Origin: Couchioplanes caeruleus
GTDB taxonomy: Bacteria; Actinomycetota; Actinomycetes; Mycobacteriales; Micromonosporaceae
Assembly: GCF_023499255.1 (NCBI RefSeq)
Contig: NZ_CP092183.1
Span: 69,501 to 133,500 of the forward strand
DNA length: 64,000 nt
Reading direction: 5' to 3'
Positions within the stretch are counted from its first letter, which is position 1; each line of letters starts with the position of its first letter. This document shows, one piece after another, positions 1 through 64,000 of the stretch. Under the pieces are notes generated by a model that did not search any database, had not been told where the DNA came from, and worked only from the letters and a program-made list of their open reading frames with translations. The position numbers and the translations under genes were made by a program.

Positions 1-1718
1 TTGGCCTGCAGCGACTCCTCCATGCGCAGCAGCTTGGCGGTCTCGCCCTCGAGCATCCGGCCGGCCGGGATGCCGGTCCAGGACGCGATGACCTCGGCGA
101 TGTCGTCCGCGCCGACCTCCTCCTTGACCATCGGCGGCTCGGTCTTCTCGTCCTCCGCCTCGGCCGCACTCTCGATCTCGCGCTCGAGGGCGGGGATCTC
201 CTGGTACTGCAGGCGGGAGGCCTTCTCCCACTCGGCGTCGCGCTGGGCGCGCTCGAGCTCGGCGCGGGTCTCGTCGAGCTTCTTCTTCAGCTCACCGACG
301 CGGTTGAGGCCGCCGCGCTCGCGTTCCCACCGGGCGTTGAGGGCGGTCAGCTCCTCCTCGCGGTCGGCGAGGTCGCGCTCAAGCCGCTCGAGCCGGGCGA
401 TCGACGCGGGGTCGGTCTCCTTCTCCAGCGCCAGCTTCTCCACCCGCATCCGGTCGACCTGCCGCTGCAGCTGGTCCAGCTCCACCGGGCGGGAGTCGAT
501 CTCCATGCGCAGCCGGGAGGCGGCCTCGTCGATGAGGTCGATGGCCTTGTCCGGCAGGAACCGGTCGCTGATGTAGCGGTCCGACAGCGCCGCGGCGGCG
601 ACCAGGGCGGCGTCGGTGATCTGGACCCGGTGGTGGGCCTCGTACCGGCCCTTGAGGCCGCGCAGGATGCCGATGGTGTCCTCGACCGTCGGCTCGCCGA
701 CGACGACCGGCTGGAACCGCCGCTCCAGCGCCGGGTCCTTCTCGATGTGCTCGCGGTACTCGTCGAGGGTGGTCGCGCCGACCATGCGCAGTTCACCGCG
801 GGCCAGCATCGGCTTGAGCATGTTGCCGGCGTCCATCGAGCCCTCGCCCTTGCCGGCACCGACGACCGTGTGCAGCTCGTCGAGGAACGTGACGACCTGG
901 CCGTTGGAGTTGCGGATCTCCTCGAGGACGCTCTTGAGGCGCTCCTCGAACTGGCCGCGGTACTGCGCGCCGGCGACCATCGCGCCGAGGTCGAGCGAGA
1001 CGAGCTTCTTGTCGCGCAGGGTCTCCGGGACGTCGCCGGCCACGATGCGCTGGGCGAGGCCCTCGACGATCGCGGTCTTGCCGACGCCGGGCTCACCGAT
1101 CAGGACCGGGTTGTTCTTCGTCCGCCGCGAGAGCACCTGCACGACGCGGCGGATCTCGGCGTCCCGGCCGATCACCGGGTCGATCTTCCCCTCCCGCGCC
1201 TGCGCGGTGAGGTCGACGCTGTACTTCTCCAGCGCCTTGTACGTCTGCTCGGGGTCCTGGTTGGTGACCCGGCGTTCGCCGCCACGCACCGACGGGAACG
1301 CCGCGACCAGCGCCTCCTCGGTGGCGCCGACGTCGTGCAGGACCTTGCCGACCGCACCGCCGACGCGGGCCAGGCCGGCGAGGAGGTGCTCGGTGGAGAC
1401 GTACTCGTCGCCGAGCGGCTTGGCGATCAGTTCGGCCTCGCCGATGGCGTTCACGAACTCGCGGGACAGGCTGGGCTCCGCGGTGCTGGAACCCCGCGCC
1501 GAGGGCTGCTGCTCGACGGCGCGTACGGCGGCGCGGCGGACGTCGGCAGGGTTGGCGCCGACCCCCCGCAGCAGCGCCGGGGCCGTGGAGCCACCGGTGT
1601 CGAGCAGCGACAGGAGCAGGTGCCACGGCTCGACCGTGGCGTGCCCGCGCTGGCTGGCGTTGGCGACCGCGCCGGTGATGACCTCGCGGCTCTTGGTGGT
1701 CAGACGTTCGGCGTTCAT
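1..1718 (-). CDS. clpB: ClpB disaggregase, N-terminal part (cut by window edge)
   Basis: Hexameric AAA+ disaggregase that works with DnaK/DnaJ/GrpE to rescue aggregated proteins in the cytoplasm. Reading from ATG 1718, the Clp_N domain fills about residues 1-145. AAA-1 follows, with Walker A GEPGVGKT at 208-215 and Walker B/DELHT near 280. The coiled-coil middle domain starts around residue 410. About 572 residues are visible; AAA-2 lies beyond the left edge. The start has a strong AGGGGAG ribosome binding site. A HAIR operator upstream places it in the HspR heat-shock regulon together with the dnaK operon in this window. The M-domain between the AAA modules distinguishes it from ClpC and ClpA. 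Confidence 0.96.
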
Positions 1719-1774
1719 GAGCTCCCCTGGTCGGATCTTCGGCGACAGCATCCGAGTGGTTCAGCACTCTCAGA

Positions 1775-1795
1775 CTTGAGCGTATTCCACTCAAC
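1775..1795. promoter_or_regulatory. HAIR operator (HspR binding site) upstream of clpB
   Basis: CTTGAGC-N7-ACTCAAC closely fits the published HspR-associated inverted repeat, CTTGAGT-N7-ACTCAAG. It lies 57 nt upstream of the clpB start, where a repressor would block the promoter. hspR is in this window at 5542-5982. Confidence 0.85.
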
Positions 1796-1886
1796 TCTAG
1801 GTCGGCGAGTCCACCGGCCGGAAAGAGACCTCCGTAACCGGTATCTCCGTGGGCAAAGCCCCCGGACGGCCCGTAGCGTCGCGGCC

Positions 1887-3104
1887 ATGGCCCTGGACAC
1901 CCCGCGGCGTACGCCGCAGCTTGCTCGTGCGCTCCTCCCCCTGGGCCTCGTCTTCCTCGCCGTCGGCATCTCGACCGCCCTGGTCGGCCCGTTCCTGTCG
2001 CTCTTCCTCAGCACGGACGTCGACGCCGGCCCGCTGCAGGTGACGGTCTTCCTCGTGGTCGCGCCGCTGTCCGGCGTCCTCGGCTCCACGCTCATCGGGC
2101 GGCTGTCGGACCGGCGGCCGATCCGGCGGGCGCTGCTCATCGGCGGTGCGCTGGCCGGCATGACCGGCTGCGCGTTCACCGCCGTCGTGCGGGACTACTG
2201 GGTGCTGCTCGGGCTCACCGTCACGGCCATCGCCGTCGCCAACTCACTCTTCCCGCAATCCTTCGCGTACGCCCGTCAGGTGCTCGAACGTGACGCGCCG
2301 GAACGGTCGGCGATGGGCATCAGCGCGCTGCGTACCGTCTTCTCCCTGGCCTGGGTGGCCGGGCCGCCGCTGGCCGCCTTTCTGCTCGACGCCGGAGGCT
2401 TCACCTGGGTGTACGGCGGCGCCGCCGTCATGTACGCCGTCGCCGCCGCGGTCGGCCTTCTCTGGCTTCGCGAGGTGGGGCCGCCCGCCGCCACGGCCAC
2501 CGAGCCCTCCGGCGACGGCACCGACCCGGAACCGCTGGAGACGCCCCGGTGGACGCTGCTGCTCACGGCCACCGCGTTCACGCTGATGCAGACGCCGCTG
2601 ACCCTGGCCGTGCAGGCGCTGCCGCTGTTCATCAGCACCGACCTGGGCGGGGACGTCTCGGACGCCGGCCTCGTCCTGGGCCTCTGCGCGGCGCTGGAGA
2701 TCCCGCTCATGCTCGGGGTCGGCGCCCTCTCGACGCGGCTGCCGCTGCGGCTGATGGTCTTCGCCGGTGCCGCGTTCGGGGTCGTGTACTACGCGACGGT
2801 CGCGGTGAGCACCAGCGTGTGGTGGCTCGTCGGGGCGCAGCTGTTCAACGCGCTGTTCATCGCGGCGGTGGGGGCGCTCGGGATCACGTACATGCAGGAC
2901 ATGCTGCCGCGGCACCCCGGGCGGGCGACGACGCTGTTCACCAACTCGTTCCCGCTGGGTGCCATGCTCGCCGGGCCGCTGTTCGGCCTCGCCCAGCACT
3001 TCGGCTACCGGCTCGCGTACTGGATGTGCACCGGGCTGTGCGCGGCCGGGTTGCTCCTGCTCGCCCTGGTCCGGCAGCGGCGGGTCACGGGCGCAGCCGG
3101 GTAG
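1887..3104 (+). CDS. MFS efflux transporter, sugar-efflux (SET)-like
   Basis: A 405-residue membrane protein with two six-helix halves separated by an acidic/proline loop near residues 200-220, the standard major facilitator layout. The conserved loop-2/3 motif reads GRLSDRRPIRR, just after the second helix. Overall it looks like the sugar-efflux transporter branch of the MFS (SetA/SetB-like), but the substrate cannot be read from the sequence. The start ATG 1887 places the N-terminus a few residues before helix 1. The gene diverges from clpB and is followed 18 nt later by the TrkA-C/antiporter pair, though a functional link is not evident. Confidence 0.82.
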   Translation: MALDTPRRTPQLARALLPLGLVFLAVGISTALVGPFLSLFLSTDVDAGPLQVTVFLVVAPLSGVLGSTLIGRLSDRRPIRRALLIGGALAGMTGCAFTAVVRDYWVLLGLTVTAIAVANSLFPQSFAYARQVLERDAPERSAMGISALRTVFSLAWVAGPPLAAFLLDAGGFTWVYGGAAVMYAVAAAVGLLWLREVGPPAATATEPSGDGTDPEPLETPRWTLLLTATAFTLMQTPLTLAVQALPLFISTDLGGDVSDAGLVLGLCAALEIPLMLGVGALSTRLPLRLMVFAGAAFGVVYYATVAVSTSVWWLVGAQLFNALFIAAVGALGITYMQDMLPRHPGRATTLFTNSFPLGAMLAGPLFGLAQHFGYRLAYWMCTGLCAAGLLLLALVRQRRVTGAAG

Positions 3105-3122
3105 ATCCGTTACCGTGGAACG

Positions 3123-3620
3123 GTGCGCGTACGGGTAGAGCAGACTCCACTTCCGGGCATCGGCGTCCGTCACGACCTGGTGACGTCCTCGGGCCGTACG
3201 GTCGGCGTGGTCTCACATCGCAACGGCCGCCGCGACCTGGTGCTGTACGACGTCGACGACCCCGACGCGTGCCTCGCCGCGATACCGCTCACCGACGACG
3301 AGGCGGAGGCGCTCGCCGACGTCCTCGGCGCCTCGCTGATGCTGGGCCAGCTCTCCGGCCTGCGTCAGCAGGCCGCGGGCCTGCTCACCGAGCAGGTCGC
3401 ACTGCCCGCGGGCTCGCCGTTCGTCGGCCGCCGCCTGGGTGACACCAAGGCCCGTACCCGGACGAGCGCGTCGATCGTCGCGGTCCTGCGCGACCGCGAG
3501 GTCATCGCGTCGCCGGGCCCGTCGTTCGTCTTCGAGGCGAACGACGTGGTGGTCGCTGTCGGCACCCGCCAGGGCCTGGACGGCGTCACCGCCATCCTCG
3601 CCGGCGACCACGGCGACTGA
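3123..3620 (+). CDS. TrkA-C domain regulatory subunit of a cation/proton antiporter
   Basis: A 165-residue soluble protein. Residues about 80-160 form a TrkA-C (RCK-C) ligand-binding domain, ending with the characteristic stretch around FEANDVVVAVGT. The N-terminal half resembles KhtT-type subunits. Such proteins gate a partner K+/H+ antiporter in response to a cytoplasmic ligand. The partner starts 8 nt downstream, so the two form a KhtT/KhtU-like pair. The start is GTG 3123, 18 nt after the MFS gene. No membrane segment is visible. Confidence 0.85.
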   Translation: MRVRVEQTPLPGIGVRHDLVTSSGRTVGVVSHRNGRRDLVLYDVDDPDACLAAIPLTDDEAEALADVLGASLMLGQLSGLRQQAAGLLTEQVALPAGSPFVGRRLGDTKARTRTSASIVAVLRDREVIASPGPSFVFEANDVVVAVGTRQGLDGVTAILAGDHGD

Positions 3621-3628
3621 GCCGGCTT

Positions 3629-4834
3629 GTGCACGGCACGACGATTCTCCTCATCGAGGTCGGCGCGCTCCTCTTCGCGCTGGGCATGCTCGGCCGCCTG
3701 GGCCGGCGCGTCGGGCTCTCCCCGATCCCGCTGTACCTGCTCGCCGGGCTCGCCTTCGGGCACGGCGGCCTGATCCCGCTCTCGGCGAGCGAGGAGTTCA
3801 TCGAGATCGGCGCCGAGATCGGCGTGATCCTGCTGCTGGTGATGCTCGGGCTGGAGTATTCGGCGAGCGAGCTCGTCGGCAACCTGCGCTCGGCCGCGCC
3901 CGCCGGCCTCATCGACGCGCTGCTCAACGCGGTGCCGGGCGCCGGCTTCGCGCTGCTGCTGGGCTGGGGCTGGCAGGCGGCGCTGGTGCTGGCCGGCATC
4001 ACCTGGGTCTCGTCGTCCGGCGTGATCGCCAAGGTGCTCGCCGACCTGGGCCGGCTCGGTAACCGCGAGACGCCGGTCATCCTCTCCGTGCTGGTCATCG
4101 AGGACCTGGCGATGGCCTTCTACCTGCCGCTGGTCACCGCCGTCCTGGCCGGCGCCGGCCTGCTCGGCGGGGTGAAGGCGCTGGCGGTCGCGGTGCTCAC
4201 GGTGATCGCCGTCCTGGTCGCGGCGATCCGGTACGGCCACGCCATCTCGAGCTTCATGTCGGTCAAGGACGCCGAGGCGCTGCTGCTCAGCGTTCTGGGC
4301 CTCACCCTGTTCGTCGCGGGAGTCGCCGCCGAGCTGCAGGTCTCCGCCGCGGTGGGCGCCTTCCTGGTGGGCATCGCGCTCTCCGGCGAACTGGCGCACA
4401 GCGCCGTCCAGATGCTCTCGCCGCTGCGCGACCTGTTCGCCGCGGTGTTCTTCGTCTTCTTCGGGCTCTCCACGGATCCCGCCGCGATGCCGCCGGTGCT
4501 GCTGCCCGCCCTCGGGCTCGCGCTGCTCACGATGCTCACCAAGGTCGGCACCGGCATCCTCGCCGCCCGCCGGTCCGGTATCGCCCTGCCCGGTCAGGTC
4601 CGCGCCGGGCTCGCCCTGATGCCCCGCGGCGAGTTCTCGATCGTCATCGCGGGCCTGGCCGTGGCGAGCGGCGTCGAGCCCGGGCTGGCCCCGCTCGCGA
4701 CCGCGTACGTGCTGATCACCGTGGTCAGCGGGCCGCTGCTCGCCCGGCTGCCCGACTACACCTGGTTCAAGAAGTTCGTCCGGCGGCGGATGGCGGTCAG
4801 CCGTACGGCCGAGCCGCTGCCCGCAACCGACTGA
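3629..4834 (+). CDS. Cation/proton antiporter, KefB/KhtU (CPA2) family
   Basis: A 401-residue integral membrane protein with about 12 hydrophobic segments and the Na+/H+ exchanger fold of the CPA2 family. Conserved features include the helix breaks around VIEDLAMAF (residues about 153-161) and the RGEFSIVIAG segment near residue 333. It probably exports K+ (or another monovalent cation) in exchange for H+ across the cytoplasmic membrane, gated by the TrkA-C protein encoded 8 nt upstream. It lacks its own C-terminal RCK domain, which fits a two-protein channel/regulator arrangement. The start GTG 3629 is the first in frame after the upstream stop. Confidence 0.88.
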   Translation: MHGTTILLIEVGALLFALGMLGRLGRRVGLSPIPLYLLAGLAFGHGGLIPLSASEEFIEIGAEIGVILLLVMLGLEYSASELVGNLRSAAPAGLIDALLNAVPGAGFALLLGWGWQAALVLAGITWVSSSGVIAKVLADLGRLGNRETPVILSVLVIEDLAMAFYLPLVTAVLAGAGLLGGVKALAVAVLTVIAVLVAAIRYGHAISSFMSVKDAEALLLSVLGLTLFVAGVAAELQVSAAVGAFLVGIALSGELAHSAVQMLSPLRDLFAAVFFVFFGLSTDPAAMPPVLLPALGLALLTMLTKVGTGILAARRSGIALPGQVRAGLALMPRGEFSIVIAGLAVASGVEPGLAPLATAYVLITVVSGPLLARLPDYTWFKKFVRRRMAVSRTAEPLPATD

Positions 4835-4861
4835 CCAGGCAACTTCCAGACTGCTCAAGGT

Positions 4862-4873
4862 TACTGACCAGTA
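4862..4873. promoter_or_regulatory. Short inverted repeat, possible operator
   Basis: TACTG-AC-CAGTA lies in the 217-bp gap between the antiporter gene and the gene at 5052. Similar short inverted repeats are often TetR-family operators in actinobacteria. No regulator gene is adjacent, so the assignment is tentative. Confidence 0.3.
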
Positions 4874-5025
4874 TCTGAAAGTGATACACCATCACTTCCG
4901 CCGGCTCGTGGATCGCGCTAACGTGTCGCCGCGACAACATCGTGTTATCGGGGCGACCAGCGACGCGGCGGAACGAGGGGGCTCTCCACCGCAGGCGCGG
5001 GCCCGGTGCCGGAGGAGGACGGCGA

Positions 5026-5055
5026 ATGAATCAGCGTGACGAGGCGGCATCGTGA
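5026..5055 (+). CDS. Possible 9-residue leader peptide overlapping the next gene
   Basis: ATG 5026 follows an excellent GGAGGAGGAC ribosome site and opens a frame encoding MNQRDEAAS. Its TGA overlaps the GTG start of the downstream gene (GTGA at 5052-5055). The downstream GTG has only a weak GAGG of its own. This pattern fits translational coupling through a short upstream peptide. It could also be an accident of an alternative start; conservation has not been tested. Confidence 0.35.
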   Translation: MNQRDEAAS

Positions 5056-5498
5056 CCGTGCGCGAGTCGACGTTCTTCGGGTTCACGAACCCGGTCGACC
5101 CGAGGCCGGAGGAGCTGCAGGCCTGGGCGTACCACCCGGAGGCCGTGCCGCTGGACAGCATGCCGTCCGACTGGGACCTGCTCATCTCGGGTGACGTGCT
5201 GGCGCCGACGCTGTTCGAGCTGGCCATGGACCGGCAGTGCCCGGCCCGCCGGTTCGCCCAGCACTGCATGTACATCTACGCGGCGGACGGCGTCCGCCCC
5301 AACGCGTCCTCGCAGCGCAAGCGCCGCCTGAAGAAGTACGTGGAGCGCGCCGAGGAGGTCGGCGACGAGCCGATGTCCATCTGGGCGCACAACTGCCGGG
5401 TGCTGATGACCCGGCCCGAGCTGTTCGACTACGAGGACTGGATCGAGGGTGGCCTCGTCCGGCACCCGCGCCGCCTGGCGCTCTTCGGCCGCCGCTGA
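5052..5498 (+). CDS. Conserved actinobacterial hypothetical protein
   Basis: A 148-residue soluble protein whose family I do not recognise. It has no signal peptide or membrane segment. It opens with a proline/acidic stretch, and residues 80-105 hold a basic helix rich in Arg/Lys (SSQRKRRLKKYVERAEE). Three cysteines (near 62, 71 and 116) are too spread for an obvious zinc site. GTG 5052 is preceded by a possible leader peptide. A strong bidirectional hairpin separates it from hspR. Confidence 0.8.
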   Translation: MTVRESTFFGFTNPVDPRPEELQAWAYHPEAVPLDSMPSDWDLLISGDVLAPTLFELAMDRQCPARRFAQHCMYIYAADGVRPNASSQRKRRLKKYVERAEEVGDEPMSIWAHNCRVLMTRPELFDYEDWIEGGLVRHPRRLALFGRR

Positions 5499-5511
5499 AC
5501 CGCTGAACGAG

Positions 5512-5539
5512 GCCGCCGGTGCTCGCGAGCACCGGCGGC
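5512..5539. terminator. Bidirectional hairpin between convergent genes
   Basis: A perfect 14-bp inverted repeat with no loop excess (GCCGCCGGTGCTCG and its complement) lies between the stop of the gene at 5052 and the stop of hspR. It is GC-rich and followed by TTCTACTTGT, so it can end transcription from both sides. Confidence 0.75.
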
Positions 5540-5541
5540 TT

Positions 5542-5982
5542 CTACTTGTCCCCTGAGCGGCGGGGTCGCCACACCACGAGAGCCGTCGACGGGCGGTCCT
5601 GGCGGACCAGGTCGCGGCGCGGGTACGGCCCCACCGCCTCGAGCTGAGCGATCCGCCGGTACGCGTCGTCGAGCTGGGACTCCAGCCGGGCGACCCGCTC
5701 CTGCAGCTCGCCCACGAGCTGCTCGAGGCCGATGATCCGCTTGATCCCGGCGAGGTTGACGCCCTCCTCCTGGCTCAGCTTCTGCACCTCGCGCAGCAGG
5801 GCGACGTCACGCTCGCTGTACCGCCGGCCCCCGCCGCCGGCCCGCCCCGCCTGCACCAGGCCGAGCCGGTCGTACTGGCGCAGGGTCTGCGGGTGCATCC
5901 CGGCCAGCTTCGCCGCGACGGAGATGATCAGGACCTTCGCGTCGGAGGCCCGCTCCACCGAGATGTTGATCTCTTCGTACAT
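5542..5982 (-). CDS. hspR: HspR, MerR-family heat-shock repressor
   Basis: A 146-residue MerR-type repressor. The winged helix-turn-helix occupies about residues 17-85, including a MHPQTLRQYDRLGLV recognition segment. A coiled coil follows (about 88-115), then a basic tail. HspR binds HAIR sites and, with DnaK as co-repressor, shuts off the dnaK operon and clpB in actinobacteria. It is the last gene of dnaK-grpE-dnaJ-hspR, 31 nt after dnaJ, as in Streptomyces and Mycobacterium. Both predicted operators are present in this window, at 1775 and 9898. Confidence 0.95.
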   Translation of the reverse strand: MYEEINISVERASDAKVLIISVAAKLAGMHPQTLRQYDRLGLVQAGRAGGGGRRYSERDVALLREVQKLSQEEGVNLAGIKRIIGLEQLVGELQERVARLESQLDDAYRRIAQLEAVGPYPRRDLVRQDRPSTALVVWRPRRSGDK

Positions 5983-6013
5983 GCCACCTCCCGAAGGTGT
6001 CCCGTGCGGGCGA

Positions 6014-7198
6014 TTATCCCCGGCGCAGCCGCGCCTCGATACGCCCGCGCTCCGCCTGCGGCGTCAACTTCGCGAACTGCTCGAGCGCGTCCCGCGCCTC
6101 GCCGGAGACGCCGGCCGGGACCTGCACCTCGACGGTGACCAGCAGATCGCCGGCCTGGCCGTCGCGGCGCTGCACACCCTTACCCCGGGCCCGCAACTTG
6201 CGACCGCTGGGCGTGCCCGGCGGCACCCGCAGGGTCACCGGCGCGTCCAGCGTCGGCACCCGCAGGTCAGTGCCGAGCACCGCCTCCGCGAACGTGATCG
6301 CCACCGTCAGCGTGATGTCGTCGCCGACGCGGCCGAACAGGTCGTCCGGGCGTACGCGGACCTGCACGTACAGGTCGCCGGCCGGACCACCGCGCTCACC
6401 CGGCTCGCCCCGGCCGCTGAGCCGGATCCGCTGTCCGTCGGCGACGCCGGCGGGGAAGCGGACGTTGATCGTGCGGTTCTTGGTGACCCCGCCCGTACCG
6501 CGGCACTCCGGGCACTTCTCGTCGACGATCGTGCCCGCGCCCTGACATTCCCGGCAGGGCTCCGAGAAGCTGAACGAACCCTGGTTGCGGGAGAGCAGGC
6601 CCGAGCCGTGGCACTGCGGGCAGGTGCGCGGCTGGGTGCCGGGCTTCGCCCCGTTGCCGTGGCAGGTGTCGCAGACGCCCGGCGAGCGCAGCGTCAGCGG
6701 CAGGGTCGTGCCCTTGACGGCGTGCGCGAAGTCGAGCGTCACCTCGGCCTCGACGTCGCGGCCCCGCTGCGGCCCGCGACGCCCCGGTCCGCCGGCGCCA
6801 CCGCCGGAGAAGATCGAGCTGAAGATGTCGGAGAAGCCGGCGCCACCGAACCGGCGGTCGCCGGCACCCGAGCCCGCTCCGGCGCCGCTGAACCCGCCGA
6901 ACAGGTCCGACGGGTCGAACTGCGCCCCGCCCGGGCGGGCGCCCCGGCGGAACGCGCCCGAGCCGAACAGCGAGCGCATCTCGTCGTACTCTTTGCGCTT
7001 CTTGTCGTCGGAGAGCACGTCGTACGCCTCGGACGCGGCCTTGAACCGCTCCTCGGCCTCGTTGTTGCCGGGGTTGCGGTCCGGGTGGTTCTCCCGGGCC
7101 AGCTTCCGGTACGCCTTCTTGATCTCATCGGCGGAGGCGGACTTGCCCACCCCGAGAACGGCGTAGAAGTCCTTCTCCAGCCAGTCCTTCGAACTCAT
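6014..7198 (-). CDS. dnaJ: DnaJ (Hsp40) co-chaperone
   Basis: A 394-residue type-I J protein. The J domain (residues about 8-72) holds HPD at 38-40, followed by a Gly/Phe-rich linker. Four CxxCxGxG-type zinc motifs lie between about 175 and 240, then the C-terminal substrate-binding domains. It stimulates DnaK ATPase and delivers unfolded clients. I start it at ATG 7198 because AGGAGGAGGTGG sits directly upstream; an in-frame GTG at 7207 falls inside that ribosome site. It lies between grpE and hspR in the heat-shock operon. Confidence 0.96.
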
Positions 7199-7310
7199 CC
7201 GCCCCACCTCCTCCTATGGATGCAACGCCTGTCGAGTCCTGTCCTGGGCGGCGGGTGGAGCGGTCGGACGGGAGTCCCGCCCACCTGCCGGTGGGCGGGA
7301 CGGGACATCG

Positions 7311-7954
7311 TCATGCGGGGTCGGCGACCGCGACCATCGCGGGCCGCAACAGCCGCTCGCCGAGGGTGTAACCGCGGCGCATGACCTCGACGCAGGTCGG
7401 CTCGGTGACGTCGGCCGCCGTCAGGTGCGCGACCGCCTCGTGGCGGGTGGGATCGAACGCGTCGCCCTTCTCGCCGAAGGCCGCCAGGCCCAGCTTGCCG
7501 ACCACCGCGCCCAGCGACTCCGCGACCGCGGCGAACGGCCCGACCAGGTCGCCGTGCTCGCGCGCCCGGTCGATGTCGTCCAGCACCGGCAGCAGCGCGG
7601 TGAGCACCGCGCCGGTCGTCTGCTCGGCCGCCGCGCTGCGGTCGCGGTCGACGCGCTTGCGGTAGTTCGCGTACTCGGCTGTCACCCGCTGCAGGTCGCG
7701 GGTGCGTTCCTCCAGCTCGGTGCGTAGCGCCTCGAGCTCGGCGCCGAGACCCGGCGTCGTGTGCCCCTCGTCCTCCGGCTCCTCGGCGGCGCGGTGCGCG
7801 CCGCCCCTGGACTCCGTCGACTCCCGGGGCTGCTCGTCGGCCTGCTCCTCGGGCTCCTTGGCCACCGTGGTGTCCTCACCGTTCATGTTGATCTTGCGGC
7901 GATTCCGGATGACGACGCGTTCGGTCGCCTGAGCGTCCCCGTCGTCCGTCCGGC

Positions 7955-7958
<4 letters not shown>
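7311..7958 (-). CDS. grpE: GrpE nucleotide exchange factor for DnaK
   Basis: A 215-residue protein with an acidic disordered N-terminus (about 25-70), a long coiled coil (about 75-115) and the C-terminal beta domain ending in the conserved [21 protein letters not shown] region. It releases ADP from DnaK. The GTG start overlaps the dnaK stop by 4 nt (GTGA at 7955-7958), so translation is coupled. The gap to dnaJ is 112 nt. Confidence 0.96.
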
Positions 7959-9838
<1,880 letters not shown>

Positions 9839-9897
9839 GTTCGCTTCCTCGCTTCTAACCGGGTCCTTGCTGGTGTGATGCAAGCTTCGGGTCTCAA

Positions 9898-9918
9898 GTT
9901 GAGTGGACCGGACTCAAT
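9898..9918. promoter_or_regulatory. HAIR operator upstream of dnaK
   Basis: GTTGAGT-N7-ACTCAAT matches the HspR operator with N7 spacing. It lies 60 nt upstream of the dnaK start, almost the same distance as at clpB. An extra half-site (CTTGAGT at 9951-9957) lies nearby. The site is in the divergent region between dnaK and the GTPase gene at 10053. Confidence 0.85.
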
Positions 9919-10052
9919 GATGCCACGGGATCACCAGTCCGCAAGTCGAACTTGAGTCAACCCGGCGCAACTTGTGCGTCGAAGGTCCCTGTCCGGTCAC
10001 GACGGGTGGGGTACCTGTTGTCTGCGATGCATAGATCGGGCACGCTTTACCC

Positions 10053-12533
10053 GTGACGACGCACGGTGACGCGGTCGGTCCGTCGGCCACGCCCGCCGTA
10101 GCCGACACCCCGCTGACAAAACCGCAGACCAACGCCGGTCCGGCCGCTGCCGGGACGAGCAGATCCACGGGTACGCCCACAGCGTCCCCGACCGCACCAC
10201 CACCCGGGCCGGATTCCATGGCAGAGACAGGCGAACCCGAGGAACGGGGCACTACCGCGCCCTCCGAGCCCCCGGAGGCGGAGCCGGCGCCCGACCCGGC
10301 CCCGGCCGCCGCCAGGAAGAAGCGTCCCGCGAAGGCGCCCGCCAAGAAGCCGGCGGAGGCGGAGGCCGAGAAGGAGCCGGCCACCGAGGCCGAAGCTGAG
10401 CCCACCGCGGAGGTCAAGCCCACCGTGGAGCCCGCCACCGCAGAGGCTGAGCCCACCGCGGAGGTCGAGCCCGCCACCGCAGACACTGAGCCCACCGCGA
10501 AGGTCAAGCCCGCCGCGGAGCCGGCCGCTGAGAACGAGGCCGCGGCCCCGGTCGACGCCGAGGACGACCCGGAGCCGGCCGCCGAGGCGAAGCCGGAACC
10601 AGCCACGGACCCCCAGCCGACCGCGGAGGTCAAGGCCGAGCCCGACGGCGGGACCGGGACGCCCGAGTGGCCGCCGCCGGCCGCGTCCACCAGCGGCAAC
10701 ACCGTGACCACTCAGGCGCGGCCGCAGACCCTGGACGATCTCGCGCCGCTGCCCACCAGTCCCGCCCCCACGTCGGCGGGCGCTGCCGCGCTGGAGGCCG
10801 TACCGCCGGTGGAGGCGCCGGCCGAGGTGGGGCGGCTCGCCACTGCTCTGTCCCAGCTGCGGGCGACGATCGGCGGGACCGCGTACCCGTTGGTCATGCC
10901 CTCGGCCGACGAGGCCAAGCGCGTCGGCGACGCGCTCGTCTCCCAGCTCGACGACTACCTTCTGCCGCGCCTGGCGCGGCTCGACGCGCCGCTGCTCGTG
11001 GTGGTCGGCGGTTCCACCGGCGCCGGCAAGTCGACGCTGGTCAACAGCCTCGTCCGCGCGCCCGTGAGCGCCGCCGGGGTGCTGCGTCCGACGACCCGCT
11101 CACCGGTGCTGGTCAGCCACCCGTCGGACTCGTCGTGGTTCCGCAAGGGCGAGCTGCTGCCGGGGCTGACGCGCACGGCGGAGTCCAGCACCGACCCGCG
11201 GACGTTGCAGCTCGTCGCGGCGCCCGCGCTCGGGCCCGGCCTCGCATTCCTCGACGCGCCGGACATCGACTCCGTGGTCGACCGCAACCGGCAACTGGCG
11301 GCGCAACTGCTGGCCGCGGCGGATCTGTGGCTGTTCGTCACGACCGCGGCGCGCTACGCGGACGCCGTACCGTGGGAGCTGCTGAAGACGGCTCGGCTGC
11401 GCGGCACCGTCATCGCGCTGGTCCTGGACCGCGTGCCGGCGGACGCCGCGGGTGAGATCTCCGCGCACCTGGCCGAGATGCTCACCGAGCACGACATGGG
11501 TGCCGCGCCGCTGTTCGTGCTGCCCGAGACCACGCTGGACCGTCAGGGGCTGCTGCCCGAGGACGTGACGGCGCAGCTGCACGACTGGTTCGCGCAGCTC
11601 GCCGCCGACGCGAGCGCGCGCGCCGCCGTGGTGCGCCAGACACTCGACGGGGCACTGACCGCGCTCGGGCCCGCCGTCGAAGGGCTGGCCGCGGCCGCCG
11701 ACGAGCAGGCGGTCGCCGCGAAGGCGCTGGACGAGCGGGTGACGGCGGCGTACCGGACGGCCCGCCGCACCATGGAGAACGGTCTGCAGGACGGCCGGCT
11801 GCTGCGCGGCGAGGTGCTGGCCCGGTGGCAGGAGTTCGTCGGGACCGGCGAGTTCCTGCGCACCCTCGAGTCCCGCGTCGGACAGCTGCGCGACAAGGTC
11901 GTCGCGGCGATCACCGGACGTCCCGCGCCCGGCCGCAACCTGCAGGTGGCTCTGGAGTCGCAGCTCGTCACGTTGCTGCGGGGCGTCGCCGCCGACGCGG
12001 CCGAGCAGGCGTACGCGGCGTGGCAGGCGCATCCCGCCGGGACCGGGCTGCTCGAGCCGTCCCTGCAGAAGCCCTCGCCCGACCTGCCCGAACAAGCCGA
12101 ACGCGTGGTCCGCGACTGGCAGCAGTGGGTGCTGGACCTGGTGCGCCAGGAGGCCGGCGACAAGCGGATCGTCGCGCGCGGTGCCGCGTACGCGGTGAAC
12201 GGCGTCGGCCTGGCCGTGATGATCGCGGTGTTCACGTCGACGGCCTTCATCCCGACCGGCGCCGAGGTGGCGGTCGGCGCGGGCACCACCGTGGCCGCCC
12301 AGAAGGTGCTCGAGGCGGTCTTCGGCGACCAGGCCATCCGTACGCTCGCCGCCCGCTCCCGCGAAGAGCTGCTGGCCCGGGTCAACGTGCTGCTCGACAA
12401 GGAGGCGGCGCGGTACACGGACCGTACCGCCGCGGTGGGCCTCGAACTGGAACCGGGCGCTACGCTGCGGCAGGCCGCCGCCGACGTGGAGCGCGCCAGG
12501 GAGGAACTCGCCTTGACCGGGACGCCGTCATGA
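10053..12533 (+). CDS. Membrane-associated dynamin/YfjP-like GTPase with disordered N-terminus
   Basis: An 826-residue protein. Residues 1-260 are disordered and Ala/Pro/Glu-rich, with near-repeats of the type EPTAEVKP. A GTPase domain follows: P-loop GGSTGAGKST near 315-324, the G3-like DAPDIDS near 405, then a helical region. Two hydrophobic helices near 715-755 suggest membrane insertion. It is not a known translation GTPase. The layout fits the YfjP/dynamin-like group often found as adjacent pairs in actinobacteria, and the next gene is the partner, overlapping by 4 nt (ATGA). The GTG start has little Shine-Dalgarno signal. The role is unknown; membrane remodelling is only suggested by the family. 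Confidence 0.8.
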   Translation: MTTHGDAVGPSATPAVADTPLTKPQTNAGPAAAGTSRSTGTPTASPTAPPPGPDSMAETGEPEERGTTAPSEPPEAEPAPDPAPAAARKKRPAKAPAKKPAEAEAEKEPATEAEAEPTAEVKPTVEPATAEAEPTAEVEPATADTEPTAKVKPAAEPAAENEAAAPVDAEDDPEPAAEAKPEPATDPQPTAEVKAEPDGGTGTPEWPPPAASTSGNTVTTQARPQTLDDLAPLPTSPAPTSAGAAALEAVPPVEAPAEVGRLATALSQLRATIGGTAYPLVMPSADEAKRVGDALVSQLDDYLLPRLARLDAPLLVVVGGSTGAGKSTLVNSLVRAPVSAAGVLRPTTRSPVLVSHPSDSSWFRKGELLPGLTRTAESSTDPRTLQLVAAPALGPGLAFLDAPDIDSVVDRNRQLAAQLLAAADLWLFVTTAARYADAVPWELLKTARLRGTVIALVLDRVPADAAGEISAHLAEMLTEHDMGAAPLFVLPETTLDRQGLLPEDVTAQLHDWFAQLAADASARAAVVRQTLDGALTALGPAVEGLAAAADEQAVAAKALDERVTAAYRTARRTMENGLQDGRLLRGEVLARWQEFVGTGEFLRTLESRVGQLRDKVVAAITGRPAPGRNLQVALESQLVTLLRGVAADAAEQAYAAWQAHPAGTGLLEPSLQKPSPDLPEQAERVVRDWQQWVLDLVRQEAGDKRIVARGAAYAVNGVGLAVMIAVFTSTAFIPTGAEVAVGAGTTVAAQKVLEAVFGDQAIRTLAARSREELLARVNVLLDKEAARYTDRTAAVGLELEPGATLRQAAADVERAREELALTGTPS

Positions 12534-14218
12534 GCCTCGTCGAGAAGGTGAAGCGCGCCCTGACCGGCGACGACCGGGTGGACGCCCAGCAGCTGGTCGA
12601 GCGGCTGGAGGCGCTGCAACGCTTCCTGCGGGTCACCGACCCGTACCTGCCGGACAACGACCTGGTGGCCGCGCACACGCTGGTCGAACGCGCGGGCAGC
12701 CGGCTCGCCCTCTCCCAGGACCACACCGTCGTCGCGCTCGCCGGCAGCACCGGCAGCGGCAAGTCCAGCCTGTTCAACGCGCTGGCCCGGCTCAAGCTGT
12801 CACCCGTCGGCGTCCGCCGCCCCACCACCGGCGTCGCGCACGCCTGCGTGTGGGGACCGCTGGAGACCGCCAACCCGCTGCTCGACTGGATCGGCGTGCT
12901 CCCGCGGCAGCGCTTCGTCCGGGAGAGCGCCCTGGACGGCGACGACGAGGCGGCCCTGCGCGGGCTCGTCCTGCTCGACCTGCCGGACTTCGACTCGGTC
13001 GAACGCGGGCACCGGCTCGAGGTGGACCGCCTGCTCGGCCTCGTCGACCAGGTCGTCTGGGTGGTGGACCCGCAGAAGTACGGCGACCGCATCCTGCACA
13101 ACGCGTACCTGCGGCAGTTCCGCTCGCACACCGACGTGACGATCGTGGTGCTCAACCAGGCGGACCGGCTCTCGCCCACCGACACCGAGATCGTGCTGAC
13201 CGACCTCAAGCGCCTTCTCGACGAGGACGGGCTGACCGGCGTGCCCGCCATGGCCACCTCGGCGAAGCAGCCGGGCATGCTCAACGAGCTGCGCGCCGCC
13301 CTGGAGAAGACGGTCGCCGAGCGGCAGGCCTCGCTGCGCCGGCTCGCCGGGGACGTGGACGCGGTCGCCGAGCAGCTCGCCGCGACGATCGGGCCGCCGG
13401 CCGCCGAGGACGAGATCGACCGCGCGACCGTACGCCAGCTCAGCGAAGCCCTCGCCGCCTCCGCCGGGGTTCCCGCCGTGGCCGCCGCGACCGAGGGCGC
13501 GTACCGGCACCGGGCGATCGCGAGCACCGGCTGGCCGCTGATCCGCGGTGTCCGCAAGCTGCGCGCCGACCCGTTGAAGCGGCTGCACCTGAGCACGGAC
13601 AAGACGGAGACCGCCGAGCCGTCGAAGGAGCTCGTCCCGGTCTCGCGTACCTCCCTGCCGGAGGCCGACGCCGCGCAGAAGTCGGCGGTCGGCCTGTCCG
13701 TGCGGGCGGTGGCCGCCCGGGCCGCCGCGCCGATCCCCGACGTCTGGGCCCCGGCGCTCAACACGGCCGCCCGGTCCCGGCTCGGCGACCTGCCCGACGC
13801 GCTCGACCGGGCGGTGGCCAAGACCGATCTCGGGATGAGCCGCAAACCGTTCTGGTGGACCGCCGTCGGGCTGCTGCAGTGGCTGCTGACCATCGCCGCG
13901 GTCGTCGGCCTCGGCTGGCTCCTCGCCGGGTACGCGGTCCGTGTCCTCGGCCTGCCGGCGTTCGACAACCCGAAGGTCGGCGAGGTGCCGCTGCCCACGT
14001 TGTTGCTGCTCGGCGGCCTGATACTGGGCCTGCTGCTGGCCGTGGTGCTGCGCCCGATCGTCAACGCGGGAGCCCGCCGCGCCGGGCGCCGCGCCGAGCA
14101 ACGGCTGCGCACATCCGTCACCGAGGTCGGCCGCGAGTACGTCGTGGCGCCGGTGCGTGAGGTGCTCAACGGGTACGCGCAGGCCCGCGAGGCGCTGACA
14201 GTCGTCCGTTCGGAATAG
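12530..14218 (+). CDS. Second YfjP-like membrane GTPase
   Basis: A 562-residue protein. P-loop AGSTGSGKSS lies near residues 70-79, G3 DLPDFDS near 155-161, and G4 NQAD near 206-209. A C-terminal pair of transmembrane helices lies around 445-510. ATG 12530 overlaps the stop of the upstream GTPase gene (ATGA), so the two are translationally coupled and probably act as a heteromeric pair. In-frame codons upstream of 12530 are antisense-like noise inside the first gene and are not counted. The biological role is unknown. Confidence 0.86.
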   Translation: MSLVEKVKRALTGDDRVDAQQLVERLEALQRFLRVTDPYLPDNDLVAAHTLVERAGSRLALSQDHTVVALAGSTGSGKSSLFNALARLKLSPVGVRRPTTGVAHACVWGPLETANPLLDWIGVLPRQRFVRESALDGDDEAALRGLVLLDLPDFDSVERGHRLEVDRLLGLVDQVVWVVDPQKYGDRILHNAYLRQFRSHTDVTIVVLNQADRLSPTDTEIVLTDLKRLLDEDGLTGVPAMATSAKQPGMLNELRAALEKTVAERQASLRRLAGDVDAVAEQLAATIGPPAAEDEIDRATVRQLSEALAASAGVPAVAAATEGAYRHRAIASTGWPLIRGVRKLRADPLKRLHLSTDKTETAEPSKELVPVSRTSLPEADAAQKSAVGLSVRAVAARAAAPIPDVWAPALNTAARSRLGDLPDALDRAVAKTDLGMSRKPFWWTAVGLLQWLLTIAAVVGLGWLLAGYAVRVLGLPAFDNPKVGEVPLPTLLLLGGLILGLLLAVVLRPIVNAGARRAGRRAEQRLRTSVTEVGREYVVAPVREVLNGYAQAREALTVVRSE

Positions 14219-14253
14219 GGTCTGCCCCCTGCCGTGCCGGTAGGCTCGGCGAC

Positions 14254-15477
14254 ATGGCCGCACCTCAGACTCCGTACGACGCGGTCCTGCACGCGGCGCG
14301 TGACGTGGCGAAGCTCGACTGTGCCCTCGACGCCGAGATGCTGGGCACCGCGCTGCTGGGCAGCGTCTACTCCGTGGCCACGGCCGACCGCGCGGCGGCG
14401 GTCCGCGAGTTCGTGGGCCAGTTCCTCAGCGCCACCGCACGCCGGCGCACAGCGTCCGCCACGACGATCCGCGAGGTGTTCGCGGCGCTCGTACCGGACG
14501 CCGAGGGCGCCGCGGACGTCCGGGCCGGAGCACAGGCCCCCGCCTGGACCGTCCACCTGGGCCGGGTCCGCCCGACCGGCTGCTACGCGTACGGCGACGT
14601 GTACGGCGACCAGACGTCCTACCTGGTCACCTTCGCCTACGACGACACCGAGGAGGGCGGCCCGGAACACGCGGTGGTCGCCCTCGTCGACCACAACATC
14701 GGCATCACCAAGGACGTGTACGTCGGCGGTCCGGCGGAACGCATCCTCGGCCAGGTCCGCGAGATGTGTGCCGGCGACGAGCTCACCTGGTTCCGCGAGG
14801 AGGACCCGGCCCGGCTGCGCACCGAGGTCGACCGCCACCTCGAGATCACCGACGACCTGGGCGACCTGCCGCAGGACGGCAACCTCGCCACCGACCGGGC
14901 CCTCGCCGTCGCGCGCCTCGCGCTGCTGCCCCGGTCGACGGTCCCGGCGCCCGCCGAGCCGCCCGAGCTCAGCGGGCCGGACCGCGAGCAGCACGTCCGC
15001 GACTTCCTGTCGTCACCCGAGGCGGCCCGCTTCGGCCTCGACGCCGTGTCCGCCGACGACGAGCTGGCGTCCCTGCACTTCTGCCTCAGCCTGCTGCTCG
15101 ACCACGCGGCGAGCCTGCCGGACACCGACCCGCTGCGCTGGAGCCCCGCCGTGGCCGGCCTCTTCCTGCTCGACTGGGTGCACCGCCGCGCGGTCCTCGA
15201 CATGGACGACGCGGCGATGCTCCCGCGCGTCACCCGGGCCTGGTCGGCGTACGCGATGCGCAAGAAGGGCCTGCCGGCGGCGGCGGCGGAACAGACCGAC
15301 GGGATCGTCGAGGAGATGATCCCCGAGTTCGCCCGCCTCTACGCGACCGGCGAGAAGCGCAGCCCGGCGACGGCGGCGGTGGCGCAGCTGATCTCGGAGG
15401 GCGTCGACCCCAACGATCCGGACGCCATCGACGCCTGGATCGAGACCAACCGGCACCGCCTCTCCGACGACACCTGA
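14254..15477 (+). CDS. Conserved hypothetical protein (407 residues)
   Basis: A soluble, acidic 407-residue protein with no membrane segment or signal peptide. I do not recognise the family. Residues about 110-160 look like a mixed alpha/beta domain containing VVALVDHNIGITKDVYVGG, and the C-terminal third is helical. It starts at ATG 14254, 36 nt after the GTPase pair and on the same strand, so it may be cotranscribed. Its end faces the convergent gene at 15483. Confidence 0.78.
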   Translation: MAAPQTPYDAVLHAARDVAKLDCALDAEMLGTALLGSVYSVATADRAAAVREFVGQFLSATARRRTASATTIREVFAALVPDAEGAADVRAGAQAPAWTVHLGRVRPTGCYAYGDVYGDQTSYLVTFAYDDTEEGGPEHAVVALVDHNIGITKDVYVGGPAERILGQVREMCAGDELTWFREEDPARLRTEVDRHLEITDDLGDLPQDGNLATDRALAVARLALLPRSTVPAPAEPPELSGPDREQHVRDFLSSPEAARFGLDAVSADDELASLHFCLSLLLDHAASLPDTDPLRWSPAVAGLFLLDWVHRRAVLDMDDAAMLPRVTRAWSAYAMRKKGLPAAAAEQTDGIVEEMIPEFARLYATGEKRSPATAAVAQLISEGVDPNDPDAIDAWIETNRHRLSDDT

Positions 15478-15482
15478 GCCCG

Positions 15483-16745
15483 CTACCGGCGCTCGTGGTG
15501 GTGACCGCCGGTCCGGGAACTGCGGTCCGCGGCGGGCGTACGGTCGTCCGCCCGGTGACTGCCCCGGTACGGACGGGTCGCGGCGTGGTCGGCGTCCGGC
15601 GCCCAGCGGTAGCGGTGGCTGTTGTGCGTACGGGCCGCCGTGGACGGGGAGCCGAGGTTGTGCGGGCGGTCGGTCACGGCTGCTCTCCGGCTGGTGTGGG
15701 GACGACGGGCCGGCTCGGCCGACCGGTGGATGACGATCTTCTTGAGGCGGGTCGGGATGTGGTGGGCGGCCGGCGTGCGCTTGCGGTCGGCACACCACGG
15801 GGGACGCCCACCGCCGCCATCGTGATCGCCGCCATCGCCGTGACCGCCGCCATCGCCCTGATCGCCGCCATCGCCCTGATCGCCGTGGCCGCCGCCATCG
15901 CCTTGATCGCCGCCGCCGTCGTGGCCGTTGCCGCCGCCGTGATCGCCGCCGCCGTGATCGCCGCTGTGGTCGCCGTCGCCCGGGTCCGGGGAATCGCCCG
16001 GATCGCCGTCGTCGCCCGAATCGCCGTCGTCCCCCGGGTCCCCGTTATCGCCTGGGTCAACCGAATCCCCCGGGTCGACCGAGTCGCCCGGGTCACCCGA
16101 ATCCCCCGGGTCGACCGAGTCGCCCGGGTCCGGGTCGCCCGGGTCGGCGGGGTGGGTAGGGACGGGCGGTTCCGATTCGTCCGGGTCCGGGTCCGGGCCG
16201 GGGTCGGCCGGTTGGCGGTCCGGCAGGGTCGGGCGGTGCGGTTTCAGCACGCCGGTCCAGCCGCCGCCCGCGGGCGCCGGGCGTACCGGGCCGGGTGGGG
16301 TCGACCTTTCGGAACGGTCGTGGGCCGGGGTGCTGCCCCTTGGGGCGGGACTTGCCGTCGCGGCAGTGCGCCGGGGACGCCGTGAATTGTCCGATGCGCT
16401 GTCCCCGTACTTTCTGATTTTGCGTTTCTGGGCCTGGCCGTGCACGGGCCCGGCGCCGGGCGTCGGGGCGCCGCTCGGCGGGGTCGGCACGCGGACCGGG
16501 CCCGACGAGGCCGGCGGGATGAACGGCACGTCGGTGACCTTGGTGTCGCCGCCGGCGAGCTCGTCGGAGCCGGCGGTGATCGCCGCGAGCGTCGGCAGCG
16601 ACGCCAGGCCCACGAGCATCACGACGAGCAGCACGTAGCGGCGGGTCGGTCCGGTGAAGCCCTCCGCGCTGTAGACGCCGTTGAGGCGCTTGCGCAACAC
16701 CTTGATCGGTGGCACGAGCCCGTCGTCGTTCGGCTGCTCCGGCAC
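15483..16745 (-). CDS. Membrane-anchored low-complexity Asp/Gly/Pro-repeat protein
   Basis: A 420-residue protein. A short cytoplasmic segment is followed by one transmembrane helix at about residues 37-58. A long extracytoplasmic region then contains PGDSxDPGD-type repeats (about 195-255), a Gly/Asp/His block of GDGGDQGDGG type (about 255-310), and a basic Arg/His-rich tail. The Asp/Gly repeats suggest a possible metal-binding or surface role, but they are not a clean RTX nonapeptide array. I start it at GTG 16745, which has GGGGAGG 9 nt upstream; a TTG at 16769 is the longer option. The family is not recognised. Confidence 0.6.
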   Translation of the reverse strand: MPEQPNDDGLVPPIKVLRKRLNGVYSAEGFTGPTRRYVLLVVMLVGLASLPTLAAITAGSDELAGGDTKVTDVPFIPPASSGPVRVPTPPSGAPTPGAGPVHGQAQKRKIRKYGDSASDNSRRPRRTAATASPAPRGSTPAHDRSERSTPPGPVRPAPAGGGWTGVLKPHRPTLPDRQPADPGPDPDPDESEPPVPTHPADPGDPDPGDSVDPGDSGDPGDSVDPGDSVDPGDNGDPGDDGDSGDDGDPGDSPDPGDGDHSGDHGGGDHGGGNGHDGGGDQGDGGGHGDQGDGGDQGDGGGHGDGGDHDGGGGRPPWCADRKRTPAAHHIPTRLKKIVIHRSAEPARRPHTSRRAAVTDRPHNLGSPSTAARTHNSHRYRWAPDADHAATRPYRGSHRADDRTPAADRSSRTGGHHHERR

Positions 16746-17160
16746 GGCCGGCACCCTCCCCAGAGTCAAAGATCCAGATGGATCCGTCGGCTGCTGGGGT
16801 GAACGACGGACGCGGCGTTCGGGAGCGGCGCGGATCGTCCGTTCAGACGGAAGTGACGGTACGAAAACCGCTTATTCGGACAAACACCTCTACCGATGGC
16901 TCGGCAAGATTTCGGATCTGTGATCGACCTGACCTGTGGCGACACTCACGTTCTCTGCGAGGATGGGGGCGACGGCACCGCCGCCGTCGCCCTCCGCCCA
17001 CCAGCGGGGCGCGGTGGGGGTCGTCACTCCCCGGCGGGGTCTGCGACCTCGCCGACCAACCGCGCGGCAACCTCACCCGGGCCAGGCGCGGCGCACGAGC
17101 GGTCCGCCGCGCGGACGGGCAACACCCGCCGTGGGCGCAGAGATGAACAGGGAGACACGG

Positions 17161-18300
17161 ATGGCGAACGACGAAAGTCAGCCTGGGCTCGATGCCCCGG
17201 CCGGCGGTTTCGTTCAACTGCTGACCCCGGACGGTGAGCGCGTCGACAGCGTCACCACGGCGGAGGGCGTCACGTACTCGGTCGACTTCACCGACGACGA
17301 GTACCGCGAGCTGTACAAGGACCTCGTCACGGTCCGCCGCCTCGACGCCGAGGCGACCGCCCTGCAGCGGCAGGGCGAGCTGGGCATCTGGGCCAGCCTG
17401 CTGGGCCAGGAGGCCGCGCAGGTCGGCTCCGGCCGCGCGCTGCGCCCGCAGGACATGGCGTTCCCCACCTACCGCGAGCACGGCGTGCTCTACACCCGCG
17501 GCATCGACCCGATCATGCCGTTCGGCCTGTTCCGCGGCGTCGACCAGGGCGGCTGGGACCCGAACGAGTTCAAGTTCAACACGTACACGATCGTCATCGG
17601 CTCGCAGACGCTGCACGCCACCGGCTACGCCATGGGCATCACCATGGACGGCAAGACCGGCAGCCCCGAGGGCGAGGCCGTGATCGCGTACTTCGGCGAC
17701 GGCGCGACCAGCCAGGGCGAGGTCAACGAGTCGTTCGTCTGGTCCGGCGTGTTCAACGCCCCGATCGTCTTCTTCTGCCAGAACAACCAGTACGCGATCT
17801 CCGAGCCGCTCGAGCGGCAGACGCGCATCCCGCTGTACCGTCGCGCCGCCGGCTACGGCTTCCCGGGCGTACGGATCGACGGCAACGACGTGCTCGCCAC
17901 GTTCGCGGTGACCCGGGCGGCGCTGGACAACGCGCGCAACGGCCAGGGACCCACGCTCATCGAGGCGTACACGTACCGCATGGGCGCGCACACCAGCTCC
18001 GACGACCCGACCCGCTACCGCATCGCCAGCGAGGTCGAGTCCTGGAAGGCCAAGGACCCGATCAGCCGGCTCAAGGCGTTCCTCACCAAGCAGCAGCTGG
18101 CCGACGACACGTTCTTCGGCGAGGTCGACGAGAGCGCCCGCAAGCTGGCCCTCGACCTGCGCGAACGGGTGCTGGCCATGCCGGACCCGCAGCCGGTCAC
18201 GATGTTCGACAACGTCTACCCCAACGGCTCGCCCGAGGTCGACGCCCAGCGTCAGCAGTTCGCCGATTACCAGGCGTCGTTCGAGGGGAGTGGGCACTGA
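17161..18300 (+). CDS. pdhA: 2-oxoacid dehydrogenase E1 component, alpha subunit
   Basis: A 379-residue thiamine-diphosphate enzyme that decarboxylates a 2-oxoacid (pyruvate or branched-chain) and passes the acyl group to E2 lipoate. The TPP/Mg motif starts at G179 (GDGATSQGE...) and ends with QNNQYAIS near 208. The phosphorylation-loop-like segment YRMGAHTSSDDPTRY is present near 275-290. The start ATG 17161 has AGGGAGA upstream. It overlaps E1beta by one base (TGATG). Sequence alone does not settle pyruvate versus branched-chain substrate, so bkdA is an equally fair name. Confidence 0.9.
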   Translation: MANDESQPGLDAPAGGFVQLLTPDGERVDSVTTAEGVTYSVDFTDDEYRELYKDLVTVRRLDAEATALQRQGELGIWASLLGQEAAQVGSGRALRPQDMAFPTYREHGVLYTRGIDPIMPFGLFRGVDQGGWDPNEFKFNTYTIVIGSQTLHATGYAMGITMDGKTGSPEGEAVIAYFGDGATSQGEVNESFVWSGVFNAPIVFFCQNNQYAISEPLERQTRIPLYRRAAGYGFPGVRIDGNDVLATFAVTRAALDNARNGQGPTLIEAYTYRMGAHTSSDDPTRYRIASEVESWKAKDPISRLKAFLTKQQLADDTFFGEVDESARKLALDLRERVLAMPDPQPVTMFDNVYPNGSPEVDAQRQQFADYQASFEGSGH

Positions 18301-19286
18301 TGGTCGAGAAGATCACCCTGGGCAAGGCGCTCAACCACGGCCTGCGCCGGTCCCTCGAGAGCGACTCCAAGGTCGTCATCATGGGCGAGGACGTCGGCAA
18401 GCTCGGCGGCGTCTTCCGGATCACCGACGGCCTGCAGAAGGACTTCGGCGAGGACCGGGTCATCGACACCCCGCTCGCCGAGGCCGGCATCGTCGGCACC
18501 GCGGTCGGCCTGGCCATCCGCGGGTACCGGCCGGTGTGCGAGATCCAGTTCGACGGCTTCGTGTTCCCCGCGTACAACCAGATCGTCGCCCAGGTCGCGA
18601 AGATGTACTTCCGCTCGCTGGGCAACGTACGGCTGCCGATCGTCATCCGGATCCCGTACGGCGGCGGCATCGGCGCGGTCGAGCACCACTCCGAGTCGCC
18701 CGAGGCGTACTTCGCGCACACCCCCGGCCTCAAGGTCGTGACGTGCTCGAACCCCGCGGACGCGTACGTCATGATCCAGCAGGCCATCGCCTCCGACGAC
18801 CCGATCGTGTTCTTCGAGCCGAAGCGTCGCTACTGGGAGAAGGGCGACGTCGACCTCGACGCCGGCCTGGCGGGCGCGTACCCGCTGCACGCCTCCCGCG
18901 TGGTGCGCGAGGGCAGCGACGCGACGGTGATCGCGTACGGCCCGATGGTCCGGGTCGCGCTCGACGCCGCCGCTGCCGCCGAGGAGGACGGCCGCAGCCT
19001 CGAGGTCATCGACCTGCGCACGCTGTCGCCGCTCGACCTCGGGCCGGTGTACGACTCGGTCCGCCGTACCGGCCGCGCCGTCGTCGTCCACGAGGCGCCG
19101 GGCAACCTCGGCATGGGCTCGGAGATCGCCGCGCGGATCACCGAGGAGTGCTTCTACTCCCTCGAGGCGCCGGTGCTGCGCGTGACGGGTTACGACACCC
19201 CGTACCCGGCGGCCCGCGTCGAGGAGGAGTACCTCCCGGACCTGGACCGGGTCCTGGACGCCGTCGACCGTTCCTTCGGCTGGTGA
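18300..19286 (+). CDS. pdhB: 2-oxoacid dehydrogenase E1 component, beta subunit
   Basis: A 328-residue partner of the upstream alpha subunit. It shows the transketolase pyrimidine-binding domain (MGEDVG near 22-27, DTPLAEAGIVG near 57-67) and the C-terminal transketolase domain. It forms the alpha2beta2 E1 heterotetramer. Its ATG shares a base with the E1alpha stop codon, and its own stop is followed at once by the E2 gene, so all three are one operon. Confidence 0.92.
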   Translation: MVEKITLGKALNHGLRRSLESDSKVVIMGEDVGKLGGVFRITDGLQKDFGEDRVIDTPLAEAGIVGTAVGLAIRGYRPVCEIQFDGFVFPAYNQIVAQVAKMYFRSLGNVRLPIVIRIPYGGGIGAVEHHSESPEAYFAHTPGLKVVTCSNPADAYVMIQQAIASDDPIVFFEPKRRYWEKGDVDLDAGLAGAYPLHASRVVREGSDATVIAYGPMVRVALDAAAAAEEDGRSLEVIDLRTLSPLDLGPVYDSVRRTGRAVVVHEAPGNLGMGSEIAARITEECFYSLEAPVLRVTGYDTPYPAARVEEEYLPDLDRVLDAVDRSFGW

Positions 19287-19291
19287 CGCCG

Positions 19292-20848
19292 ATGTCGCGG
19301 ATCAAGGAGTTCACCCTGCCCGACCTCGGCGAGGGCCTGACCGAGGGCGAGATCCTCGCGTGGCTGGTCGAGGTGGGCGACACCATCGAGCTGAACCAGC
19401 CGATCGTCGAGGTCGAGACCGCGAAGGCAGCGGTCGAGATCCCGGCGAAGTGGGCCGGCGTCGTGACCCGCATCTTCCACGAGGCGGGCAGCACCGTGGA
19501 GGTCGGAGCGCCGATCGTCGCGATCGACACCGAGCCTTCCGCGGGCCCGCTGCCGTCCCCCGGGGATGCGCCGGCCGGGTTCTCCGGCCCGGTCCCGTCA
19601 GCGGAATCGCTGGCCGCGGTCGAGGTCGCGCCGGCCGAGGGGGCGGTCGAGCCCGGCCTGATCGGTGGTCCGGCCCCGGGCGGCCGCACGGCCGTGCTGG
19701 TCGGTTACGGTCCGCGGACCGTCACCGCCAAACGCCGATCCCGCATCGGTACGCCCACAGGGTCAGCAACCGCAGCACCGGCCACCCCGCCTGCGGCGGC
19801 TCCCGCACCGGCCCCGGCGCCGGCTGCGGCTGCTCCGGTGGCGGCGGCCCCGGCCACTCCCGTTGCGGCCGCTTCCGTTGTGGGGACTGCTTCTTCGGCT
19901 CGGGGCGGCGTGGTTGTTCTCGCCAAGCCGCCGGTTCGCAAGCTGGCCAAGGACCTCGGCATCGACCTGTCGTCCCTGACCGGGACCGGTCCGCTGGGAT
20001 CGGTGACGCGCGACGACGTGCAGCGGGCCGCCGCGGGCCAGGTCGCCTCCACCGCGGCGGCTCCGGCTGCTGCTCCGTCCACGTCGGTCAACGGCACCTC
20101 GGCACCCGCCGCGGCCGTCCCGGCACCGGCGATGTTCGACGCGTCGCGCGAGCAGCGGATCCCGATCAAGGGCGTCCGGAAGCTGACCGCCGAGAACATG
20201 GTGGCCTCGGCGTTCAGCGCCCCGCACGTCACGGAATTCCTGACCGTCGACGCGACGCGGGCGATGAAGACGCTGGAGCGGCTCAAGGCGCGCCCGGAAT
20301 TCCGGGACGTCCGCATCTCTCCGCTGCTGCTCGTGGCCAAGGCGGTCCTGCTCGGCATCAAGCGGCACCCGCTGATCAACTCCACCTGGTCCGGCGCGAC
20401 GAACGAGATCGTCGTCAAGGAGTACGTGAACCTGGGCATCGCGGCAGCGACCCAGCGTGGCCTGATCGTGCCGAACGTCAAGGACGCCGGCCGGCTGTCA
20501 CTGCGGGACCTGGCGGAGGCGCTCAACAAACTGGTCCAGGTGGCCAAGTCGGGTAAGACTCCCCCGTCGGACATGTCGGGCGGGACGTTCTCCATCACGA
20601 ACGTCGGGGTCTTCGGGGTCGACACCGGCACCCCGATCCTGCCGCCCGGCGAGTCGGCGATCCTGGCGTTCGGGGCCATCCGGCCCATGCCGTGGGTCCA
20701 CAAGGGAAAGATCAAGATTCGCCAGGTCACGACCCTCGGCCTCTCGTTCGACCACCGCATCGTGGACGGCGAACTGGGGTCGAAGTTCCTCCGCGACGTG
20801 GGGACCTTCCTCGAGGACCCGGAGGGCACTCTCCTCTCCTGGACGTGA
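19292..20848 (+). CDS. pdhC: 2-oxoacid dehydrogenase E2 (lipoyl acyltransferase)
   Basis: A 518-residue core acyltransferase. There is one N-terminal lipoyl domain with the lipoylated lysine at K45 (ETAKAAVE). A long Ala/Pro linker precedes the peripheral-subunit-binding domain near 210-250, and a second linker precedes the catalytic domain, with active-site His488 in FDHRIVDGE. ATG 19292 gives the canonical MSRIKEFTLPDLGEG start; an in-frame GTG at 19283 overlapping the E1beta stop adds only three residues. No E3 gene is in the window. Confidence 0.92.
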   Translation: MSRIKEFTLPDLGEGLTEGEILAWLVEVGDTIELNQPIVEVETAKAAVEIPAKWAGVVTRIFHEAGSTVEVGAPIVAIDTEPSAGPLPSPGDAPAGFSGPVPSAESLAAVEVAPAEGAVEPGLIGGPAPGGRTAVLVGYGPRTVTAKRRSRIGTPTGSATAAPATPPAAAPAPAPAPAAAAPVAAAPATPVAAASVVGTASSARGGVVVLAKPPVRKLAKDLGIDLSSLTGTGPLGSVTRDDVQRAAAGQVASTAAAPAAAPSTSVNGTSAPAAAVPAPAMFDASREQRIPIKGVRKLTAENMVASAFSAPHVTEFLTVDATRAMKTLERLKARPEFRDVRISPLLLVAKAVLLGIKRHPLINSTWSGATNEIVVKEYVNLGIAAATQRGLIVPNVKDAGRLSLRDLAEALNKLVQVAKSGKTPPSDMSGGTFSITNVGVFGVDTGTPILPPGESAILAFGAIRPMPWVHKGKIKIRQVTTLGLSFDHRIVDGELGSKFLRDVGTFLEDPEGTLLSWT

Positions 20849-20923
20849 CTTTCGTCGGCCAGACGGAGTCATGACCTACGATTCGTAGGCGGGTAAGCGA
20901 GATCACCCCCTGAAACGTTGGCT

Positions 20924-20970
20924 GCCTGTGTTTCGGTGCGGTTTAATGGTTACAGCGCCGAAACACAGGC
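20924..20970. promoter_or_regulatory. Long inverted repeat upstream of the 45-residue ORF
   Basis: Thirteen perfectly paired bases (20924-20936 with 20958-20970), extending to 16 with one G-T pair, surround an AT-richer centre containing TTTAATGG. No T-run follows, so it is not a typical terminator. It may be an operator framing a -10 region, or an mRNA leader structure for the small gene at 21017. Confidence 0.5.
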
Positions 20971-21016
20971 ACGACGCCAAGAAGGCCCACAAGGCCGCAG
21001 GGGAGTGAGCACCACC

Positions 21017-21154
21017 ATGAGCACCATCGAGCGCATCCGCCACCGCCGCCAGGTCAAGCGCGAGGCCCGCGCCATCGAGCGCGCCTGGAAGGCCGCGCCG
21101 ACCCAGGCCATGCGCGACGAAATCGCCATCTTCGCCCAGCACCGCGTCCTCTGA
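21017..21154 (+). CDS. Small basic protein (45 residues)
   Basis: ATG 21017, preceded by CAGGGGAG, encodes a highly charged, helix-forming 45-residue protein (STIERIRHRRQVKREARAIE and onward). I recognise no family. Its tidy start, codon usage and terminator suggest a real small gene. The long inverted repeat at 20924 lies in its leader. Confidence 0.65.
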   Translation: MSTIERIRHRRQVKREARAIERAWKAAPTQAMRDEIAIFAQHRVL

Positions 21155-21343
21155 CCCGTCCGCCGACGGGCCGCACGCCGGGTTCCGCCGCCGTCCCTCC
21201 GCGCGGAACCGGGTCGCCAGCTGCGACGCCTCTGCTGCGCGAGACCCGGGTCGTTCGCTGCTTCTCTCTGCAGCGGCGCCGGGTCAGCTGAGCAATCTGT
21301 TTCACCGCCGCGTCTTCCGATCGCCTCCCGATCGACGCGGCTC

Positions 21344-21379
21344 ACGAGACCCAGGCCGGTGCACCGGCCTGGGTCTCGT
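21344..21379. terminator. Perfect 18-bp hairpin
   Basis: A perfect palindrome (ACGAGACCCAGGCCGGTG and its complement) with no spare loop bases. It lies downstream of the small gene and upstream of the tandem repeats. It lacks a T-run, as is common for actinobacterial terminators. A second GC palindrome followed by CTTTTT lies near 21418-21435. Confidence 0.7.
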
Positions 21380-21432
21380 CATGTCCCGGGCCTTCCGTGG
21401 GTGACATCCGGCCTTCCGCCGCCGGCGGCCTT

Positions 21433-21530
21433 TTTCCGTCTGCCGGTATCGGGCTTGTTCCGTCTGCCGGTATCGGGGCTTGTTCCGTCTGCCGGTATCG
21501 GGGCTTGTTTCGTCTGCCGTATCGGATCGT
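21433..21530. repeat. Tandem direct repeat, ~25-bp unit, about 3.6 copies
   Basis: A unit of about 25 bp, TTCCGTCTGCCGGTATCGGG plus GCTTG, is repeated head to tail. The first copy is one G shorter and the last copy is diverged and truncated. It lies in the roughly 670-bp gene-free stretch before the gene at 21823. There are no spacers, so it is not CRISPR. It could be a regulator array or simple slippage. Confidence 0.75.
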
Positions 21531-21822
21531 GGGAGTCGGCTCCGCACCGAAACCTCTCGATCACAGCGCGCGATTTCGAATCCGGGCTTGGAGTGATTTG
21601 TCCGGCGTAACCATGATCACGTCGAGTGGTTTCTGCGCCGTTCCAGCGCTCAGCGGGGCGTACACCGGGATTCCGAGTGTCGGCGGCGACCGGTACGGTT
21701 GGGCACGGTCACCCGCCCCGGCTCGGCCGGTCGGGGAAGTGATCAGGGTCATGCCCAGCTCTGCTACGTCGGCCGCGTCCGTGCATAAGCTGGCACGGCC
21801 GACAGTCATGGAGGAGGCGGAT

Positions 21823-24800
21823 ATGACGTCCGAGGGCCAGCAATCCGGCCGGCAGCCGGGGGCCACGTCGGGCGGCGGAGCCGAGCCGTTCGGCACCGAC
21901 GGTTTTCCGCCGGACGCTTTCCCGCCGGACACGCACGGTTCCGCGCCGCCCGACCGCGCCCCGTCGTACCCGCACGCGCACGACTCGTTCCCGAGCGCGT
22001 ACGCCCCACCGCCGCACTCGACCCCGAACGGCGGCTCGCCCTTCGTGGTCCCCGCCGTGCCGCCCACCGGACAGGTCTCCGCGCAACAGGGCCCCACGTT
22101 CGGGCCGGGCGCCGCGAAGTTCACCTCCGCCGGCTCCGCGCGTGTACCGTCCCCGGCCGCTCCCGAGGCCCAGGGCTCAGCCCGCCCGCCGGCCTTCCCG
22201 CAGGACCCGAGCGGCATCCCGGAGCCCGTACGCGCCGCTGCCACGCCCCCGGAACCCCCCGCATTCGCGCCCCCCGCCGCAGGCCAGGCACCGGCCTTCC
22301 CGCCGCCCGCACCCGCAGGTCAGGCGTCCGCCGTGCCGCCGGCCGCAGCCCAGCCGCCCCCCTTCCCGCCGCCCGGCAGCGGGGCCCAGGCCAACACGTT
22401 CCCGCCACCCGGCGGCGCAGGGCAGGCTCCCGCGTTCCCGCCGCCCAATGGAGCTGCGCAAGCTCCCGGCTTCCCGCCGCCCGGCGGCGCAGGCCAGGCT
22501 CCCGCGTTCCCGCCGTTGCAGGGCGCCGCAGGTCAGGCGCGCGCCGCGGTGCCGCCGCCCCGGGACGCCGGCCAGCAGGACGATGGCTTCCGCGGGCCCG
22601 ACGACGAGCAGCTGCCCGCCCGGCGGCAGTCGACGCTGGAGCCGGCCGGCCAGCCGTCGAACGCCGCCCAGCAGGACGAGTCTGCGCACTCCATGTGGGC
22701 CCCGCCGGTCCCGGGCCGGCCCTCCGCCGACGAACGTAACCCCTTCGAGCCGCGGCAGGCGCAGAGTGCCGGCGAGCTCCCGCAGCGCTCGCCGGGCGTC
22801 GCCGGCGGTCCGCTGTCCGGTCCGGTCGGCGAGTTCAACGGCTTCACCCCGGCCCGGTCCGCTCCGTCGCAGCCGGAGGGTCCGCGTCGCATCGGCGGAC
22901 CGTTCGACCGCGAGAGCAGCCCATTCGAGCGCGAGAGCAGCCAGTTCGACCGCGAGGCCGGGCAGTTCGACCGCGAGAGTGACCCGTTCAATCGCGACAG
23001 CGCCCCCTTCAACCGCGAGAGCGGCCAGGTCAATCACGAGAGCGGGCAGGCCGACCGCGAGGGCGGCCCCGCTGACCGCGAGAGCTCACCCGCCGACCGC
23101 GGGACCTACGACGGCTCCTTCGACCAGGGCGGACCGGGCCACAACGGCGACCAGGCTTCCGGTGGCCGGCCGCCGGGCGTCTCCGCCTTCGGTGACCAGC
23201 GGGTGCGCGTGCCCGGTGCCACGTTGACCGGCCTGCCGGACGGCCCGGCGTCCCCCGAGGACGGTGGCGCTCTTCCGGCGCGCGGCGGGGCGTCCGACAG
23301 CGGCGGTTTTCCCGTACGCGGCAGAGCGCCCGAAGGTGCCAGTTTCCCGCTGCGGGGCGGTTCCCAGGGTGACGGTTCGCCGTTCGGCCCCGATCGCCAG
23401 TTCGGAGCCGAGGAGCGCCCGGAGGACCCGTTCGCCCGGCAGACCGACGACGCGTTCGCTCAGCAGCCGGGCGACCGGTTCGCCCGCCCGAGCGATGATC
23501 CCTTCGCCCGGCCCGCCGACGGTTCCTTCGGCCGTCCCGGGGCCGATGCGCCCCGCGACGCGGCGGAGCCGCCTTTCGGGCGTACGGAAGGATCCCGGGA
23601 TGAGGGCGACCGGCCCGGCGGCTATCCGCAGCGCGTGCCCGGCGCGTCCTTCAGCGCGCCCGACGCGGGGCGACCTCCCGTACCCGACTCCGCGCCGCCC
23701 GGCCTGGGCGGCGACCGGCCCAACGCGGCCGGCGGCAGCGGCTACCCGCAGCGCGTGCCCGGTGCGTCGTTCGGTGCCGGCGGTGTTCCCGTCGTCGCGG
23801 ATCCGGTGATCGCCGAGCCCCGCAGCGCCGCGTCGGTTCCTCAGCCCCGCGACCCGGCCGACGTCTCCGACCAGTCCGAGCCGTCCGGTGCCGCCAAGGG
23901 TTCGGCGCGCCCGGTCTCGGCCAGCGCCTCGGTGCCGGTGGCCAGCCGCGCCCCGGTCGAGGCGGACGAGATTCCGCCGCCGGCGCCGGCACCGCAGTCC
24001 CGGGTGTACGGCCGTGCCGCCCCAGCCACCGAGCCGGCTCAGGACGAGGACGGCTCGGAGCGCCCGTTCGGCGCCCGGTCCGGCGAGAACGCCTCCGACG
24101 ACGACCGCATGTTCGGATCGGGCCCGACGTCGGGTCCCGCCGCCGCCCCCGCGGGGACGTTCGGCGCGGCACCCGCCGGGACCTATGGCGCGGCGCCGGG
24201 CGGAACGTATGGCACGGCTTCCGGCGATGGACCGTTCGGAGCCCGTCCGGCGTCCGGATCGCCCGCTGACGGTCCGGCTCGGCCGCCCTTCGACGGTGGC
24301 CAGCCCGGCGACTCCGGCTTCGGACCGGCGGACGGTGGCCGTCCCGCCGATGGCGGCCGGCCGGCCGGCGGTTCCTACGCCGCGAGCAGCGCCTTCGAAC
24401 CGGCTCCCCGCCCGACCAGCGGCGGCTTCGGTGGCGAGCCGGGCGCCGACGAGCAGTCCGGACCGGACCGGTTCGGCCCGCCGCCGAGCCGGCCCGGCAC
24501 CTACGGCACCCCGTCCTCCGGCGCGGCATCCGTCAGCGGCAGCACGGCATCGGTCAGCGGTGGCGCGGCGCCCGGCGGTGGGCCGGCGCCCACGTCCGGC
24601 GGTCCCAAAGCTGCGGGACGGGCGACCGCGAGTGCCCGGGTCAGCCCGCCCGGCCAGCCCTTCGCGCCCTCGGCACCCGGCTCGCCGGCACCCGGGGCGT
24701 CGCAGGACGGGCCCGACCCGGCGGCTTTCAGCGAGTTCACGTCCGACCTTGCCGGGCGGGGACGGCCGGGACAGCCCGGGCATCCCGGTCCGGTTCCCGG

Positions 24801-25578
24801 CAACCCGGCGAGCCGCACCACGCCGCCGGACTACAGCGAGCACACCACGGACGTGTCCGGCCGCGGCCATGACCAGTCCGACCACCCGTACGTGCCGGCG
24901 CCCGCCCTGCCGACCATGCACGCCCGGCCGCCGCTGGAGAACGGCTTCCCGCCACCGTTCGGCGAACGGGAGCCCTTCGGCGCCCGGCAGCCCGGCGGCC
25001 AACCCTTCGGGGACGTGGGCCAGCGCGGCGAGCGGCCGCCCGCCGACGCGACCGCGCAGTTCGGTGAGGTCCTGCCCGACGACCCGAACCAGCCGTTCGG
25101 CGCCCGGCCGCGGGACGGTGTGGTCAGCCGCGCCACGGTCACGCCGCCGCCCGACCCGGACCGGACCGCGAGCTGGCCCGGCACCGGTGGCCATGACGAT
25201 CAGGACCGGTTCAACTCGTTCCAGCCGGAGATGCAGCCGGCCTCCGACGCGGCCAAGCCCGAGACCCCGCACGTACGGATGCTGCCCGTGCTCCTCGGCG
25301 TCATCCTCGGCGCCGGTCTGCTGGTGGGCCTGACGTTCGGGATCACCTGGCTGATCGCCCGCGGGTCGGATTCCGGTGGCTTCTCGGTGAGCACGGGCGA
25401 CTGCGTGAAGCGTGAGGGCAACGAGGCGGTGACCGCGAAGTGCGGTGATCCGGGGACGTTCGAGGTCACCTCCATCGTGGACACGAAGGAGCAGTGCTCG
25501 GACCCGGGGCAGCCGTACGTGCTGAACCCGACCGGGGACAACAAGACCAAGGTGCTGTGCCTGAAGCCGCGAGGCTGA
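21823..25578 (+). CDS. Giant disordered membrane-anchored protein with LppU/SCO3897-like C-terminus
   Basis: A 1,251-residue protein. Residues 1 to about 1140 are Pro/Gly/Ala-rich and disordered, with internal repeats: GGAGQAPAFPPP-type near 185-235, FDRES/FNRES-type near 360-420, and others. One transmembrane helix (about 1154-1178) is followed by a 73-residue outer domain with four cysteines (1194, 1207, 1225, 1246), resembling the LppU/SCO3897 group. The topology is therefore a huge cytoplasmic tail and a small exported domain. ATG 21823 has GGAGGAGG 6 nt upstream. The function is unknown. Confidence 0.8.
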   Translation: MTSEGQQSGRQPGATSGGGAEPFGTDGFPPDAFPPDTHGSAPPDRAPSYPHAHDSFPSAYAPPPHSTPNGGSPFVVPAVPPTGQVSAQQGPTFGPGAAKFTSAGSARVPSPAAPEAQGSARPPAFPQDPSGIPEPVRAAATPPEPPAFAPPAAGQAPAFPPPAPAGQASAVPPAAAQPPPFPPPGSGAQANTFPPPGGAGQAPAFPPPNGAAQAPGFPPPGGAGQAPAFPPLQGAAGQARAAVPPPRDAGQQDDGFRGPDDEQLPARRQSTLEPAGQPSNAAQQDESAHSMWAPPVPGRPSADERNPFEPRQAQSAGELPQRSPGVAGGPLSGPVGEFNGFTPARSAPSQPEGPRRIGGPFDRESSPFERESSQFDREAGQFDRESDPFNRDSAPFNRESGQVNHESGQADREGGPADRESSPADRGTYDGSFDQGGPGHNGDQASGGRPPGVSAFGDQRVRVPGATLTGLPDGPASPEDGGALPARGGASDSGGFPVRGRAPEGASFPLRGGSQGDGSPFGPDRQFGAEERPEDPFARQTDDAFAQQPGDRFARPSDDPFARPADGSFGRPGADAPRDAAEPPFGRTEGSRDEGDRPGGYPQRVPGASFSAPDAGRPPVPDSAPPGLGGDRPNAAGGSGYPQRVPGASFGAGGVPVVADPVIAEPRSAASVPQPRDPADVSDQSEPSGAAKGSARPVSASASVPVASRAPVEADEIPPPAPAPQSRVYGRAAPATEPAQDEDGSERPFGARSGENASDDDRMFGSGPTSGPAAAPAGTFGAAPAGTYGAAPGGTYGTASGDGPFGARPASGSPADGPARPPFDGGQPGDSGFGPADGGRPADGGRPAGGSYAASSAFEPAPRPTSGGFGGEPGADEQSGPDRFGPPPSRPGTYGTPSSGAASVSGSTASVSGGAAPGGGPAPTSGGPKAAGRATASARVSPPGQPFAPSAPGSPAPGASQDGPDPAAFSEFTSDLAGRGRPGQPGHPGPVPGNPASRTTPPDYSEHTTDVSGRGHDQSDHPYVPAPALPTMHARPPLENGFPPPFGEREPFGARQPGGQPFGDVGQRGERPPADATAQFGEVLPDDPNQPFGARPRDGVVSRATVTPPPDPDRTASWPGTGGHDDQDRFNSFQPEMQPASDAAKPETPHVRMLPVLLGVILGAGLLVGLTFGITWLIARGSDSGGFSVSTGDCVKREGNEAVTAKCGDPGTFEVTSIVDTKEQCSDPGQPYVLNPTGDNKTKVLCLKPRG

Positions 25579-25593
25579 ACGGTCGCGCGCCGA

Positions 25594-25621
25594 GGGAGGT
25601 GTGCCGCGTCGCACACCTCCC
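25594..25621. terminator. Hairpin after the LppU-like gene
   Basis: GGGAGGTGTGC and its complement are separated by six bases, 15 nt after the stop codon at 25578. It is a GC-rich intrinsic-type structure without a long T-run. Confidence 0.65.
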
Positions 25622-25661
25622 GGAGCCGGATCGGCGCTGCTGATCGGGCACGATGGGCGGC

Positions 25662-25781
25662 ATGAGCGCGCGCGTACGGGCCCCCGAGTTCCGGGGCCGG
25701 GGCTGGCTGAACACCGGCGGGAAGGACCTCCGGCTCGCCGACGTCCGGGGCCGGATCGTCATCCTCGATTTCTGGATTTAG
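25662..25781 (+). pseudogene. Stranded 5' end of the thioredoxin/NHL gene, cut by element 1
   Basis: ATG 25662 opens 38 codons that match the start of the gene at 35907-37682 (24 of the first 38 residues identical by eye). It then runs out of homology directly after Phe37-Trp38 and stops at TAG 25779. The break coincides with TTCTGGA, the same 7 bases found at the right end of the element. This is the original chromosomal 5' end, now detached from its body by about 10.2 kb. Confidence 0.88.
25770..25776. other. attL core
   Basis: TTCTGGA, codons 37-38 of the host gene plus one base. Host sequence lies to the left; element sequence starting TTTAGACGAAG lies to the right. Large serine integrases need only a very short identical core, so a 7-bp match is expected. 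Confidence 0.75.
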
Positions 25782-25828
25782 ACGAAGAAGCTTGCAACTC
25801 GTGTCGCTGACGCCCTAGCGTCGTCGGC

Positions 25829-27373
25829 ATGTCCCACCACGAACACCTAGCCGACCTCTACCTCCGGCTTAGCCTGGACCGCGAGGGCAAGACGGCGATC
25901 GAGCGGCAAGAGGCTGACTGCCGCGCGTGGGCCGCGCGGAACGATCTGGAGATCCGTACGGTTCATATCGACCGCGGGCGGTCGGGCTTCAAGGCCGTCG
26001 ATCGCAAGGGCTTCGACGCGGCTATCTCGGCGCTGACGACGGGCACCGTCGGAACACTGATCGTCTGGAAAGTCGACCGCCTCTCACGCCGCGGAATGGG
26101 GCAGGTCGGGCAAGTCCTCGACGACGTCGAGAAGGCCGGCGGCCGAATCGTCTTCGTTCAGGACGGCCTCGACACCTCGCAGCAGCAATCGCGGCTCGTG
26201 CTGGCACTGCTCTCCGAAGTGGCGCGAAGCGAGTCGGCGAACATCGGTGTCCGCGTCGCCTCGGCGAAGGCCCACCTTCGCAGCCTGGGCCGGTGGATCG
26301 GCGGGCAACCGCCGTACGGCCTTGCGGTGGGCACAGATGGCCGCCTCGATCACGATCCCACCACGGCGCCGACTGCCCGCGAGATAGCCGATCGGGCGCT
26401 CGCCAACGAGCCGCTCGTCCGCATCGCCCGTGACCTCAACGCCCGCAAGATCCCGTCGCCGCGTGGCGGCGCGTGGGGCGTCGGCACGCTGTCACAGCTT
26501 CTCAAGGCGCCCGCCTTCGCAGGCCTCCTCCCCGAGACGATCAAGCGAGACGGCAAGTACACAGGTCAGGTCGTGCCCTGGCGCTCACCGGAAACCGGCG
26601 AAACGGTCGAGATTGGCCGGGGAATCATCACGCCTGCCGAGCAACTCCGCATCGTCAGCCTTCTCGGCGAGCGCGCCGCGCTGGACCGCACGGGCCACAA
26701 CCGCGGGGTACGCGCAGAGACGTCGCACCTCTTGACCGGCTTTCTTCGGTGCGGCGGGTGTGAAGGCCGCATGTCGGCCGCTGGACGGTCGTACGTATGC
26801 CACGCGCGCCGCCTCGGCCGCCCTTGCCCTGCGCACACGACGGCCTTCATCGCCGCCGTCGATCGGTCGGTGGTCGACGGCTGGGTCAGCCGCCTTGCCG
26901 CCGCCGAGCCCGGCGACCGCCTCCTTGAAGCCGTCGCCGAGCGCTGGGTCGCGCAGCACGACCCGGACATCATCCGTGAACGAGCCACGATTCAGGCCGC
27001 GCTCGACGACGCAAGCGCCGCTCTCGTCGACCTCGAAGACGCCCGGTATCTCCGCGGTGAGTTCCAGGGAGCCGACGCGGTGAAGCGTTGGGAGCGCCTT
27101 CGCGAGCGCCTGTCTGGCCGCGTCGAGGGCCTGCGCCGCAACCTCGCCGACTTCCCGCTTCCCGAGGCGGACATCAGCCCGCTACTCGACCCGGTGCAGA
27201 CGCGCGAGGCGTGGGAGGCCGCCAAGGTCGACGAGCGACGGGCGCTTCTCGCCCTGGCGCTCGACTACGTGACCGTTCTGCCCGCCGCCGGACGGCGGGG
27301 CGTCCGGTTCGATCCGGCGGCGAGGCTGCGTTTCGCCTGGGCCGACGAGTCCACGCCGGCCACCGCCGACTGA
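25829..27373 (+). CDS. Large serine recombinase (integrase)
   Basis: A 514-residue site-specific recombinase. The N-terminal resolvase domain spans about residues 8-150, with catalytic Ser15 in LYLRLSLD and the conserved KVDRLSRRG near 81-89. The recombinase domain spans about 160-275. A zinc ribbon has Cys308, Cys311, Cys324 and Cys333. A coiled-coil region lies near 385-440. It would catalyse attP x attB integration without host factors; excision normally needs a separate directionality factor, which I cannot identify here. It starts at ATG 25829, just inside attL, the usual position for such genes. Confidence 0.95.
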   Translation: MSHHEHLADLYLRLSLDREGKTAIERQEADCRAWAARNDLEIRTVHIDRGRSGFKAVDRKGFDAAISALTTGTVGTLIVWKVDRLSRRGMGQVGQVLDDVEKAGGRIVFVQDGLDTSQQQSRLVLALLSEVARSESANIGVRVASAKAHLRSLGRWIGGQPPYGLAVGTDGRLDHDPTTAPTAREIADRALANEPLVRIARDLNARKIPSPRGGAWGVGTLSQLLKAPAFAGLLPETIKRDGKYTGQVVPWRSPETGETVEIGRGIITPAEQLRIVSLLGERAALDRTGHNRGVRAETSHLLTGFLRCGGCEGRMSAAGRSYVCHARRLGRPCPAHTTAFIAAVDRSVVDGWVSRLAAAEPGDRLLEAVAERWVAQHDPDIIRERATIQAALDDASAALVDLEDARYLRGEFQGADAVKRWERLRERLSGRVEGLRRNLADFPLPEADISPLLDPVQTREAWEAAKVDERRALLALALDYVTVLPAAGRRGVRFDPAARLRFAWADESTPATAD

Positions 27374-27452
27374 CTTACAACCCCCAAGAAGCAGGCCCCG
27401 GGCACGCGCTTGCACCGCCGCCCGAGGCCCCAACGGAGAAGGAGCCTCCGCT

Positions 27453-27752
27453 ATGCACAACCCTACCCACGTCTACGTGACCGGCACGACCACCCAGCCC
27501 GGTCAACTGCACCGCGCCGTGTCGGCGTTGGTCGCCGCCGGCTGTCTGGTCACGATGTCGACCGTCGCCCCGGCGCACAGCGCGGCTGAGATCGTCGCCA
27601 ACGCCGCAGAGGACCTGGACGCCGTCGCGGCGGCTGACGTCGTCGCGGTATTGCCGGGCGCCGAGGCCACGTTCGAGGCCATCTTCGCCGGCGCCTGGGG
27701 CATCCCTGTCCGGGCGTTCGCCGACGTGCTGAACGCGGCGGCCACCCGTTGA
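27453..27752 (+). CDS. Small Rossmann-like protein in element 1
   Basis: A 99-residue protein starting VYVTGTTTQPG, with a DVVAVLPGAEATFEA segment near 65-79. This resembles small nucleoside-deoxyribosyltransferase-like or DUF4406-type folds (strand, glycine turn, helix). Catalytic residues are not certain, so no activity is assigned. ATG 27453 has GAAGGAG upstream. It overlaps the next gene by 4 nt (TTGA), so the two are coupled. Confidence 0.7.
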   Translation: MHNPTHVYVTGTTTQPGQLHRAVSALVAAGCLVTMSTVAPAHSAAEIVANAAEDLDAVAAADVVAVLPGAEATFEAIFAGAWGIPVRAFADVLNAAATR

Positions 27753-28702
27753 CCGCGCCGACGATCGCCCGCCCGCTCGGCGAGCTGATGCCCGAGGCTC
27801 GCGACCTCGCCGAGGCGCTGGGGTATGTGCCGTCGCGTAACAAGATCATGGCGACGCTACGCGTCGGTGCGCCGAAGGCGAGCGCGCTCCGGGAGGCGCT
27901 GATCGCCGAGGCCGCCGAGTCGGACACCCGGCCGGACCGGTGGGCGCTCGCCGAGCCCGCTGCCGCTCTCGCCCCGGTCTCGCCGGCACCGGCGGGTGTC
28001 CCTGCGACGGACCCGGGCCCGCCCGCCAGGGTCGGCACGGACCCGGGCGCGGAACCGGCACAGCCCGGGGCGCTCCCCGTGAGCCGTGCGGGTGCCGTGG
28101 CGCCCTCGTCCGACACGGCCGAGAGTCCCGCCGGGGTCGCCGCCATTACGCCCGTTACGGCGTTTCCGCAGGACAGCACCGCCGGACACCCGGGCACCCC
28201 GGCCGTCCGTTACGCGGCGCGACGGGTGTCGGTGTGGCCCGTGCTGCTGATCGCCCTCCCGGCGGCGGTCGCCATCTGGTCCGGGTGGGTCGGACTCGGC
28301 GAACTCGCCGGGTTCGGTGTCGTGCATCCGCTGCCCGGTATCGCGGACGGGGTCGCGCTCAACACAGCGATCACGCTGCCGGTCGGGGTCGAGGCGTACG
28401 CCGCGTATGCCCTGCGCGCGTGGCTTTCCGGCCGCGTGGTCGGCGAGCGCGCCCGCCGCTTCGCGAAGTGGTCCGGTATCGGCTCGCTGTTGGTCGGCGC
28501 CCTGGGGCAGGTCGCGTATCACCTCCTCGCCGCAGCCGGGGTGACGGCGGCGCCATGGCCGATCACGACCGCGGTCGCCTGCCTGCCGGTCGCGGTCCTG
28601 GGCATGGCCGCCGCGTTGGCCGACCTCATGCGCGCCGAGAACGGGGGCTATGCGATGACGTCGCAGACCCCGGCCGCACGGACGGCGGTCACGGCGACGT
28701 AG
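27749..28702 (+). CDS. Membrane protein with DUF2637-like C-terminal half
   Basis: A 317-residue protein. Residues about 10-50 look like a small helical DNA-binding-type segment (YVPSRNKIMATLRVG). A Pro/Ala linker follows (60-150), then about four transmembrane helices (about 165-290) resembling DUF2637/Spd-type proteins of actinobacterial plasmids and integrative elements. The family is linked to plasmid spread in Streptomyces, but no transfer pump is present here. The TTG start at 27749 overlaps the previous stop. It is followed by a strong hairpin terminator. Confidence 0.68.
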   Translation: MTAPTIARPLGELMPEARDLAEALGYVPSRNKIMATLRVGAPKASALREALIAEAAESDTRPDRWALAEPAAALAPVSPAPAGVPATDPGPPARVGTDPGAEPAQPGALPVSRAGAVAPSSDTAESPAGVAAITPVTAFPQDSTAGHPGTPAVRYAARRVSVWPVLLIALPAAVAIWSGWVGLGELAGFGVVHPLPGIADGVALNTAITLPVGVEAYAAYALRAWLSGRVVGERARRFAKWSGIGSLLVGALGQVAYHLLAAAGVTAAPWPITTAVACLPVAVLGMAAALADLMRAENGGYAMTSQTPAARTAVTAT

Positions 28703-28713
28703 AGGAAAGGGAA

Positions 28714-28754
28714 GCGGCCCGGCCCTCGCCCGCGAGAGCGAGGGCCGGGGCCGC
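28714..28754. terminator. Hairpin after the DUF2637-like gene
   Basis: GCGGCCC-GGCCCTCG pairs with CGAGGGCC-GGGGCCGC around a short loop. It sits 12 nt after the stop at 28702 and ends the integrase-side operon. The opposing operon stops at 28855. Confidence 0.7.
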
Positions 28755-28854
28755 AGCTCGAATTACAGCGGGGACGTGGCCTGACCGCTACCGGGGCAGC
28801 GGTCACGACTGCCCTGCGCCTGATGCGGAGGGCACGACGATCCGGGCGGGACGC

Positions 28855-29382
28855 CTACGCGGGCACCGCAGGCTGAGCATTGACTACCGGGTGCCATTCC
28901 TTGACTCCTTCGGGGATGCGGTAATCGGGATAGGGATCTTCGGCTGGATCTCTGACGTCACCGCCCGTGGCCGTTGCCCTGAGCTGGGTCGTCGTGCCGT
29001 CGGCACCGACGATGCTCAACCCGAAAGGCATCGTGCCGCGCTCCGACTCAAGGCCGAGGCTCGGGAACGCGAGCAGCGTCCACGATCGGAAGATGGACGG
29101 TCGGGCGACGTCGAGAAGCTGAGCCGCAAAAATCGCGATACGCGGCGCTCTGCGCGCCACCGTTGGCATGACCTCGGGGACGGGTACCGGAACTCCTCCC
29201 GGCTCGTTCGAGCCCCAGAGCATCGCCGTTGCGCCCGAGGGGTACTTCACCCGTACGCCTGCATACGGCGGGACACCGGCCACCGCGTCAGTCTGTCCGT
29301 ACCGGCTGATTTCCACGATCTCGGGGTGCTCGCTTGCTACGAACAGCCCCTCCAGGACGTCCAGGATCTTGACAAGTTGCAT
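28855..29382 (-). CDS. Hypothetical protein, element 1
   Basis: A 175-residue soluble protein of unknown family. It opens with a helix (MQLVKILDVLEGLFVASEHP) and continues as a mixed beta-rich domain. I chose ATG 29382, with CGGAG upstream. A GTG at 29472 overlaps the preceding stop (GTGA), but its 30 extra codons are Arg/Ala-rich and include AGA codons, so they look non-coding. It is the last gene of a four-gene minus-strand set. Confidence 0.65.
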   Translation of the reverse strand: MQLVKILDVLEGLFVASEHPEIVEISRYGQTDAVAGVPPYAGVRVKYPSGATAMLWGSNEPGGVPVPVPEVMPTVARRAPRIAIFAAQLLDVARPSIFRSWTLLAFPSLGLESERGTMPFGLSIVGADGTTTQLRATATGGDVRDPAEDPYPDYRIPEGVKEWHPVVNAQPAVPA

Positions 29383-29468
29383 GGTGCGCTCCGATTGTCT
29401 CGCCTGTTCAGAGTCGTCGGGGAGTCTAGCCGCGGGCGGGCCGCGCGCCCGCGCTGCGTGAGCGTCTG

Positions 29469-29768
29469 TCACGGCGACTCGGCTTCGCTGTGCTCCGCGA
29501 TCTGTTCGAGCAGCTTCTCGGCATCGGCGCCGTAAAGGACCGTCTTATCCCACGAATAGCGCCCCGGCCGTTCCGCGTAGAAGCCCTCCGGAGATAGGAA
29601 TCCTGGGATCACGTTCTCGTGGCGCCAGCTCACGGACCAGGCGGGGAAGGCGTCCTCGATCCGCTCGCACGCCTCGACAGCACCCTCGGGCCACCCGGTG
29701 CGCTTTGCGATGAGGCGGCGGTTGCGCCGGCCCAGCTCCGGGCCGGTCGGCGGCAAGGGCTCGCTCAT
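29469..29768 (-). CDS. Hypothetical protein (99 residues), element 1
   Basis: ATG 29768, preceded by GGGAGG, overlaps the stop of the upstream gene (ATGA). The product is an acidic, soluble 99-residue protein with a Trp-rich centre (WPEGAVEACERIEDAFPAWS). The family is not recognised. Translational coupling with its neighbours suggests a shared function. Confidence 0.7.
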   Translation of the reverse strand: MSEPLPPTGPELGRRNRRLIAKRTGWPEGAVEACERIEDAFPAWSVSWRHENVIPGFLSPEGFYAERPGRYSWDKTVLYGADAEKLLEQIAEHSEAESP

Positions 29769-30019
29769 GCGCGACCTCCCAACCAGCCGAGGAAACGCCC
29801 ATAGGTGTCCGCCGGAGGGAGCGCCGTCGCCCTGGCGAGATCCTTCGTGTACTCCAGCATCTGCGCGGCGAGGTAGGTCGCCAGCAACGCAACCCCGTCG
29901 AACTCCTCCGTCAGCTCGACGCGGCTCGCCGGGCACGGCCACGGGTCGCCGCACTGCCGGCAACGCCAGTCCGGACGGCACGGAAGGTGTTGACTCATCG
30001 GCGCGTACGGAACAGCCAT
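29765..30019 (-). CDS. Small Cys-rich protein with WPCP motif
   Basis: An 84-residue protein. Residues about 12-26 read CRPDWRCRQCGDPWPCPASR, a possible small zinc knuckle, followed by a helical C-terminus. Its ATG overlaps the upstream stop by one base (TGATG). The neighbouring upstream protein carries a similar CRCGLSWPCP motif, so the two may be related. Function unknown. Confidence 0.7.
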   Translation of the reverse strand: MAVPYAPMSQHLPCRPDWRCRQCGDPWPCPASRVELTEEFDGVALLATYLAAQMLEYTKDLARATALPPADTYGRFLGWLGGRA

Positions 30020-30249
30020 CAGCAGCCCGCCCGCCACTGCTGAGCCGGGGTCAGCGCCCCCGCACGGCCGATCGTGTTGAGCGGCATCGTTGGCTCGGCC
30101 CATCCGGGGCGGTACGGCGGAAGCCGGCGCTCGCCGTCCGGGATTGGGGCACCGTCAGGCCACCCGGCCGCGTCCGGGCACGGCCACGAGAGGCCGCAAC
30201 GGCATCGGCGAGCACGGAACAGGCTGAAGGAGCGGCGTCGGTGTCTCAT
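30019..30249 (-). CDS. Small Cys-rich protein with WPCP motif, first gene of the set
   Basis: A 76-residue basic protein. The RRCRCGLSWPCPDA motif near 14-27 echoes the next gene's RCRQCGDPWPCP. A proline-rich tail follows. It starts at ATG 30249, 57 nt downstream of the regulator gene on the same strand, so the set may be transcribed together with the regulator. Family unknown. Confidence 0.62.
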   Translation of the reverse strand: MRHRRRSFSLFRARRCRCGLSWPCPDAAGWPDGAPIPDGERRLPPYRPGWAEPTMPLNTIGRAGALTPAQQWRAGC

Positions 30250-30305
30250 GCGGACCGACGCTAGGCGCGCCGCGTCTCCGCGTGATCACCCGTGGTTATA
30301 TCGAC

Positions 30306-31514
30306 TTACGCCACTCCTACGCGCGCCGCGAGGCCGCGCAGCGTGTCGCCCCCGGCGTCCGCCCGTGCGCGCCGCAGCATTGCGCCGACGGTGTCGCGGA
30401 CGACCGGTGACAGCCGTACGCGCTGCGGCGCTACGCGCTCCGCGCGGATGAACTGCGTCAGCGCCTCGGCGTCGTTGCGCCGCGACGCCGCGAGCGCACT
30501 CCCAACGTCGATGTGGAACGCCGTCACCCGCGAGGGCGAGAGGATTGCGTCAGGGTGGATTTCGCGGGACAGCTCGACCGCGCGGCCCGGTTCGCCGGCC
30601 TCCAGCGCGAGCGACATGCGCCACTGCGCGACGTTCGTTGGGCCGAAGTTCATCTGAGCGAAGCCGCCGTCGATCGGGTCCGGGCCGATGCGGTCGGCGA
30701 CTTCCGCCGCCTCGTCGAGGTGCGAGCGGGCGGCGTCGAGGTCACCGGCGAGGGCTTCCGTCCATGCCGTTGTGAGGTGCAACATGCCGTACGCCTGCAT
30801 GACGGCGGGCGAGGTCAACTCGTGCGATAGACGATCGGTCGTCGCGGCGGCGAGCTTGCGGCCCACGGCCCGCGACTCCGGCGGAAGCGTGTGCAGGCGG
30901 GAGTATTCGGCGAGTCCGACCCACTCCGGCGCGCACAAGTCGCGGGCGGCGTCGTGGCACCGCTCGGCGGCGGCGAGTGACAGATCGACGAAGCCGAGGT
31001 ACTTCAGCACGAAGGCGGCGTTGTGCGTCGTCAGCGCCAGCAAGCGCAGCGCGGCGGGGACCTCCTTCGCCCCCGCGGCGTACGCGGTGGCGCCGAGATC
31101 ACGCACGAGCGGGGCTATGAGCTGGGCCGCGTCGGCGTACTCGCACAGGCGTCGGCACCGCATCAGCTCGCCGACGGCGGCTTCCAGCGCGGCGAGCGGG
31201 CGCGAAGGCTTGGCCGGTATATCAAGGTAGGCGAGGCCGACGAGCGCGGCGCGGATTTCCGGGACGGCGGCGAGCGCGCGGGCGTGCTGCGGGTCGTCCG
31301 GCGCGTAGGGCTGGCCGACAAGCTCGGCCACCGAGACTTGCAGGGCGTCGGCAAAGTGGACGAGCGTCGAGCGACGGTCGATCTCCTTGAGCCCAGCCTC
31401 GACCTGGGACACGAAGCTTTGGGAGACGCCGGCCAGTCCGGCGAGGGTGCGCTGACTGACGCCGCGCTTGAGTCGCCAGTACCGGATGCGGGCGCCTACG
31501 AAATCCTCGGCCAT
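30306..31514 (-). CDS. XRE-family regulator with TPR-like C-terminal domain
   Basis: A 402-residue protein. The N-terminal helix-turn-helix (about residues 8-65, containing RGVSQRTLAGLAGVSQSFVSQ) is of Cro/C1 type. The remaining 330 residues are helical repeats, as in the Streptomyces-type XRE/TPR regulators common in integrative elements. Such proteins often switch in response to a peptide or small ligand, which is inference here. ATG 31514 is chosen; a GTG at 31523 adds three residues. It faces a 122-bp near-palindrome (31623-31744), the obvious candidate operator. Confidence 0.85.
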   Translation of the reverse strand: MAEDFVGARIRYWRLKRGVSQRTLAGLAGVSQSFVSQVEAGLKEIDRRSTLVHFADALQVSVAELVGQPYAPDDPQHARALAAVPEIRAALVGLAYLDIPAKPSRPLAALEAAVGELMRCRRLCEYADAAQLIAPLVRDLGATAYAAGAKEVPAALRLLALTTHNAAFVLKYLGFVDLSLAAAERCHDAARDLCAPEWVGLAEYSRLHTLPPESRAVGRKLAAATTDRLSHELTSPAVMQAYGMLHLTTAWTEALAGDLDAARSHLDEAAEVADRIGPDPIDGGFAQMNFGPTNVAQWRMSLALEAGEPGRAVELSREIHPDAILSPSRVTAFHIDVGSALAASRRNDAEALTQFIRAERVAPQRVRLSPVVRDTVGAMLRRARADAGGDTLRGLAARVGVA

Positions 31515-31622
31515 GCGCTCCACGGTACCCGCGACCGCCGAGGCTCAGTGAACACCAGCGCGGGCGGTGGCCCACGTGCGAGGGCGGCGGCCCGGCAGGG
31601 CGGGCGCCGGGGGGCGAGGGTG

Positions 31623-31744
31623 TGCAAAAACGTCTCACGTGACGAAGTTCAGTCACTCTCACATCTTTTTCTAGAACTCCTCCTCCTCTTCTTTGAACAA
31701 GTAAGGGAAAGTGACTGTTTCTCGTCACGTGAGACGTTCTTGCA
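31623..31744. promoter_or_regulatory. 122-bp near-palindrome, probable operator region
   Basis: Two 35-nt arms (31623-31657 and 31710-31744) are inverted copies with about five mismatches. Each arm contains the 8-bp palindrome TCACGTGA (31635-31642 and 31725-31732) and an inner AGTGACTG/CAGTCACT. The centre is AT- and pyrimidine-rich, unlike its surroundings. It lies between the XRE regulator and the divergent plus-strand genes, so it probably controls both directions. Confidence 0.72.
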
Positions 31745-31959
31745 CGGCACCCCAGCCGAGCGGCGCGGAGCCCTCCCGGCGCCTCCCCGGCGCTCCGTCC
31801 CGCGCTGTGAGTGATCGTCTACCGCCGTTCTGCTGGCCGCGTCGAAGCCCTCGCCGCCGCGCCGTCGCGTTCGTACGCGACACGCAGTCCAGGCCAACTA
31901 CCTGTTTGTAGGCCGGAACCGGCCTCTGCTGTGACCGCCGCGACGACAGGGACAACCTC

Positions 31960-32121
31960 ATGACGTGTGCCCGATGCGGCAAGCCCTTGCCCTCGACCGC
32001 CCGCAAGCACCGCCGCTTCTGTGATGCCACGTGCCGTGCGGCCCAGCACCGCGCCGACCGCGCCCGGGTTGTTACCGAGCTACGCGCCGAGGTGGCACGC
32101 CTACGCGGCACGCAGAGCTGA
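31960..32121 (+). CDS. 53-residue zinc-finger-like protein
   Basis: ATG 31960, preceded by CAGGGA, encodes a 53-residue protein. It has CARCGKP near the start, then RRFCDATCR (Cys at 3, 6, 21 and 25), and a C-terminal helix. This spacing fits a small zinc ribbon/treble-clef of the kind found in phage and plasmid proteins. It is the first plus-strand gene after the palindrome. Confidence 0.6.
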   Translation: MTCARCGKPLPSTARKHRRFCDATCRAAQHRADRARVVTELRAEVARLRGTQS

Positions 32122-32244
32122 CCCCGCGTTTCCGCTGGCTGAAATTTCCTGGCGTGCCGGCGAGCAGCGACTCCAGCCCCGGCCAATTACCCATCTATCC
32201 CCGGCGGTTCGCCCGCCAGCACCCTGACAGGGAGGAATAGAGCC

Positions 32245-33126
32245 GTGTCGCACGACGCCGGCCGACCACCAGCCAAGGCCGCCTCTGCGCGGCCTGATGA
32301 CGCCCTCGCCACTCTCCGCATCCCTGTGCGCGTCCAGTCGCCGCACGATCGCCCCATGCGCCTCAAGCTCGACGCCGGGTACGCCGTCGAGCTGCCCGCC
32401 GCACGCACCCTCGCCCGCGTCTGGGCACTGCCAGTTCTAGAGACAGGCAGCGAGGTATACAGGAGCGGTTCCGCGTTACTTCGCCGACCACACGGCGGGA
32501 CTGACGACCCCGTCCCCGCAGACTTCCGCCAGCTCGCGGACAAGCTCGCCGACCGTCTCGCCGCCCTGCCGGACCGCACCGACGCCGGAGCCGTCTACCG
32601 CGCACTTCGGATGTGCGGAGTCGAAGCCGACCGCGCTTGGTTTGCGGGCGTGTATCTGCTCTCCGTCCTCCGCGCCGTCCGCGCCGCCGCGCGGGCGTGG
32701 AGGCCGCCGAGCGCGCAGCGCCGCCGGGACGCCTCACCGCTGACCGCCGCCGAGCGCGCGCGTCGCTCGCACGCCGCCCGCCTCGCGCGTGAAGCGGAGG
32801 TCTCCGCGACGTGGGTACGCCGCTGGCTAGTTACGGCCACACCGGGTGAGCGCGTCCTCGCCCGCGCACTCTACGACGCTGCGTGTGCTGAGCTTGAGGG
32901 CGACCTCCCCGGGCTGAGGGTCTTCTACCGTGCCGGTGATGATCTTCTCGGCCGCCGGACCCGCACCGCCGCTGGGTACTCGTACCGCGTACCTGACTCC
33001 GCGACCGCCGACGTGCTGCTCGACGAGATTGCCCGCGTGGCGCTCGACGAGGCTGCCTCGGCCATCGGCAACTACCTGACTTCGAACAAGACCGATACGG
33101 AAGCCAGCGAAAGGCGGGTTGCGTGA
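32245..33126 (+). CDS. Hypothetical protein (293 residues), element 1
   Basis: The GTG start has AGGGAGGAA upstream. The protein is soluble, basic and largely helical. Residues about 160-195 contain an Arg-rich helix pair, including SATWVRRWL, that might bind DNA. No replication, relaxase or transposase motif is visible. It overlaps the next gene by 4 nt (GTGA). As the longest plus-strand cargo gene, it is the best candidate for an unrecognised replication or excision function, though this is speculation. Confidence 0.65.
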   Translation: MSHDAGRPPAKAASARPDDALATLRIPVRVQSPHDRPMRLKLDAGYAVELPAARTLARVWALPVLETGSEVYRSGSALLRRPHGGTDDPVPADFRQLADKLADRLAALPDRTDAGAVYRALRMCGVEADRAWFAGVYLLSVLRAVRAAARAWRPPSAQRRRDASPLTAAERARRSHAARLAREAEVSATWVRRWLVTATPGERVLARALYDAACAELEGDLPGLRVFYRAGDDLLGRRTRTAAGYSYRVPDSATADVLLDEIARVALDEAASAIGNYLTSNKTDTEASERRVA

Positions 33127-33320
33127 GCGAGCAGGAGAAGGAGCTATTCGCCCAAGAAATCATTCGGCGGGTGGCGGCCCTTGCCTGGGAAGAGCAGCGG
33201 GCACACGTACTCGCGTACTTGACCAGTGCTCGCCCCGCCACGGCAACGACCGCAGCGCCCAGCGCCGGCGGCAACGTCGTCGACCTCGCGGCGCGTCGGG
33301 CGCGGCGTCGCGCGGCCTGA
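33123..33320 (+). CDS. Small hypothetical protein (65 residues)
   Basis: GTG 33123 overlaps the previous stop. The N-terminus is a charged helix (SEQEKELFAQEIIRRVAAL), followed by a flexible Ala/Thr/Pro stretch and a basic ARRARRRAA tail. It may be a small accessory subunit of the upstream 293-residue protein. A strong hairpin follows. Confidence 0.6.
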   Translation: MSEQEKELFAQEIIRRVAALAWEEQRAHVLAYLTSARPATATTAAPSAGGNVVDLAARRARRRAA

Positions 33321-33329
33321 CCCCTGACT

Positions 33330-33367
33330 GCGAGCGCCTTACCGACCCCCTCCGGTAGGGCGCTCGC
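33330..33367. terminator. Hairpin terminator
   Basis: GCGAGCGCC(T)TACCG pairs with CGGTA(G)GGCGCTCGC around an eight-base loop, 9 nt after the stop at 33320. It separates two transcription units in the element. Confidence 0.65.
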
Positions 33368-33548
33368 GTGTGCGGCCTTCGGCGTGGGCGATGCCGGAGG
33401 CGAGCAGCGCTCCGGCGCGCTCCTGGACTGGCCGCGCGTCTCACCTCTCGGCGCGCGGCCGGTTCAGTCGTCAGCCCTCTCAGATCGACGCTGGCGACCG
33501 ATTTACCTAAGCCCTACTGCTCCCATCGATCGAGAGGAAAAGCCCTCC

Positions 33549-33887
33549 ATGGCAGGCTCAGGCCGCCCGCTGGGCCGCCGCCAGACATCGCCCCACGCCC
33601 TGCCCCCGGTCATGACCGTCGTGCAGGCGGACGCCCTCGTCCGCGCCGTCGCGACCCTCTGCCTCGACGCCTCCGGCCAGTGGAGCGGCCCCCGCGGGGA
33701 GTTGCGCGACGCTCTCGCCGAGATTCTGCCGCCTCAGCACCCGTCGCTCTCCGGTGACGAGATCGCCATGTCGGCAGCGGTGGCGGTGCGCTCGGCCCTG
33801 CGCGACGAATACAACTGCGCACTTCTGACTTCACGCGGTCCGCGCGTGAAGATCAAGTTGATTCCCGCCAGGCCACCCACCACGTAA
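33549..33887 (+). CDS. Hypothetical protein (112 residues)
   Basis: ATG 33549, with GAGAGGAAAA about 12 nt upstream. It is a soluble protein with a flexible N-terminus and a helical core (about 22-85). No family recognised. It lies in the plus-strand cargo of element 1. Confidence 0.6.
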   Translation: MAGSGRPLGRRQTSPHALPPVMTVVQADALVRAVATLCLDASGQWSGPRGELRDALAEILPPQHPSLSGDEIAMSAAVAVRSALRDEYNCALLTSRGPRVKIKLIPARPPTT

Positions 33888-33963
33888 TCCCTTACGTCCC
33901 AACGGATTGGCCGCCTGCCACGCCCGGCATGGCGGCATCGCCCAACCCTCGAAGGAGCCAGCC

Positions 33964-34647
33964 ATGGCCCGCAGTATCGGTGACCGCGTCGACCCCGACT
34001 TCGGAATGCCTGACTGGGTACTTGCCGATCCGACGTGCCCGCCCGCCGTTCGCGAGGCGCGTGAAGTCATCGACGCCGCCAACGCCGCCACCGCCGACGA
34101 ACGCGCCAAGGTAGACGCCATCCGCGACGGCGCCGACGACAACGCCTCGGCAATCCGCCGTGCCATCCGTGATGGGGCAGAGCCGCCGGCACCGATCCCC
34201 GCCGAGGTCACCGCAGCTCGGATCGATCACGCTGAGACCTTCGTTCGCTCGGCGATGAGCCGTGCTTACGTCGCCGCCCGAGCGTGCGAGGCCGTAATCC
34301 CGCAGCATCGGGCCGAGCTGCGCGCAATCCTCGCCACCCGCCTGCCCGAGGCCGCTGCCCTGGCCGCGAAGAAGCACGCCGAGTATCTGGCGGTGGCTGA
34401 AGCCCCGCGCTCCATCGCGGGCACCATGGAGAACCTCGACCGCATCACCGTCACCCGCACGGGGACGCCGGCCCAGCGCGCGGCCGTCGAGAGCCACTAC
34501 GAACAGGCCCACCGGCGCGACCCGTTCAACTTCCCGGGGGTCGAGCGCCGTATGCCGCAGGCACGCAAGGACATGGCGGCACACGCGACCGGCCTGCCCG
34601 TCGACCTCATCGTCCCCGACCCGATCGCCGAGGACGCTGCCGCGTGA
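33964..34647 (+). CDS. Hypothetical helical protein (227 residues)
   Basis: ATG 33964, preceded by AAGGAGCC. It is an Ala/Arg/Glu-rich, largely helical soluble protein. Residues about 40-60 and 95-160 are strong amphipathic helices that could form a coiled coil. No known phage structural or replication motif is seen. The GTGA overlap at its end couples it to the next gene. Confidence 0.65.
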   Translation: MARSIGDRVDPDFGMPDWVLADPTCPPAVREAREVIDAANAATADERAKVDAIRDGADDNASAIRRAIRDGAEPPAPIPAEVTAARIDHAETFVRSAMSRAYVAARACEAVIPQHRAELRAILATRLPEAAALAAKKHAEYLAVAEAPRSIAGTMENLDRITVTRTGTPAQRAAVESHYEQAHRRDPFNFPGVERRMPQARKDMAAHATGLPVDLIVPDPIAEDAAA

Positions 34648-34826
34648 ACGACGATCTAGCCGAGCGCGTCCGACGCGCTCTCGCCGAGACTGCCGATAGC
34701 GCGGACAGCGGCCCCCGGCCCGCCGGCACCACCCCACCCTCCACCCGGGTCCTCGGTCACGAGACGCTCGACGTCGACGCCTTCGACCCGGCCGATGTAC
34801 TACGCCATGTTCGGTGTCACGACTGA
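34644..34826 (+). CDS. Small acidic protein (60 residues)
   Basis: The GTG start overlaps the previous stop (GTGA). An N-terminal charged helix (NDDLAERVRRALAETAD) is followed by a Pro/Gly linker and an acidic tail. Family unknown. Confidence 0.55.
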   Translation: MNDDLAERVRRALAETADSADSGPRPAGTTPPSTRVLGHETLDVDAFDPADVLRHVRCHD

Positions 34827-35240
34827 GCCGAACAGACCACGACACACCCCGGCCGTGCCTGCCCGCGTGGCCGGGGTGTGCCGGACGCCGCGCCGGCACG
34901 CGCTCGGCAGGAGAGGGCCGACGCCACACCGGCGCCTACGAGTGTCGCCGTGATCAGTCGCGCGCCCTGGCGACGAGCGCCGGACATCGGCACTGACTAC
35001 GACGCGAGAGCATCGAGCGCGCGCAAGACGGCGGCGGAAGCGGCTGCTGCGCGTCGACCGCGCCCGACCCAGCGCCGCACCACCGAGGCGCACCCCGGCG
35101 CGCTCTGACCGCGGCTCGCTTGACGGTCACTCAGCGTGACCCCTGGGGGGCGGCCCCCTCCCCCGCCGGCCGCCCCACCGAAGCGGCATAGCTCCTCCCG
35201 GTGCGCGCAAGTCTGGGGGTCGTTCCCGGAGCAACGCTCT
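34827..35240. other. 414-bp stretch without a confident gene
   Basis: Two overlapping frames (34814-34996 and 34878-35108) could encode 60-76 residue proteins, but both lack a convincing ribosome site and are low-complexity. The region ends in a GGGGGGCGGCCCCC-type palindrome near 35146-35159. I annotate no gene here. Confidence 0.5.
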
Positions 35241-35507
35241 GTGACCCTCTACCCTGGACGTGTGGTTAGAAAGATCGCTGATCTCCGCGCGGCAACCGAC
35301 GACGAACTGATCGCCGAGCACGACGAGAAGGCTGGCAACACGCACGTTGGCACGGCGTACTTCATGGAGGAGCTGGACCGGCGCGAGCGCAACCGTGCCA
35401 TGGCGGCGACTGAGGCGCTCGCCCGCGGCGCCTACCGCCTCACCTGGACGAACACCGTCCTTGCAGCCGTGGCCGCCGTTGCAGCGATCATCGCCCTGTT
35501 TAGGTAG
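35241..35507 (+). CDS. Small tail-anchored protein, copy 1 of a shared cassette
   Basis: An 88-residue protein. It has a soluble charged N-terminal region, a helix EELDRRERNRAMAATEALAR, and one C-terminal transmembrane segment (about 68-86), so it is probably tail-anchored. The start GTG 35241 is chosen by comparison with copy 2 at 61672-61944; 73 of 85 aligned residues are identical by eye. It is followed 34 nt later by a 97-residue protein that is also duplicated there. It sits at the right end of element 1. Function unknown. Confidence 0.72.
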   Translation: MTLYPGRVVRKIADLRAATDDELIAEHDEKAGNTHVGTAYFMEELDRRERNRAMAATEALARGAYRLTWTNTVLAAVAAVAAIIALFR

Positions 35508-35541
35508 CCAGCGCGAGGAGGCCCCGCAGAATGGAGCGCCC

Positions 35542-35835
35542 ATGCACAGTGATCCACTGACACGCGCGATGTGGCGAGCACACGACGCCGCCGAGAAGCT
35601 CGAAGGCACGGCACCGTCGCCCGAAGCGGTCGAGCAGATTGCCAAGGCCGCGGTCGCCGGCTACCTCGACGCGCTCGCCGCAGAGAACAAGGTACGGACG
35701 GGACATACCGCCGGCATCGACGGCGGCGATTCGTGGGCACACCGCCCCATCTACTCCCCCGACTTGGCCCGTTACGCGGAGCAGGCGGCGCGAGCGCCGT
35801 TCATCGGCCCATCGGACGAGCCGTTCGGTTGGTAG
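35542..35835 (+). CDS. 97-residue protein, copy 1 of a shared cassette
   Basis: A soluble, acidic protein of unknown family. The N-terminus is helical (MHSDPLTRAMWRAHDAAEKL) and the C-terminus ends in IGPSDEPFGW. It is 86 of 97 residues identical to the gene at 61344-61637 in the tRNA-Gly island, with the same length and the same partner gene. A strong T-tailed terminator follows. Strict conservation of the C-terminus suggests a functional interface. Confidence 0.75.
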   Translation: MHSDPLTRAMWRAHDAAEKLEGTAPSPEAVEQIAKAAVAGYLDALAAENKVRTGHTAGIDGGDSWAHRPIYSPDLARYAEQAARAPFIGPSDEPFGW

Positions 35836-35842
35836 CACAACG

Positions 35843-35883
35843 AAAGGCCCCGGCCCGGATCTACTCCGGCGCCGGGGCTTTTT
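35843..35883 (+). terminator. Rho-independent terminator at the right end of element 1
   Basis: AAAGGCCCCGGC pairs with GCCGGGGCTTT, followed by a run of five T. It ends the cassette and lies only 23 nt before the start codon of the reconstituted NHL gene. Confidence 0.85.
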
Positions 35884-35906
35884 CGCGTATCCGGCAGGAT
35901 GAACGC

Positions 35907-37682
35907 ATGGACGCGCGCGTACGAGCGCCCGAGCTTCGCGGGCGAGCCTGGCTGAACACGAACGGTGAGGCTCTCACGTTGCCGCAGCTCAGAGGTAGCT
36001 GTGTCTTACTTCACTTCTGGACGTTCTGCTGCATCAACTGCCTGCACGTCCTGGACGAGCTGCGCCCGCTCGAGGACAAGTACGGCGACGCGCTCGTCGT
36101 CATCGGCGTGCACTCGCCCAAGTTCGAGCACGAGCGTGACCCCGAGGCGCTGGCCGCCGCCGTCGAGCGGTACGGCGTGCACCACCCCGTCCTGGACGAC
36201 GCCGACATGGTCATGTGGCAGCAGTACGCCGCCAAGGCCTGGCCGACACTGAGCGTGATCGACCCAGAGGGGTACGTCGTCGCGTCGATGGCGGGCGAGG
36301 GTCACGCCGAGGGCCTGTCCCGCCTGCTCGACGAGCTCATCGCCACGCACGAGCGGAAGGGCACTCTGCAGCGCGGCGACGGGCCGTATGTGCCGCCCGC
36401 CGCGGAGCAGACGCTGCTGCGGTTCCCCGGCAAGGCCATCGAGCTGCCGGACGGCAACCTGCTGGTGTCCGACTCGGCGCGGCATTCGCTGGCCGAGCTG
36501 TCCCCGGACGGCGAGCGGCTGGTCCGGCGGATCGGCACCGGCGAGCGGGGGCGCACCGACGGTCCCGCCGGCCGGGCGAGCTTCTCCGAGCCGCAGGGCC
36601 TCTGCCTGCTGCCGGACGGGCGGACCGTGGTGGTGGCCGACACCGTGAACCACCTGCTGCGCGGCCTGGACCTGGCGACCGGCGAGGTGTCCACCCTCGC
36701 GGGCACCGGGCGGCCGTGGCGTTCGGCCGAGGACGACGGCGTCTCGTTGTCGTCGCCGTGGGACCTGGCCTGGTACGAAGACCGCGTCATCATCGCGATG
36801 GCGGGCATCCACCAGCTGTGGTGGTTCGACCCCGAGCACGGCACCACGGGCGTGTACGCGGGCACGACCGTGGAGTCGCTGCGGGACGGCCCGATCCCGG
36901 ACGTGTGGATGGCCCAGCCGTCGGGCCTGTCCGCGTACGGGACGAAGCTGTGGATCGCCGACAGCGAGACGTCCGCCCTGCGCTGGGTCGAGGGCGGCGA
37001 GTTGCACACCGCCGTCGGTCAGGGCCTCTTCGATTTCGGGCACGTCGACGGCGCCGCGAAAGGGGCGTTGTTGCAGCATCCGCTGGGCGTCGGCGCGCTC
37101 GCGGACGGTTCGGTGCTGGTCGCGGACACGTACAACGGGGCGGTCCGGCGATTCGACCCGGCGAGCGGGGAGGTGTCCACGGTCGACTCGGGGCTGGCCG
37201 AGCCGAGCGACATCCTGGTCACCGACGCCGGCGACGTGTTCGTCGTGGAGTCGGGCGCGCATCGCCTGGTGCGGCTCGCGCCCGGCGCGGTGAAGACCGT
37301 CGAGGGCGAGCGGCATCGCACCGAGCGGCCGCCGTCACGGCTCGCGCCCGGCGAGGTCACGCTGGACGTGGTGTTCACCCCGGCACCGGGTCAGAAGCTC
37401 GACACGACGTACGGTCCGTCCACCCGCCTGGTGGTTTCCGCCGCTCCCCCGGAGCTGTTGCTGGAGGGCGAGGGCACCGGCACCGACCTCTCCCGGCGGC
37501 TGGTGCTGAACCCGGCCGTACCGAAGGGAATTCTGCAGGTCGTGGCGCAGGCCGCGACGTGTGACGCCGACGTCGAGCACGCCGCCTGCCACCTCACGCG
37601 TCAGGACTGGGGCGTGCCGATCGTGATCGACGGCGACGGGCCGAGCCGGCTGCCGCTGATTCTTCGAGGGATGGACATCTGA
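35907..37682 (+). CDS. Thioredoxin-like/NHL-repeat protein with element-supplied 5' end
   Basis: A 591-residue NHLRC2-like protein. The thioredoxin-like domain spans about residues 20-165 with CINC (CxxC) near 42-45. NHL beta-propeller repeats span about 185-420, and a C-terminal domain follows. There is no signal peptide, so it is probably cytoplasmic. Codons 1-36 come from the right end of element 1 and are less GC-rich. From Phe37 on, it is the original chromosomal gene. Because the replacement segment is exactly as long as the lost one, the frame and the fold should be intact. It may be poorly transcribed, since a terminator lies 23 nt upstream. Confidence 0.85.
   Translation: MDARVRAPELRGRAWLNTNGEALTLPQLRGSCVLLHFWTFCCINCLHVLDELRPLEDKYGDALVVIGVHSPKFEHERDPEALAAAVERYGVHHPVLDDADMVMWQQYAAKAWPTLSVIDPEGYVVASMAGEGHAEGLSRLLDELIATHERKGTLQRGDGPYVPPAAEQTLLRFPGKAIELPDGNLLVSDSARHSLAELSPDGERLVRRIGTGERGRTDGPAGRASFSEPQGLCLLPDGRTVVVADTVNHLLRGLDLATGEVSTLAGTGRPWRSAEDDGVSLSSPWDLAWYEDRVIIAMAGIHQLWWFDPEHGTTGVYAGTTVESLRDGPIPDVWMAQPSGLSAYGTKLWIADSETSALRWVEGGELHTAVGQGLFDFGHVDGAAKGALLQHPLGVGALADGSVLVADTYNGAVRRFDPASGEVSTVDSGLAEPSDILVTDAGDVFVVESGAHRLVRLAPGAVKTVEGERHRTERPPSRLAPGEVTLDVVFTPAPGQKLDTTYGPSTRLVVSAAPPELLLEGEGTGTDLSRRLVLNPAVPKGILQVVAQAATCDADVEHAACHLTRQDWGVPIVIDGDGPSRLPLILRGMDI
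36015..36021. other. attR core
   Basis: TTCTGGA at codons 37-39 of the NHL gene. Element sequence ending CTTACTTCAC lies to the left and host sequence starting CGTTCTGCTGC to the right. Joining the outer host halves rebuilds a continuous reading frame across the core. Confidence 0.75.
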
Positions 37683-37734
37683 GGGACCAGGATCACTACT
37701 CACTAGTAACCTACGGTGTCGTAACCTGAGAGGC

Positions 37735-38412
37735 GTGACGACCTCGACCCCGTTCCGGATGAAGCCTGCCGATGTCGGCAAGCCGCGGTTCCGCGGCCGG
37801 TTGCACCAGTACGCGTTCTTCGTCGCCCTCGCCTGCGGCATCGTGCTGTGCTCGATCGCCGCGACGCGTCCGGGCTGGTCACCTTTCGTCAGTTGCCTGG
37901 TCTACAGCTTCACCGTCTGCGGCCTCTTCGGCATCAGCGCGCTGTACCACCGGCGGGTCTGGAGCGAACGCGGCTACCAGATCATGCGCCGGATGGACCA
38001 CTCGATGATCTTCATCTTCATCGCGGGGACGTACACGCCGTTCTGTGTGCTGCTGCTCGACGGTCGCAAGAGCACCGTGATGCTGAGCCTGATCTGGGTG
38101 GGTGCGCTGGGCGGGGTCGCCCTCAAGAGCATCTGGCCGCACCTGCCCCGCTGGGTGGGTGCGCCGCTGTACCTGGCGCTGGGCTGGGGCGCGGTCGCGA
38201 TCCTGCCGGACGTCGTGCGCAACGGCGGCGTCGCCGACCTGGTCCTGCTCGCGGCCGGCGGCGTGATCTACAGCGTGGGGGCGGTGTTCTACGCGCTGCG
38301 CCGGCCCAACCCGTGGCCGGAGGTCTTCGGCCACCACGAGTTCTTCCACGCCTGCACGCTGGTCGCGGCGATCTGTCACCACATCGCGATCTACTTCGCG
38401 CTCTATGCGTGA
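37735..38412 (+). CDS. Hemolysin III family (TrhA/YqfA) membrane protein
   Basis: A 225-residue protein with seven predicted helices, of the bacterial PAQR/hemolysin III family. It shows the conserved SALYHR (about 65-70), RMDHSMIF (about 87-94) and C-terminal FFHACTLVAAICHH motifs that form the metal site. Relatives help control membrane lipid homeostasis; the haemolysin name is historical. The GTG start is at 37735. It overlaps the following hydrolase gene by 8 nt. Confidence 0.9.
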   Translation: MTTSTPFRMKPADVGKPRFRGRLHQYAFFVALACGIVLCSIAATRPGWSPFVSCLVYSFTVCGLFGISALYHRRVWSERGYQIMRRMDHSMIFIFIAGTYTPFCVLLLDGRKSTVMLSLIWVGALGGVALKSIWPHLPRWVGAPLYLALGWGAVAILPDVVRNGGVADLVLLAAGGVIYSVGAVFYALRRPNPWPEVFGHHEFFHACTLVAAICHHIAIYFALYA

Positions 38413-39184
38413 GTTCCGGGTCGGGTCGCTGCACGCGTACGACACCGGCGGCGACGGGCTGCCGGTGCTGTGGCACCACGGCACCCCCAACATCGGGACC
38501 CCGCCCGGCCCGCTGCGCCGGGCCGGCATCCGGTGGATCTCGTACGACCGTCCCGGGTACGGCGGATCAGCACCGCAACCGGACCGCGGCGTGGGGGACG
38601 CGGCCGGCTGGGCGACCCGGGTGGCGGACGCCCTGGGCATCGACCGGTTCGCCGTGGCAGGTCATTCCGGCGGTGGCTCCCACGCCCTGGCCTGCGCCGC
38701 CCAGCTGACCGATCGGGTCCTGGCCGTGCTGAGCATCTCGGCGCCGGCCCCCTTCGCCGCCGGAGGGCTCGACTGGTTCGCCGGCATGGGTCCGGCCGGG
38801 GAGGCGACGCTGCGCGCGGCCGCGGCGGGGCGGGCGTACCACGGCGACGGTGTCGACTTCATCGCGGCCGACTGGGCGATGTTCGACGGGCCGTGGTCAT
38901 GGTTCTCCGAGGTCGTCGAGCCGGCCGTCGCGGGTGGCCCCGAGGCGCAGGACACCGACAACCGGGCGTACGTGTCCTCGTGGGGTTGTGACCCGGCGAC
39001 GATCACCGCACCGACCCTGATCCTGCACGGTGGCCGGGACCTCGTCGTGCCGGGCGCGCACGGTGAGTGGCTCGCCGACCGCATCCCGGGCGCGGAGCTA
39101 CGGCTGGGCCCGGAGGACGGGCACATCTCGATCCTGGGTCACGCCGACGCGGCGATGGATTGGCTGGTCGCGCGCGCGTCGTAG
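38405..39184 (+). CDS. Alpha/beta-hydrolase
   Basis: A 259-residue hydrolase with the nucleophile elbow GHSGGGS (Ser88), an oxyanion region at HHGTP (24-28), an acid residue in HGGRDLVV, and the catalytic His in EDGHISIL near the C-terminus. The substrate is unknown. It overlaps the hemolysin-III gene by 8 nt, so they are cotranscribed. Its 3' end overlaps the convergent hxlR-type gene by 46 nt. Confidence 0.88.
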   Translation: MREFRVGSLHAYDTGGDGLPVLWHHGTPNIGTPPGPLRRAGIRWISYDRPGYGGSAPQPDRGVGDAAGWATRVADALGIDRFAVAGHSGGGSHALACAAQLTDRVLAVLSISAPAPFAAGGLDWFAGMGPAGEATLRAAAAGRAYHGDGVDFIAADWAMFDGPWSWFSEVVEPAVAGGPEAQDTDNRAYVSSWGCDPATITAPTLILHGGRDLVVPGAHGEWLADRIPGAELRLGPEDGHISILGHADAAMDWLVARAS

Positions 39185-39528
39185 GCCTCGCGGGCGTCGA
39201 CGACGTCGCCGATGTGCGTCTCCGCCCACTCCTTCAGGGCGTCGACCAGCCCCAGCAGGCTCTGCCCGAGCGTGGTGAGCGCGTAGTCCACCCGCGGCGG
39301 GACGACCGGGTGGACCGTACGCGTGACCAGACCGTCGCGCTCGAGCCCGCGCAGGGTCTGGGTCAGCATCTTCGGGCTGACGCCGGGTATGCGCTGGGCG
39401 AGCTCGGTGTAGCGCAGCGAGCCGCCCTTGAGCGCGCCGACGATCAGCACGCTCCAGGCGTCGCCGATCCGGTCGAGCACCTGCCGGCTCGCGCAGTCCT
39501 TGGCGTACACATCCGGTTCCACCTGCAC
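39139..39528 (-). CDS. HxlR-family transcription regulator
   Basis: A 129-residue winged-helix regulator. The conserved core runs from CASRQVLDRIGDAWSVLIV to a C-terminal PRVDYALTTLGQSL segment. GTG 39528, with GGGGGA upstream, is preferred over GTG 39567, whose extra 13 residues overlap a probable operator. It is divergent from the NmrA/QorB-like reductase gene at 39654. The same HxlR-reductase arrangement occurs as ytfH-ytfG in E. coli, so it probably represses that gene in response to a redox or quinone signal. Confidence 0.88.
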   Translation of the reverse strand: MQVEPDVYAKDCASRQVLDRIGDAWSVLIVGALKGGSLRYTELAQRIPGVSPKMLTQTLRGLERDGLVTRTVHPVVPPRVDYALTTLGQSLLGLVDALKEWAETHIGDVVDAREAYDARATSQSIAASA

Positions 39529-39602
39529 ACTATCCCCCAGGTGAGTACTGCACTTCAAGGTGCTCACTCTCTATCGGGAAGTGCCGGTCGACCTGCGTCG
39601 TT

Positions 39603-39640
39603 GTGCTCGTACGGCGGTCGACCGGCCGCCGTACGAGCAC
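39603..39640. promoter_or_regulatory. 15-bp perfect inverted repeat in the hxlR/reductase divergent region
   Basis: GTGCTCGTACGGCGG and its exact complement are separated by 8 bases, 13 nt upstream of the reductase start. It could be an operator or a 5'-UTR stem-loop adjoining the ribosome site. It is not a terminator of any upstream plus-strand gene. Confidence 0.6.
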
Positions 39641-39653
39641 TCAGGGAGTTGTC

Positions 39654-40499
39654 ATGACCATCGTCGTCACCGGGGCCACCGGACATCTCGGCCGGAACGC
39701 CGTCGAGTCGCTGCTCAGCCGGGGCGTACCCGCCGACCAGATCGTGGCGATCGGCCGCAGCGTCGAGAAGATCCAGGACCTCGCGGACCGCGGTGTGATC
39801 GTCAAGCGCGCCTCGTACGACGAGCCCGAAACGCTGCGCGCGGCCTTCGCGGGCGCCGACAAGCTGCTGTTCGTCTCCGCCAGCGAGCCTGGCAAGCGCG
39901 TCCCGCAGCACCAGAACGTGATCGGCGCGGCCAAGGACGCCGGGATCAGCAAGATCGCGTACACGAGCATCGCGCACGCCGACACCTCGGACCTGCTCCT
40001 GGCGGCCGAGCACATCGCGACCGAGCGCGCGCTGACCGAATCCGGCATCCCGACGGTTTTCCTGCGCAACAGCTGGTACCTCGAGAACTACGACCTCAAG
40101 AGCGCCGTCGAGCACGGCCTCTACGGCGCCGCCGGCGAGGGCAAGCTCAGCATCGCGACCCGGGCGGACTACGCGGAGGCTGCCGCGGCCGCCATCGCCG
40201 CCGACGGCATCGAGCAGCAGGTGTACGAGCTGGGCGGCGAAGGCGTGACGCTGAGCGAGCTGGCGGCCGAGGTGGGACGGCAGTCCGGCCGCGACGTCAC
40301 GTACACCAACCTGACTCCGGAGAAGTACACGGAGTTCCTGGTCGGGGTGGGCGTACCCGAGGGGTTCGCCGCGGTGCTGGCCGACTCTGACCGGGGGGCT
40401 GCGGAGGGTGCGCTCCACACCGGCACCGAGGACATGGAGAAGCTCCTCGGCCGCCCGGTCACCCCGCTCGCCGACTCGGTGCGCACCGCGCTCGCCTGA
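39654..40499 (+). CDS. NmrA-type NAD(P)H-dependent reductase (QorB-like)
   Basis: A 281-residue atypical short-chain dehydrogenase. The NAD(P)-binding motif GATGHLG lies at residues 7-13. The Tyr/Lys SDR dyad is replaced by the NmrA-like pattern (AYTSIAH near 103-109). The length and the divergent HxlR regulator fit NAD(P)H:quinone oxidoreductase 2 (QorB/YtfG). It has no membrane segment. A partial duplication of its last codons (near 40511-40537) follows the stop. Confidence 0.88.
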   Translation: MTIVVTGATGHLGRNAVESLLSRGVPADQIVAIGRSVEKIQDLADRGVIVKRASYDEPETLRAAFAGADKLLFVSASEPGKRVPQHQNVIGAAKDAGISKIAYTSIAHADTSDLLLAAEHIATERALTESGIPTVFLRNSWYLENYDLKSAVEHGLYGAAGEGKLSIATRADYAEAAAAAIAADGIEQQVYELGGEGVTLSELAAEVGRQSGRDVTYTNLTPEKYTEFLVGVGVPEGFAAVLADSDRGAAEGALHTGTEDMEKLLGRPVTPLADSVRTALA

Positions 40500-40542
40500 G
40501 AAACCCGGCCCGGTGCGCGCCGCGCTCGCCTGAGGAAACGAC

Positions 40543-40578
40543 GACGGCGCCGCCCCCTTCGCCGGGGGCGGCGCCGTC
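40543..40578. terminator. Hairpin between convergent genes
   Basis: GACGGCGCCGCCCCC pairs perfectly with its complement around six bases. It lies between the reductase and the DUF6458-like gene and serves both strands. Confidence 0.8.
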
Positions 40579-40585
40579 GGTGTGC

Positions 40586-40867
40586 TTACGCGCCGTACCC
40601 GGGCGGCGGGGGCGGCGGGGCCTGGCGCCGGGTCTCGCGGTACTCCTGGACCACCTGACCGTCGTCGCGGACGACCGGGCGCTGGTCGACCACCGTGGTA
40701 CGGCGGCGGCTGTTCCAGAACCAGATCGTGATGATGAGTCCGACCAGGCCGGCCAGCATCAGCACGTAGCCGACCACGTTGATGTCGAGACCGCTGATGT
40801 CGGCGTTGACGGCGAACGCGAGGATCGCCCCCAACGCGAGAAGGAAGATGCTTCCGCCGATGCCCAT
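40586..40867 (-). CDS. DUF6458-like small membrane protein
   Basis: A 93-residue protein with two transmembrane helices (about 4-20 and 31-50). A cytoplasmic tail with TVVDQRPVVRDDGQVV is followed by a proline-rich end (APPPPPPGYGA). It matches the small actinobacterial membrane family DUF6458, whose function is unknown. It starts at ATG 40867 with GGGAGGTCC upstream. Confidence 0.85.
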   Translation of the reverse strand: MGIGGSIFLLALGAILAFAVNADISGLDINVVGYVLMLAGLVGLIITIWFWNSRRRTTVVDQRPVVRDDGQVVQEYRETRRQAPPPPPPGYGA

Positions 40868-40970
40868 CGAGGACCTCCCTGGCTCGTGGCTGCCGCACCG
40901 AGCCGCGGCAATACGTCGATGAGGGTGTCTACCCAGCCGCGGGAAAACTCAATCAGGCATGCTCAACGGT

Positions 40971-41483
40971 ATGACCGCGCGAAAGCTCGTCCTGCTCCGC
41001 CATGCCAAAGCCGAGACGCCCGGTGAGCTGCCCGACTTCGAGCGTCAGCTGACCGAGCGCGGCCGGGCCGACGCCGGGGCCGCCGGCGCCTGGCTGGCCG
41101 CCCAGAACCTGAGCCCGGACCTCGTGCTCTGCTCGTCGGCCACGCGCACCCGGCAGACCTGGCACGGCGTGGCGGTGGCGCTGTCCCAGGCGGCCCCGGA
41201 GGCGCCGGCGCCCGAGGTGCGCTACGAGGGCGGGCTCTACCACGGTGGCCGTACGGAGGTCGTCGACCTGCTGCGGGCCGTACCCGAATCGGTCGTGACC
41301 GTCCTGGTGATCGGGCACAACCCGACCATCTCCGACGTCTCGCTCCTGCTGCGCCCGGACGCGGACGCGGCGGTGACCGACGGCCTCAAGACCGCGGGCA
41401 TCGCCGTCCACGAGGTGGACGACTGGGCGTCGGCCGAGCCGGGCTCCATGCCATTGATCGCCGAGCACACCGCCCGGGCCTAG
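40971..41483 (+). CDS. SixA-like histidine phosphatase
   Basis: A 170-residue member of the histidine phosphatase superfamily. The RHG-type motif LLRHAKAE has catalytic His11. A second His lies in VIGHNPT near 110. SixA relatives dephosphorylate phosphohistidine proteins; the substrate here is unknown. ATG 40971 is preferred; ATG 40959 would add four residues. A strong terminator follows at 41489. Confidence 0.88.
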   Translation: MTARKLVLLRHAKAETPGELPDFERQLTERGRADAGAAGAWLAAQNLSPDLVLCSSATRTRQTWHGVAVALSQAAPEAPAPEVRYEGGLYHGGRTEVVDLLRAVPESVVTVLVIGHNPTISDVSLLLRPDADAAVTDGLKTAGIAVHEVDDWASAEPGSMPLIAEHTARA

Positions 41484-41488
41484 ACAGA

Positions 41489-41522
41489 AAGAACCGGCGG
41501 ACGCCCTTGTCCGCCGGTTCTT
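41489..41522. terminator. Bidirectional terminator
   Basis: AAGAACCGGCGGA and its complement are separated by 8 bases, with A-run and T-run flanks, between sixA and the convergent acyl-CoA dehydrogenase gene. Confidence 0.85.
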
Positions 41523-41545
41523 GGCCTACTCCGGGAGTCGGAGCC

Positions 41546-43402
41546 TCAGAACGCCTCTTCGGGCAGTTCCATCAGGTCGAGCGTGGTGTTCTCGATGATC
41601 CGCCGGTCGGCGCCGATGCGGGGCAGCACCTCGCGGGCGAAGAAGCGAGCCGCGGCGATCTTGCCCTCGTAGAACGCCTTGTCGGCGGCGCTGAGCTCGG
41701 TGCCCAGCTGCTTGAGCGCGACCTCGGCGCCGCGCAGCAGCAGCCACGAGACGACGACGTCGCCGAGCGCCAGGAGCACCCGCCGCGAGGTCAGGCCGAC
41801 CCGGTACAGCTCCCGGGTGTCGCCGCCCTGGACCGCCTGCAGCCAGCCCATCTGCACGCCGAGGATGGCCTGCAGCTCGGTCAGCGCCTTGCCCAGCGCG
41901 AGCCGCTCCTCCTTGAGCCGCCCGTTGCCGGCCTCGGTCTCGACGAAGGCCTGCATCTCGGAGGCCACGGTCGCGAGCCCGACGCCCTGGTCCTTCACGA
42001 TCTTGCGGAAGATCAGGTCGAGGCTCTGGATCGCGGTGGTGCCCTCGTACAGGGTGTCGATCTTGGCGTCCCGGACGTACTGCTCGAGCGGGTAGTCCTG
42101 CAGGAAGCCGGAGCCGCCGAAGGTCTGCAGCGACTCGTGGCCGAGCAGCTCGTACGCCCGCTCCGAGCCGACGCCCTTGACCAGCGGGAGCAGCAGGTCG
42201 TTGACCCGCGCCGCCGTCTTCGCGGCCTCGGTGTCGCCGGCCGCCTCGGCGATGTACACCTTGTCCTGCCAGGTGGCGGTGTAGATGACCAGGGACCGCA
42301 GACCCTCCGCGTACGCCTTCTGCAGCATCAGCGAGCGGCGTACGTCCGGGTGGTGGGTGATCGTGACGCGCGGGGCGGCCTTGTTGCTGTTCTGCACGAG
42401 GTCGGCGCCCTGGACGCGGTTCTTCGCGTACTCCAGCGCGTTGAGATAGCCCGTCGACAGGGTGGCGATCGCCTTGGTGCCGACCATCATGCGGGCGTAC
42501 TCGATGATCATGAACATCTGCCGGATGCCCTGGTGGACCTCGCCGAGCAGCCAGCCCTTGGCCGGGGTGCCGTGCTCACCGAAGGTCATCTCGCAGGTGT
42601 TGGAGACCTTGAGGCCCATCTTGTGCTCGACGTTCGTGGCGTAGACGCCGTTGCGCTCGCCCAGCTCGCCGCTCTCCGGGTCGAAGTGATACTTCGGCAC
42701 GATGAACAGCGACAGGCCCTTGGTGCCCGGGCCGCCGGCGCCCTCGACACCCACGGGCCGCGCGAGCACGTAGTGGATGATGTTGTCGGTGAGGTCGTGC
42801 TCACCCGAGGTGATGAAGCGCTTGACGCCCTCGATGTGCCAGGAGCCGTCCGGCTGCGGGATGGCCCGGGTGCGGCCGGCGCCGACGTCGGAGCCCGCGT
42901 CGGGCTCGGTGAGGACCATGGTCGAGCCCCACTGCTTCTCGACGAAGAGCTTGGCCCATTCCTTCTGCTCCGGGGTGCCCTCGACGTGCACGACGTGCGC
43001 GAAGGAGGGTCCGGACGAGTACATCCACACCGGGGCGTTGGCGCCCAGGATCTGCTCCGCGATGGCCCACCACATGGCCCGCGGTGCCAGCGTGCCGCCG
43101 AGGGCCTCGGGCAGGTCGAGGCGCCAGAACTCGGAGGCCATGAAGGCCGCGTACGACTTCTTGAAGGACTCGGGCAGCGGCGCGGTGTGCGTCGCCGGGT
43201 CGAACCGCGGCGGGTTGCGGTCCGAGTCGGTGTAGCTGGCCGCGAGGTCCTCCCGGGCGAGCCGGTTCACCTCGGCGAGCACGTCGCGCGCCGTGTCGGC
43301 GTCGATGCCGTCGAACGGCGCCTGGCCGAAGGCGCGATCCGCCCCGAAGACCTCGAAGAGGTTGAACTCGAGGTCGCGCAGGTTGCTCTTGTAGTGAGTC
43401 AT
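41546..43402 (-). CDS. Acyl-CoA dehydrogenase (FadE type)
   Basis: A 618-residue flavoenzyme of the long acyl-CoA dehydrogenase branch. The N-terminal extension ([20 protein letters not shown]) is typical of actinobacterial FadE proteins. The FAD/substrate core contains [10 protein letters not shown] near 190-200. A C-terminal acetyl-CoA-dehydrogenase-like domain follows. It introduces the alpha-beta double bond in fatty-acid oxidation. The gene is monocistronic with a palindromic operator 29-44 nt upstream of the start, consistent with TetR-type (FadR-like) control. Confidence 0.92.
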
Positions 43403-43430
43403 GTGGTCTGGCCCCGATCTCCGGACGCGA

Positions 43431-43446
43431 GTTACCCGTCAGTAAC
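43431..43446. promoter_or_regulatory. Inverted repeat, probable TetR-type fatty-acid operator
   Basis: GTTAC-CCGTCA-GTAAC lies just upstream of the acyl-CoA dehydrogenase start, with a second partial copy (TTACCCATCGGTA) a few bases further on. TTAC...GTAA palindromes are common operators for actinobacterial fatty-acid regulators. No regulator gene is adjacent. Confidence 0.5.
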
Positions 43447-43660
43447 CAACACTGTATTACCCATCGGTAGGGACCGACAAGTCACCTGCGATCAACGGTT
43501 GCGCGCTCTCTGGGGGGCTAAACCCCTCCGATCGGGTGGGAAAAGAGACAGCCGTTCGGACATTTGCAAGCCGCCGCGCCGCGGGCACGTATCGACGTGT
43601 GCGCCGCCTCGTTGCTTCGTGTGTACGCGCAGGACGTACGCAGACCCGGGGAGGTCACTC

Positions 43661-43888
43661 ATGTTCGCGACGATCAAGAGTCTGATTCCTGAGCCTCGCC
43701 AGGCGGACCAGCCGCGCCACTACGTCGGGCGGCACCGGCAGCCGGAGACCGTCGCCGCGCGCGCCGCCGTACCGGTGATCCCGGCGCCCGCGTCGGCCCC
43801 GGAGGCCGACCCCGCCGAGCCCTCGGCGGTTCCGGATGCGCCGGCGGCGACCGGGCCGGAGCCGGCCGGGCCGGGCTCGAAGGCCTAG
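43661..43888 (+). CDS. Small Pro/Ala-rich protein (75 residues)
   Basis: ATG 43661, with GGGGAGG upstream. The conserved-looking N-terminus (MFATIKSLIPEPRQ) is followed by a disordered Ala/Pro/Glu tail. Its TAG stop lies inside the left target duplication of the IS481-type element, so the insertion left the gene intact. Function unknown. Confidence 0.65.
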   Translation: MFATIKSLIPEPRQADQPRHYVGRHRQPETVAARAAVPVIPAPASAPEADPAEPSAVPDAPAATGPEPAGPGSKA

Positions 43889-44883
43889 CTGTACTGACCC
43901 GTGAGGTTAGGGACGCGGTTGGCGGGTGGTAAGCCGCCGAGTGCGGTGTGTCCGCGGTCGTGATTGTAAAAGTGGATCCAGCCGGGCAGGGCTTGGCGGC
44001 GTTCGGTCTCGCTGGTGTAGACGCGGGCGTAGGCCCATTCCTCGAGCATGGTGCGGTTGTAGCGTTCGACTTTGCCGTTGGTCTGAGGCCGGTAGGGCCG
44101 GGTGCGTTTGTGGGTGATCCCGGCCTGGGTGAGGGTGTCGCGCCACAGGTGTGAGCGGTAGCAGGCGCCGTTGTCGGTCAGCACGCGTTTGACGGTGATG
44201 CCGGCTGCGGTGAAGAACGCGTGGGCGCGTAGCCAGAAGCCGGTTGCTGTTTCGCGGGTCTCGTCGGCAAGGATTTCGGTGTAGGCGAGCCGGGAGTGGT
44301 CGTCGACGGCGTTGTGCAGGTACTGGTAGCCCAGGTTCGGGCGGTTGGTCAGCTTGCGGGGCCGTTGCGGGTCTCGGTGCGCCGAGCGGCGGCGTTGTCC
44401 AGCGGCGCGGCCGAGCATCTTGTGGCCGCCGCCGTCGGGGATGTTGCCCAGCTTCTTGATGTCGACGTGGACCAGCTCGCCCGGTGCGTGATGTTCGTAG
44501 CGGCGCACCACCCGGCCGGTGGCCCGGTCGAGGTGACTCAGGCGAGCCAGCCGGTAGCGGGTCAGGACCCGGTGAACGGTGGCCGGGTTCAGGTCGAGAA
44601 GGTAGGCGATCCGGGCCGGGCCCCAGCGGCGCAGAACCCGGATCTTGATGATCCGGCGTTCGGTGCGCGTCGGCGTCCGGGCCGGGCTGTGGTGCGGGCG
44701 TGACGAGCGGTCGGTCATGCCCGCGAGGCCGTCGGCGCGGTAGCGGTCGGCCCAGCGTTTCGCCGTTGTCGCGCTGACTTGGAAGCGTTCCGCGGCCCGG
44801 CGCAGCGGCCAGCCATCATCGACCACGCAGCGGGCCAGGCGCAGCCGACCGGTCTCGGACAACGGTGCATTACGGTGTGGCAT
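43885..44883 (-). CDS. IS481-family transposase
   Basis: A 332-residue DDE transposase. The N-terminal helix-turn-helix (about residues 10-50) is followed by an rve-type catalytic domain, with VHVDIKKLG (first D), VLTDNGACY (second D) and NGKVERYNRTMLEEWAY (last E). ATG 44883 has GGAAGG upstream; an in-frame ATG 14 codons earlier is less likely. Its last sense codon straddles the end of the element, and the TAG stop lies in the flanking CCTAGC duplication. The protein is therefore terminated by the target site, a known habit of this family. Confidence 0.95.
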   Translation of the reverse strand: MPHRNAPLSETGRLRLARCVVDDGWPLRRAAERFQVSATTAKRWADRYRADGLAGMTDRSSRPHHSPARTPTRTERRIIKIRVLRRWGPARIAYLLDLNPATVHRVLTRYRLARLSHLDRATGRVVRRYEHHAPGELVHVDIKKLGNIPDGGGHKMLGRAAGQRRRSAHRDPQRPRKLTNRPNLGYQYLHNAVDDHSRLAYTEILADETRETATGFWLRAHAFFTAAGITVKRVLTDNGACYRSHLWRDTLTQAGITHKRTRPYRPQTNGKVERYNRTMLEEWAYARVYTSETERRQALPGWIHFYNHDRGHTALGGLPPANRVPNLTGQYS

Positions 44884-44987
44884 GAGGGCCTTCCACGGTT
44901 CGGGGTAGGACGTCGCAATCCACACCGAACCCGAAGGCCCTCACCTATTACAAGATCTCCACGTCACTAACGTCCGTGGTCAGTACA
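43890..44987. mobile_element. IS481-family insertion sequence (1,098 bp)
   Basis: Terminal inverted repeats start with a perfect TGTACTGACC on both ends and stay similar over about 29 bp. A 6-bp target duplication, CCTAGC, is at 43884-43889 and 44988-44993; NCTAGN is the usual IS481 target. One intact transposase gene is present, so the copy looks recent and possibly active. Confidence 0.95.
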
Positions 44988-44988
44988 C

Positions 44989-46116
44989 CTAGCTGCCGGC
45001 CGCGCCGACTTCCCAGCTCGGCATGGGTACGACCGGCCCGCCGTCGGATCCGGCGTACTCCAGCAGCACCAGGGCGATGTCGTCCTCGAGCCGGCCGTGC
45101 ACCCAGTCGACCAGGGCCGTCTCCAGCGAGGCCAGGCCGTCGCCGACCGTGCCGTGCCCGAGCAGCCGCCACGCGCGATCGGTGGTCGGGAAGAACTCGC
45201 CGTCGCGGCGGGCCTCGCCCAGCCCGTCGGTGAAGAGCAGCAGCCGGTCGCCCGGCTCCAGCCGTTCGACGCGGGGCCGGGCGACCGGCATGAAGCCCAG
45301 CGGGGGCGCCGGCGCCGGCGGGTCCAGGGCGATCACCTGACCGCGGCGCAGCAGCAGCGGGGCCGGGTGTCCACAGTTGACGATCGTCAGCGTGCCGCCG
45401 CGCTCCTCCACCAGGGCGGCGGTCACGAAGTCCTCGTCGCCCACGCTGCGGGCCACCGCCCGGTCCAGGTCCGCGACGATCGCGCGCAGGTCGGACCGCT
45501 CGTACGCTACGTGCCGGTACGAGCCGAGGACGATGCTGGCCAGGCGTACGGCGTCGAGGCCCTTGCCGCGCACGTCGCCGATGATGATGCGGACCCCGTA
45601 CGGGGTGTCCAGGGCCTCGTAGAGGTCTCCACCGATGTCCGCGGCGGCCGACGCGGAGATGTAGCGGCCGGCCACCGCGAGCGAACCGACCTGCGGGCCC
45701 AGCGGGCGCAGCACGGCCTGCTGGGCCACCGCGGCGAGCCGCAGCAGCTCGGCGATCCGGTGCGCCTGGCGCTGGCGGATCGTGGCCACGGTGGCGGCGA
45801 TGCCGGTGGCGAGCACGATGCCCAGAACGTTGATCATGTCGACCGAGCCGAACGTGCCGTCCGCGGTCGCGAAGGCCGTCCCCGCGCCGGCCGCGACGGC
45901 GCCCACGGCCAGCACCGTCGGCCAGTAGGCGAAGACCGCGGCGAGGAACGGCACGGCGGCGAAGAGCCCGACGTAATTGGCCTGCTTGCCGTCCGACAAC
46001 TCCAGCCCGGCGACGGCGGTGAGCAGCACGAGGGCCGCGCCGAGACCGGCGCGGGAACCAGGACTGAGCGGGCCGCGGCCCGACGGCGACTTAGGCATGA
46101 GTACGCCGAACAGCAT
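44989..46116 (-). CDS. Membrane SpoIIE/PP2C-type serine phosphatase
   Basis: A 375-residue protein. Four to five transmembrane helices occupy about 25-130. A linker helix leads to a SpoIIE-type PP2C domain (about 155-360) with ADIGGDLYEA (metal-binding GD), IIGDVRGKGLDA and LFTDGLGEAR. Such proteins dephosphorylate anti-sigma antagonists in stress signalling. The target is unknown because no anti-sigma gene is adjacent. The TAG stop lies inside the right IS target duplication and is intact. Confidence 0.9.
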   Translation of the reverse strand: MLFGVLMPKSPSGRGPLSPGSRAGLGAALVLLTAVAGLELSDGKQANYVGLFAAVPFLAAVFAYWPTVLAVGAVAAGAGTAFATADGTFGSVDMINVLGIVLATGIAATVATIRQRQAHRIAELLRLAAVAQQAVLRPLGPQVGSLAVAGRYISASAAADIGGDLYEALDTPYGVRIIIGDVRGKGLDAVRLASIVLGSYRHVAYERSDLRAIVADLDRAVARSVGDEDFVTAALVEERGGTLTIVNCGHPAPLLLRRGQVIALDPPAPAPPLGFMPVARPRVERLEPGDRLLLFTDGLGEARRDGEFFPTTDRAWRLLGHGTVGDGLASLETALVDWVHGRLEDDIALVLLEYAGSDGGPVVPMPSWEVGAAGS

Positions 46117-46217
46117 GCCTGATGGAGGCCTGTGGCTGCATCAACTTGGCCCCTAATCCGATCGCGTTCTGCCCACTCGGTGGCGCAGGGCCGGGACGCC
46201 GGTGACACGATGTCGAC

Positions 46218-46766
46218 GTGCCGTCAGATCTGCGTGACCTGCTGCGGAGCGAGTTCCGCTGGACCGAGCCGGAGCCGGGCAGCGGGCTGCTCGTCAGCGA
46301 CCGCTCGGGATGGTGGCGCGACTCACGGATCCTCGACGACCTCGGGCCCGCCCTGGCGGCACTCTTCCCGGACGCCGCCGCCACGGTCGTCGTCTCGCCG
46401 GAGGTCACCGGGTTCCTCGTCGGGCCGCTGGTGGCCCGGGCCCTCGGGGCGGGGTTCGTGGAGGCGTACCGGATGGGTGCCCGCCGCCCGATCGCCGAGC
46501 CGATGACCTGGGCCGACGTCCCGGCCGACCACCGCGGCGACGCGCAGCGCCTGGGCGTACGCACCCGCTTGATCGGTACGGCCGACCGGGTCCTCGTGGT
46601 GGACGACTGGGCGGTGACCGGCGCTCAGGCCCGCGGCCTGTACGCCCTCATCGCCGAGCTCGGCGCGACCGTGGCCGGCACGGCGGTGATCGTGAACGAG
46701 TGCCCGCCCACGGTCGCGGCCGAACTGGACATCCGGGGGCTGCTCACCGGGACCGATCTGAGCTGA
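46218..46766 (+). CDS. Phosphoribosyltransferase-like protein
   Basis: A 182-residue protein with the PRPP-binding motif VLVVDDWAVTGAQA near 131-144 and an overall type-I PRTase fold. The motif has D-D and T-G as in adenine/orotate-type enzymes, but a Trp follows the DD. The base substrate is unknown. The start is GTG 46218. It is divergent from the phosphatase gene at 44989. Confidence 0.78.
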   Translation: MPSDLRDLLRSEFRWTEPEPGSGLLVSDRSGWWRDSRILDDLGPALAALFPDAAATVVVSPEVTGFLVGPLVARALGAGFVEAYRMGARRPIAEPMTWADVPADHRGDAQRLGVRTRLIGTADRVLVVDDWAVTGAQARGLYALIAELGATVAGTAVIVNECPPTVAAELDIRGLLTGTDLS

Positions 46767-46832
46767 GTACCCGGGCCCACCTAGGTAGCGCTACTCAGGA
46801 GGCCGGCGCGGAGCGTCACAAGGATGGTCCGC

Positions 46833-47141
46833 ATGACCAGATTCCTCTTCGGCAACTGGGTGACGCGGATCTATCTGTTCGCCGTCGCGACCAGCGCGGT
46901 GATCCTGCTCGGCGGCAACCTCGCCACCGGCGACCACGAGCCGTCCGCCGCGGCCGCCTACCTGATCGGGCTCACCGCGCCGGTCTCGGTGATCTTCGCC
47001 CCGGTCTTCCTGCTCGGCGACGGCTGGCTCGCGATCGCGATGCTGTGGCTGAGCGTGGCGGCCGGGGTCCTGCTGAACACCCTGCTCATCAACATGATCG
47101 TCGGGCAGGCGGGCCGGCTGCGCCCGCACCGCGTCCGATGA
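46833..47141 (+). CDS. SCO4225-like small membrane protein
   Basis: A 102-residue protein with three hydrophobic helices (about 12-30, 41-60 and 64-90), resembling the Streptomyces SCO4225 family of unknown function. ATG 46833 has AAGGA 8 nt upstream. Confidence 0.7.
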   Translation: MTRFLFGNWVTRIYLFAVATSAVILLGGNLATGDHEPSAAAAYLIGLTAPVSVIFAPVFLLGDGWLAIAMLWLSVAAGVLLNTLLINMIVGQAGRLRPHRVR

Positions 47142-47213
47142 GGACAGACAGCGTCACACCCCTGCCCTAGAGTCAGTGCCACCAGATCGGCACTCTTGGA
47201 TACGGGGACACGC

Positions 47214-48101
47214 ATGACCAAGCATGTACGCCGCTCAACCCTGCTCGCGTTCGCGTCCGTCGCGGCCGTCGCGGGCACCCTCCTGGCTCCCGCAGCCGCC
47301 CAGGCCCAGCCTGTGAGCTCCGGCTCCTTCACCCTCTCCGGCGACCCGGGGGACTACATCTCCCAGGGCCGCGACTGGAGCTACAGCACCGAGGCCGGCG
47401 ACCGGCTCTCGGTGAACGGTTCGGCCGACGGCCGCGTCGTCAGCCTCAGCATCGACGGCGCCAACGGCGACTGGTGGTACGCCGACTTCTCGGCGCCCGC
47501 CGGCGAGAAGCTCGAGCCGGGCACCTACACCGGCGCCACCCGATACCCGTTCAACGACGACGGACCCGGCCTCGACATCTCGGGCGAGGGCCGCGGCTGC
47601 AACCAGCTGACCGGCACCTTCACCGTCACGGAGGCCACGTTCGGCCCGCAGGGCTACGTCGAGGACTTCGACGCCACGTACGAGCAGCACTGCGAGGGCG
47701 GCACGCCGGCGGCCCGTGGCCGCGTCCAGGTGCACAACGCGCCCGCGCCGGAGCAGCTCGCCGTCTCGCTGAACACGTCCACCGAAGGCACCTTCGACCG
47801 GCTGAACGGCAACGCCACGGTGCACGGCACGGTGACCTGCACGGCCGACGTGCCCGTCCACGTCAACGGCGACATCACGCAGGTCAAGCGCAAGACCATC
47901 ATTCGGGGTACGTTCGCCGCCACGGTCGACTGCGTCGCGGGCGCGGAGGTGCCCTGGTCCGCCACGGCCGAGCCGAACGGCACCACCCCGTTCCAGCTGG
48001 GCCGCGCCGAGGTGAACACCACGGCGAGCGCCACCGACCCGGTGTACGGCAACTCCGTCACCGACAAGGAGACCGTGACGGTCGTCCTGACGCGCGCCTG
48101 A
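47214..48101 (+). CDS. Secreted protein of unknown function
   Basis: A 295-residue protein with a Sec-type signal peptide (RRSTLLAFASVAAVAGTLLA, cleavage probably after AQA near 32). The mature part is beta-rich with two likely disulphide pairs (Cys near 127, 160, 213 and 239) and no transmembrane anchor. No enzyme motif is recognised. It starts at ATG 47214 and is preceded by a 72-nt gap. Confidence 0.8.
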   Translation: MTKHVRRSTLLAFASVAAVAGTLLAPAAAQAQPVSSGSFTLSGDPGDYISQGRDWSYSTEAGDRLSVNGSADGRVVSLSIDGANGDWWYADFSAPAGEKLEPGTYTGATRYPFNDDGPGLDISGEGRGCNQLTGTFTVTEATFGPQGYVEDFDATYEQHCEGGTPAARGRVQVHNAPAPEQLAVSLNTSTEGTFDRLNGNATVHGTVTCTADVPVHVNGDITQVKRKTIIRGTFAATVDCVAGAEVPWSATAEPNGTTPFQLGRAEVNTTASATDPVYGNSVTDKETVTVVLTRA

Positions 48102-48144
48102 GCGGATGACGGCGGCCCCGGCCGGCACCGCGCCGCCGGGGCCG

Positions 48145-48432
48145 TCAGGCCTTGCTCGTCCAGGTGGCCAGCACGCCGCGGCTGGGCTTCCACCCGGTCG
48201 CCTTGTACTCGGCGAGGCCGCGCTGCACGTACGGGTCCTGCGCGATCAGCTCCTGCGCCTCCTGCTCGGAGTCCACATCGAACAGGATCACGCCGCCCAC
48301 CGGGGGCTCCTGCCGCCCGGCGGAGACCACCAGCCCCCGCTCCTCCAGGCCGGCGATGAACGCCAGGTGATCCTCACGGGCCTTGTCCACCTCGTCGAGC
48401 GGCGCGAGGTAGGTCGAGATCATCAGATACAC
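48145..48432 (-). CDS. YciI-like protein
   Basis: A 95-residue dimeric alpha/beta-barrel (YCII) family member, with the conserved HLAFIAGLEERGLVVSAGR region and DPYVQRGLAEY. Relatives include chlorohydrolase-type and stress-linked proteins, but activity cannot be assigned. GTG 48432 has GAGAGGAA upstream. Confidence 0.85.
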   Translation of the reverse strand: MYLMISTYLAPLDEVDKAREDHLAFIAGLEERGLVVSAGRQEPPVGGVILFDVDSEQEAQELIAQDPYVQRGLAEYKATGWKPSRGVLATWTSKA

Positions 48433-48482
48433 GTGGTGTTCCTCTCAGGCGGGAAGCTCGCGGCAATCGTACGATCCGAAGA

Positions 48483-49343
48483 ATGAACGAGATGGGGCGC
48501 TTCGGACTGTGGATCAGCGGACGGCACTGGCCGGCCGACCCGGCGGCCGTCGCGGAGGCGGCGGCGGAGATCGAAGCCCTCGGGTACGGGTCGATCTGGA
48601 TCGGCGGCAGCCCGGCGGATGACCTGGCGCTGCCCGAAGCGGTCCTCGCGGCGACCACCCGTCTCGTCGTCGGCACCAGCATCGTCGACATCTGGCGCAG
48701 CGACCCCAAAGCCTTGTCGGCGAGCACCGCGCGCCTGCGTTCGGCCTTCCCGGGCCGGTTCTACCTCGGCCTCGGCATGGGACACGCGCCGGCGGTGGAG
48801 GCGACGGGCCAGCAATACGTACGCCCGCTGAGCAAGCTCCGCGCGTTCCTCGCCGACCTGGTCGACGTACCCGTCGAGGAACGCCTGCTGGCGGCGCTGG
48901 GCCCGAAGGCGCTGGAGCTGGCCTCGACGTCGGCGGCGGGCGCCCTGCCGTATCTCGTGCCGGCGGCCCACACCGCCGACGCCCGCCGGATCCTCGGCCC
49001 GGGCAAGCTCCTCATCCCGGAGCAGAAGATCTTCCTCGGCAGCGACCCGGCGACCGCCCACACGGTGGGCCGCCGCGGCACGGCCATGTACCTCGGCCTG
49101 CCCAACTACACCACCAACCTGCGCCGGTACGGCCTGACCGACGACGACTTCGCCGGCGAAGGCAGCGACCGCTGGGTGAACACGCTCGTCGCGTGGGGCG
49201 ATGAAGAGATGGTGCGGGCCCGCGTGGAGGAACACTTCACGGCTGGGGCCGACCATGTGGCGCTGCAGGTGCTGTCGGCCGACCCGACGCCGCAGCTACC
49301 GATGCCGGAGATCCGGGCGACCGCGCGGGTGTTCCTGGCCTGA
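48483..49343 (+). CDS. Luciferase-like F420-dependent oxidoreductase
   Basis: A 286-residue TIM-barrel of the luciferase-like monooxygenase family, of the TIGR03620 type. It opens with FGLWISGRHW; the conserved LVVGTSIVDIWRSDP lies near 60-74 and FYLGLGMGH near 95-103. Actinobacterial members usually use coenzyme F420; the substrate is unknown. It is divergent from the YciI-like gene. Confidence 0.88.
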   Translation: MNEMGRFGLWISGRHWPADPAAVAEAAAEIEALGYGSIWIGGSPADDLALPEAVLAATTRLVVGTSIVDIWRSDPKALSASTARLRSAFPGRFYLGLGMGHAPAVEATGQQYVRPLSKLRAFLADLVDVPVEERLLAALGPKALELASTSAAGALPYLVPAAHTADARRILGPGKLLIPEQKIFLGSDPATAHTVGRRGTAMYLGLPNYTTNLRRYGLTDDDFAGEGSDRWVNTLVAWGDEEMVRARVEEHFTAGADHVALQVLSADPTPQLPMPEIRATARVFLA

Positions 49344-49396
49344 CCCGCCCGGCCTCTTTCCTGGCCGGTCCACGGCCTTGGTCGCGTCGCCTTCTC

Positions 49397-49975
49397 TCAG
49401 GCAGTCGGCCAGGTGCGGAAGTTGTGCGAGCTGCGGCTGGGCGTCGGCCCGCGCTGGCCCTGGTAGCGGGACCCGTAGACCGCCGAACCGTACGGGTGCT
49501 CGGCCGGGCTGGACAGCCGGAAGATGCACAGCTGGCCGATCTTCATACCGGGCCACAGCTTGATCGGCAGGTTGGCCACGTTGGACAGCTCCAACGTCAC
49601 GTGCCCCGAGAACCCGGGATCGATGAAGCCCGCGGTCGAGTGGGTCAGCAGGCCCAGCCGGCCCAGGCTGCTCTTGCCCTCCAGGCGGCCGGCCAACTGG
49701 TCGCCCAGCGTGATCACCTCGAGCGTCGAGGCGAGCACGAACTCGCCCGGGTGCAGCACGAACGCCTCGCCGTCGGCCACCTCGACCTGGGCGGTGAGGT
49801 CGTCCTGTCGCTCGGCCGGGTCGATGTGGGTGTACAGGTGGTTGTTGAACACCCGGAAGAAGCGGTCCAGCCGCACGTCGATGCTGGACGGCTGCATCAG
49901 CTCCGGCTCGAACGGCTCGAGCGCGAGGTTGGCCGACTTGATCTCGGAGACCAGGTCACGGTCGGAGAGCAGCAT
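49397..49975 (-). CDS. dcd: dCTP deaminase
   Basis: A 192-residue trimeric enzyme converting dCTP to dUTP, or directly to dUMP if bifunctional, as in mycobacteria. Motifs: [10 protein letters not shown] near 28-37, [12 protein letters not shown] near 99-110 (catalytic Ser/Arg region), and TAGFIDPGF near 114-122. The sequence alone does not decide between Dcd and bifunctional DCD/DUT activity. It starts at ATG 49975. Confidence 0.95.
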
Positions 49976-50029
49976 CGGGACACCATACCGATCACGACAT
50001 CCCAGCTCACCACCTGGTCACCTCAGCCG

Positions 50030-50280
50030 CGAACCTGCGCGCCGCCTTCCTGACCCGCCCCGCGCGCCTCCTCCTCTGCCGCCCTTCCGACTCCCCGCCT
50101 CCCCTGCTGGGCCGCCCTTCGTGCTCCCCGCTCTCCCTCGTCTCCGCATTCCCTCCTCTCCGCTCTCCCTCCTTCCCGCTTTCGCTCCTTCCCGGACGCG
50201 CGCGCCCTCCTCCGCGCGCCCTCCTCCGCGCCCTCCTCCGTGTCTTGCCTCCGGCCCTTCACCCGCACTGCGTGGTTGCC
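50030..50280. other. Pyrimidine-rich gene-free tract
   Basis: Within the roughly 400-bp gap between dcd and the gene at 50380, about 230 bp of the plus strand are dominated by C/T runs such as CTCCTCCTC and CCCTCCTCCGCG. No gene is supported: the reverse frame gives Arg/Gly-rich junk. Confidence 0.7.
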
Positions 50281-50379
50281 GCGACACCCACCGTGACCAG
50301 GCGTTCCACCCGTCACCCGATCCGTGCTTTCTGGCGCGTCGAGTGGCCCTCTCGTACATATGTTCGATATGATGTTGCC

Positions 50380-51045
50380 ATGGCTTCCTGGTCCGAATTC
50401 ACCGCCGCCGAGCCCGACCTGGCCGCGGCCGTCCGCGCACTGCTCCAGCAGTACGGCCCTGGCATGGGCTACCTCGCCACCGTGCGCGCCGACGGCGGCC
50501 CGCGCGTGCACCCGGTCTCGCCGGTGATCACCGACAAGGGCCTCTACTGCTTCGTGGTCGACTCGGCCAAGCGCCGCGACCTCGAACGCGACGGGCGCTA
50601 CGCCCTCCATTCCTACCCACCCGAGGAAAGCGACGACGAGGCGTACGTGACCGGTCGCGCCCACCTCGTCACCGACCAAGCGGTCGTGGCCGAGCTCGCG
50701 GACGCCCTGCGCGCCTCGCCCCGAGTCGACTGGCGCCTCTTCGAGTTCAGCATCGAAACCGCCATGCTCCGCCGCCACGGCCCGGCGGGCGCTCTCCCGC
50801 TGGCGATGAGCCTCCGCTACCCACCCATCACCCTCAAGTGGCGCGACCCGGCGCTCGGCTTATCCACCCCCGCCTCGGCCACCGCACCCCTCCGCGAGTC
50901 CTCGGCCACGGTCACCCTCACCACCCCGACCCGCGACCGCCCGACACCCCACCCGCCCCTGCCCCCCATTCCCGACCTCAACCCCCGTAGCGCCCCCCTC
51001 GGCATCCGCCTCCAAGACCTAGCCACGGCCACCACCAGTTCGTAG
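50380..51045 (+). CDS. Pyridoxamine 5'-phosphate oxidase-like (FMN/F420-binding) protein
   Basis: A 221-residue protein. The N-terminal split-barrel flavin-binding domain (about residues 1-150) has GYLATVRADGGPRVHPVSPV near 30-49. A proline-rich disordered tail follows (about 150-221). Family members bind FMN, F420 or haem; the substrate is unknown. ATG 50380 lies only about 10 nt after an AT-rich palindromic promoter-like region (ACATATGTTCGATATG), so the mRNA may be leaderless or regulated there. Confidence 0.82.
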   Translation: MASWSEFTAAEPDLAAAVRALLQQYGPGMGYLATVRADGGPRVHPVSPVITDKGLYCFVVDSAKRRDLERDGRYALHSYPPEESDDEAYVTGRAHLVTDQAVVAELADALRASPRVDWRLFEFSIETAMLRRHGPAGALPLAMSLRYPPITLKWRDPALGLSTPASATAPLRESSATVTLTTPTRDRPTPHPPLPPIPDLNPRSAPLGIRLQDLATATTSS

Positions 51046-51238
51046 GCGCCGGCCGGACACCGCCACCTGCGTACGCGGGGCGCTGCCAGGCCTGGAGGGA
51101 GCTGGGCCGCGCCACGTCCGCCGGCGCCTACTTCACGAAAACACCCCACCGCCCCGCACTCGAGCGACCGCGCCCGGCCGCCCAAGTGCGGGGCGGCCCC
51201 GCCACAACGCCCGTCGATCGGGTACAGTGAGGCCGCTC

Positions 51239-51312
51239 GCGGGTGTAGTTCAATGGCAGAACATCAGCTTCCCAAGCTGACAGTGCGGGTTCGATTCCCG
51301 TCACCCGCTCCA
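51239..51312 (+). tRNA. tRNA-Gly (anticodon CCC)
   Basis: A complete cloverleaf: acceptor GCGGGTG/CACCCGC, D-arm GTTC...GAAC, anticodon stem TCAGC/GCTGA around TTCCCAA (anticodon CCC, reading GGG), and a T-arm with TTCGATT. CCA is encoded. A TACAGT -10 lies about 10 nt upstream. Its 3' half is the attachment site of island 2, and its natural terminator now lies at 62551. Confidence 0.96.
51269..51312. repeat. Left 44-bp direct repeat (attL) in tRNA-Gly
   Basis: The 44 bases from TTCCCAAGCTG to the CCA end are perfectly repeated at 62504-62547. This is the usual footprint of tyrosine-integrase insertion into a tRNA 3' end; the tRNA gene itself is kept intact. Confidence 0.93.
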
Positions 51313-51912
51313 AAGTTCTCCCTGCTCAGGCCGCATTTTGACGGGCTTATCTATCGTTACTGATCGATCTCTGACGACCGTTTGTTGGGGAACGAGCCGC
51401 GAAGGCTGCTCGAAACCCGGCGCAATCTCGGCCAACGGCCGTGCACAAACGGCCTGGTATTCGGGCAAGGCGGGCGCGATCAGAAGGCAACAAGTGGCAC
51501 TGTCAGATCGGAAATCTGACGCTACTGCGGTGGCGTCCGTTCTGGGCGGTTCCGCTCAAGTGCCGCATCTCGGCTTCTCCGTGCCTCCATCGCCCGCGCG
51601 GCGGTCGCCCTACGGGGATCACCCCCGCGCGCCACAAGGCGGGCCGGGCACCGGGCGCCGGTCACCGGGGTAGGACAGCGCGGCGAGGCTCCCGGTCGAG
51701 GCATCGAGTTCCGGCCCGATGCTGTCCTACGTGGAGATTCGCCCTCATCGACCAACGCCCCCTGCCGACCAGAGCCGACCTGCAAGATCACGTTCGAAAA
51801 TTCTCACTGGCATAAGACCGACGCCTGGCGCGGAGCGGGCTCGGACGCGGGCGTGCGTACGATTGGCGGCGACGACAAGCGGCATTCGGCCGCCAAAGGG
51901 AGGCTGAAGACG
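51313..51912. other. 600-bp left island end without a gene
   Basis: Contains TTGTTGGGGAAC (51382-51393), shared with the right end of the island (62377-62388), and a 10-bp inverted repeat, GTAGGACAGC/GCTGTCCTAC (51670-51679 and 51721-51730). No frame has convincing coding features. Confidence 0.6.
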
Positions 51913-54093
51913 TTGAACGCTTTGCCGGTCGTGGACGTCGATCGCATCGACGGGAAACCCCGCACCGTGCGCGAGCTGTTCACCTCGCGCAAGTACAGCG
52001 TCGACTATTACCAGCGCGAATATGCGTGGACCCAGGCGAACGTCAATGAACTTCTCGACGACCTTGCCGGCAGGTTTCTCGAGGCATGGGATGAGCGCCA
52101 CGAACGCCAAGAAACTCTCACGTACCGCCCATACTTCCTCGGGCCTATCGTGACGAACAACCGCGGCGGGACGCTGTTTCTCGTTGACGGGCAGCAGCGG
52201 CTGACGACGCTCACACTCCTGTTGATCTACCTGCTTCATCTCCAAAAAGCCCGCCCCTCTCACGACCAGGTGGACGTCAGGCAATTCATTGCGTCCACAC
52301 GGGTGGGTCGATGGAGCTTCAACCTCGACGTCGAAGACCGCCGCGCCTGCATGGAATCGCTGCTTGAAGGCAAGCCCCCTCCGGTTGCCCCAGGGGACGA
52401 CTCAGTGGCCAACCTCTGGGCCCGGTACCAGGACATCGAGCAACTCTTTCCGCAGGAACTGAAGGACCACAAGCTCCCGTACTTCATCGATTGGTTCCTC
52501 GAGCGCGTCGCCGTCGTGGAGATCACAACCTCCGACCAAGAGATGGCGCTCGAGGTGTTTGAGACGATGAACGACCGCGGTCTCCGGCTCACGACTACGG
52601 ACATGCTGAAGAGCTATCTGCTCGCGATGATCCAAGAGCCGAAGGAGGTCGAGGCGGCGAATCGGCTCTGGCGCGGGCGTGTGGCGGCGCTGAGTAACCT
52701 TGTAGACAAGGGAGATTTCGACTTCATACGCAACTGGCTGCGGTCCAAGTACGCGGAGACGATTCGCGAGCGCAAGAAGGAAGCCGTCCCGGGCGACTTC
52801 GACGTCATCGGCACAGCGCCACATAAGTGGGTGCGCGATCACCGGGAGGAGATTGGGCTTCGGAAACCGGGCGACTTTGCCGCGCTGATCGAGCGCGACT
52901 TCGACCGTCTTTCTGGCCGTTACCTTCAGCTTCTCAAAGCGTCACAGCAGTTGACGCCGGGCTTCGAGGAGGTCTTCTACAACGCGTGGAACGGGTTCAC
53001 GTTCCAGTACCCACTGATCCTCGCCGCACTATCGCCGTCCGATGATGACGAGACCTTCCGGCGCAAGACGCGGATGATCGCCGGATGGGCCGACATCTTC
53101 GTAGCCCGGCGCATCGTCAACTACCGCAACTTCGGGTACTCGACCGTCGCGTACACGATGTTCAACCATGTCAAGGACATCCGGGACCTCGACGAGGCGG
53201 AGCTCGCCCAGGTGTTGGGCGACAAGATCGCGGAGATGGACGACGGGTTCGACGCCGTCGCCAATCTAGGCCTGCACCAGCGCAACGGGAACCAAATCCG
53301 CTACCTCCTCGCCCGAATGGCGGCCTGGTTGGAGGACCAGTGTGGCGGGGCACTGACCTTCGCCGACTTCGTCAGTCGCCAGCGAACGCACCCGTTCGAG
53401 ATCGAGCACATCTGGGCCAACCATCCCGACGAGCACCCTGAGTTGGCCACGGACCAGGCTTTCTCCGACCAGCGCAACAAGTTCGGCGGGCTTCTCCTAC
53501 TACCCAAGGACTTCAACGCGAGCTACGGGGACAAGCCGTATGCCGAGAAGTTGGAGCACTACTACGGGCAGAATGTGCTGGCGAAGTCGCTCCACCCAAG
53601 GTGCTACGAGAACAACCCAACGTTCCTACGGACGCGCGCCGCACACGGCTTGCCGTTCGCCCCGGTCCCCGAGTTCACAGTGTCGTCATTCAGCGAGCGG
53701 CAGGAACTGTACCGGCGACTATGCGAAGTCGTCTGGGATTCAAGCAGACTAGGCATCGACGTACCAGATAACGTTGCGCGGTTGACGGAAGAACAGCAGC
53801 CAAAACGGCACTACGGCGTCACGCTGAAGGATCTGCTCGCTGCCGGCCTGCTGCGCGACAGACAGGCACTGGTGGGCGTCAGGAGTGGAGTGACTTACAA
53901 CGCGACCGTGACGGCTGAGGGTCGGGTCGAGCTCGACGACGGCCACCTCGAGGAGTCACCTTCCACGGCCGGTGCTGCCGTACTGGGAGCCAAGTCCTGC
54001 AACGGGTGGACATTTTGGCAGACCGACACCGTGCGAGGGCTTGTCCGTCTAAGTCGTGTGCGAGACGAGTACCTGGAACGGCGAAGGCCATGA
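51913..54093 (+). CDS. DUF262/HNH nuclease with RAMA-like C-terminus (GmrSD-like)
   Basis: A 726-residue protein. The N-terminal DUF262 domain (about residues 20-300) has YYQREYAW at 33-39 and DGQQRLTTL at 92-100. The C-terminal DUF1524/HNH nuclease contains FEIEHIWANH, with E498 and H499 as likely metal/catalytic residues. The last 90 residues (about 635-726) match a RAMA domain pattern (LKDLLAAGLL ... SPSTAGAAVLG ... NGWTFWQ). This suggests a nuclease that cuts modified foreign DNA, as GmrSD and related type IV enzymes do. TTG 51913 is chosen because GGGAGG precedes it; GTG 51853 would add 20 unlikely residues. Confidence 0.85.
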   Translation: MNALPVVDVDRIDGKPRTVRELFTSRKYSVDYYQREYAWTQANVNELLDDLAGRFLEAWDERHERQETLTYRPYFLGPIVTNNRGGTLFLVDGQQRLTTLTLLLIYLLHLQKARPSHDQVDVRQFIASTRVGRWSFNLDVEDRRACMESLLEGKPPPVAPGDDSVANLWARYQDIEQLFPQELKDHKLPYFIDWFLERVAVVEITTSDQEMALEVFETMNDRGLRLTTTDMLKSYLLAMIQEPKEVEAANRLWRGRVAALSNLVDKGDFDFIRNWLRSKYAETIRERKKEAVPGDFDVIGTAPHKWVRDHREEIGLRKPGDFAALIERDFDRLSGRYLQLLKASQQLTPGFEEVFYNAWNGFTFQYPLILAALSPSDDDETFRRKTRMIAGWADIFVARRIVNYRNFGYSTVAYTMFNHVKDIRDLDEAELAQVLGDKIAEMDDGFDAVANLGLHQRNGNQIRYLLARMAAWLEDQCGGALTFADFVSRQRTHPFEIEHIWANHPDEHPELATDQAFSDQRNKFGGLLLLPKDFNASYGDKPYAEKLEHYYGQNVLAKSLHPRCYENNPTFLRTRAAHGLPFAPVPEFTVSSFSERQELYRRLCEVVWDSSRLGIDVPDNVARLTEEQQPKRHYGVTLKDLLAAGLLRDRQALVGVRSGVTYNATVTAEGRVELDDGHLEESPSTAGAAVLGAKSCNGWTFWQTDTVRGLVRLSRVRDEYLERRRP

Positions 54094-54472
54094 CGTGACC
54101 CAAGTCAAGAGCGTACCCCTGTCCATGCGCGGCCAGTCACTGGATGGATCAGCCTGAGCCGCGGCTCACCGCCGCGGTGACCTTGACCGCGCGAAGCCAA
54201 CGGCGGTTGATTCCACCCACGCCAAGCGCTGGCAATCAGCGACAAGCGATGATTACCTCATGAAGGCGTTTGTGCAGCTCAACGCCCACGAATGACAACC
54301 AACGACGAGCCCGGAGCCGCGACGGTCGGTGAGAAGACGTTCTGGTAACTAATGACAAGCCATGACGACGGCTCTACAACAGCGAGTCGTCGGTTCAAGT
54401 TGCCCTCCGCTCGGAAGCTGCTAGACCGAGAGTTGTTCATCGCCCATCACCGCTGCAAGACTAAACGGCCAG
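54094..54472. other. 380-bp gap holding a diverged repeat
   Basis: No gene is supported. It holds the left copy of a diverged repeat (54265-54337) and several AATGACAA/CAACGACA-like short words resembling integrase arm sites. Confidence 0.5.
54265..54337. repeat. Diverged direct repeat, left copy
   Basis: Shares GGCGTTTRTGCAG, ATGACAAC and ACGGTCGGTRAGAAGA blocks, in the same order and over the same 73-nt length, with 62168-62240. Both copies point the same way and flank the CHAT module and the small cassette. Confidence 0.65.
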
Positions 54473-57400
54473 TCATGACGTCGGGCGCGCGGTGGGGTTG
54501 GGTGCTGGATACGGCCAGGTTTGAACCCGAACCATCACTGGCCGGCTCTCGCGCGCGATGTCTAGCTTCAGTTCGATCCCCGGCGGCCACTCTCGCAGCA
54601 GCTCGACGACGTCGGTCGCATGCATGACCGCGCCGCCGGCAGCCGAGACGATGACATCGCCGGGTAACACCCCGGCGCGGTCGGCTGCGCCGCCTGGCGT
54701 GACCGCCGTGACGACCACGCCAGCCGGCCGGTCGGCTAGCGTCACGCCGATGGAGGCCCGTGGCGGCTCCGGCACGCGTGACTCTGTGGGGCGGGGAGGC
54801 CGGCCCAGCGCCTGCCCGATCTCGAGGACTGGCCTGCCCATGTAGAGGATCGTCATCGCGGCGACCGCAATGGCCGACCAGCGCATCCAGGGCAGATACG
54901 TTTCGTCCAACGGCGCGGCTTTCTCAACGCCGGCATCGACCATAGTTCCGTGCAGGTCTTCGTAGAAGTCGGCGGTGCGCCCATGCAGGACGCGAGCTAT
55001 GCCTCTCAGGTCTGTGTGCTGCGGTCCGATTGCCACCTCAGCGATACGATTGAGAAGATCGGAGCCGTCGGCCGCGTAGTTGCGGAGCCATTGTTCGGCT
55101 TCGTTGTCGTCGAACACCAGCGCCAACAGAAGCGTTTCCGGCCGGATAAGTTCGTGTCCCAGATGCTCGGAGAGTGCGTCGGCTCGGCGGAGCGTGGCGG
55201 CCAGGTCGGCCGAAATCAAGACGTCGGTCTCGTCGATCGTCAACGTGACTGTGCCCTGGCTAGCCTCCCGGCCGAGGAGATCCGGCGGCACCGGCCCGAG
55301 CCCGGCCTGGCCTAAGCTTCCCCAGGTCCCGGGATCACCGTCCAGGACGGCGAGGAGCGTTTGGAGGGTGCCCAACGGTGTGTGGTCGGTCGGAGTTCGG
55401 ACCGACCTCAGACGACGGCTGAGCGCGGGCTCAACGGGGAGTCGGAGCGCGAGTCGCGCGCCGACCGGTACGTCCGTGGCGGGCAGCCCGTCTAGGCCCC
55501 AGTGTGTCGGTCCATGAACCTCCTGAAGGGCAGGCCCGGCAACGGTCGTCCACACCGCGAACGACGCCCAAAGCGCCGCGGGTACCCGGCGGCCGGTCCG
55601 GCGCAGCTCGGCCAGGACGCCTTGCTGCGTCGCCGACACCAGGGATGCGCCCACCGGTAGGCCGGCCAGCACCGGGGCCAGGACACTCGCCGCGTTCGTG
55701 TCGGCGACAGGTGCGATGCCGCCGATCACGGTGGACGCACCACGCATGAGACAGGCCATTGAGAAGCCGGTCGACTCCTGCCCTGAGCGCACAGCCATTG
55801 AGTTGATCCAACAAGCGCCGAGCACTACGGTAGGTGGCCAGCGAAGGCCCAGTGCCGAAGCGGCGGTCACCACTGATCCGTCCCGAAGCCGCAATGCCTG
55901 ATCGAGGCCGGTGCTGCTTCCGGCGCCGTGCACTGAGATTACGGCGGCGTCCGGCCTCGGCTCCGCGTCGAGCGCCTCACGCAACTCAGCGAGATCAGCG
56001 CACGAGCGGACGGTCATGGCCTCTCTGAGCGACTCCCACTGCCGCCTCTCGGCCGCCGTCGCGTCGAGTTCGTCGTCGAGGTGCACGACGGCGACCCGCG
56101 GCCGATAGGGGTCCTTGGCCGGGCGAGCCTCGGACAGCATCGACAGGGCCGGAACGAACGCGACGGCGGCGTGTTCGGCGAGCACCTCGACTCTGTCCCC
56201 CGCTACCCGTACCGGCAAGCCGGACAACGGCAGGCCGGCGATCGGCCCGTCAGGCACGATGAGCAGCTCAACGACGGAACCGGACCGGCTAGTGTCCCGC
56301 AGTACCTCGGTCAGACCGGGCGGGAAGACCGCCCGTGCAATGTCCCTCCAGCAGTCGGCGTCCAACGGGAGCGCGCCGTAGATCCACTTCAGCGGAGAAG
56401 GGTCAGCCTCTGCCATGGCGTCGAGGATGCCCACCGGTGACAGGAAGGCGGCCTTGTCCCGGCCGTCCGGGTCCTGGTCTATCCGGGACCGGTGCAACGT
56501 CACCCCGGATACCGGCGACATCAACGCGGTGTGGAAGACCCAGCCGAACTCGTCGCGAAAACAGTGGTACAGCAGAGCCACCCGGTGGCCGACGCGGCGC
56601 AGTATCGTGTCGTAGTCGACAGCAAGCATCACGACCGACTCCCGGAGCATGACGAGCGTGTCGGCCACCGCGGTACGAGTCTTGCCGGCGGCCTTCCTCA
56701 GCTCCATGCCGATGTCCTCGACAGCGTCCGGAGCCACGCGCATCTGCTGTTCGATTTCGGCCAGCGCGGTGATGTCCGCCTGCAGCTGCGCGATGGTTGG
56801 CACGACGTCACCGCTGATCAGCGCGGAGGCCGCCGTACGATGCACCGACTCGATCAGCCAGACGCCCAGCTCGCCGGCCTTCGCCGGGTTGCTGCGTACG
56901 CCGGTGGTTAGCAGCGTGAACACTCGGGCGTGCAAGCGGTGGTCTGCTTGTACCCACTGCGCGCGGGATGCTTCCTCCGGCAGCGTAACCCGATATTCTT
57001 CGAGGGCGTGCAGCCCGGCTCGTATGATGTCCAGTGCGTGGTTCTCCTGCCGCGGCTCTGAGTAACCGGAGGCGACGGCGTTCGCGAACCCGCGGACCAG
57101 GCTGCGGGTGGCCCGCCGGCGGTCACCGATATCCATCAACAGGTCATGTGCCTCTAGGAATGCGCTCGCCGCGTCGGCCGGCCGCTGCCTGTTTTCGAAT
57201 AAGTGGCCCGCCACCACCAAGGCGTGACCCGCCGCCTGGGACATGCGCAGCACCTCCGTGACCGAAATACGGCCCGTCGGCAGCGTGCCTGGCAAACGCT
57301 GCGACAGCCCCACCACCGCGTAGGCCAGCCCAATCGCGTCGGGCTCGGCGCTGGCGGCGACCGCTCGCGCCTCCGCGACGAGGCTGAGAAGGGCCGCCGC

Positions 57401-58423
57401 CGGCTTGCCGCGCCACACGGCCGCCGCCCTTTGCCGGTCGCTGCCCTGGAACGCTGTCGGCGTTTCGCCGTCGCGGGCATCCGGGTCGAACGCGATCTCG
57501 ATGATCAGCGACGTCAGGTCCGCGGTCCTGCCCCGGGGCCGGGCGAGCGCCTCGTTCAGCAACCGCAATGCCCCGGCGTGATCGCCGATGACCCGCAGAA
57601 ACTGAGCCCGCGCGCTCAACACAGCCGACTCTTGCCGCAGAACCGGGTCGTCCATCGCCGTTCGGGACCGACGGCCAGCCTCCACCAGTGCCCCGTTGCG
57701 CAACTCGAACTCAATGGCTCTGGCCGTGCAGTACGCGGCGGAGACGACATCGTCGCTGGCGCGGAACAGTGCGATGGCCTCATCGAACCATTGCTGCGAC
57801 ATGTTGGTGGCGACACCGGGAATGCCGACGTCACCTAAAGCGCAGTTGCGCAATGCCACCCAGCCGCGGGGACGCAACGACGCCCGAAGAGCCGGCCGGT
57901 AACCCGCCACGGTGGGTCGGCGGTGCTGCCGGTGTGCCCGGGTGTCACGGCAATGCAGCCGATGTGCGGTCACAACCGCCAGCAGCAGCGGTCCATACCG
58001 CCCCGGCACGGTGCCTGGGATCCCAGCCAGGTACCAGCCCGATCCGACGACGCACGCTGCACGGACCAGCATCGGCACCACGGCGTCCGACCAGTCCGCG
58101 TGTGCGGGCGTACGAGCTGGACCTCGCCCCACACGCCGAACGGCCACGTACGCAAACGCCGCGACCAGCAGCGGCAGGTAGCGCCACGCTCCGGACTCCG
58201 CCGCCCATCTGGCGTCGCCGCCCAGACGCCGGACCAGTGCAGCCGGAATCTCGTACCGGTTGAATGCCCGGGTCCAGCAAATCCCCGCAAGCGTGAGAAC
58301 CGCCAGCGCAATTAGGTCATCGACCGCGCTGCGCGCGGCAGTGATAGCACGAAATGCGAACGGATGCACAAAGACCGACAGGGTGGCATCGATACCCCGA
58401 ACGGAGGATATTTTCCGAGTCAC
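54473..58423 (-). CDS. CHAT caspase-like membrane protein with Clp_N-like and PDZ domains
   Basis: About 1,316 residues from GTG 58423. Four N-terminal transmembrane helices lie at about 35-55, 80-98, 112-136 and 142-156. A long helical, TPR-like region follows (about 200-560). A CHAT peptidase domain spans about 620-985, with His832 (VISVHGAGS) and Cys871 (VVLGACWI) as the dyad. A Clp_N-like repeat lies near 1070-1130 (GHELIRPETLLLAL). A further helix lies at about 1180-1200, and a C-terminal PDZ domain at about 1217-1300. CHAT proteases cut proteins during immune or stress responses; this one is membrane-bound. The start is uncertain: the frame is open further upstream, but that stretch overlaps the divergent gene at 58501. 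Confidence 0.8.
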   Translation of the reverse strand: MTRKISSVRGIDATLSVFVHPFAFRAITAARSAVDDLIALAVLTLAGICWTRAFNRYEIPAALVRRLGGDARWAAESGAWRYLPLLVAAFAYVAVRRVGRGPARTPAHADWSDAVVPMLVRAACVVGSGWYLAGIPGTVPGRYGPLLLAVVTAHRLHCRDTRAHRQHRRPTVAGYRPALRASLRPRGWVALRNCALGDVGIPGVATNMSQQWFDEAIALFRASDDVVSAAYCTARAIEFELRNGALVEAGRRSRTAMDDPVLRQESAVLSARAQFLRVIGDHAGALRLLNEALARPRGRTADLTSLIIEIAFDPDARDGETPTAFQGSDRQRAAAVWRGKPAAALLSLVAEARAVAASAEPDAIGLAYAVVGLSQRLPGTLPTGRISVTEVLRMSQAAGHALVVAGHLFENRQRPADAASAFLEAHDLLMDIGDRRRATRSLVRGFANAVASGYSEPRQENHALDIIRAGLHALEEYRVTLPEEASRAQWVQADHRLHARVFTLLTTGVRSNPAKAGELGVWLIESVHRTAASALISGDVVPTIAQLQADITALAEIEQQMRVAPDAVEDIGMELRKAAGKTRTAVADTLVMLRESVVMLAVDYDTILRRVGHRVALLYHCFRDEFGWVFHTALMSPVSGVTLHRSRIDQDPDGRDKAAFLSPVGILDAMAEADPSPLKWIYGALPLDADCWRDIARAVFPPGLTEVLRDTSRSGSVVELLIVPDGPIAGLPLSGLPVRVAGDRVEVLAEHAAVAFVPALSMLSEARPAKDPYRPRVAVVHLDDELDATAAERRQWESLREAMTVRSCADLAELREALDAEPRPDAAVISVHGAGSSTGLDQALRLRDGSVVTAASALGLRWPPTVVLGACWINSMAVRSGQESTGFSMACLMRGASTVIGGIAPVADTNAASVLAPVLAGLPVGASLVSATQQGVLAELRRTGRRVPAALWASFAVWTTVAGPALQEVHGPTHWGLDGLPATDVPVGARLALRLPVEPALSRRLRSVRTPTDHTPLGTLQTLLAVLDGDPGTWGSLGQAGLGPVPPDLLGREASQGTVTLTIDETDVLISADLAATLRRADALSEHLGHELIRPETLLLALVFDDNEAEQWLRNYAADGSDLLNRIAEVAIGPQHTDLRGIARVLHGRTADFYEDLHGTMVDAGVEKAAPLDETYLPWMRWSAIAVAAMTILYMGRPVLEIGQALGRPPRPTESRVPEPPRASIGVTLADRPAGVVVTAVTPGGAADRAGVLPGDVIVSAAGGAVMHATDVVELLREWPPGIELKLDIARESRPVMVRVQTWPYPAPNPTARPTS

Positions 58424-58500
58424 CGTTGCAGGTCCTGCGCCACTTCGCGCCGCGGACTGTACTGTCCTGCCGGACGTCCGTACATCGAAGGGTCCGCCAC

Positions 58501-59034
58501 ATGCCGTCCGATTCTCTGCAGACTCGGATCTTCGCGTGGGATCAGGGTCATCAGTGCCTCTTGTTCTTCGGCAGCGAGCCCGGGGAACTCCCGGACGACA
58601 AGGCAAGCGCAGAGATCTCCGTGGTGACGTCGGCCGTTGCGGTCGGGCCAACCCGCGGCGCCACCCAGGATCTCGTTCAGGAACTGGCTTTAGGTGTCCT
58701 AAGTAACGCCGCGTGGACCGGGCTGCTGGGGTCGCTGACCGCAACCGCCGCATATCTCGCCCGTCGGCGCCGCCAAGCCCCTCCAATGCGTCAGCCGTTC
58801 GAGGTCATCGAACGGCTGGAGGCGGCGGGACGTGCGGCGGTCGGCGCCGAAGCGGTGGACCCCGCGTATGTCGACATCGCCCTCCAAGCGGACGGCACGT
58901 GGCGGGCCGAGGTCACCTGGCACGACGCCCGCTGGATAGCCCGGTGCGACGCCGCAGGAACCGCGATGCACCTCACCCGATCGCCCAAGCCGGGCGGAAG
59001 CGATGACAACGGACTATCCCCCGTACCGTCATGA
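58501..59034 (+). CDS. CHAT-associated protein 1 (177 residues, one membrane segment)
   Basis: First gene of the operon divergent from the CHAT gene. A globular N-terminus is followed by a helix (about 53-68), a likely transmembrane segment (about 70-87, AAWTGLLGSLTATAAYL) with an RRRR stop-transfer, and a small alpha/beta C-terminal domain (ADGTWRAEVTWHDARWIARC). The family is not recognised. ATG 58501 has GAAGGG upstream. Its stop overlaps the next start (ATGA at 59031). Confidence 0.75.
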   Translation: MPSDSLQTRIFAWDQGHQCLLFFGSEPGELPDDKASAEISVVTSAVAVGPTRGATQDLVQELALGVLSNAAWTGLLGSLTATAAYLARRRRQAPPMRQPFEVIERLEAAGRAAVGAEAVDPAYVDIALQADGTWRAEVTWHDARWIARCDAAGTAMHLTRSPKPGGSDDNGLSPVPS

Positions 59035-59888
59035 CGAACGCTGCGCGAGAGTGGGGAACCGTCGATGGAGGAAGCGACCGCGATACGGCTGGGACCGACA
59101 CAGCCGCGGTAAATGATCAATCAGGTTGCCTGCCCTGGTCGCTGATCAGCCTGCTGCTCGTGGGTCTACTCGTCGTGGGCGGCGCTTCGCTCAGCCATGA
59201 GCGCTTCCAGCAGGCCAGCCGGCTGCGGCAGGCCGCGCTGTCGCTCGTCGAGGGCAACGACGACGCCGCGGCGAGACTATGGATGGGCGTACTCGACGAC
59301 GGCCACCGGATCGCCGACGCCTCCGCTGGCGCGGCTTGCGCGCTGTGGAACCTCGGCTACCAGGACCAGGCGCTGCTCTACTACCGCGACGCCATGGTGA
59401 CCGCCGGCCGTGCCGGGCCGACGCGGCGATCACGGTGCTTCTTCACCGACCTCGCCGCGCACCGCATCAAGATCGTCCGACTCGACGCCACCTACACCGT
59501 CCTCATGGCCGATACGGGGGCGGCAGCGCCGCTGCTGCGTGGCATCGTCGAGGGTTCCGCGCCGCCGGGCGCCGCGTCCGCATTCGCGGAGGCCATCGCT
59601 CCCTACCGGGAGCCCGACATCGCACAACGGCTGTTGGCCGCCGCGTGCCTGGCGGACCTGACCGGACTGAAACTAATGGCCGCAACGTACCTCAACCTCG
59701 CCACCGTCGGCACCGTTCGCAGCGCCGGCGCCCTCAAACAGTGCGCGTTCGACATGGTCGGCGCTTACGTGACCGCGAAGGTGGACGGGCGGGAGGTCTT
59801 CCAACCCAAGGACCGCGCGCGACGCTGGTACACCCCTGGCAAATCACCGGCACCCGCGCCAGCCGACCTCGCACGGACCCTGCCGTGA
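59031..59888 (+). CDS. CHAT-associated protein 2 (285 residues, membrane plus helical repeats)
   Basis: A short acidic N-terminus precedes one transmembrane helix (about 35-53, PWSLISLLLVGLLVVGGA). About 210 residues of TPR-like helices follow (including LWNLGYQDQALLYYRDAM), probably outside the membrane. No catalytic motif is seen. It overlaps genes 1 and 3 by 4 nt each, so it is translationally coupled to both and probably forms a complex with them. Confidence 0.75.
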   Translation: MTNAAREWGTVDGGSDRDTAGTDTAAVNDQSGCLPWSLISLLLVGLLVVGGASLSHERFQQASRLRQAALSLVEGNDDAAARLWMGVLDDGHRIADASAGAACALWNLGYQDQALLYYRDAMVTAGRAGPTRRSRCFFTDLAAHRIKIVRLDATYTVLMADTGAAAPLLRGIVEGSAPPGAASAFAEAIAPYREPDIAQRLLAAACLADLTGLKLMAATYLNLATVGTVRSAGALKQCAFDMVGAYVTAKVDGREVFQPKDRARRWYTPGKSPAPAPADLARTLP

Positions 59889-61156
59889 CGGACGGCCCCG
59901 TAATGGCCGAAGACCCGGAAGCCGGCGGCGCTCCAGAAATCGATGGCGGTCCGGAAACAGTTGAAGACCCGATCCTCCCGGTGATCACCGGGCTTACCGA
60001 GGTGGCTCGGGGCGCGGTCGCAAAGGCACGGTTCAGAGGCGGTCGGCGGGTCAGCGACCTGCACCTGTTCCAGGAGCTGCTGGAGCACACCGGCGTGGTG
60101 GACCTCCTCGAGGCGCTGGACGTCGAGGTGCCGGAGCTACGCCGCCGGGTGCAGCTGCGTTCGGGCTTCCGCCCGCCCATCACCACGGACTCGCCTGACG
60201 GACGGATGACCGCACAGCCAATCGTCTGGAACGCATTCGAGCTGGCGGGCGAAGGTGCCCGACACGCGGGACGAGCCGCCGAAGCAGCCGACGTCCTGGA
60301 AATGCTGCTGCACCTGCCCCCAGGCGACGCCCATCTCATGCTCCGCGAGGCCCGGGTTAACCTGGCCGCCCTGACCGCGTGCCGCGGCGACGATGCGCTT
60401 GGCGTCGGCAAGCTTAGCCACGTCGACCACCGGCACGTTGGCGACATGCCCTTCCGGCGCCGCATGGCGTGGACGACGTGCCACCTGCCGCTGCTCGCCG
60501 TGCACACAGTGCTCGTTGCCGTCTCGCTCATCCCCGCGACCGTCCTCGGCGGTGTGTTCTTCCGGCTCGCGGCTGTGGTCGTCGGCGCTCAGGCGCACAC
60601 GACAGCGTCGGCCTCCTTGGGATGGAGCCGTGACTTATTACTCCTCCGCAAAAGCGACGATCCGGCGATTCGCCACGCTCTCGCACACCTTCTGGCCCGG
60701 ACGCTCATGCTGCTGTCCGCCATCGTGATGCTGATGCCTACGGCGGTGCAGTACGCCGTACTGCACGAGGCTCCGCCCATGCTCTTCAACGCATTGAAGA
60801 TTTTCTGGGTACAGCGCGAGGGCGCGCTCGGCCTCCTGATCATGTCACTGCTGGACCTGCCGTACCGCGAAATACTGCTCGTCTGGTGTGGATTGGCATT
60901 TGCCTACGCCGCGGTACCGCCGACTTCGCTGCTAGACCTGTTCCGGGGCGCGTTGTCCACCGCCCCCCGCAGGGCGGGGGTGACACGTCGCGTGCTGCTG
61001 GCGATGGTGACTCCTCTGTGGCTGCTGGGTCGGGCGTGTGACACGCTGCCCCGGTGGACCCTGGTGCAGCGCGGAGTGCCGCTCGGACCCGGCTGCGTGC
61101 TGGTACCGGCGCTATGCATCGCCGGCTGGGCGAGTCTGGCGCTGTACGCAGCTTGA
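59885..61156 (+). CDS. CHAT-associated protein 3 (423 residues, Clp_N-like repeats plus membrane domain)
   Basis: GTG 59885 overlaps the stop of gene 2 (GTGA). Residues about 36-90 and 112-165 look like two Clp_N (Clp repeat) units, for example GRRVSDLHLFQELLEHTG and then AAEAADVLEMLLHLPPG. After a basic segment, five or more hydrophobic helices fill about 200-423. The Clp_N-type repeat is shared with the divergent CHAT protein, which argues that the two work in one complex or bind the same partner. No protease or rhomboid motif was identified. Confidence 0.75.
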   Translation: MTDGPVMAEDPEAGGAPEIDGGPETVEDPILPVITGLTEVARGAVAKARFRGGRRVSDLHLFQELLEHTGVVDLLEALDVEVPELRRRVQLRSGFRPPITTDSPDGRMTAQPIVWNAFELAGEGARHAGRAAEAADVLEMLLHLPPGDAHLMLREARVNLAALTACRGDDALGVGKLSHVDHRHVGDMPFRRRMAWTTCHLPLLAVHTVLVAVSLIPATVLGGVFFRLAAVVVGAQAHTTASASLGWSRDLLLLRKSDDPAIRHALAHLLARTLMLLSAIVMLMPTAVQYAVLHEAPPMLFNALKIFWVQREGALGLLIMSLLDLPYREILLVWCGLAFAYAAVPPTSLLDLFRGALSTAPRRAGVTRRVLLAMVTPLWLLGRACDTLPRWTLVQRGVPLGPGCVLVPALCIAGWASLALYAA

Positions 61157-61343
61157 CCGTCTCGACCGGGTTGAGTAGGGCCCAAACGAGACGCTAGGCC
61201 TAGCGGTGGCCGGCTTGGCCTGCGGACGCGTCTGATTCAGGATGGTGAGGAGTCGGCGGAGTCTAACCAATGACACTAAGAGCTGGCACATACACAAGAA
61301 GGCCTCGGCGCGGAAACGGATCCGGGCCAGGGCCTTGGTGGTA

Positions 61344-61637
61344 CTACCAACCAAACGGTTCGTCCGACGGACCGATGAACGGCGCTCGCTCCGCCTGCTC
61401 TGCGTAACGGCTTAGGTCTGTTGAGTAGACGGGGCGATGCGACCACGAATCGCCGCCGTCGATACCTGCGGTATGCCCAGTCCGAACCTTGTTCTCGATT
61501 GCAAGTGCGTTGAGGTATCCAGCGATCGCAGCCTTGGCGATGTGCTCGACCGCTTCGGGTGATGGCGCCGACCCTTCAAGCTTCTCCGCCGCGCTATGTG
61601 CTCGCCACATCGCGCGTGTCAGCGGGTCACTGTGCAT
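61344..61637 (-). CDS. 97-residue protein, copy 2 of the shared cassette
   Basis: Identical in length to the gene at 35542-35835, with 86 of 97 residues the same by eye, including the whole C-terminal IGPSDEPFGW. ATG 61637 has GGAG at the right distance. It is encoded downstream of the tail-anchored partner (61672), as in element 1, but the cassette is inverted relative to element 1. Confidence 0.75.
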   Translation of the reverse strand: MHSDPLTRAMWRAHSAAEKLEGSAPSPEAVEHIAKAAIAGYLNALAIENKVRTGHTAGIDGGDSWSHRPVYSTDLSRYAEQAERAPFIGPSDEPFGW

Positions 61638-61671
61638 GCGGATCTCCAATCTGCGGAGCCTCTCCTGCTGG

Positions 61672-61944
61672 CTACTTGATTAACGCGATGATCGCGGCAA
61701 CGGCGGCCACGGCCGCAAGGACAGTGTTCGCCCAAGTGAGGCGATATGCGCCGCGGGCGAGCGCCTCCGTCGCTGCCATGGCGCGATTGCGGTCGCGCCG
61801 GTCGAGCTCCTCCATGTAGTAAGCCGTGCCAACATGCGTACTCACGGCGTGCCCGTCGTGCTCGGCAATCAGTTCTTCGTCGCTTGCCGCGCGTAGATCA
61901 GAGATCTTCCGTACCACGCGTCCAGGGTACGGCTTGACTGGCAC
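61672..61944 (-). CDS. Small tail-anchored protein, copy 2 of the shared cassette
   Basis: A 90-residue homologue of 35241-35507, with 73 of 85 aligned residues identical by eye. The same C-terminal transmembrane segment (LTWANTVLAAVAAVAAIIAL) is present. The start is GTG 61944. It precedes the 97-residue gene by 34 nt, the same spacing as in copy 1. Confidence 0.72.
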   Translation of the reverse strand: MPVKPYPGRVVRKISDLRAASDEELIAEHDGHAVSTHVGTAYYMEELDRRDRNRAMAATEALARGAYRLTWANTVLAAVAAVAAIIALIK

Positions 61945-62503
61945 CGCAGCGCTTGACGGCGCCGAGTGTCATCGACCGGCCAACGACAAGGACGCGAGCC
62001 GGCTGCTTCGGGATCAGCGGCTCGATCCAGGCCCATAGGTGGGGTTGCTGCACCGACAGCATCACCACCTCGACCAGCACAGGCATCGTGCGAACTCCCC
62101 CCGTTTACCCCCCGGAAACCCCTACCAACCGTTGACAAACAGCAACCAGCAACGATCAACCCACGGCGGCGTTTATGCAGGCCATCGGCAAGCTCTAGGG
62201 ACCGATGACAACAACAAGATCGTCACGGTCGGTAAGAAGAGGATGTCGGTTCAGTCAGACCACGCACCACTCGCCCTGCTTGACGGCGACGCACTCTTCA
62301 AGTCGACTAATCGGCGCCCGTCCACGTGCGGCATGCCGTGGCATGGCACGGCTCAGGTGGGCTTGCGCTGGGGATCTTGTTGGGGAACCGCTCGGGACTG
62401 GCCGTCCGAATCCGGGATGCTTCGGGATACGGCTGAAACGTATGGGCAGGTCAGCAGGACTGTCCGGCATCGAACGACACTGGGTGGGACGGTTCACGCG
62501 TTG
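61945..62503. other. 560-bp right island end without a gene
   Basis: No convincing coding frame. It holds the right copy of the diverged repeat (62168-62240) and TTGTTGGGGAAC (62377-62388), which also occurs near the left end of the island. Confidence 0.55.
62168..62240. repeat. Diverged direct repeat, right copy
   Basis: Same block order and 73-nt length as 54265-54337. It may be old integrase arm-site DNA, or the scar of a nested insertion that brought in the CHAT module. Confidence 0.65.
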
Positions 62504-62547
62504 TTCCCAAGCTGACAGTGCGGGTTCGATTCCCGTCACCCGCTCCA
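62504..62547. repeat. Right 44-bp direct repeat (attR)
   Basis: A perfect copy of the 3' part of tRNA-Gly (anticodon loop to CCA). It marks the right end of the island. Excision by recombination with 51269-51312 would leave one intact tRNA gene next to its terminator. Confidence 0.93.
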
Positions 62548-62550
62548 CGT

Positions 62551-62593
62551 ACGGAAGCCCTGGTCAGGACCGATGGTCCGCCAGGGCTTCCGT
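62551..62593 (+). terminator. Original tRNA-Gly terminator
   Basis: ACGGAAGCCCTGG pairs perfectly with CCAGGGCTTCCGT around a 17-base loop, just 3 nt after attR. It would end the tRNA transcript before the island arrived. Confidence 0.75.
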
Positions 62594-62650
62594 CATTCTG
62601 AGTGACGCTGGATCAGGCACGGGCCATGAGCTCGTCCAACGTTGTGTCAC

Positions 62651-63109
62651 ATGGATGCGGTCGTGGCGCTACTGATCGTCGTCGGCAGTCTCGTCGCGAT
62701 CTTGGCTGGGCTCGTCTGGCTCGCACGTCGTATCCGGCGTAGTGGCGCGGGCGCGAGGCTGATGGGTCCAATCGACGAGATCTACAACCCGGGCGCCCAC
62801 CGTTCTCGGCAAGAGGTCCAGGTACAGGACCAGCGCATGGAAGCTCCCTCGTCAGCCGACGATCAGCTTCGGCGTGATTCCCGGCCGACGACACGATCTG
62901 ATCAGGCCGTCGATCCGTCGCCCGGGCCAGCGGGGGTCCTTCAGCGACTGACGGGCGCCTGGCGGAGGCCGGTCAGCGAAGCGGACCGGGTGGTAGCCCC
63001 TGAGCTGCGCGGCACTGAATCGGTGATGGGTACAGCGGGGCAGGTCGTCGGCGGCCTGGTCGATGACTCCCCTGCAGCGAGTCGGCCTACCTTCGGCCGA
63101 GACCCATGA
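62651..63109 (+). CDS. Small membrane-anchored protein (152 residues)
   Basis: One N-terminal transmembrane helix (about 3-25, VVALLIVVGSLVAILAGLVW) with an RRIRR stop-transfer, then a disordered cytoplasmic region. The family is not recognised. The start ATG 62651 lies just after the tRNA terminator, on the core side. Its end overlaps the convergent gene at 63087 by 23 nt. Confidence 0.72.
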   Translation: MDAVVALLIVVGSLVAILAGLVWLARRIRRSGAGARLMGPIDEIYNPGAHRSRQEVQVQDQRMEAPSSADDQLRRDSRPTTRSDQAVDPSPGPAGVLQRLTGAWRRPVSEADRVVAPELRGTESVMGTAGQVVGGLVDDSPAASRPTFGRDP

Positions 63110-63380
63110 CGTCCTTGTAGACCACTCTGCGGCGGCTCCAGACATCCTGCGACGTACCAGTGATACGTACGCCGGCTCGGCTGAACTTGAGGAGGCCAAA
63201 GAGCACGACCGCCAGATAGGCGAGCCAGAGCATTATTTCGATCCCGCGCGGGAGGAAGGACAGGGCGATGTTCGGCACAAGCACGGCTGCGAGCACCAGC
63301 ATTGCCCGGAACGCCCAAATTCCTGACCGGTATTCGGGCTTGGTGCGTGCCGCCGCGAGGGCCTCTTCGGAAGTTGACAC
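63087..63380 (-). CDS. Small membrane protein (97 residues)
   Basis: Two transmembrane helices (about 22-42 and 48-67), then a basic PH-like fragment (GVRITGTSQDVWSRRRVVYK). ATG 63380 with no strong ribosome site. Function unknown. Confidence 0.7.
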   Translation of the reverse strand: MSTSEEALAAARTKPEYRSGIWAFRAMLVLAAVLVPNIALSFLPRGIEIMLWLAYLAVVLFGLLKFSRAGVRITGTSQDVWSRRRVVYKDVMGLGRR

Positions 63381-63486
63381 GGGGGGACCCTAGCGGGCCA
63401 ACGGCACCGCCACTGCCCCCAAAGTTGTTGCCGGGCACGGAACGGGCTACCCGAGGGACCGCCCGCTGTGGTGTCACACTGGGCGC

Positions 63487-63942
63487 GTGCGGCGGTCTCT
63501 CGGCGGTGGGTGGTCGGTCGAGTTTTCCGCTGGTTGGGCGCCCGAACGCTGCGAGGACGGCGTCTCGATCTGGCGCGGGCCTGGCCGTATGGTGCGGGTT
63601 TCGTTGGGACCTTCGTGGCGGTGCGCCGACGGGGCCGACATCATCGCCTTTCTGGAAGCCGAGCTGCCGCCGGATCCCGCGGGCAGGGTCGGTGAGGGTG
63701 GCCGGGGTGGGGTCGGTCATCGGGCCGCCTGGTTGTACCGCCGGGACGGGGATGTCCAGTTCACGCTGTACGGGTACACCTTCGTCGTGGAGGCGTACCT
63801 GGAGACCGTCTTTACCGGCGTGGACGGAGCGGGCCCGGGTTGGGCTTTCGATGCCTGGCGTTCGGTGGCTCGATCGGGGCCGTTACGGCGGGGGCGGTCG
63901 GGCGCCGGGGATGGCCGTGCCGTTGGCGGTGATGCGGCATAG
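63487..63942 (+). CDS. Hypothetical protein (151 residues)
   Basis: A soluble protein with a Trp-rich first half (GGGWSVEFSAGWAPERCEDGVSI cut short here) and an Arg/Gly-rich tail. No family is recognised, and no partner is adjacent on the same strand. The start GTG 63487 lies just after the sequence GTGTCACACTGGGC. Confidence 0.6.
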   Translation: MRRSLGGGWSVEFSAGWAPERCEDGVSIWRGPGRMVRVSLGPSWRCADGADIIAFLEAELPPDPAGRVGEGGRGGVGHRAAWLYRRDGDVQFTLYGYTFVVEAYLETVFTGVDGAGPGWAFDAWRSVARSGPLRRGRSGAGDGRAVGGDAA

Positions 63943-64000
63943 AGTGCCTCATGACTTGGCCGGTGGTGCACGTTCGCATGCCGGCACGGTCGTGCTTGCG
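63943..64000 (+). other. Window edge, no gene assigned
   Basis: An ATG at 63951 opens a frame that runs off the window after 16 codons; too short to judge. Confidence 0.4.

Follow-up and report, generated by a model that had tools for sequence, protein, structure and literature searches.

A predicted membrane CHAT-PDZ protease and a small conserved partner on a tRNA-Gly island of Couchioplanes caeruleus

CHAT domains are caspase-like, and control of envelope stress is the more usual role of PDZ domains. The EACC1 systems are membrane-linked caspase systems predicted from genomes; as they are described by Kaur et al. (2020, PMC7159879), they are prevalent in actinobacteria, and at least one third of their variable C-terminal domains have TM helices. 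In type III-E CRISPR systems, Csx29 is a CHAT protease that cuts a partner (PMC10028731). Borvo is among the systems enriched in Actinobacteria (PMC10482375), and it is listed as a phage-defence system with a CHAT protease domain, in BovA (PMC10952713). Here, we describe a locus of Couchioplanes caeruleus in which a predicted CHAT protease with membrane segments and a PDZ domain is encoded beside a small conserved partner, g1.

The locus, its island and its closest described relatives

The window, meaning the whole stretch of DNA that was analysed, is 64,000 nt of assembly GCF_023499255.1 (NZ_CP092183.1, forward strand, 69,501-133,500). The features are given below in window positions.

51239..51312, +, tRNA-Gly(CCC), the island integration site (ARAGORN; Rfam tRNA 72 bits)
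51269..51312, +, attL, the 3' 44 bp of tRNA-Gly, a perfect direct repeat with attR
51853..54093, +, protein of 746 aa with GmrSD_N, GmrSD_C and RAMA (Pfam E 3e-32, 2e-6 and 4e-19)
54473..58423, -, membrane CHAT protease, 1,316 aa, TM-TPR(?)-CHAT-Clp_N-TM-PDZ, GTG start
54521..54754, -, PDZ domain, residues 1224-1301 (Pfam PDZ_2 E 4e-10)
54818..54874, -, C-terminal membrane segment, residues 1184-1202 (hydropathy)
55037..55183, -, Clp_N repeat, residues 1081-1129
55556..56347, -, CHAT domain, residues 693-956 (Pfam E 1.2e-16)
55811-55813 and 55928-55930, -, codons of Cys871 and His832, respectively
58501..59034, +, g1, conserved small CHAT partner, 177 aa
59031..59888, +, g2, 285 aa, with a single clear membrane segment
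59885..61156, +, g3, 423 aa, several membrane segments after a helical N-terminal part (low-confidence model)
61344..61944, -, pair of small ORFs (101 aa and 90 aa) that closes the island on the right, uncertain whether coding
62504..62547, +, attR, the tRNA 3' end repeated over 44 bp, a perfect direct repeat with attL
62548..62631, +, stretch pushed away from tRNA-Gly by the island, hairpin-like by eye

The protease locus is carried on an 11.2-kb island that is inserted in tRNA-Gly(CCC) and ends in direct repeats identical at 44/44 bp. In 10 of the 11 congeneric loci examined, the stretch at 62548-62631 abuts an intact tRNA-Gly. Besides the own genome, 25 genomes match a 903-base query, and 11 of them supplied one locus each; the first 87 bases of the query match in 24 of the 67 genomes of the genus (own genome included), with two further genomes of the 67 matching outside these bases. 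Repeats at the tRNA end together with an empty site in relatives identify a tRNA-integrated genomic island. No integrase was found among the ORFs scanned, which include part of the end-gap ORFs (158 aa at most). The large genes of the island are those for the GmrSD-RAMA protein, the CHAT protease and g1-g3, with no other. The GmrSD-RAMA gene, with PADLOC matches of the HEC-06/Orf5/SspE type, is type IV restriction-like. A defence-like setting is supported by the mobile island and by this restriction-type neighbour.

The frames of the protease and of g1-g3 show the codon-position G+C of coding frames in a GC-rich genome, and the four genes are real. As first described, the protease and g1 are divergent, with 77 nt between their starts (58424-58500), and g1, g2 and g3 overlap by 4 nt each.

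A similar layout is that of EACC1, where a small constant component accompanies a caspase-superfamily protein with variable C-terminal domains (PMC7159879). Likewise, a gene of the caspase superfamily, here CHAT, lies beside g1 in the window, and a g1 relative divergently adjoins the protease in four of the six other family loci. The window pair differs from the EACC1 layout in being divergent and in having CHAT placed mid-protein, after N-terminal membrane segments. Moreover, g1 itself is not EACC1: none of the 11 g1 members matched PF19953 at E<=1, and profile comparison by hhalign gave E-values of 0.1 and 0.12. The EACC1 reference set for this comparison held 17 proteins from 20 loci, taken out of 31 matches, with L029, L037 and L044 left out for want of a clean frame. 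Compared by their layout description, the GAP1-N2 conflict systems have a GTPase core where CHAT is found here (PMC7159879). The EACC2-caspase proteins, again compared by description, share the combination of a caspase domain with variable C-terminal domains, which include PDZ and TM-linked receptors, but PDZ is listed there as intracellular (PMC8195603).

Csx29 is a TPR-CHAT protease with catalytic His and Cys that cuts a partner encoded in its own locus, in which the protease may resemble it; Csx29 acts in an RNA-guided complex with Cas7-11 (PMC10028731), whereas membrane segments, Clp_N and PDZ are found here, and no Cas genes are present among the identified genes of the island. For Borvo, the PADLOC BovA model covers only residues 842-914 of the protease (73 residues, E 0.0088), and the protease was not assigned to BovA, a full-length match being lacking. 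The likeness to HtrA/DegS lies in the PDZ domain, envelope sensing being a presumed analogy. NCBIfam HtrA-type models match only the PDZ part and no trypsin-like domain was found in Pfam at E<=1, so that with CHAT in its place the protease was not classed with HtrA/DegS. No description of a system with CHAT, Clp_N and PDZ was found in article texts of the PMC literature, broader matches having been judged by title and opening of the abstract. We suggest, from sequence comparison, that the system may be a variant within the caspase/CHAT-centred conflict systems that was not found described. The earlier claim of an undescribed membrane CHAT-PDZ protease with a partner is backed by the mobile island, g1 and the variable C-terminal domain.

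Domains and membrane topology of the protease

The 1,316-residue frame proposed earlier was confirmed, and so were most of its domains. The CHAT domain (PF12770) scores 61.5 bits against a curated cut-off of 24, and CHAT is matched at E<=0.01 in 14/14 family sequences. His832 and Cys871, named before as the CHAT dyad, are invariant in all 14 (window's protein included). They are the putative catalytic pair of what is predicted to be a protease. The Clp_N-like repeat was also upheld: in Pfam it reaches 25.4 bits in the own-genome scan and 18.5 in the protein scan (cut-off 20.7), and it matches a profile of the other Clp_N repeats of the genome with E 4.4e-5. This profile was built from 11 of 12 own-genome repeats; L079, a real repeat, was left out. 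Only 3/14 family sequences have Clp_N at E<=0.01. Of the TPR-like repeats claimed for the protease, what remains is a weak Pfam match (TPR_2, E 0.033).

The membrane helix reported before the PDZ domain corresponds to a hydrophobic segment near residue 1193 in 14/14 family sequences, with at least two segments near this position in P0011 and L026. The PDZ domain itself was confirmed by Pfam. The domain following the last segment is PDZ in 11 of the 14 sequences, SecDF_P1_head in two and neither in one; the PDZ of L025 scores below curated cut-offs. The best matches of the PDZ family profile are the PDZ parts of Do/DegP/DegQ chains, DegS and RseP-type chains scoring lower.

The topology was predicted from hydropathy and charge alone. 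The N-terminus has 5 R/K versus 1 D/E, and the region after the N-terminal segments 10 R/K versus 1 D/E; we infer that the N-terminus is probably cytosolic and the PDZ extracytoplasmic. With the N-terminus inside, the TPR-like, CHAT and Clp_N parts would therefore be cytosolic and the PDZ outside. At the cut-off used, three N-terminal segments instead of four were counted in 5 of the 12 proteins whose N-terminus is intact, among which is that of the window, and with three segments CHAT would lie outside; the same cut-off also marks stretches within the CHAT part.

Partner genes and their recurrence

The protease family is rare, with 13 relatives found; in the protein searches, about 8,000 candidates that had the most words in common with the query were scored. 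Among the 67 genomes of the genus, only the own genome has the full-length protease. A congener protein (L005), 27% identical over residues 93-962, was not counted as a member, and g1, g2 and g3 were searched at its locus and not found; L027 was dropped, only 48 residues being matched. No member was found in viral contigs, nor in plasmids searched with the window's protease.

The partner g1 is sparse in genome samples: 1/396 for the phylum, 2/354 for the family and 1/335 for the class (own genome included in each), and 2/392 for another genus. Its best 19-residue hydropathy value is 1.25, below the cut of 1.5, and it is not clearly a membrane protein; of the three membrane proteins announced earlier, g2 (one segment) and g3 (several) stand and g1 is weak. 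Two Streptomyces have in common a 5,078-bp block of g1 and CHAT at 85% identity, outside of which no match at E<=1e-10 was found (23.5 and 19.4 kb compared); dN/dS for the block pair is 0.32 for CHAT and 0.21 for g1. At L065, a g1 relative (39-42% identity) lies upstream of a different TPR-CHAT gene. Two further Streptomyces g1 matches are identical to L024 and L021 and were counted once. Two g1-like matches in other genera (E 4e-4) were attributed to chance, with no CHAT or g1 profile match nearby.

No relative of g2 or g3 was found in the fetched stretches of the six other family loci; these are 10-25 kb long, some ending near the genes, and the absence applies to these stretches only. The three-gene partner operon thus holds at the window locus and was not seen elsewhere, and of the four genes it is the protease and g1 that recur, the full set not being seen again. 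The TPR-like helices ascribed to g2 were not recovered (no Pfam match at E<=10).

The two Clp_N-like repeats ascribed to g3 were not supported. No Clp_N match at E<=10 was obtained in the protein scan (with HMMER filters) or the own-genome scan; the best score against the Clp_N repeat profile (E 0.024) is near that of shuffled sequences (best of 100, 0.047), and hhalign with the protease's own Clp_N region gave E 0.33. A match of g3 residues 119-157 to TPR_14 (E 1.5) is at the level of chance, and the single-sequence AF2 model of g3 has a pLDDT of 49. The proposed sharing of Clp_N by protease and partner is therefore not supported for g3. A Solirubrobacter operon has two extra proteins beside the CHAT genes, one of them with membrane-like segments by eye. 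There, a separate partner, P0013, matches the Clp_N region of the protease family with E 1.8e-5, in a profile that includes the own-locus protease; the best of 51 control ORFs reached 0.011 and the best of 60 shuffles 0.04.

Possible function and rival explanations

The protease is probably envelope-sensing and predicted to act in defence or cell death. Our working model, to which we give about an even chance, is a membrane-embedded CHAT protease system on a mobile defence island, in which PDZ-triggered cleavage would free an effector. The PDZ may read exposed protein C-termini or another envelope disturbance, candidates being phage entry, lysis proteins and misfolded secreted proteins. The signal would be relayed across the C-terminal membrane segment to Clp_N-CHAT, and the protease, once active, would cut g1, a membrane partner particular to the locus (here the multi-TM g3), or both. 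Cleavage would release the effector, the cell would be arrested or killed, and phage or plasmid spread would fail. The constant regulator or first substrate would be g1, whereas the C-terminal domain and any additional partners would be exchangeable. The model is favoured by the invariant dyad, the conserved segment near residue 1193 with a variable domain after it, the charge pattern of the N-terminal part, the recurrence of g1, the island with its GmrSD-RAMA cargo and the partner cleavage by a CHAT protease in type III-E CRISPR. It is weakened by the lack of a g1 profile match at L022 and L026, by the absence of the family from the viral contigs and plasmids searched, by the segment counts that would put CHAT outside, by the weak membrane signal of g1 and by the more usual role of PDZ domains in envelope stress. 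We are more doubtful of a distinct, mobile caspase-like immunity, in which a TM CHAT protease, reading the exterior by an exchangeable domain (PDZ or SecDF-P1 head), would with its small partner cut locus-specific membrane effectors and kill infected cells from the membrane; some of these effectors would have a module in common with the protease, for which the Solirubrobacter operon is the example.

Another possibility is a protease of envelope or secretion stress, DegS-like in role, that controls expression or membrane quality and has been transferred, outside any defence function. The Do/DegP/DegQ affinity of the family PDZ, in which DegS and RseP-type chains rank lower, is consistent with such a role, the SecDF-P1 head of two members hints at secretion machinery, and no clear defence family was seen among the seven flanking genes scanned at L021, L024 and L026. 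The rarity and patchiness of the family (1/67 genus genomes, the own), the sparseness of g1 and the position of the locus as island cargo beside GmrSD-RAMA argue against this explanation, which we find unlikely. The tight g1-CHAT pair, common to two Streptomyces as one block, could also suggest a toxin-antitoxin-like pair that stabilises the island, with the CHAT protease as toxin and g1 as inhibitor; retention by addiction would make sense because no integrase was seen in the island. Such a role is improbable for a large protease with sensor-like parts, and the g1 profile has no match at two of the six other family loci (L022 and L026).

The composition of the system can also be drawn more narrowly, as protease and g1, with g2 and g3 an unrelated membrane pair on the same transcript. 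Their absence from the fetched stretches fits this, and so does the search for g3 in 5.8 billion proteins, where none of the 7,991 candidates that were scored proved to be related. The 4-nt overlaps with g1 suggest a single transcript, and the Solirubrobacter operon likewise has two extra proteins, which makes the narrower system somewhat unlikely.

Under the working model, and with the PDZ outside as predicted, a CHAT protease would couple envelope events to cytosolic proteolysis. The recurring g1 offers a small, concrete handle as first candidate substrate or regulator, and the Streptomyces two-gene block and the present island could be moved into laboratory strains as they stand.

The surroundings of other family members speak both ways for the working model. 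In its favour, the Catenulispora locus is flanked by two phage-type integrases with a tRNA-Arg and, on the opposite side, by a STAND-type NTPase. Against it, the flanks of L021, L024 and L026 comprise three genes without matches and genes for a cytochrome bd oxidase, an ABC transporter, an APH-type kinase and an RNase_T-type exonuclease.

Domains and distribution of the protease

The four genes of the preliminary description are present in the window, with the geometry that it reported:

54473-58423 (-): protease, a 1,316-aa membrane CHAT protein, putative TM-TPR?-CHAT-Clp_N-TM-PDZ
58501-59034 (+): g1
59031-59888 (+): g2
59885-61156 (+): g3

The Pfam protein scan placed CHAT at residues 693-956 (E 1.2e-16) and PDZ at residues 1224-1301 (E 4e-10), and gave weak support to the TPR-like repeats proposed earlier. 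Clp_N was weak in the protein scan and above the cut-off in the own-genome scan (25.4 bits); residues ~1070-1136 also matched a profile of the same genome's other Clp_N repeats (E 4.4e-5). An 876-aa frame at the left window end, ClpB-like by guess, carries two Clp_N repeats (1281-1658).

H832 and C871 are invariant in an alignment of 14 sequences, namely the window protease and 13 relatives. At E<=0.01, Pfam found CHAT in all 14, PDZ in 11 (that of locus L025 lying under the curated cut-offs) and SecDF_P1_head in two. The relative P0009 has neither PDZ nor SecDF_P1_head and ends just past its last hydrophobic segment. When P0001 was compared with four relatives, CHAT was the best conserved part of the protease, and the Clp_N region ranked last or last but one in conservation.

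A hydrophobic segment near residue 1193 was found in 14/14 sequences, with two or more there in P0011 and L026. At the cut-off used, the 12 sequences with an intact N-terminus fell into seven with four N-terminal segments and five with three, the window protease being one of the five. The charge pattern (5 R/K vs 1 D/E ahead of the first segment, 10 R/K vs 1 D/E past residue 157) favours a topology in which the N-terminus and middle part would lie inside and PDZ outside, an arrangement that requires four N-terminal segments.

The family is rare. Of 67 genomes searched in the genus, only the window's own has the full-length protease. The protein database yielded seven relatives and a scan of 84,980 species genomes seven loci, six of which were used here (L021-L026). 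None was found in viral contigs, nor in plasmids searched with the window's protease as query.

Partner genes

Pfam, NCBIfam and PADLOC gave no match at E<=1 to g1, g2 or g3. Relatives of g1 adjoin the protease divergently in four of the six other loci (L021, L023, L024 and L025), with no g1 match in L022 and L026. The stretches fetched for these six loci showed neither g2 nor g3, and g3 had no relative among the protein-database candidates scored. The recurring unit is a pair, protease and g1, rather than the four-gene set first proposed. The two Streptomyces loci have one block in common, running from the g1 end to the protease end (5,078 bp, 85% identity):

L021:9367-14443: g1+CHAT block, SecDF_P1_head replacing PDZ
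L024:9367-14440: g1+CHAT block, SecDF_P1_head replacing PDZ

Outside it, nothing was alike at E<=1e-10 between the two stretches (23.5 and 19.4 kb). For this pair dN/dS was 0.21 for g1 and 0.32 for the protease, and both genes are, as judged from these ratios, under purifying selection.

Nine g1 proteins were found in the protein database, the window's included. A g1 relative from a different genus, within the taxonomic family of the window's organism, precedes a different CHAT gene:

L065:6244-10215: g1 relative, then a same-strand 1,145-aa TPR-CHAT protein (CHAT E 6.6e-43)

Only a distant resemblance links this CHAT protein to the window protease, at BLASTP E 0.092 within the CHAT part. Adjoining the protease in the window and four of the six other loci, and another CHAT gene in L065, g1 is CHAT-associated in two settings. 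By the tests made, g1 is not EACC1. Two EACC1 (PF19953) genes occur elsewhere in the genome (C1 1278650 and 5109050), so that EACC1 coexists with the protease-g1 system.

The g3 protein has several membrane segments; the two Clp_N repeats attributed to it earlier were not supported. A candidate Clp_N-type partner was encountered instead in Solirubrobacter phytolaccae:

L022:5094-15252: four-gene run of a 339-aa protein, the 441-aa P0013 and two tandem CHAT proteins

Only the second CHAT protein has PDZ. The 339-aa protein stands with P0013 ahead of the two CHAT genes. P0013 matched the Clp_N-type region of the protease family at E 1.8e-5, compared with 0.011 for the best of 51 control ORFs and 0.04 for the best of 60 shuffles, which supports a module common to protease and partner in this one relative. 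It reached just E 0.014 when compared with the repeat profile from the window's own genome, where the best of 100 shuffles gave 0.036, and Clp_N is at most a tentative name for the module in the partner.

An island in tRNA-Gly

The 3' end of tRNA-Gly(CCC) at 51269-51312 is repeated perfectly over 44 bp at 62504-62547. Eleven congeneric loci were fetched with the right flank; in 10, an intact tRNA-Gly runs directly into the sequence that in the window lies past the second repeat, and in eight of those 10 a left-flank piece also matches (E<=1e-6). As the repeat and these intact sites show, 11.2 kb was inserted into the tRNA gene. The eleventh locus, L053, has no intact tRNA-Gly and carries two partial 44-bp repeats ~216 bp apart; either something else used the same site or this is a remnant. 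The island has a G+C of 0.659, the left flank 0.718 and the short right stretch 0.675. The island holds the 746-aa restriction-like GmrSD-RAMA protein, the protease, g1-g3 and small ORFs, with no Pfam match in the four small ORFs scanned and no integrase seen. The protease locus is real, mobile and rare.

Possible role and other neighbourhoods

The TPR-CHAT protease of type III-E CRISPR cleaves a partner whose gene lies at the same locus (PMC10028731). This is among the points that favour a membrane sensor-protease whose activation would lead to partner cleavage, with a role in defence or cell death. Topology is inferred, and so are trigger, substrate and effect. The system may instead serve stress control, or addiction. 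The protease-g1 system is best placed among the caspase/CHAT-centred conflict systems, and no earlier description was found in the literature searched.

In Catenulispora, g1 and CHAT lie between integrases and an NTPase:

L023:66-15158: g1+CHAT, flanked on one side by two phage-type integrases and tRNA-Arg and on the opposite side by a 1,702-aa STAND-type NTPase

The NTPase matched NPHP3_N (E 3.8e-8) and NACHT (1.2e-4, under its cut-off); the contig showed no further copy of the tRNA end. A transposase-type integrase lies downstream in L025. The seven flanking genes scanned in L021, L024 and L026 included no clear defence family. One of the seven, adjoining g1 in L021, encodes an RNase_T-type exonuclease (E 6e-6), and an APH_6_hur family phosphotransferase (L024:18122-19009) is found ~3.7 kb from the CHAT block in L024.
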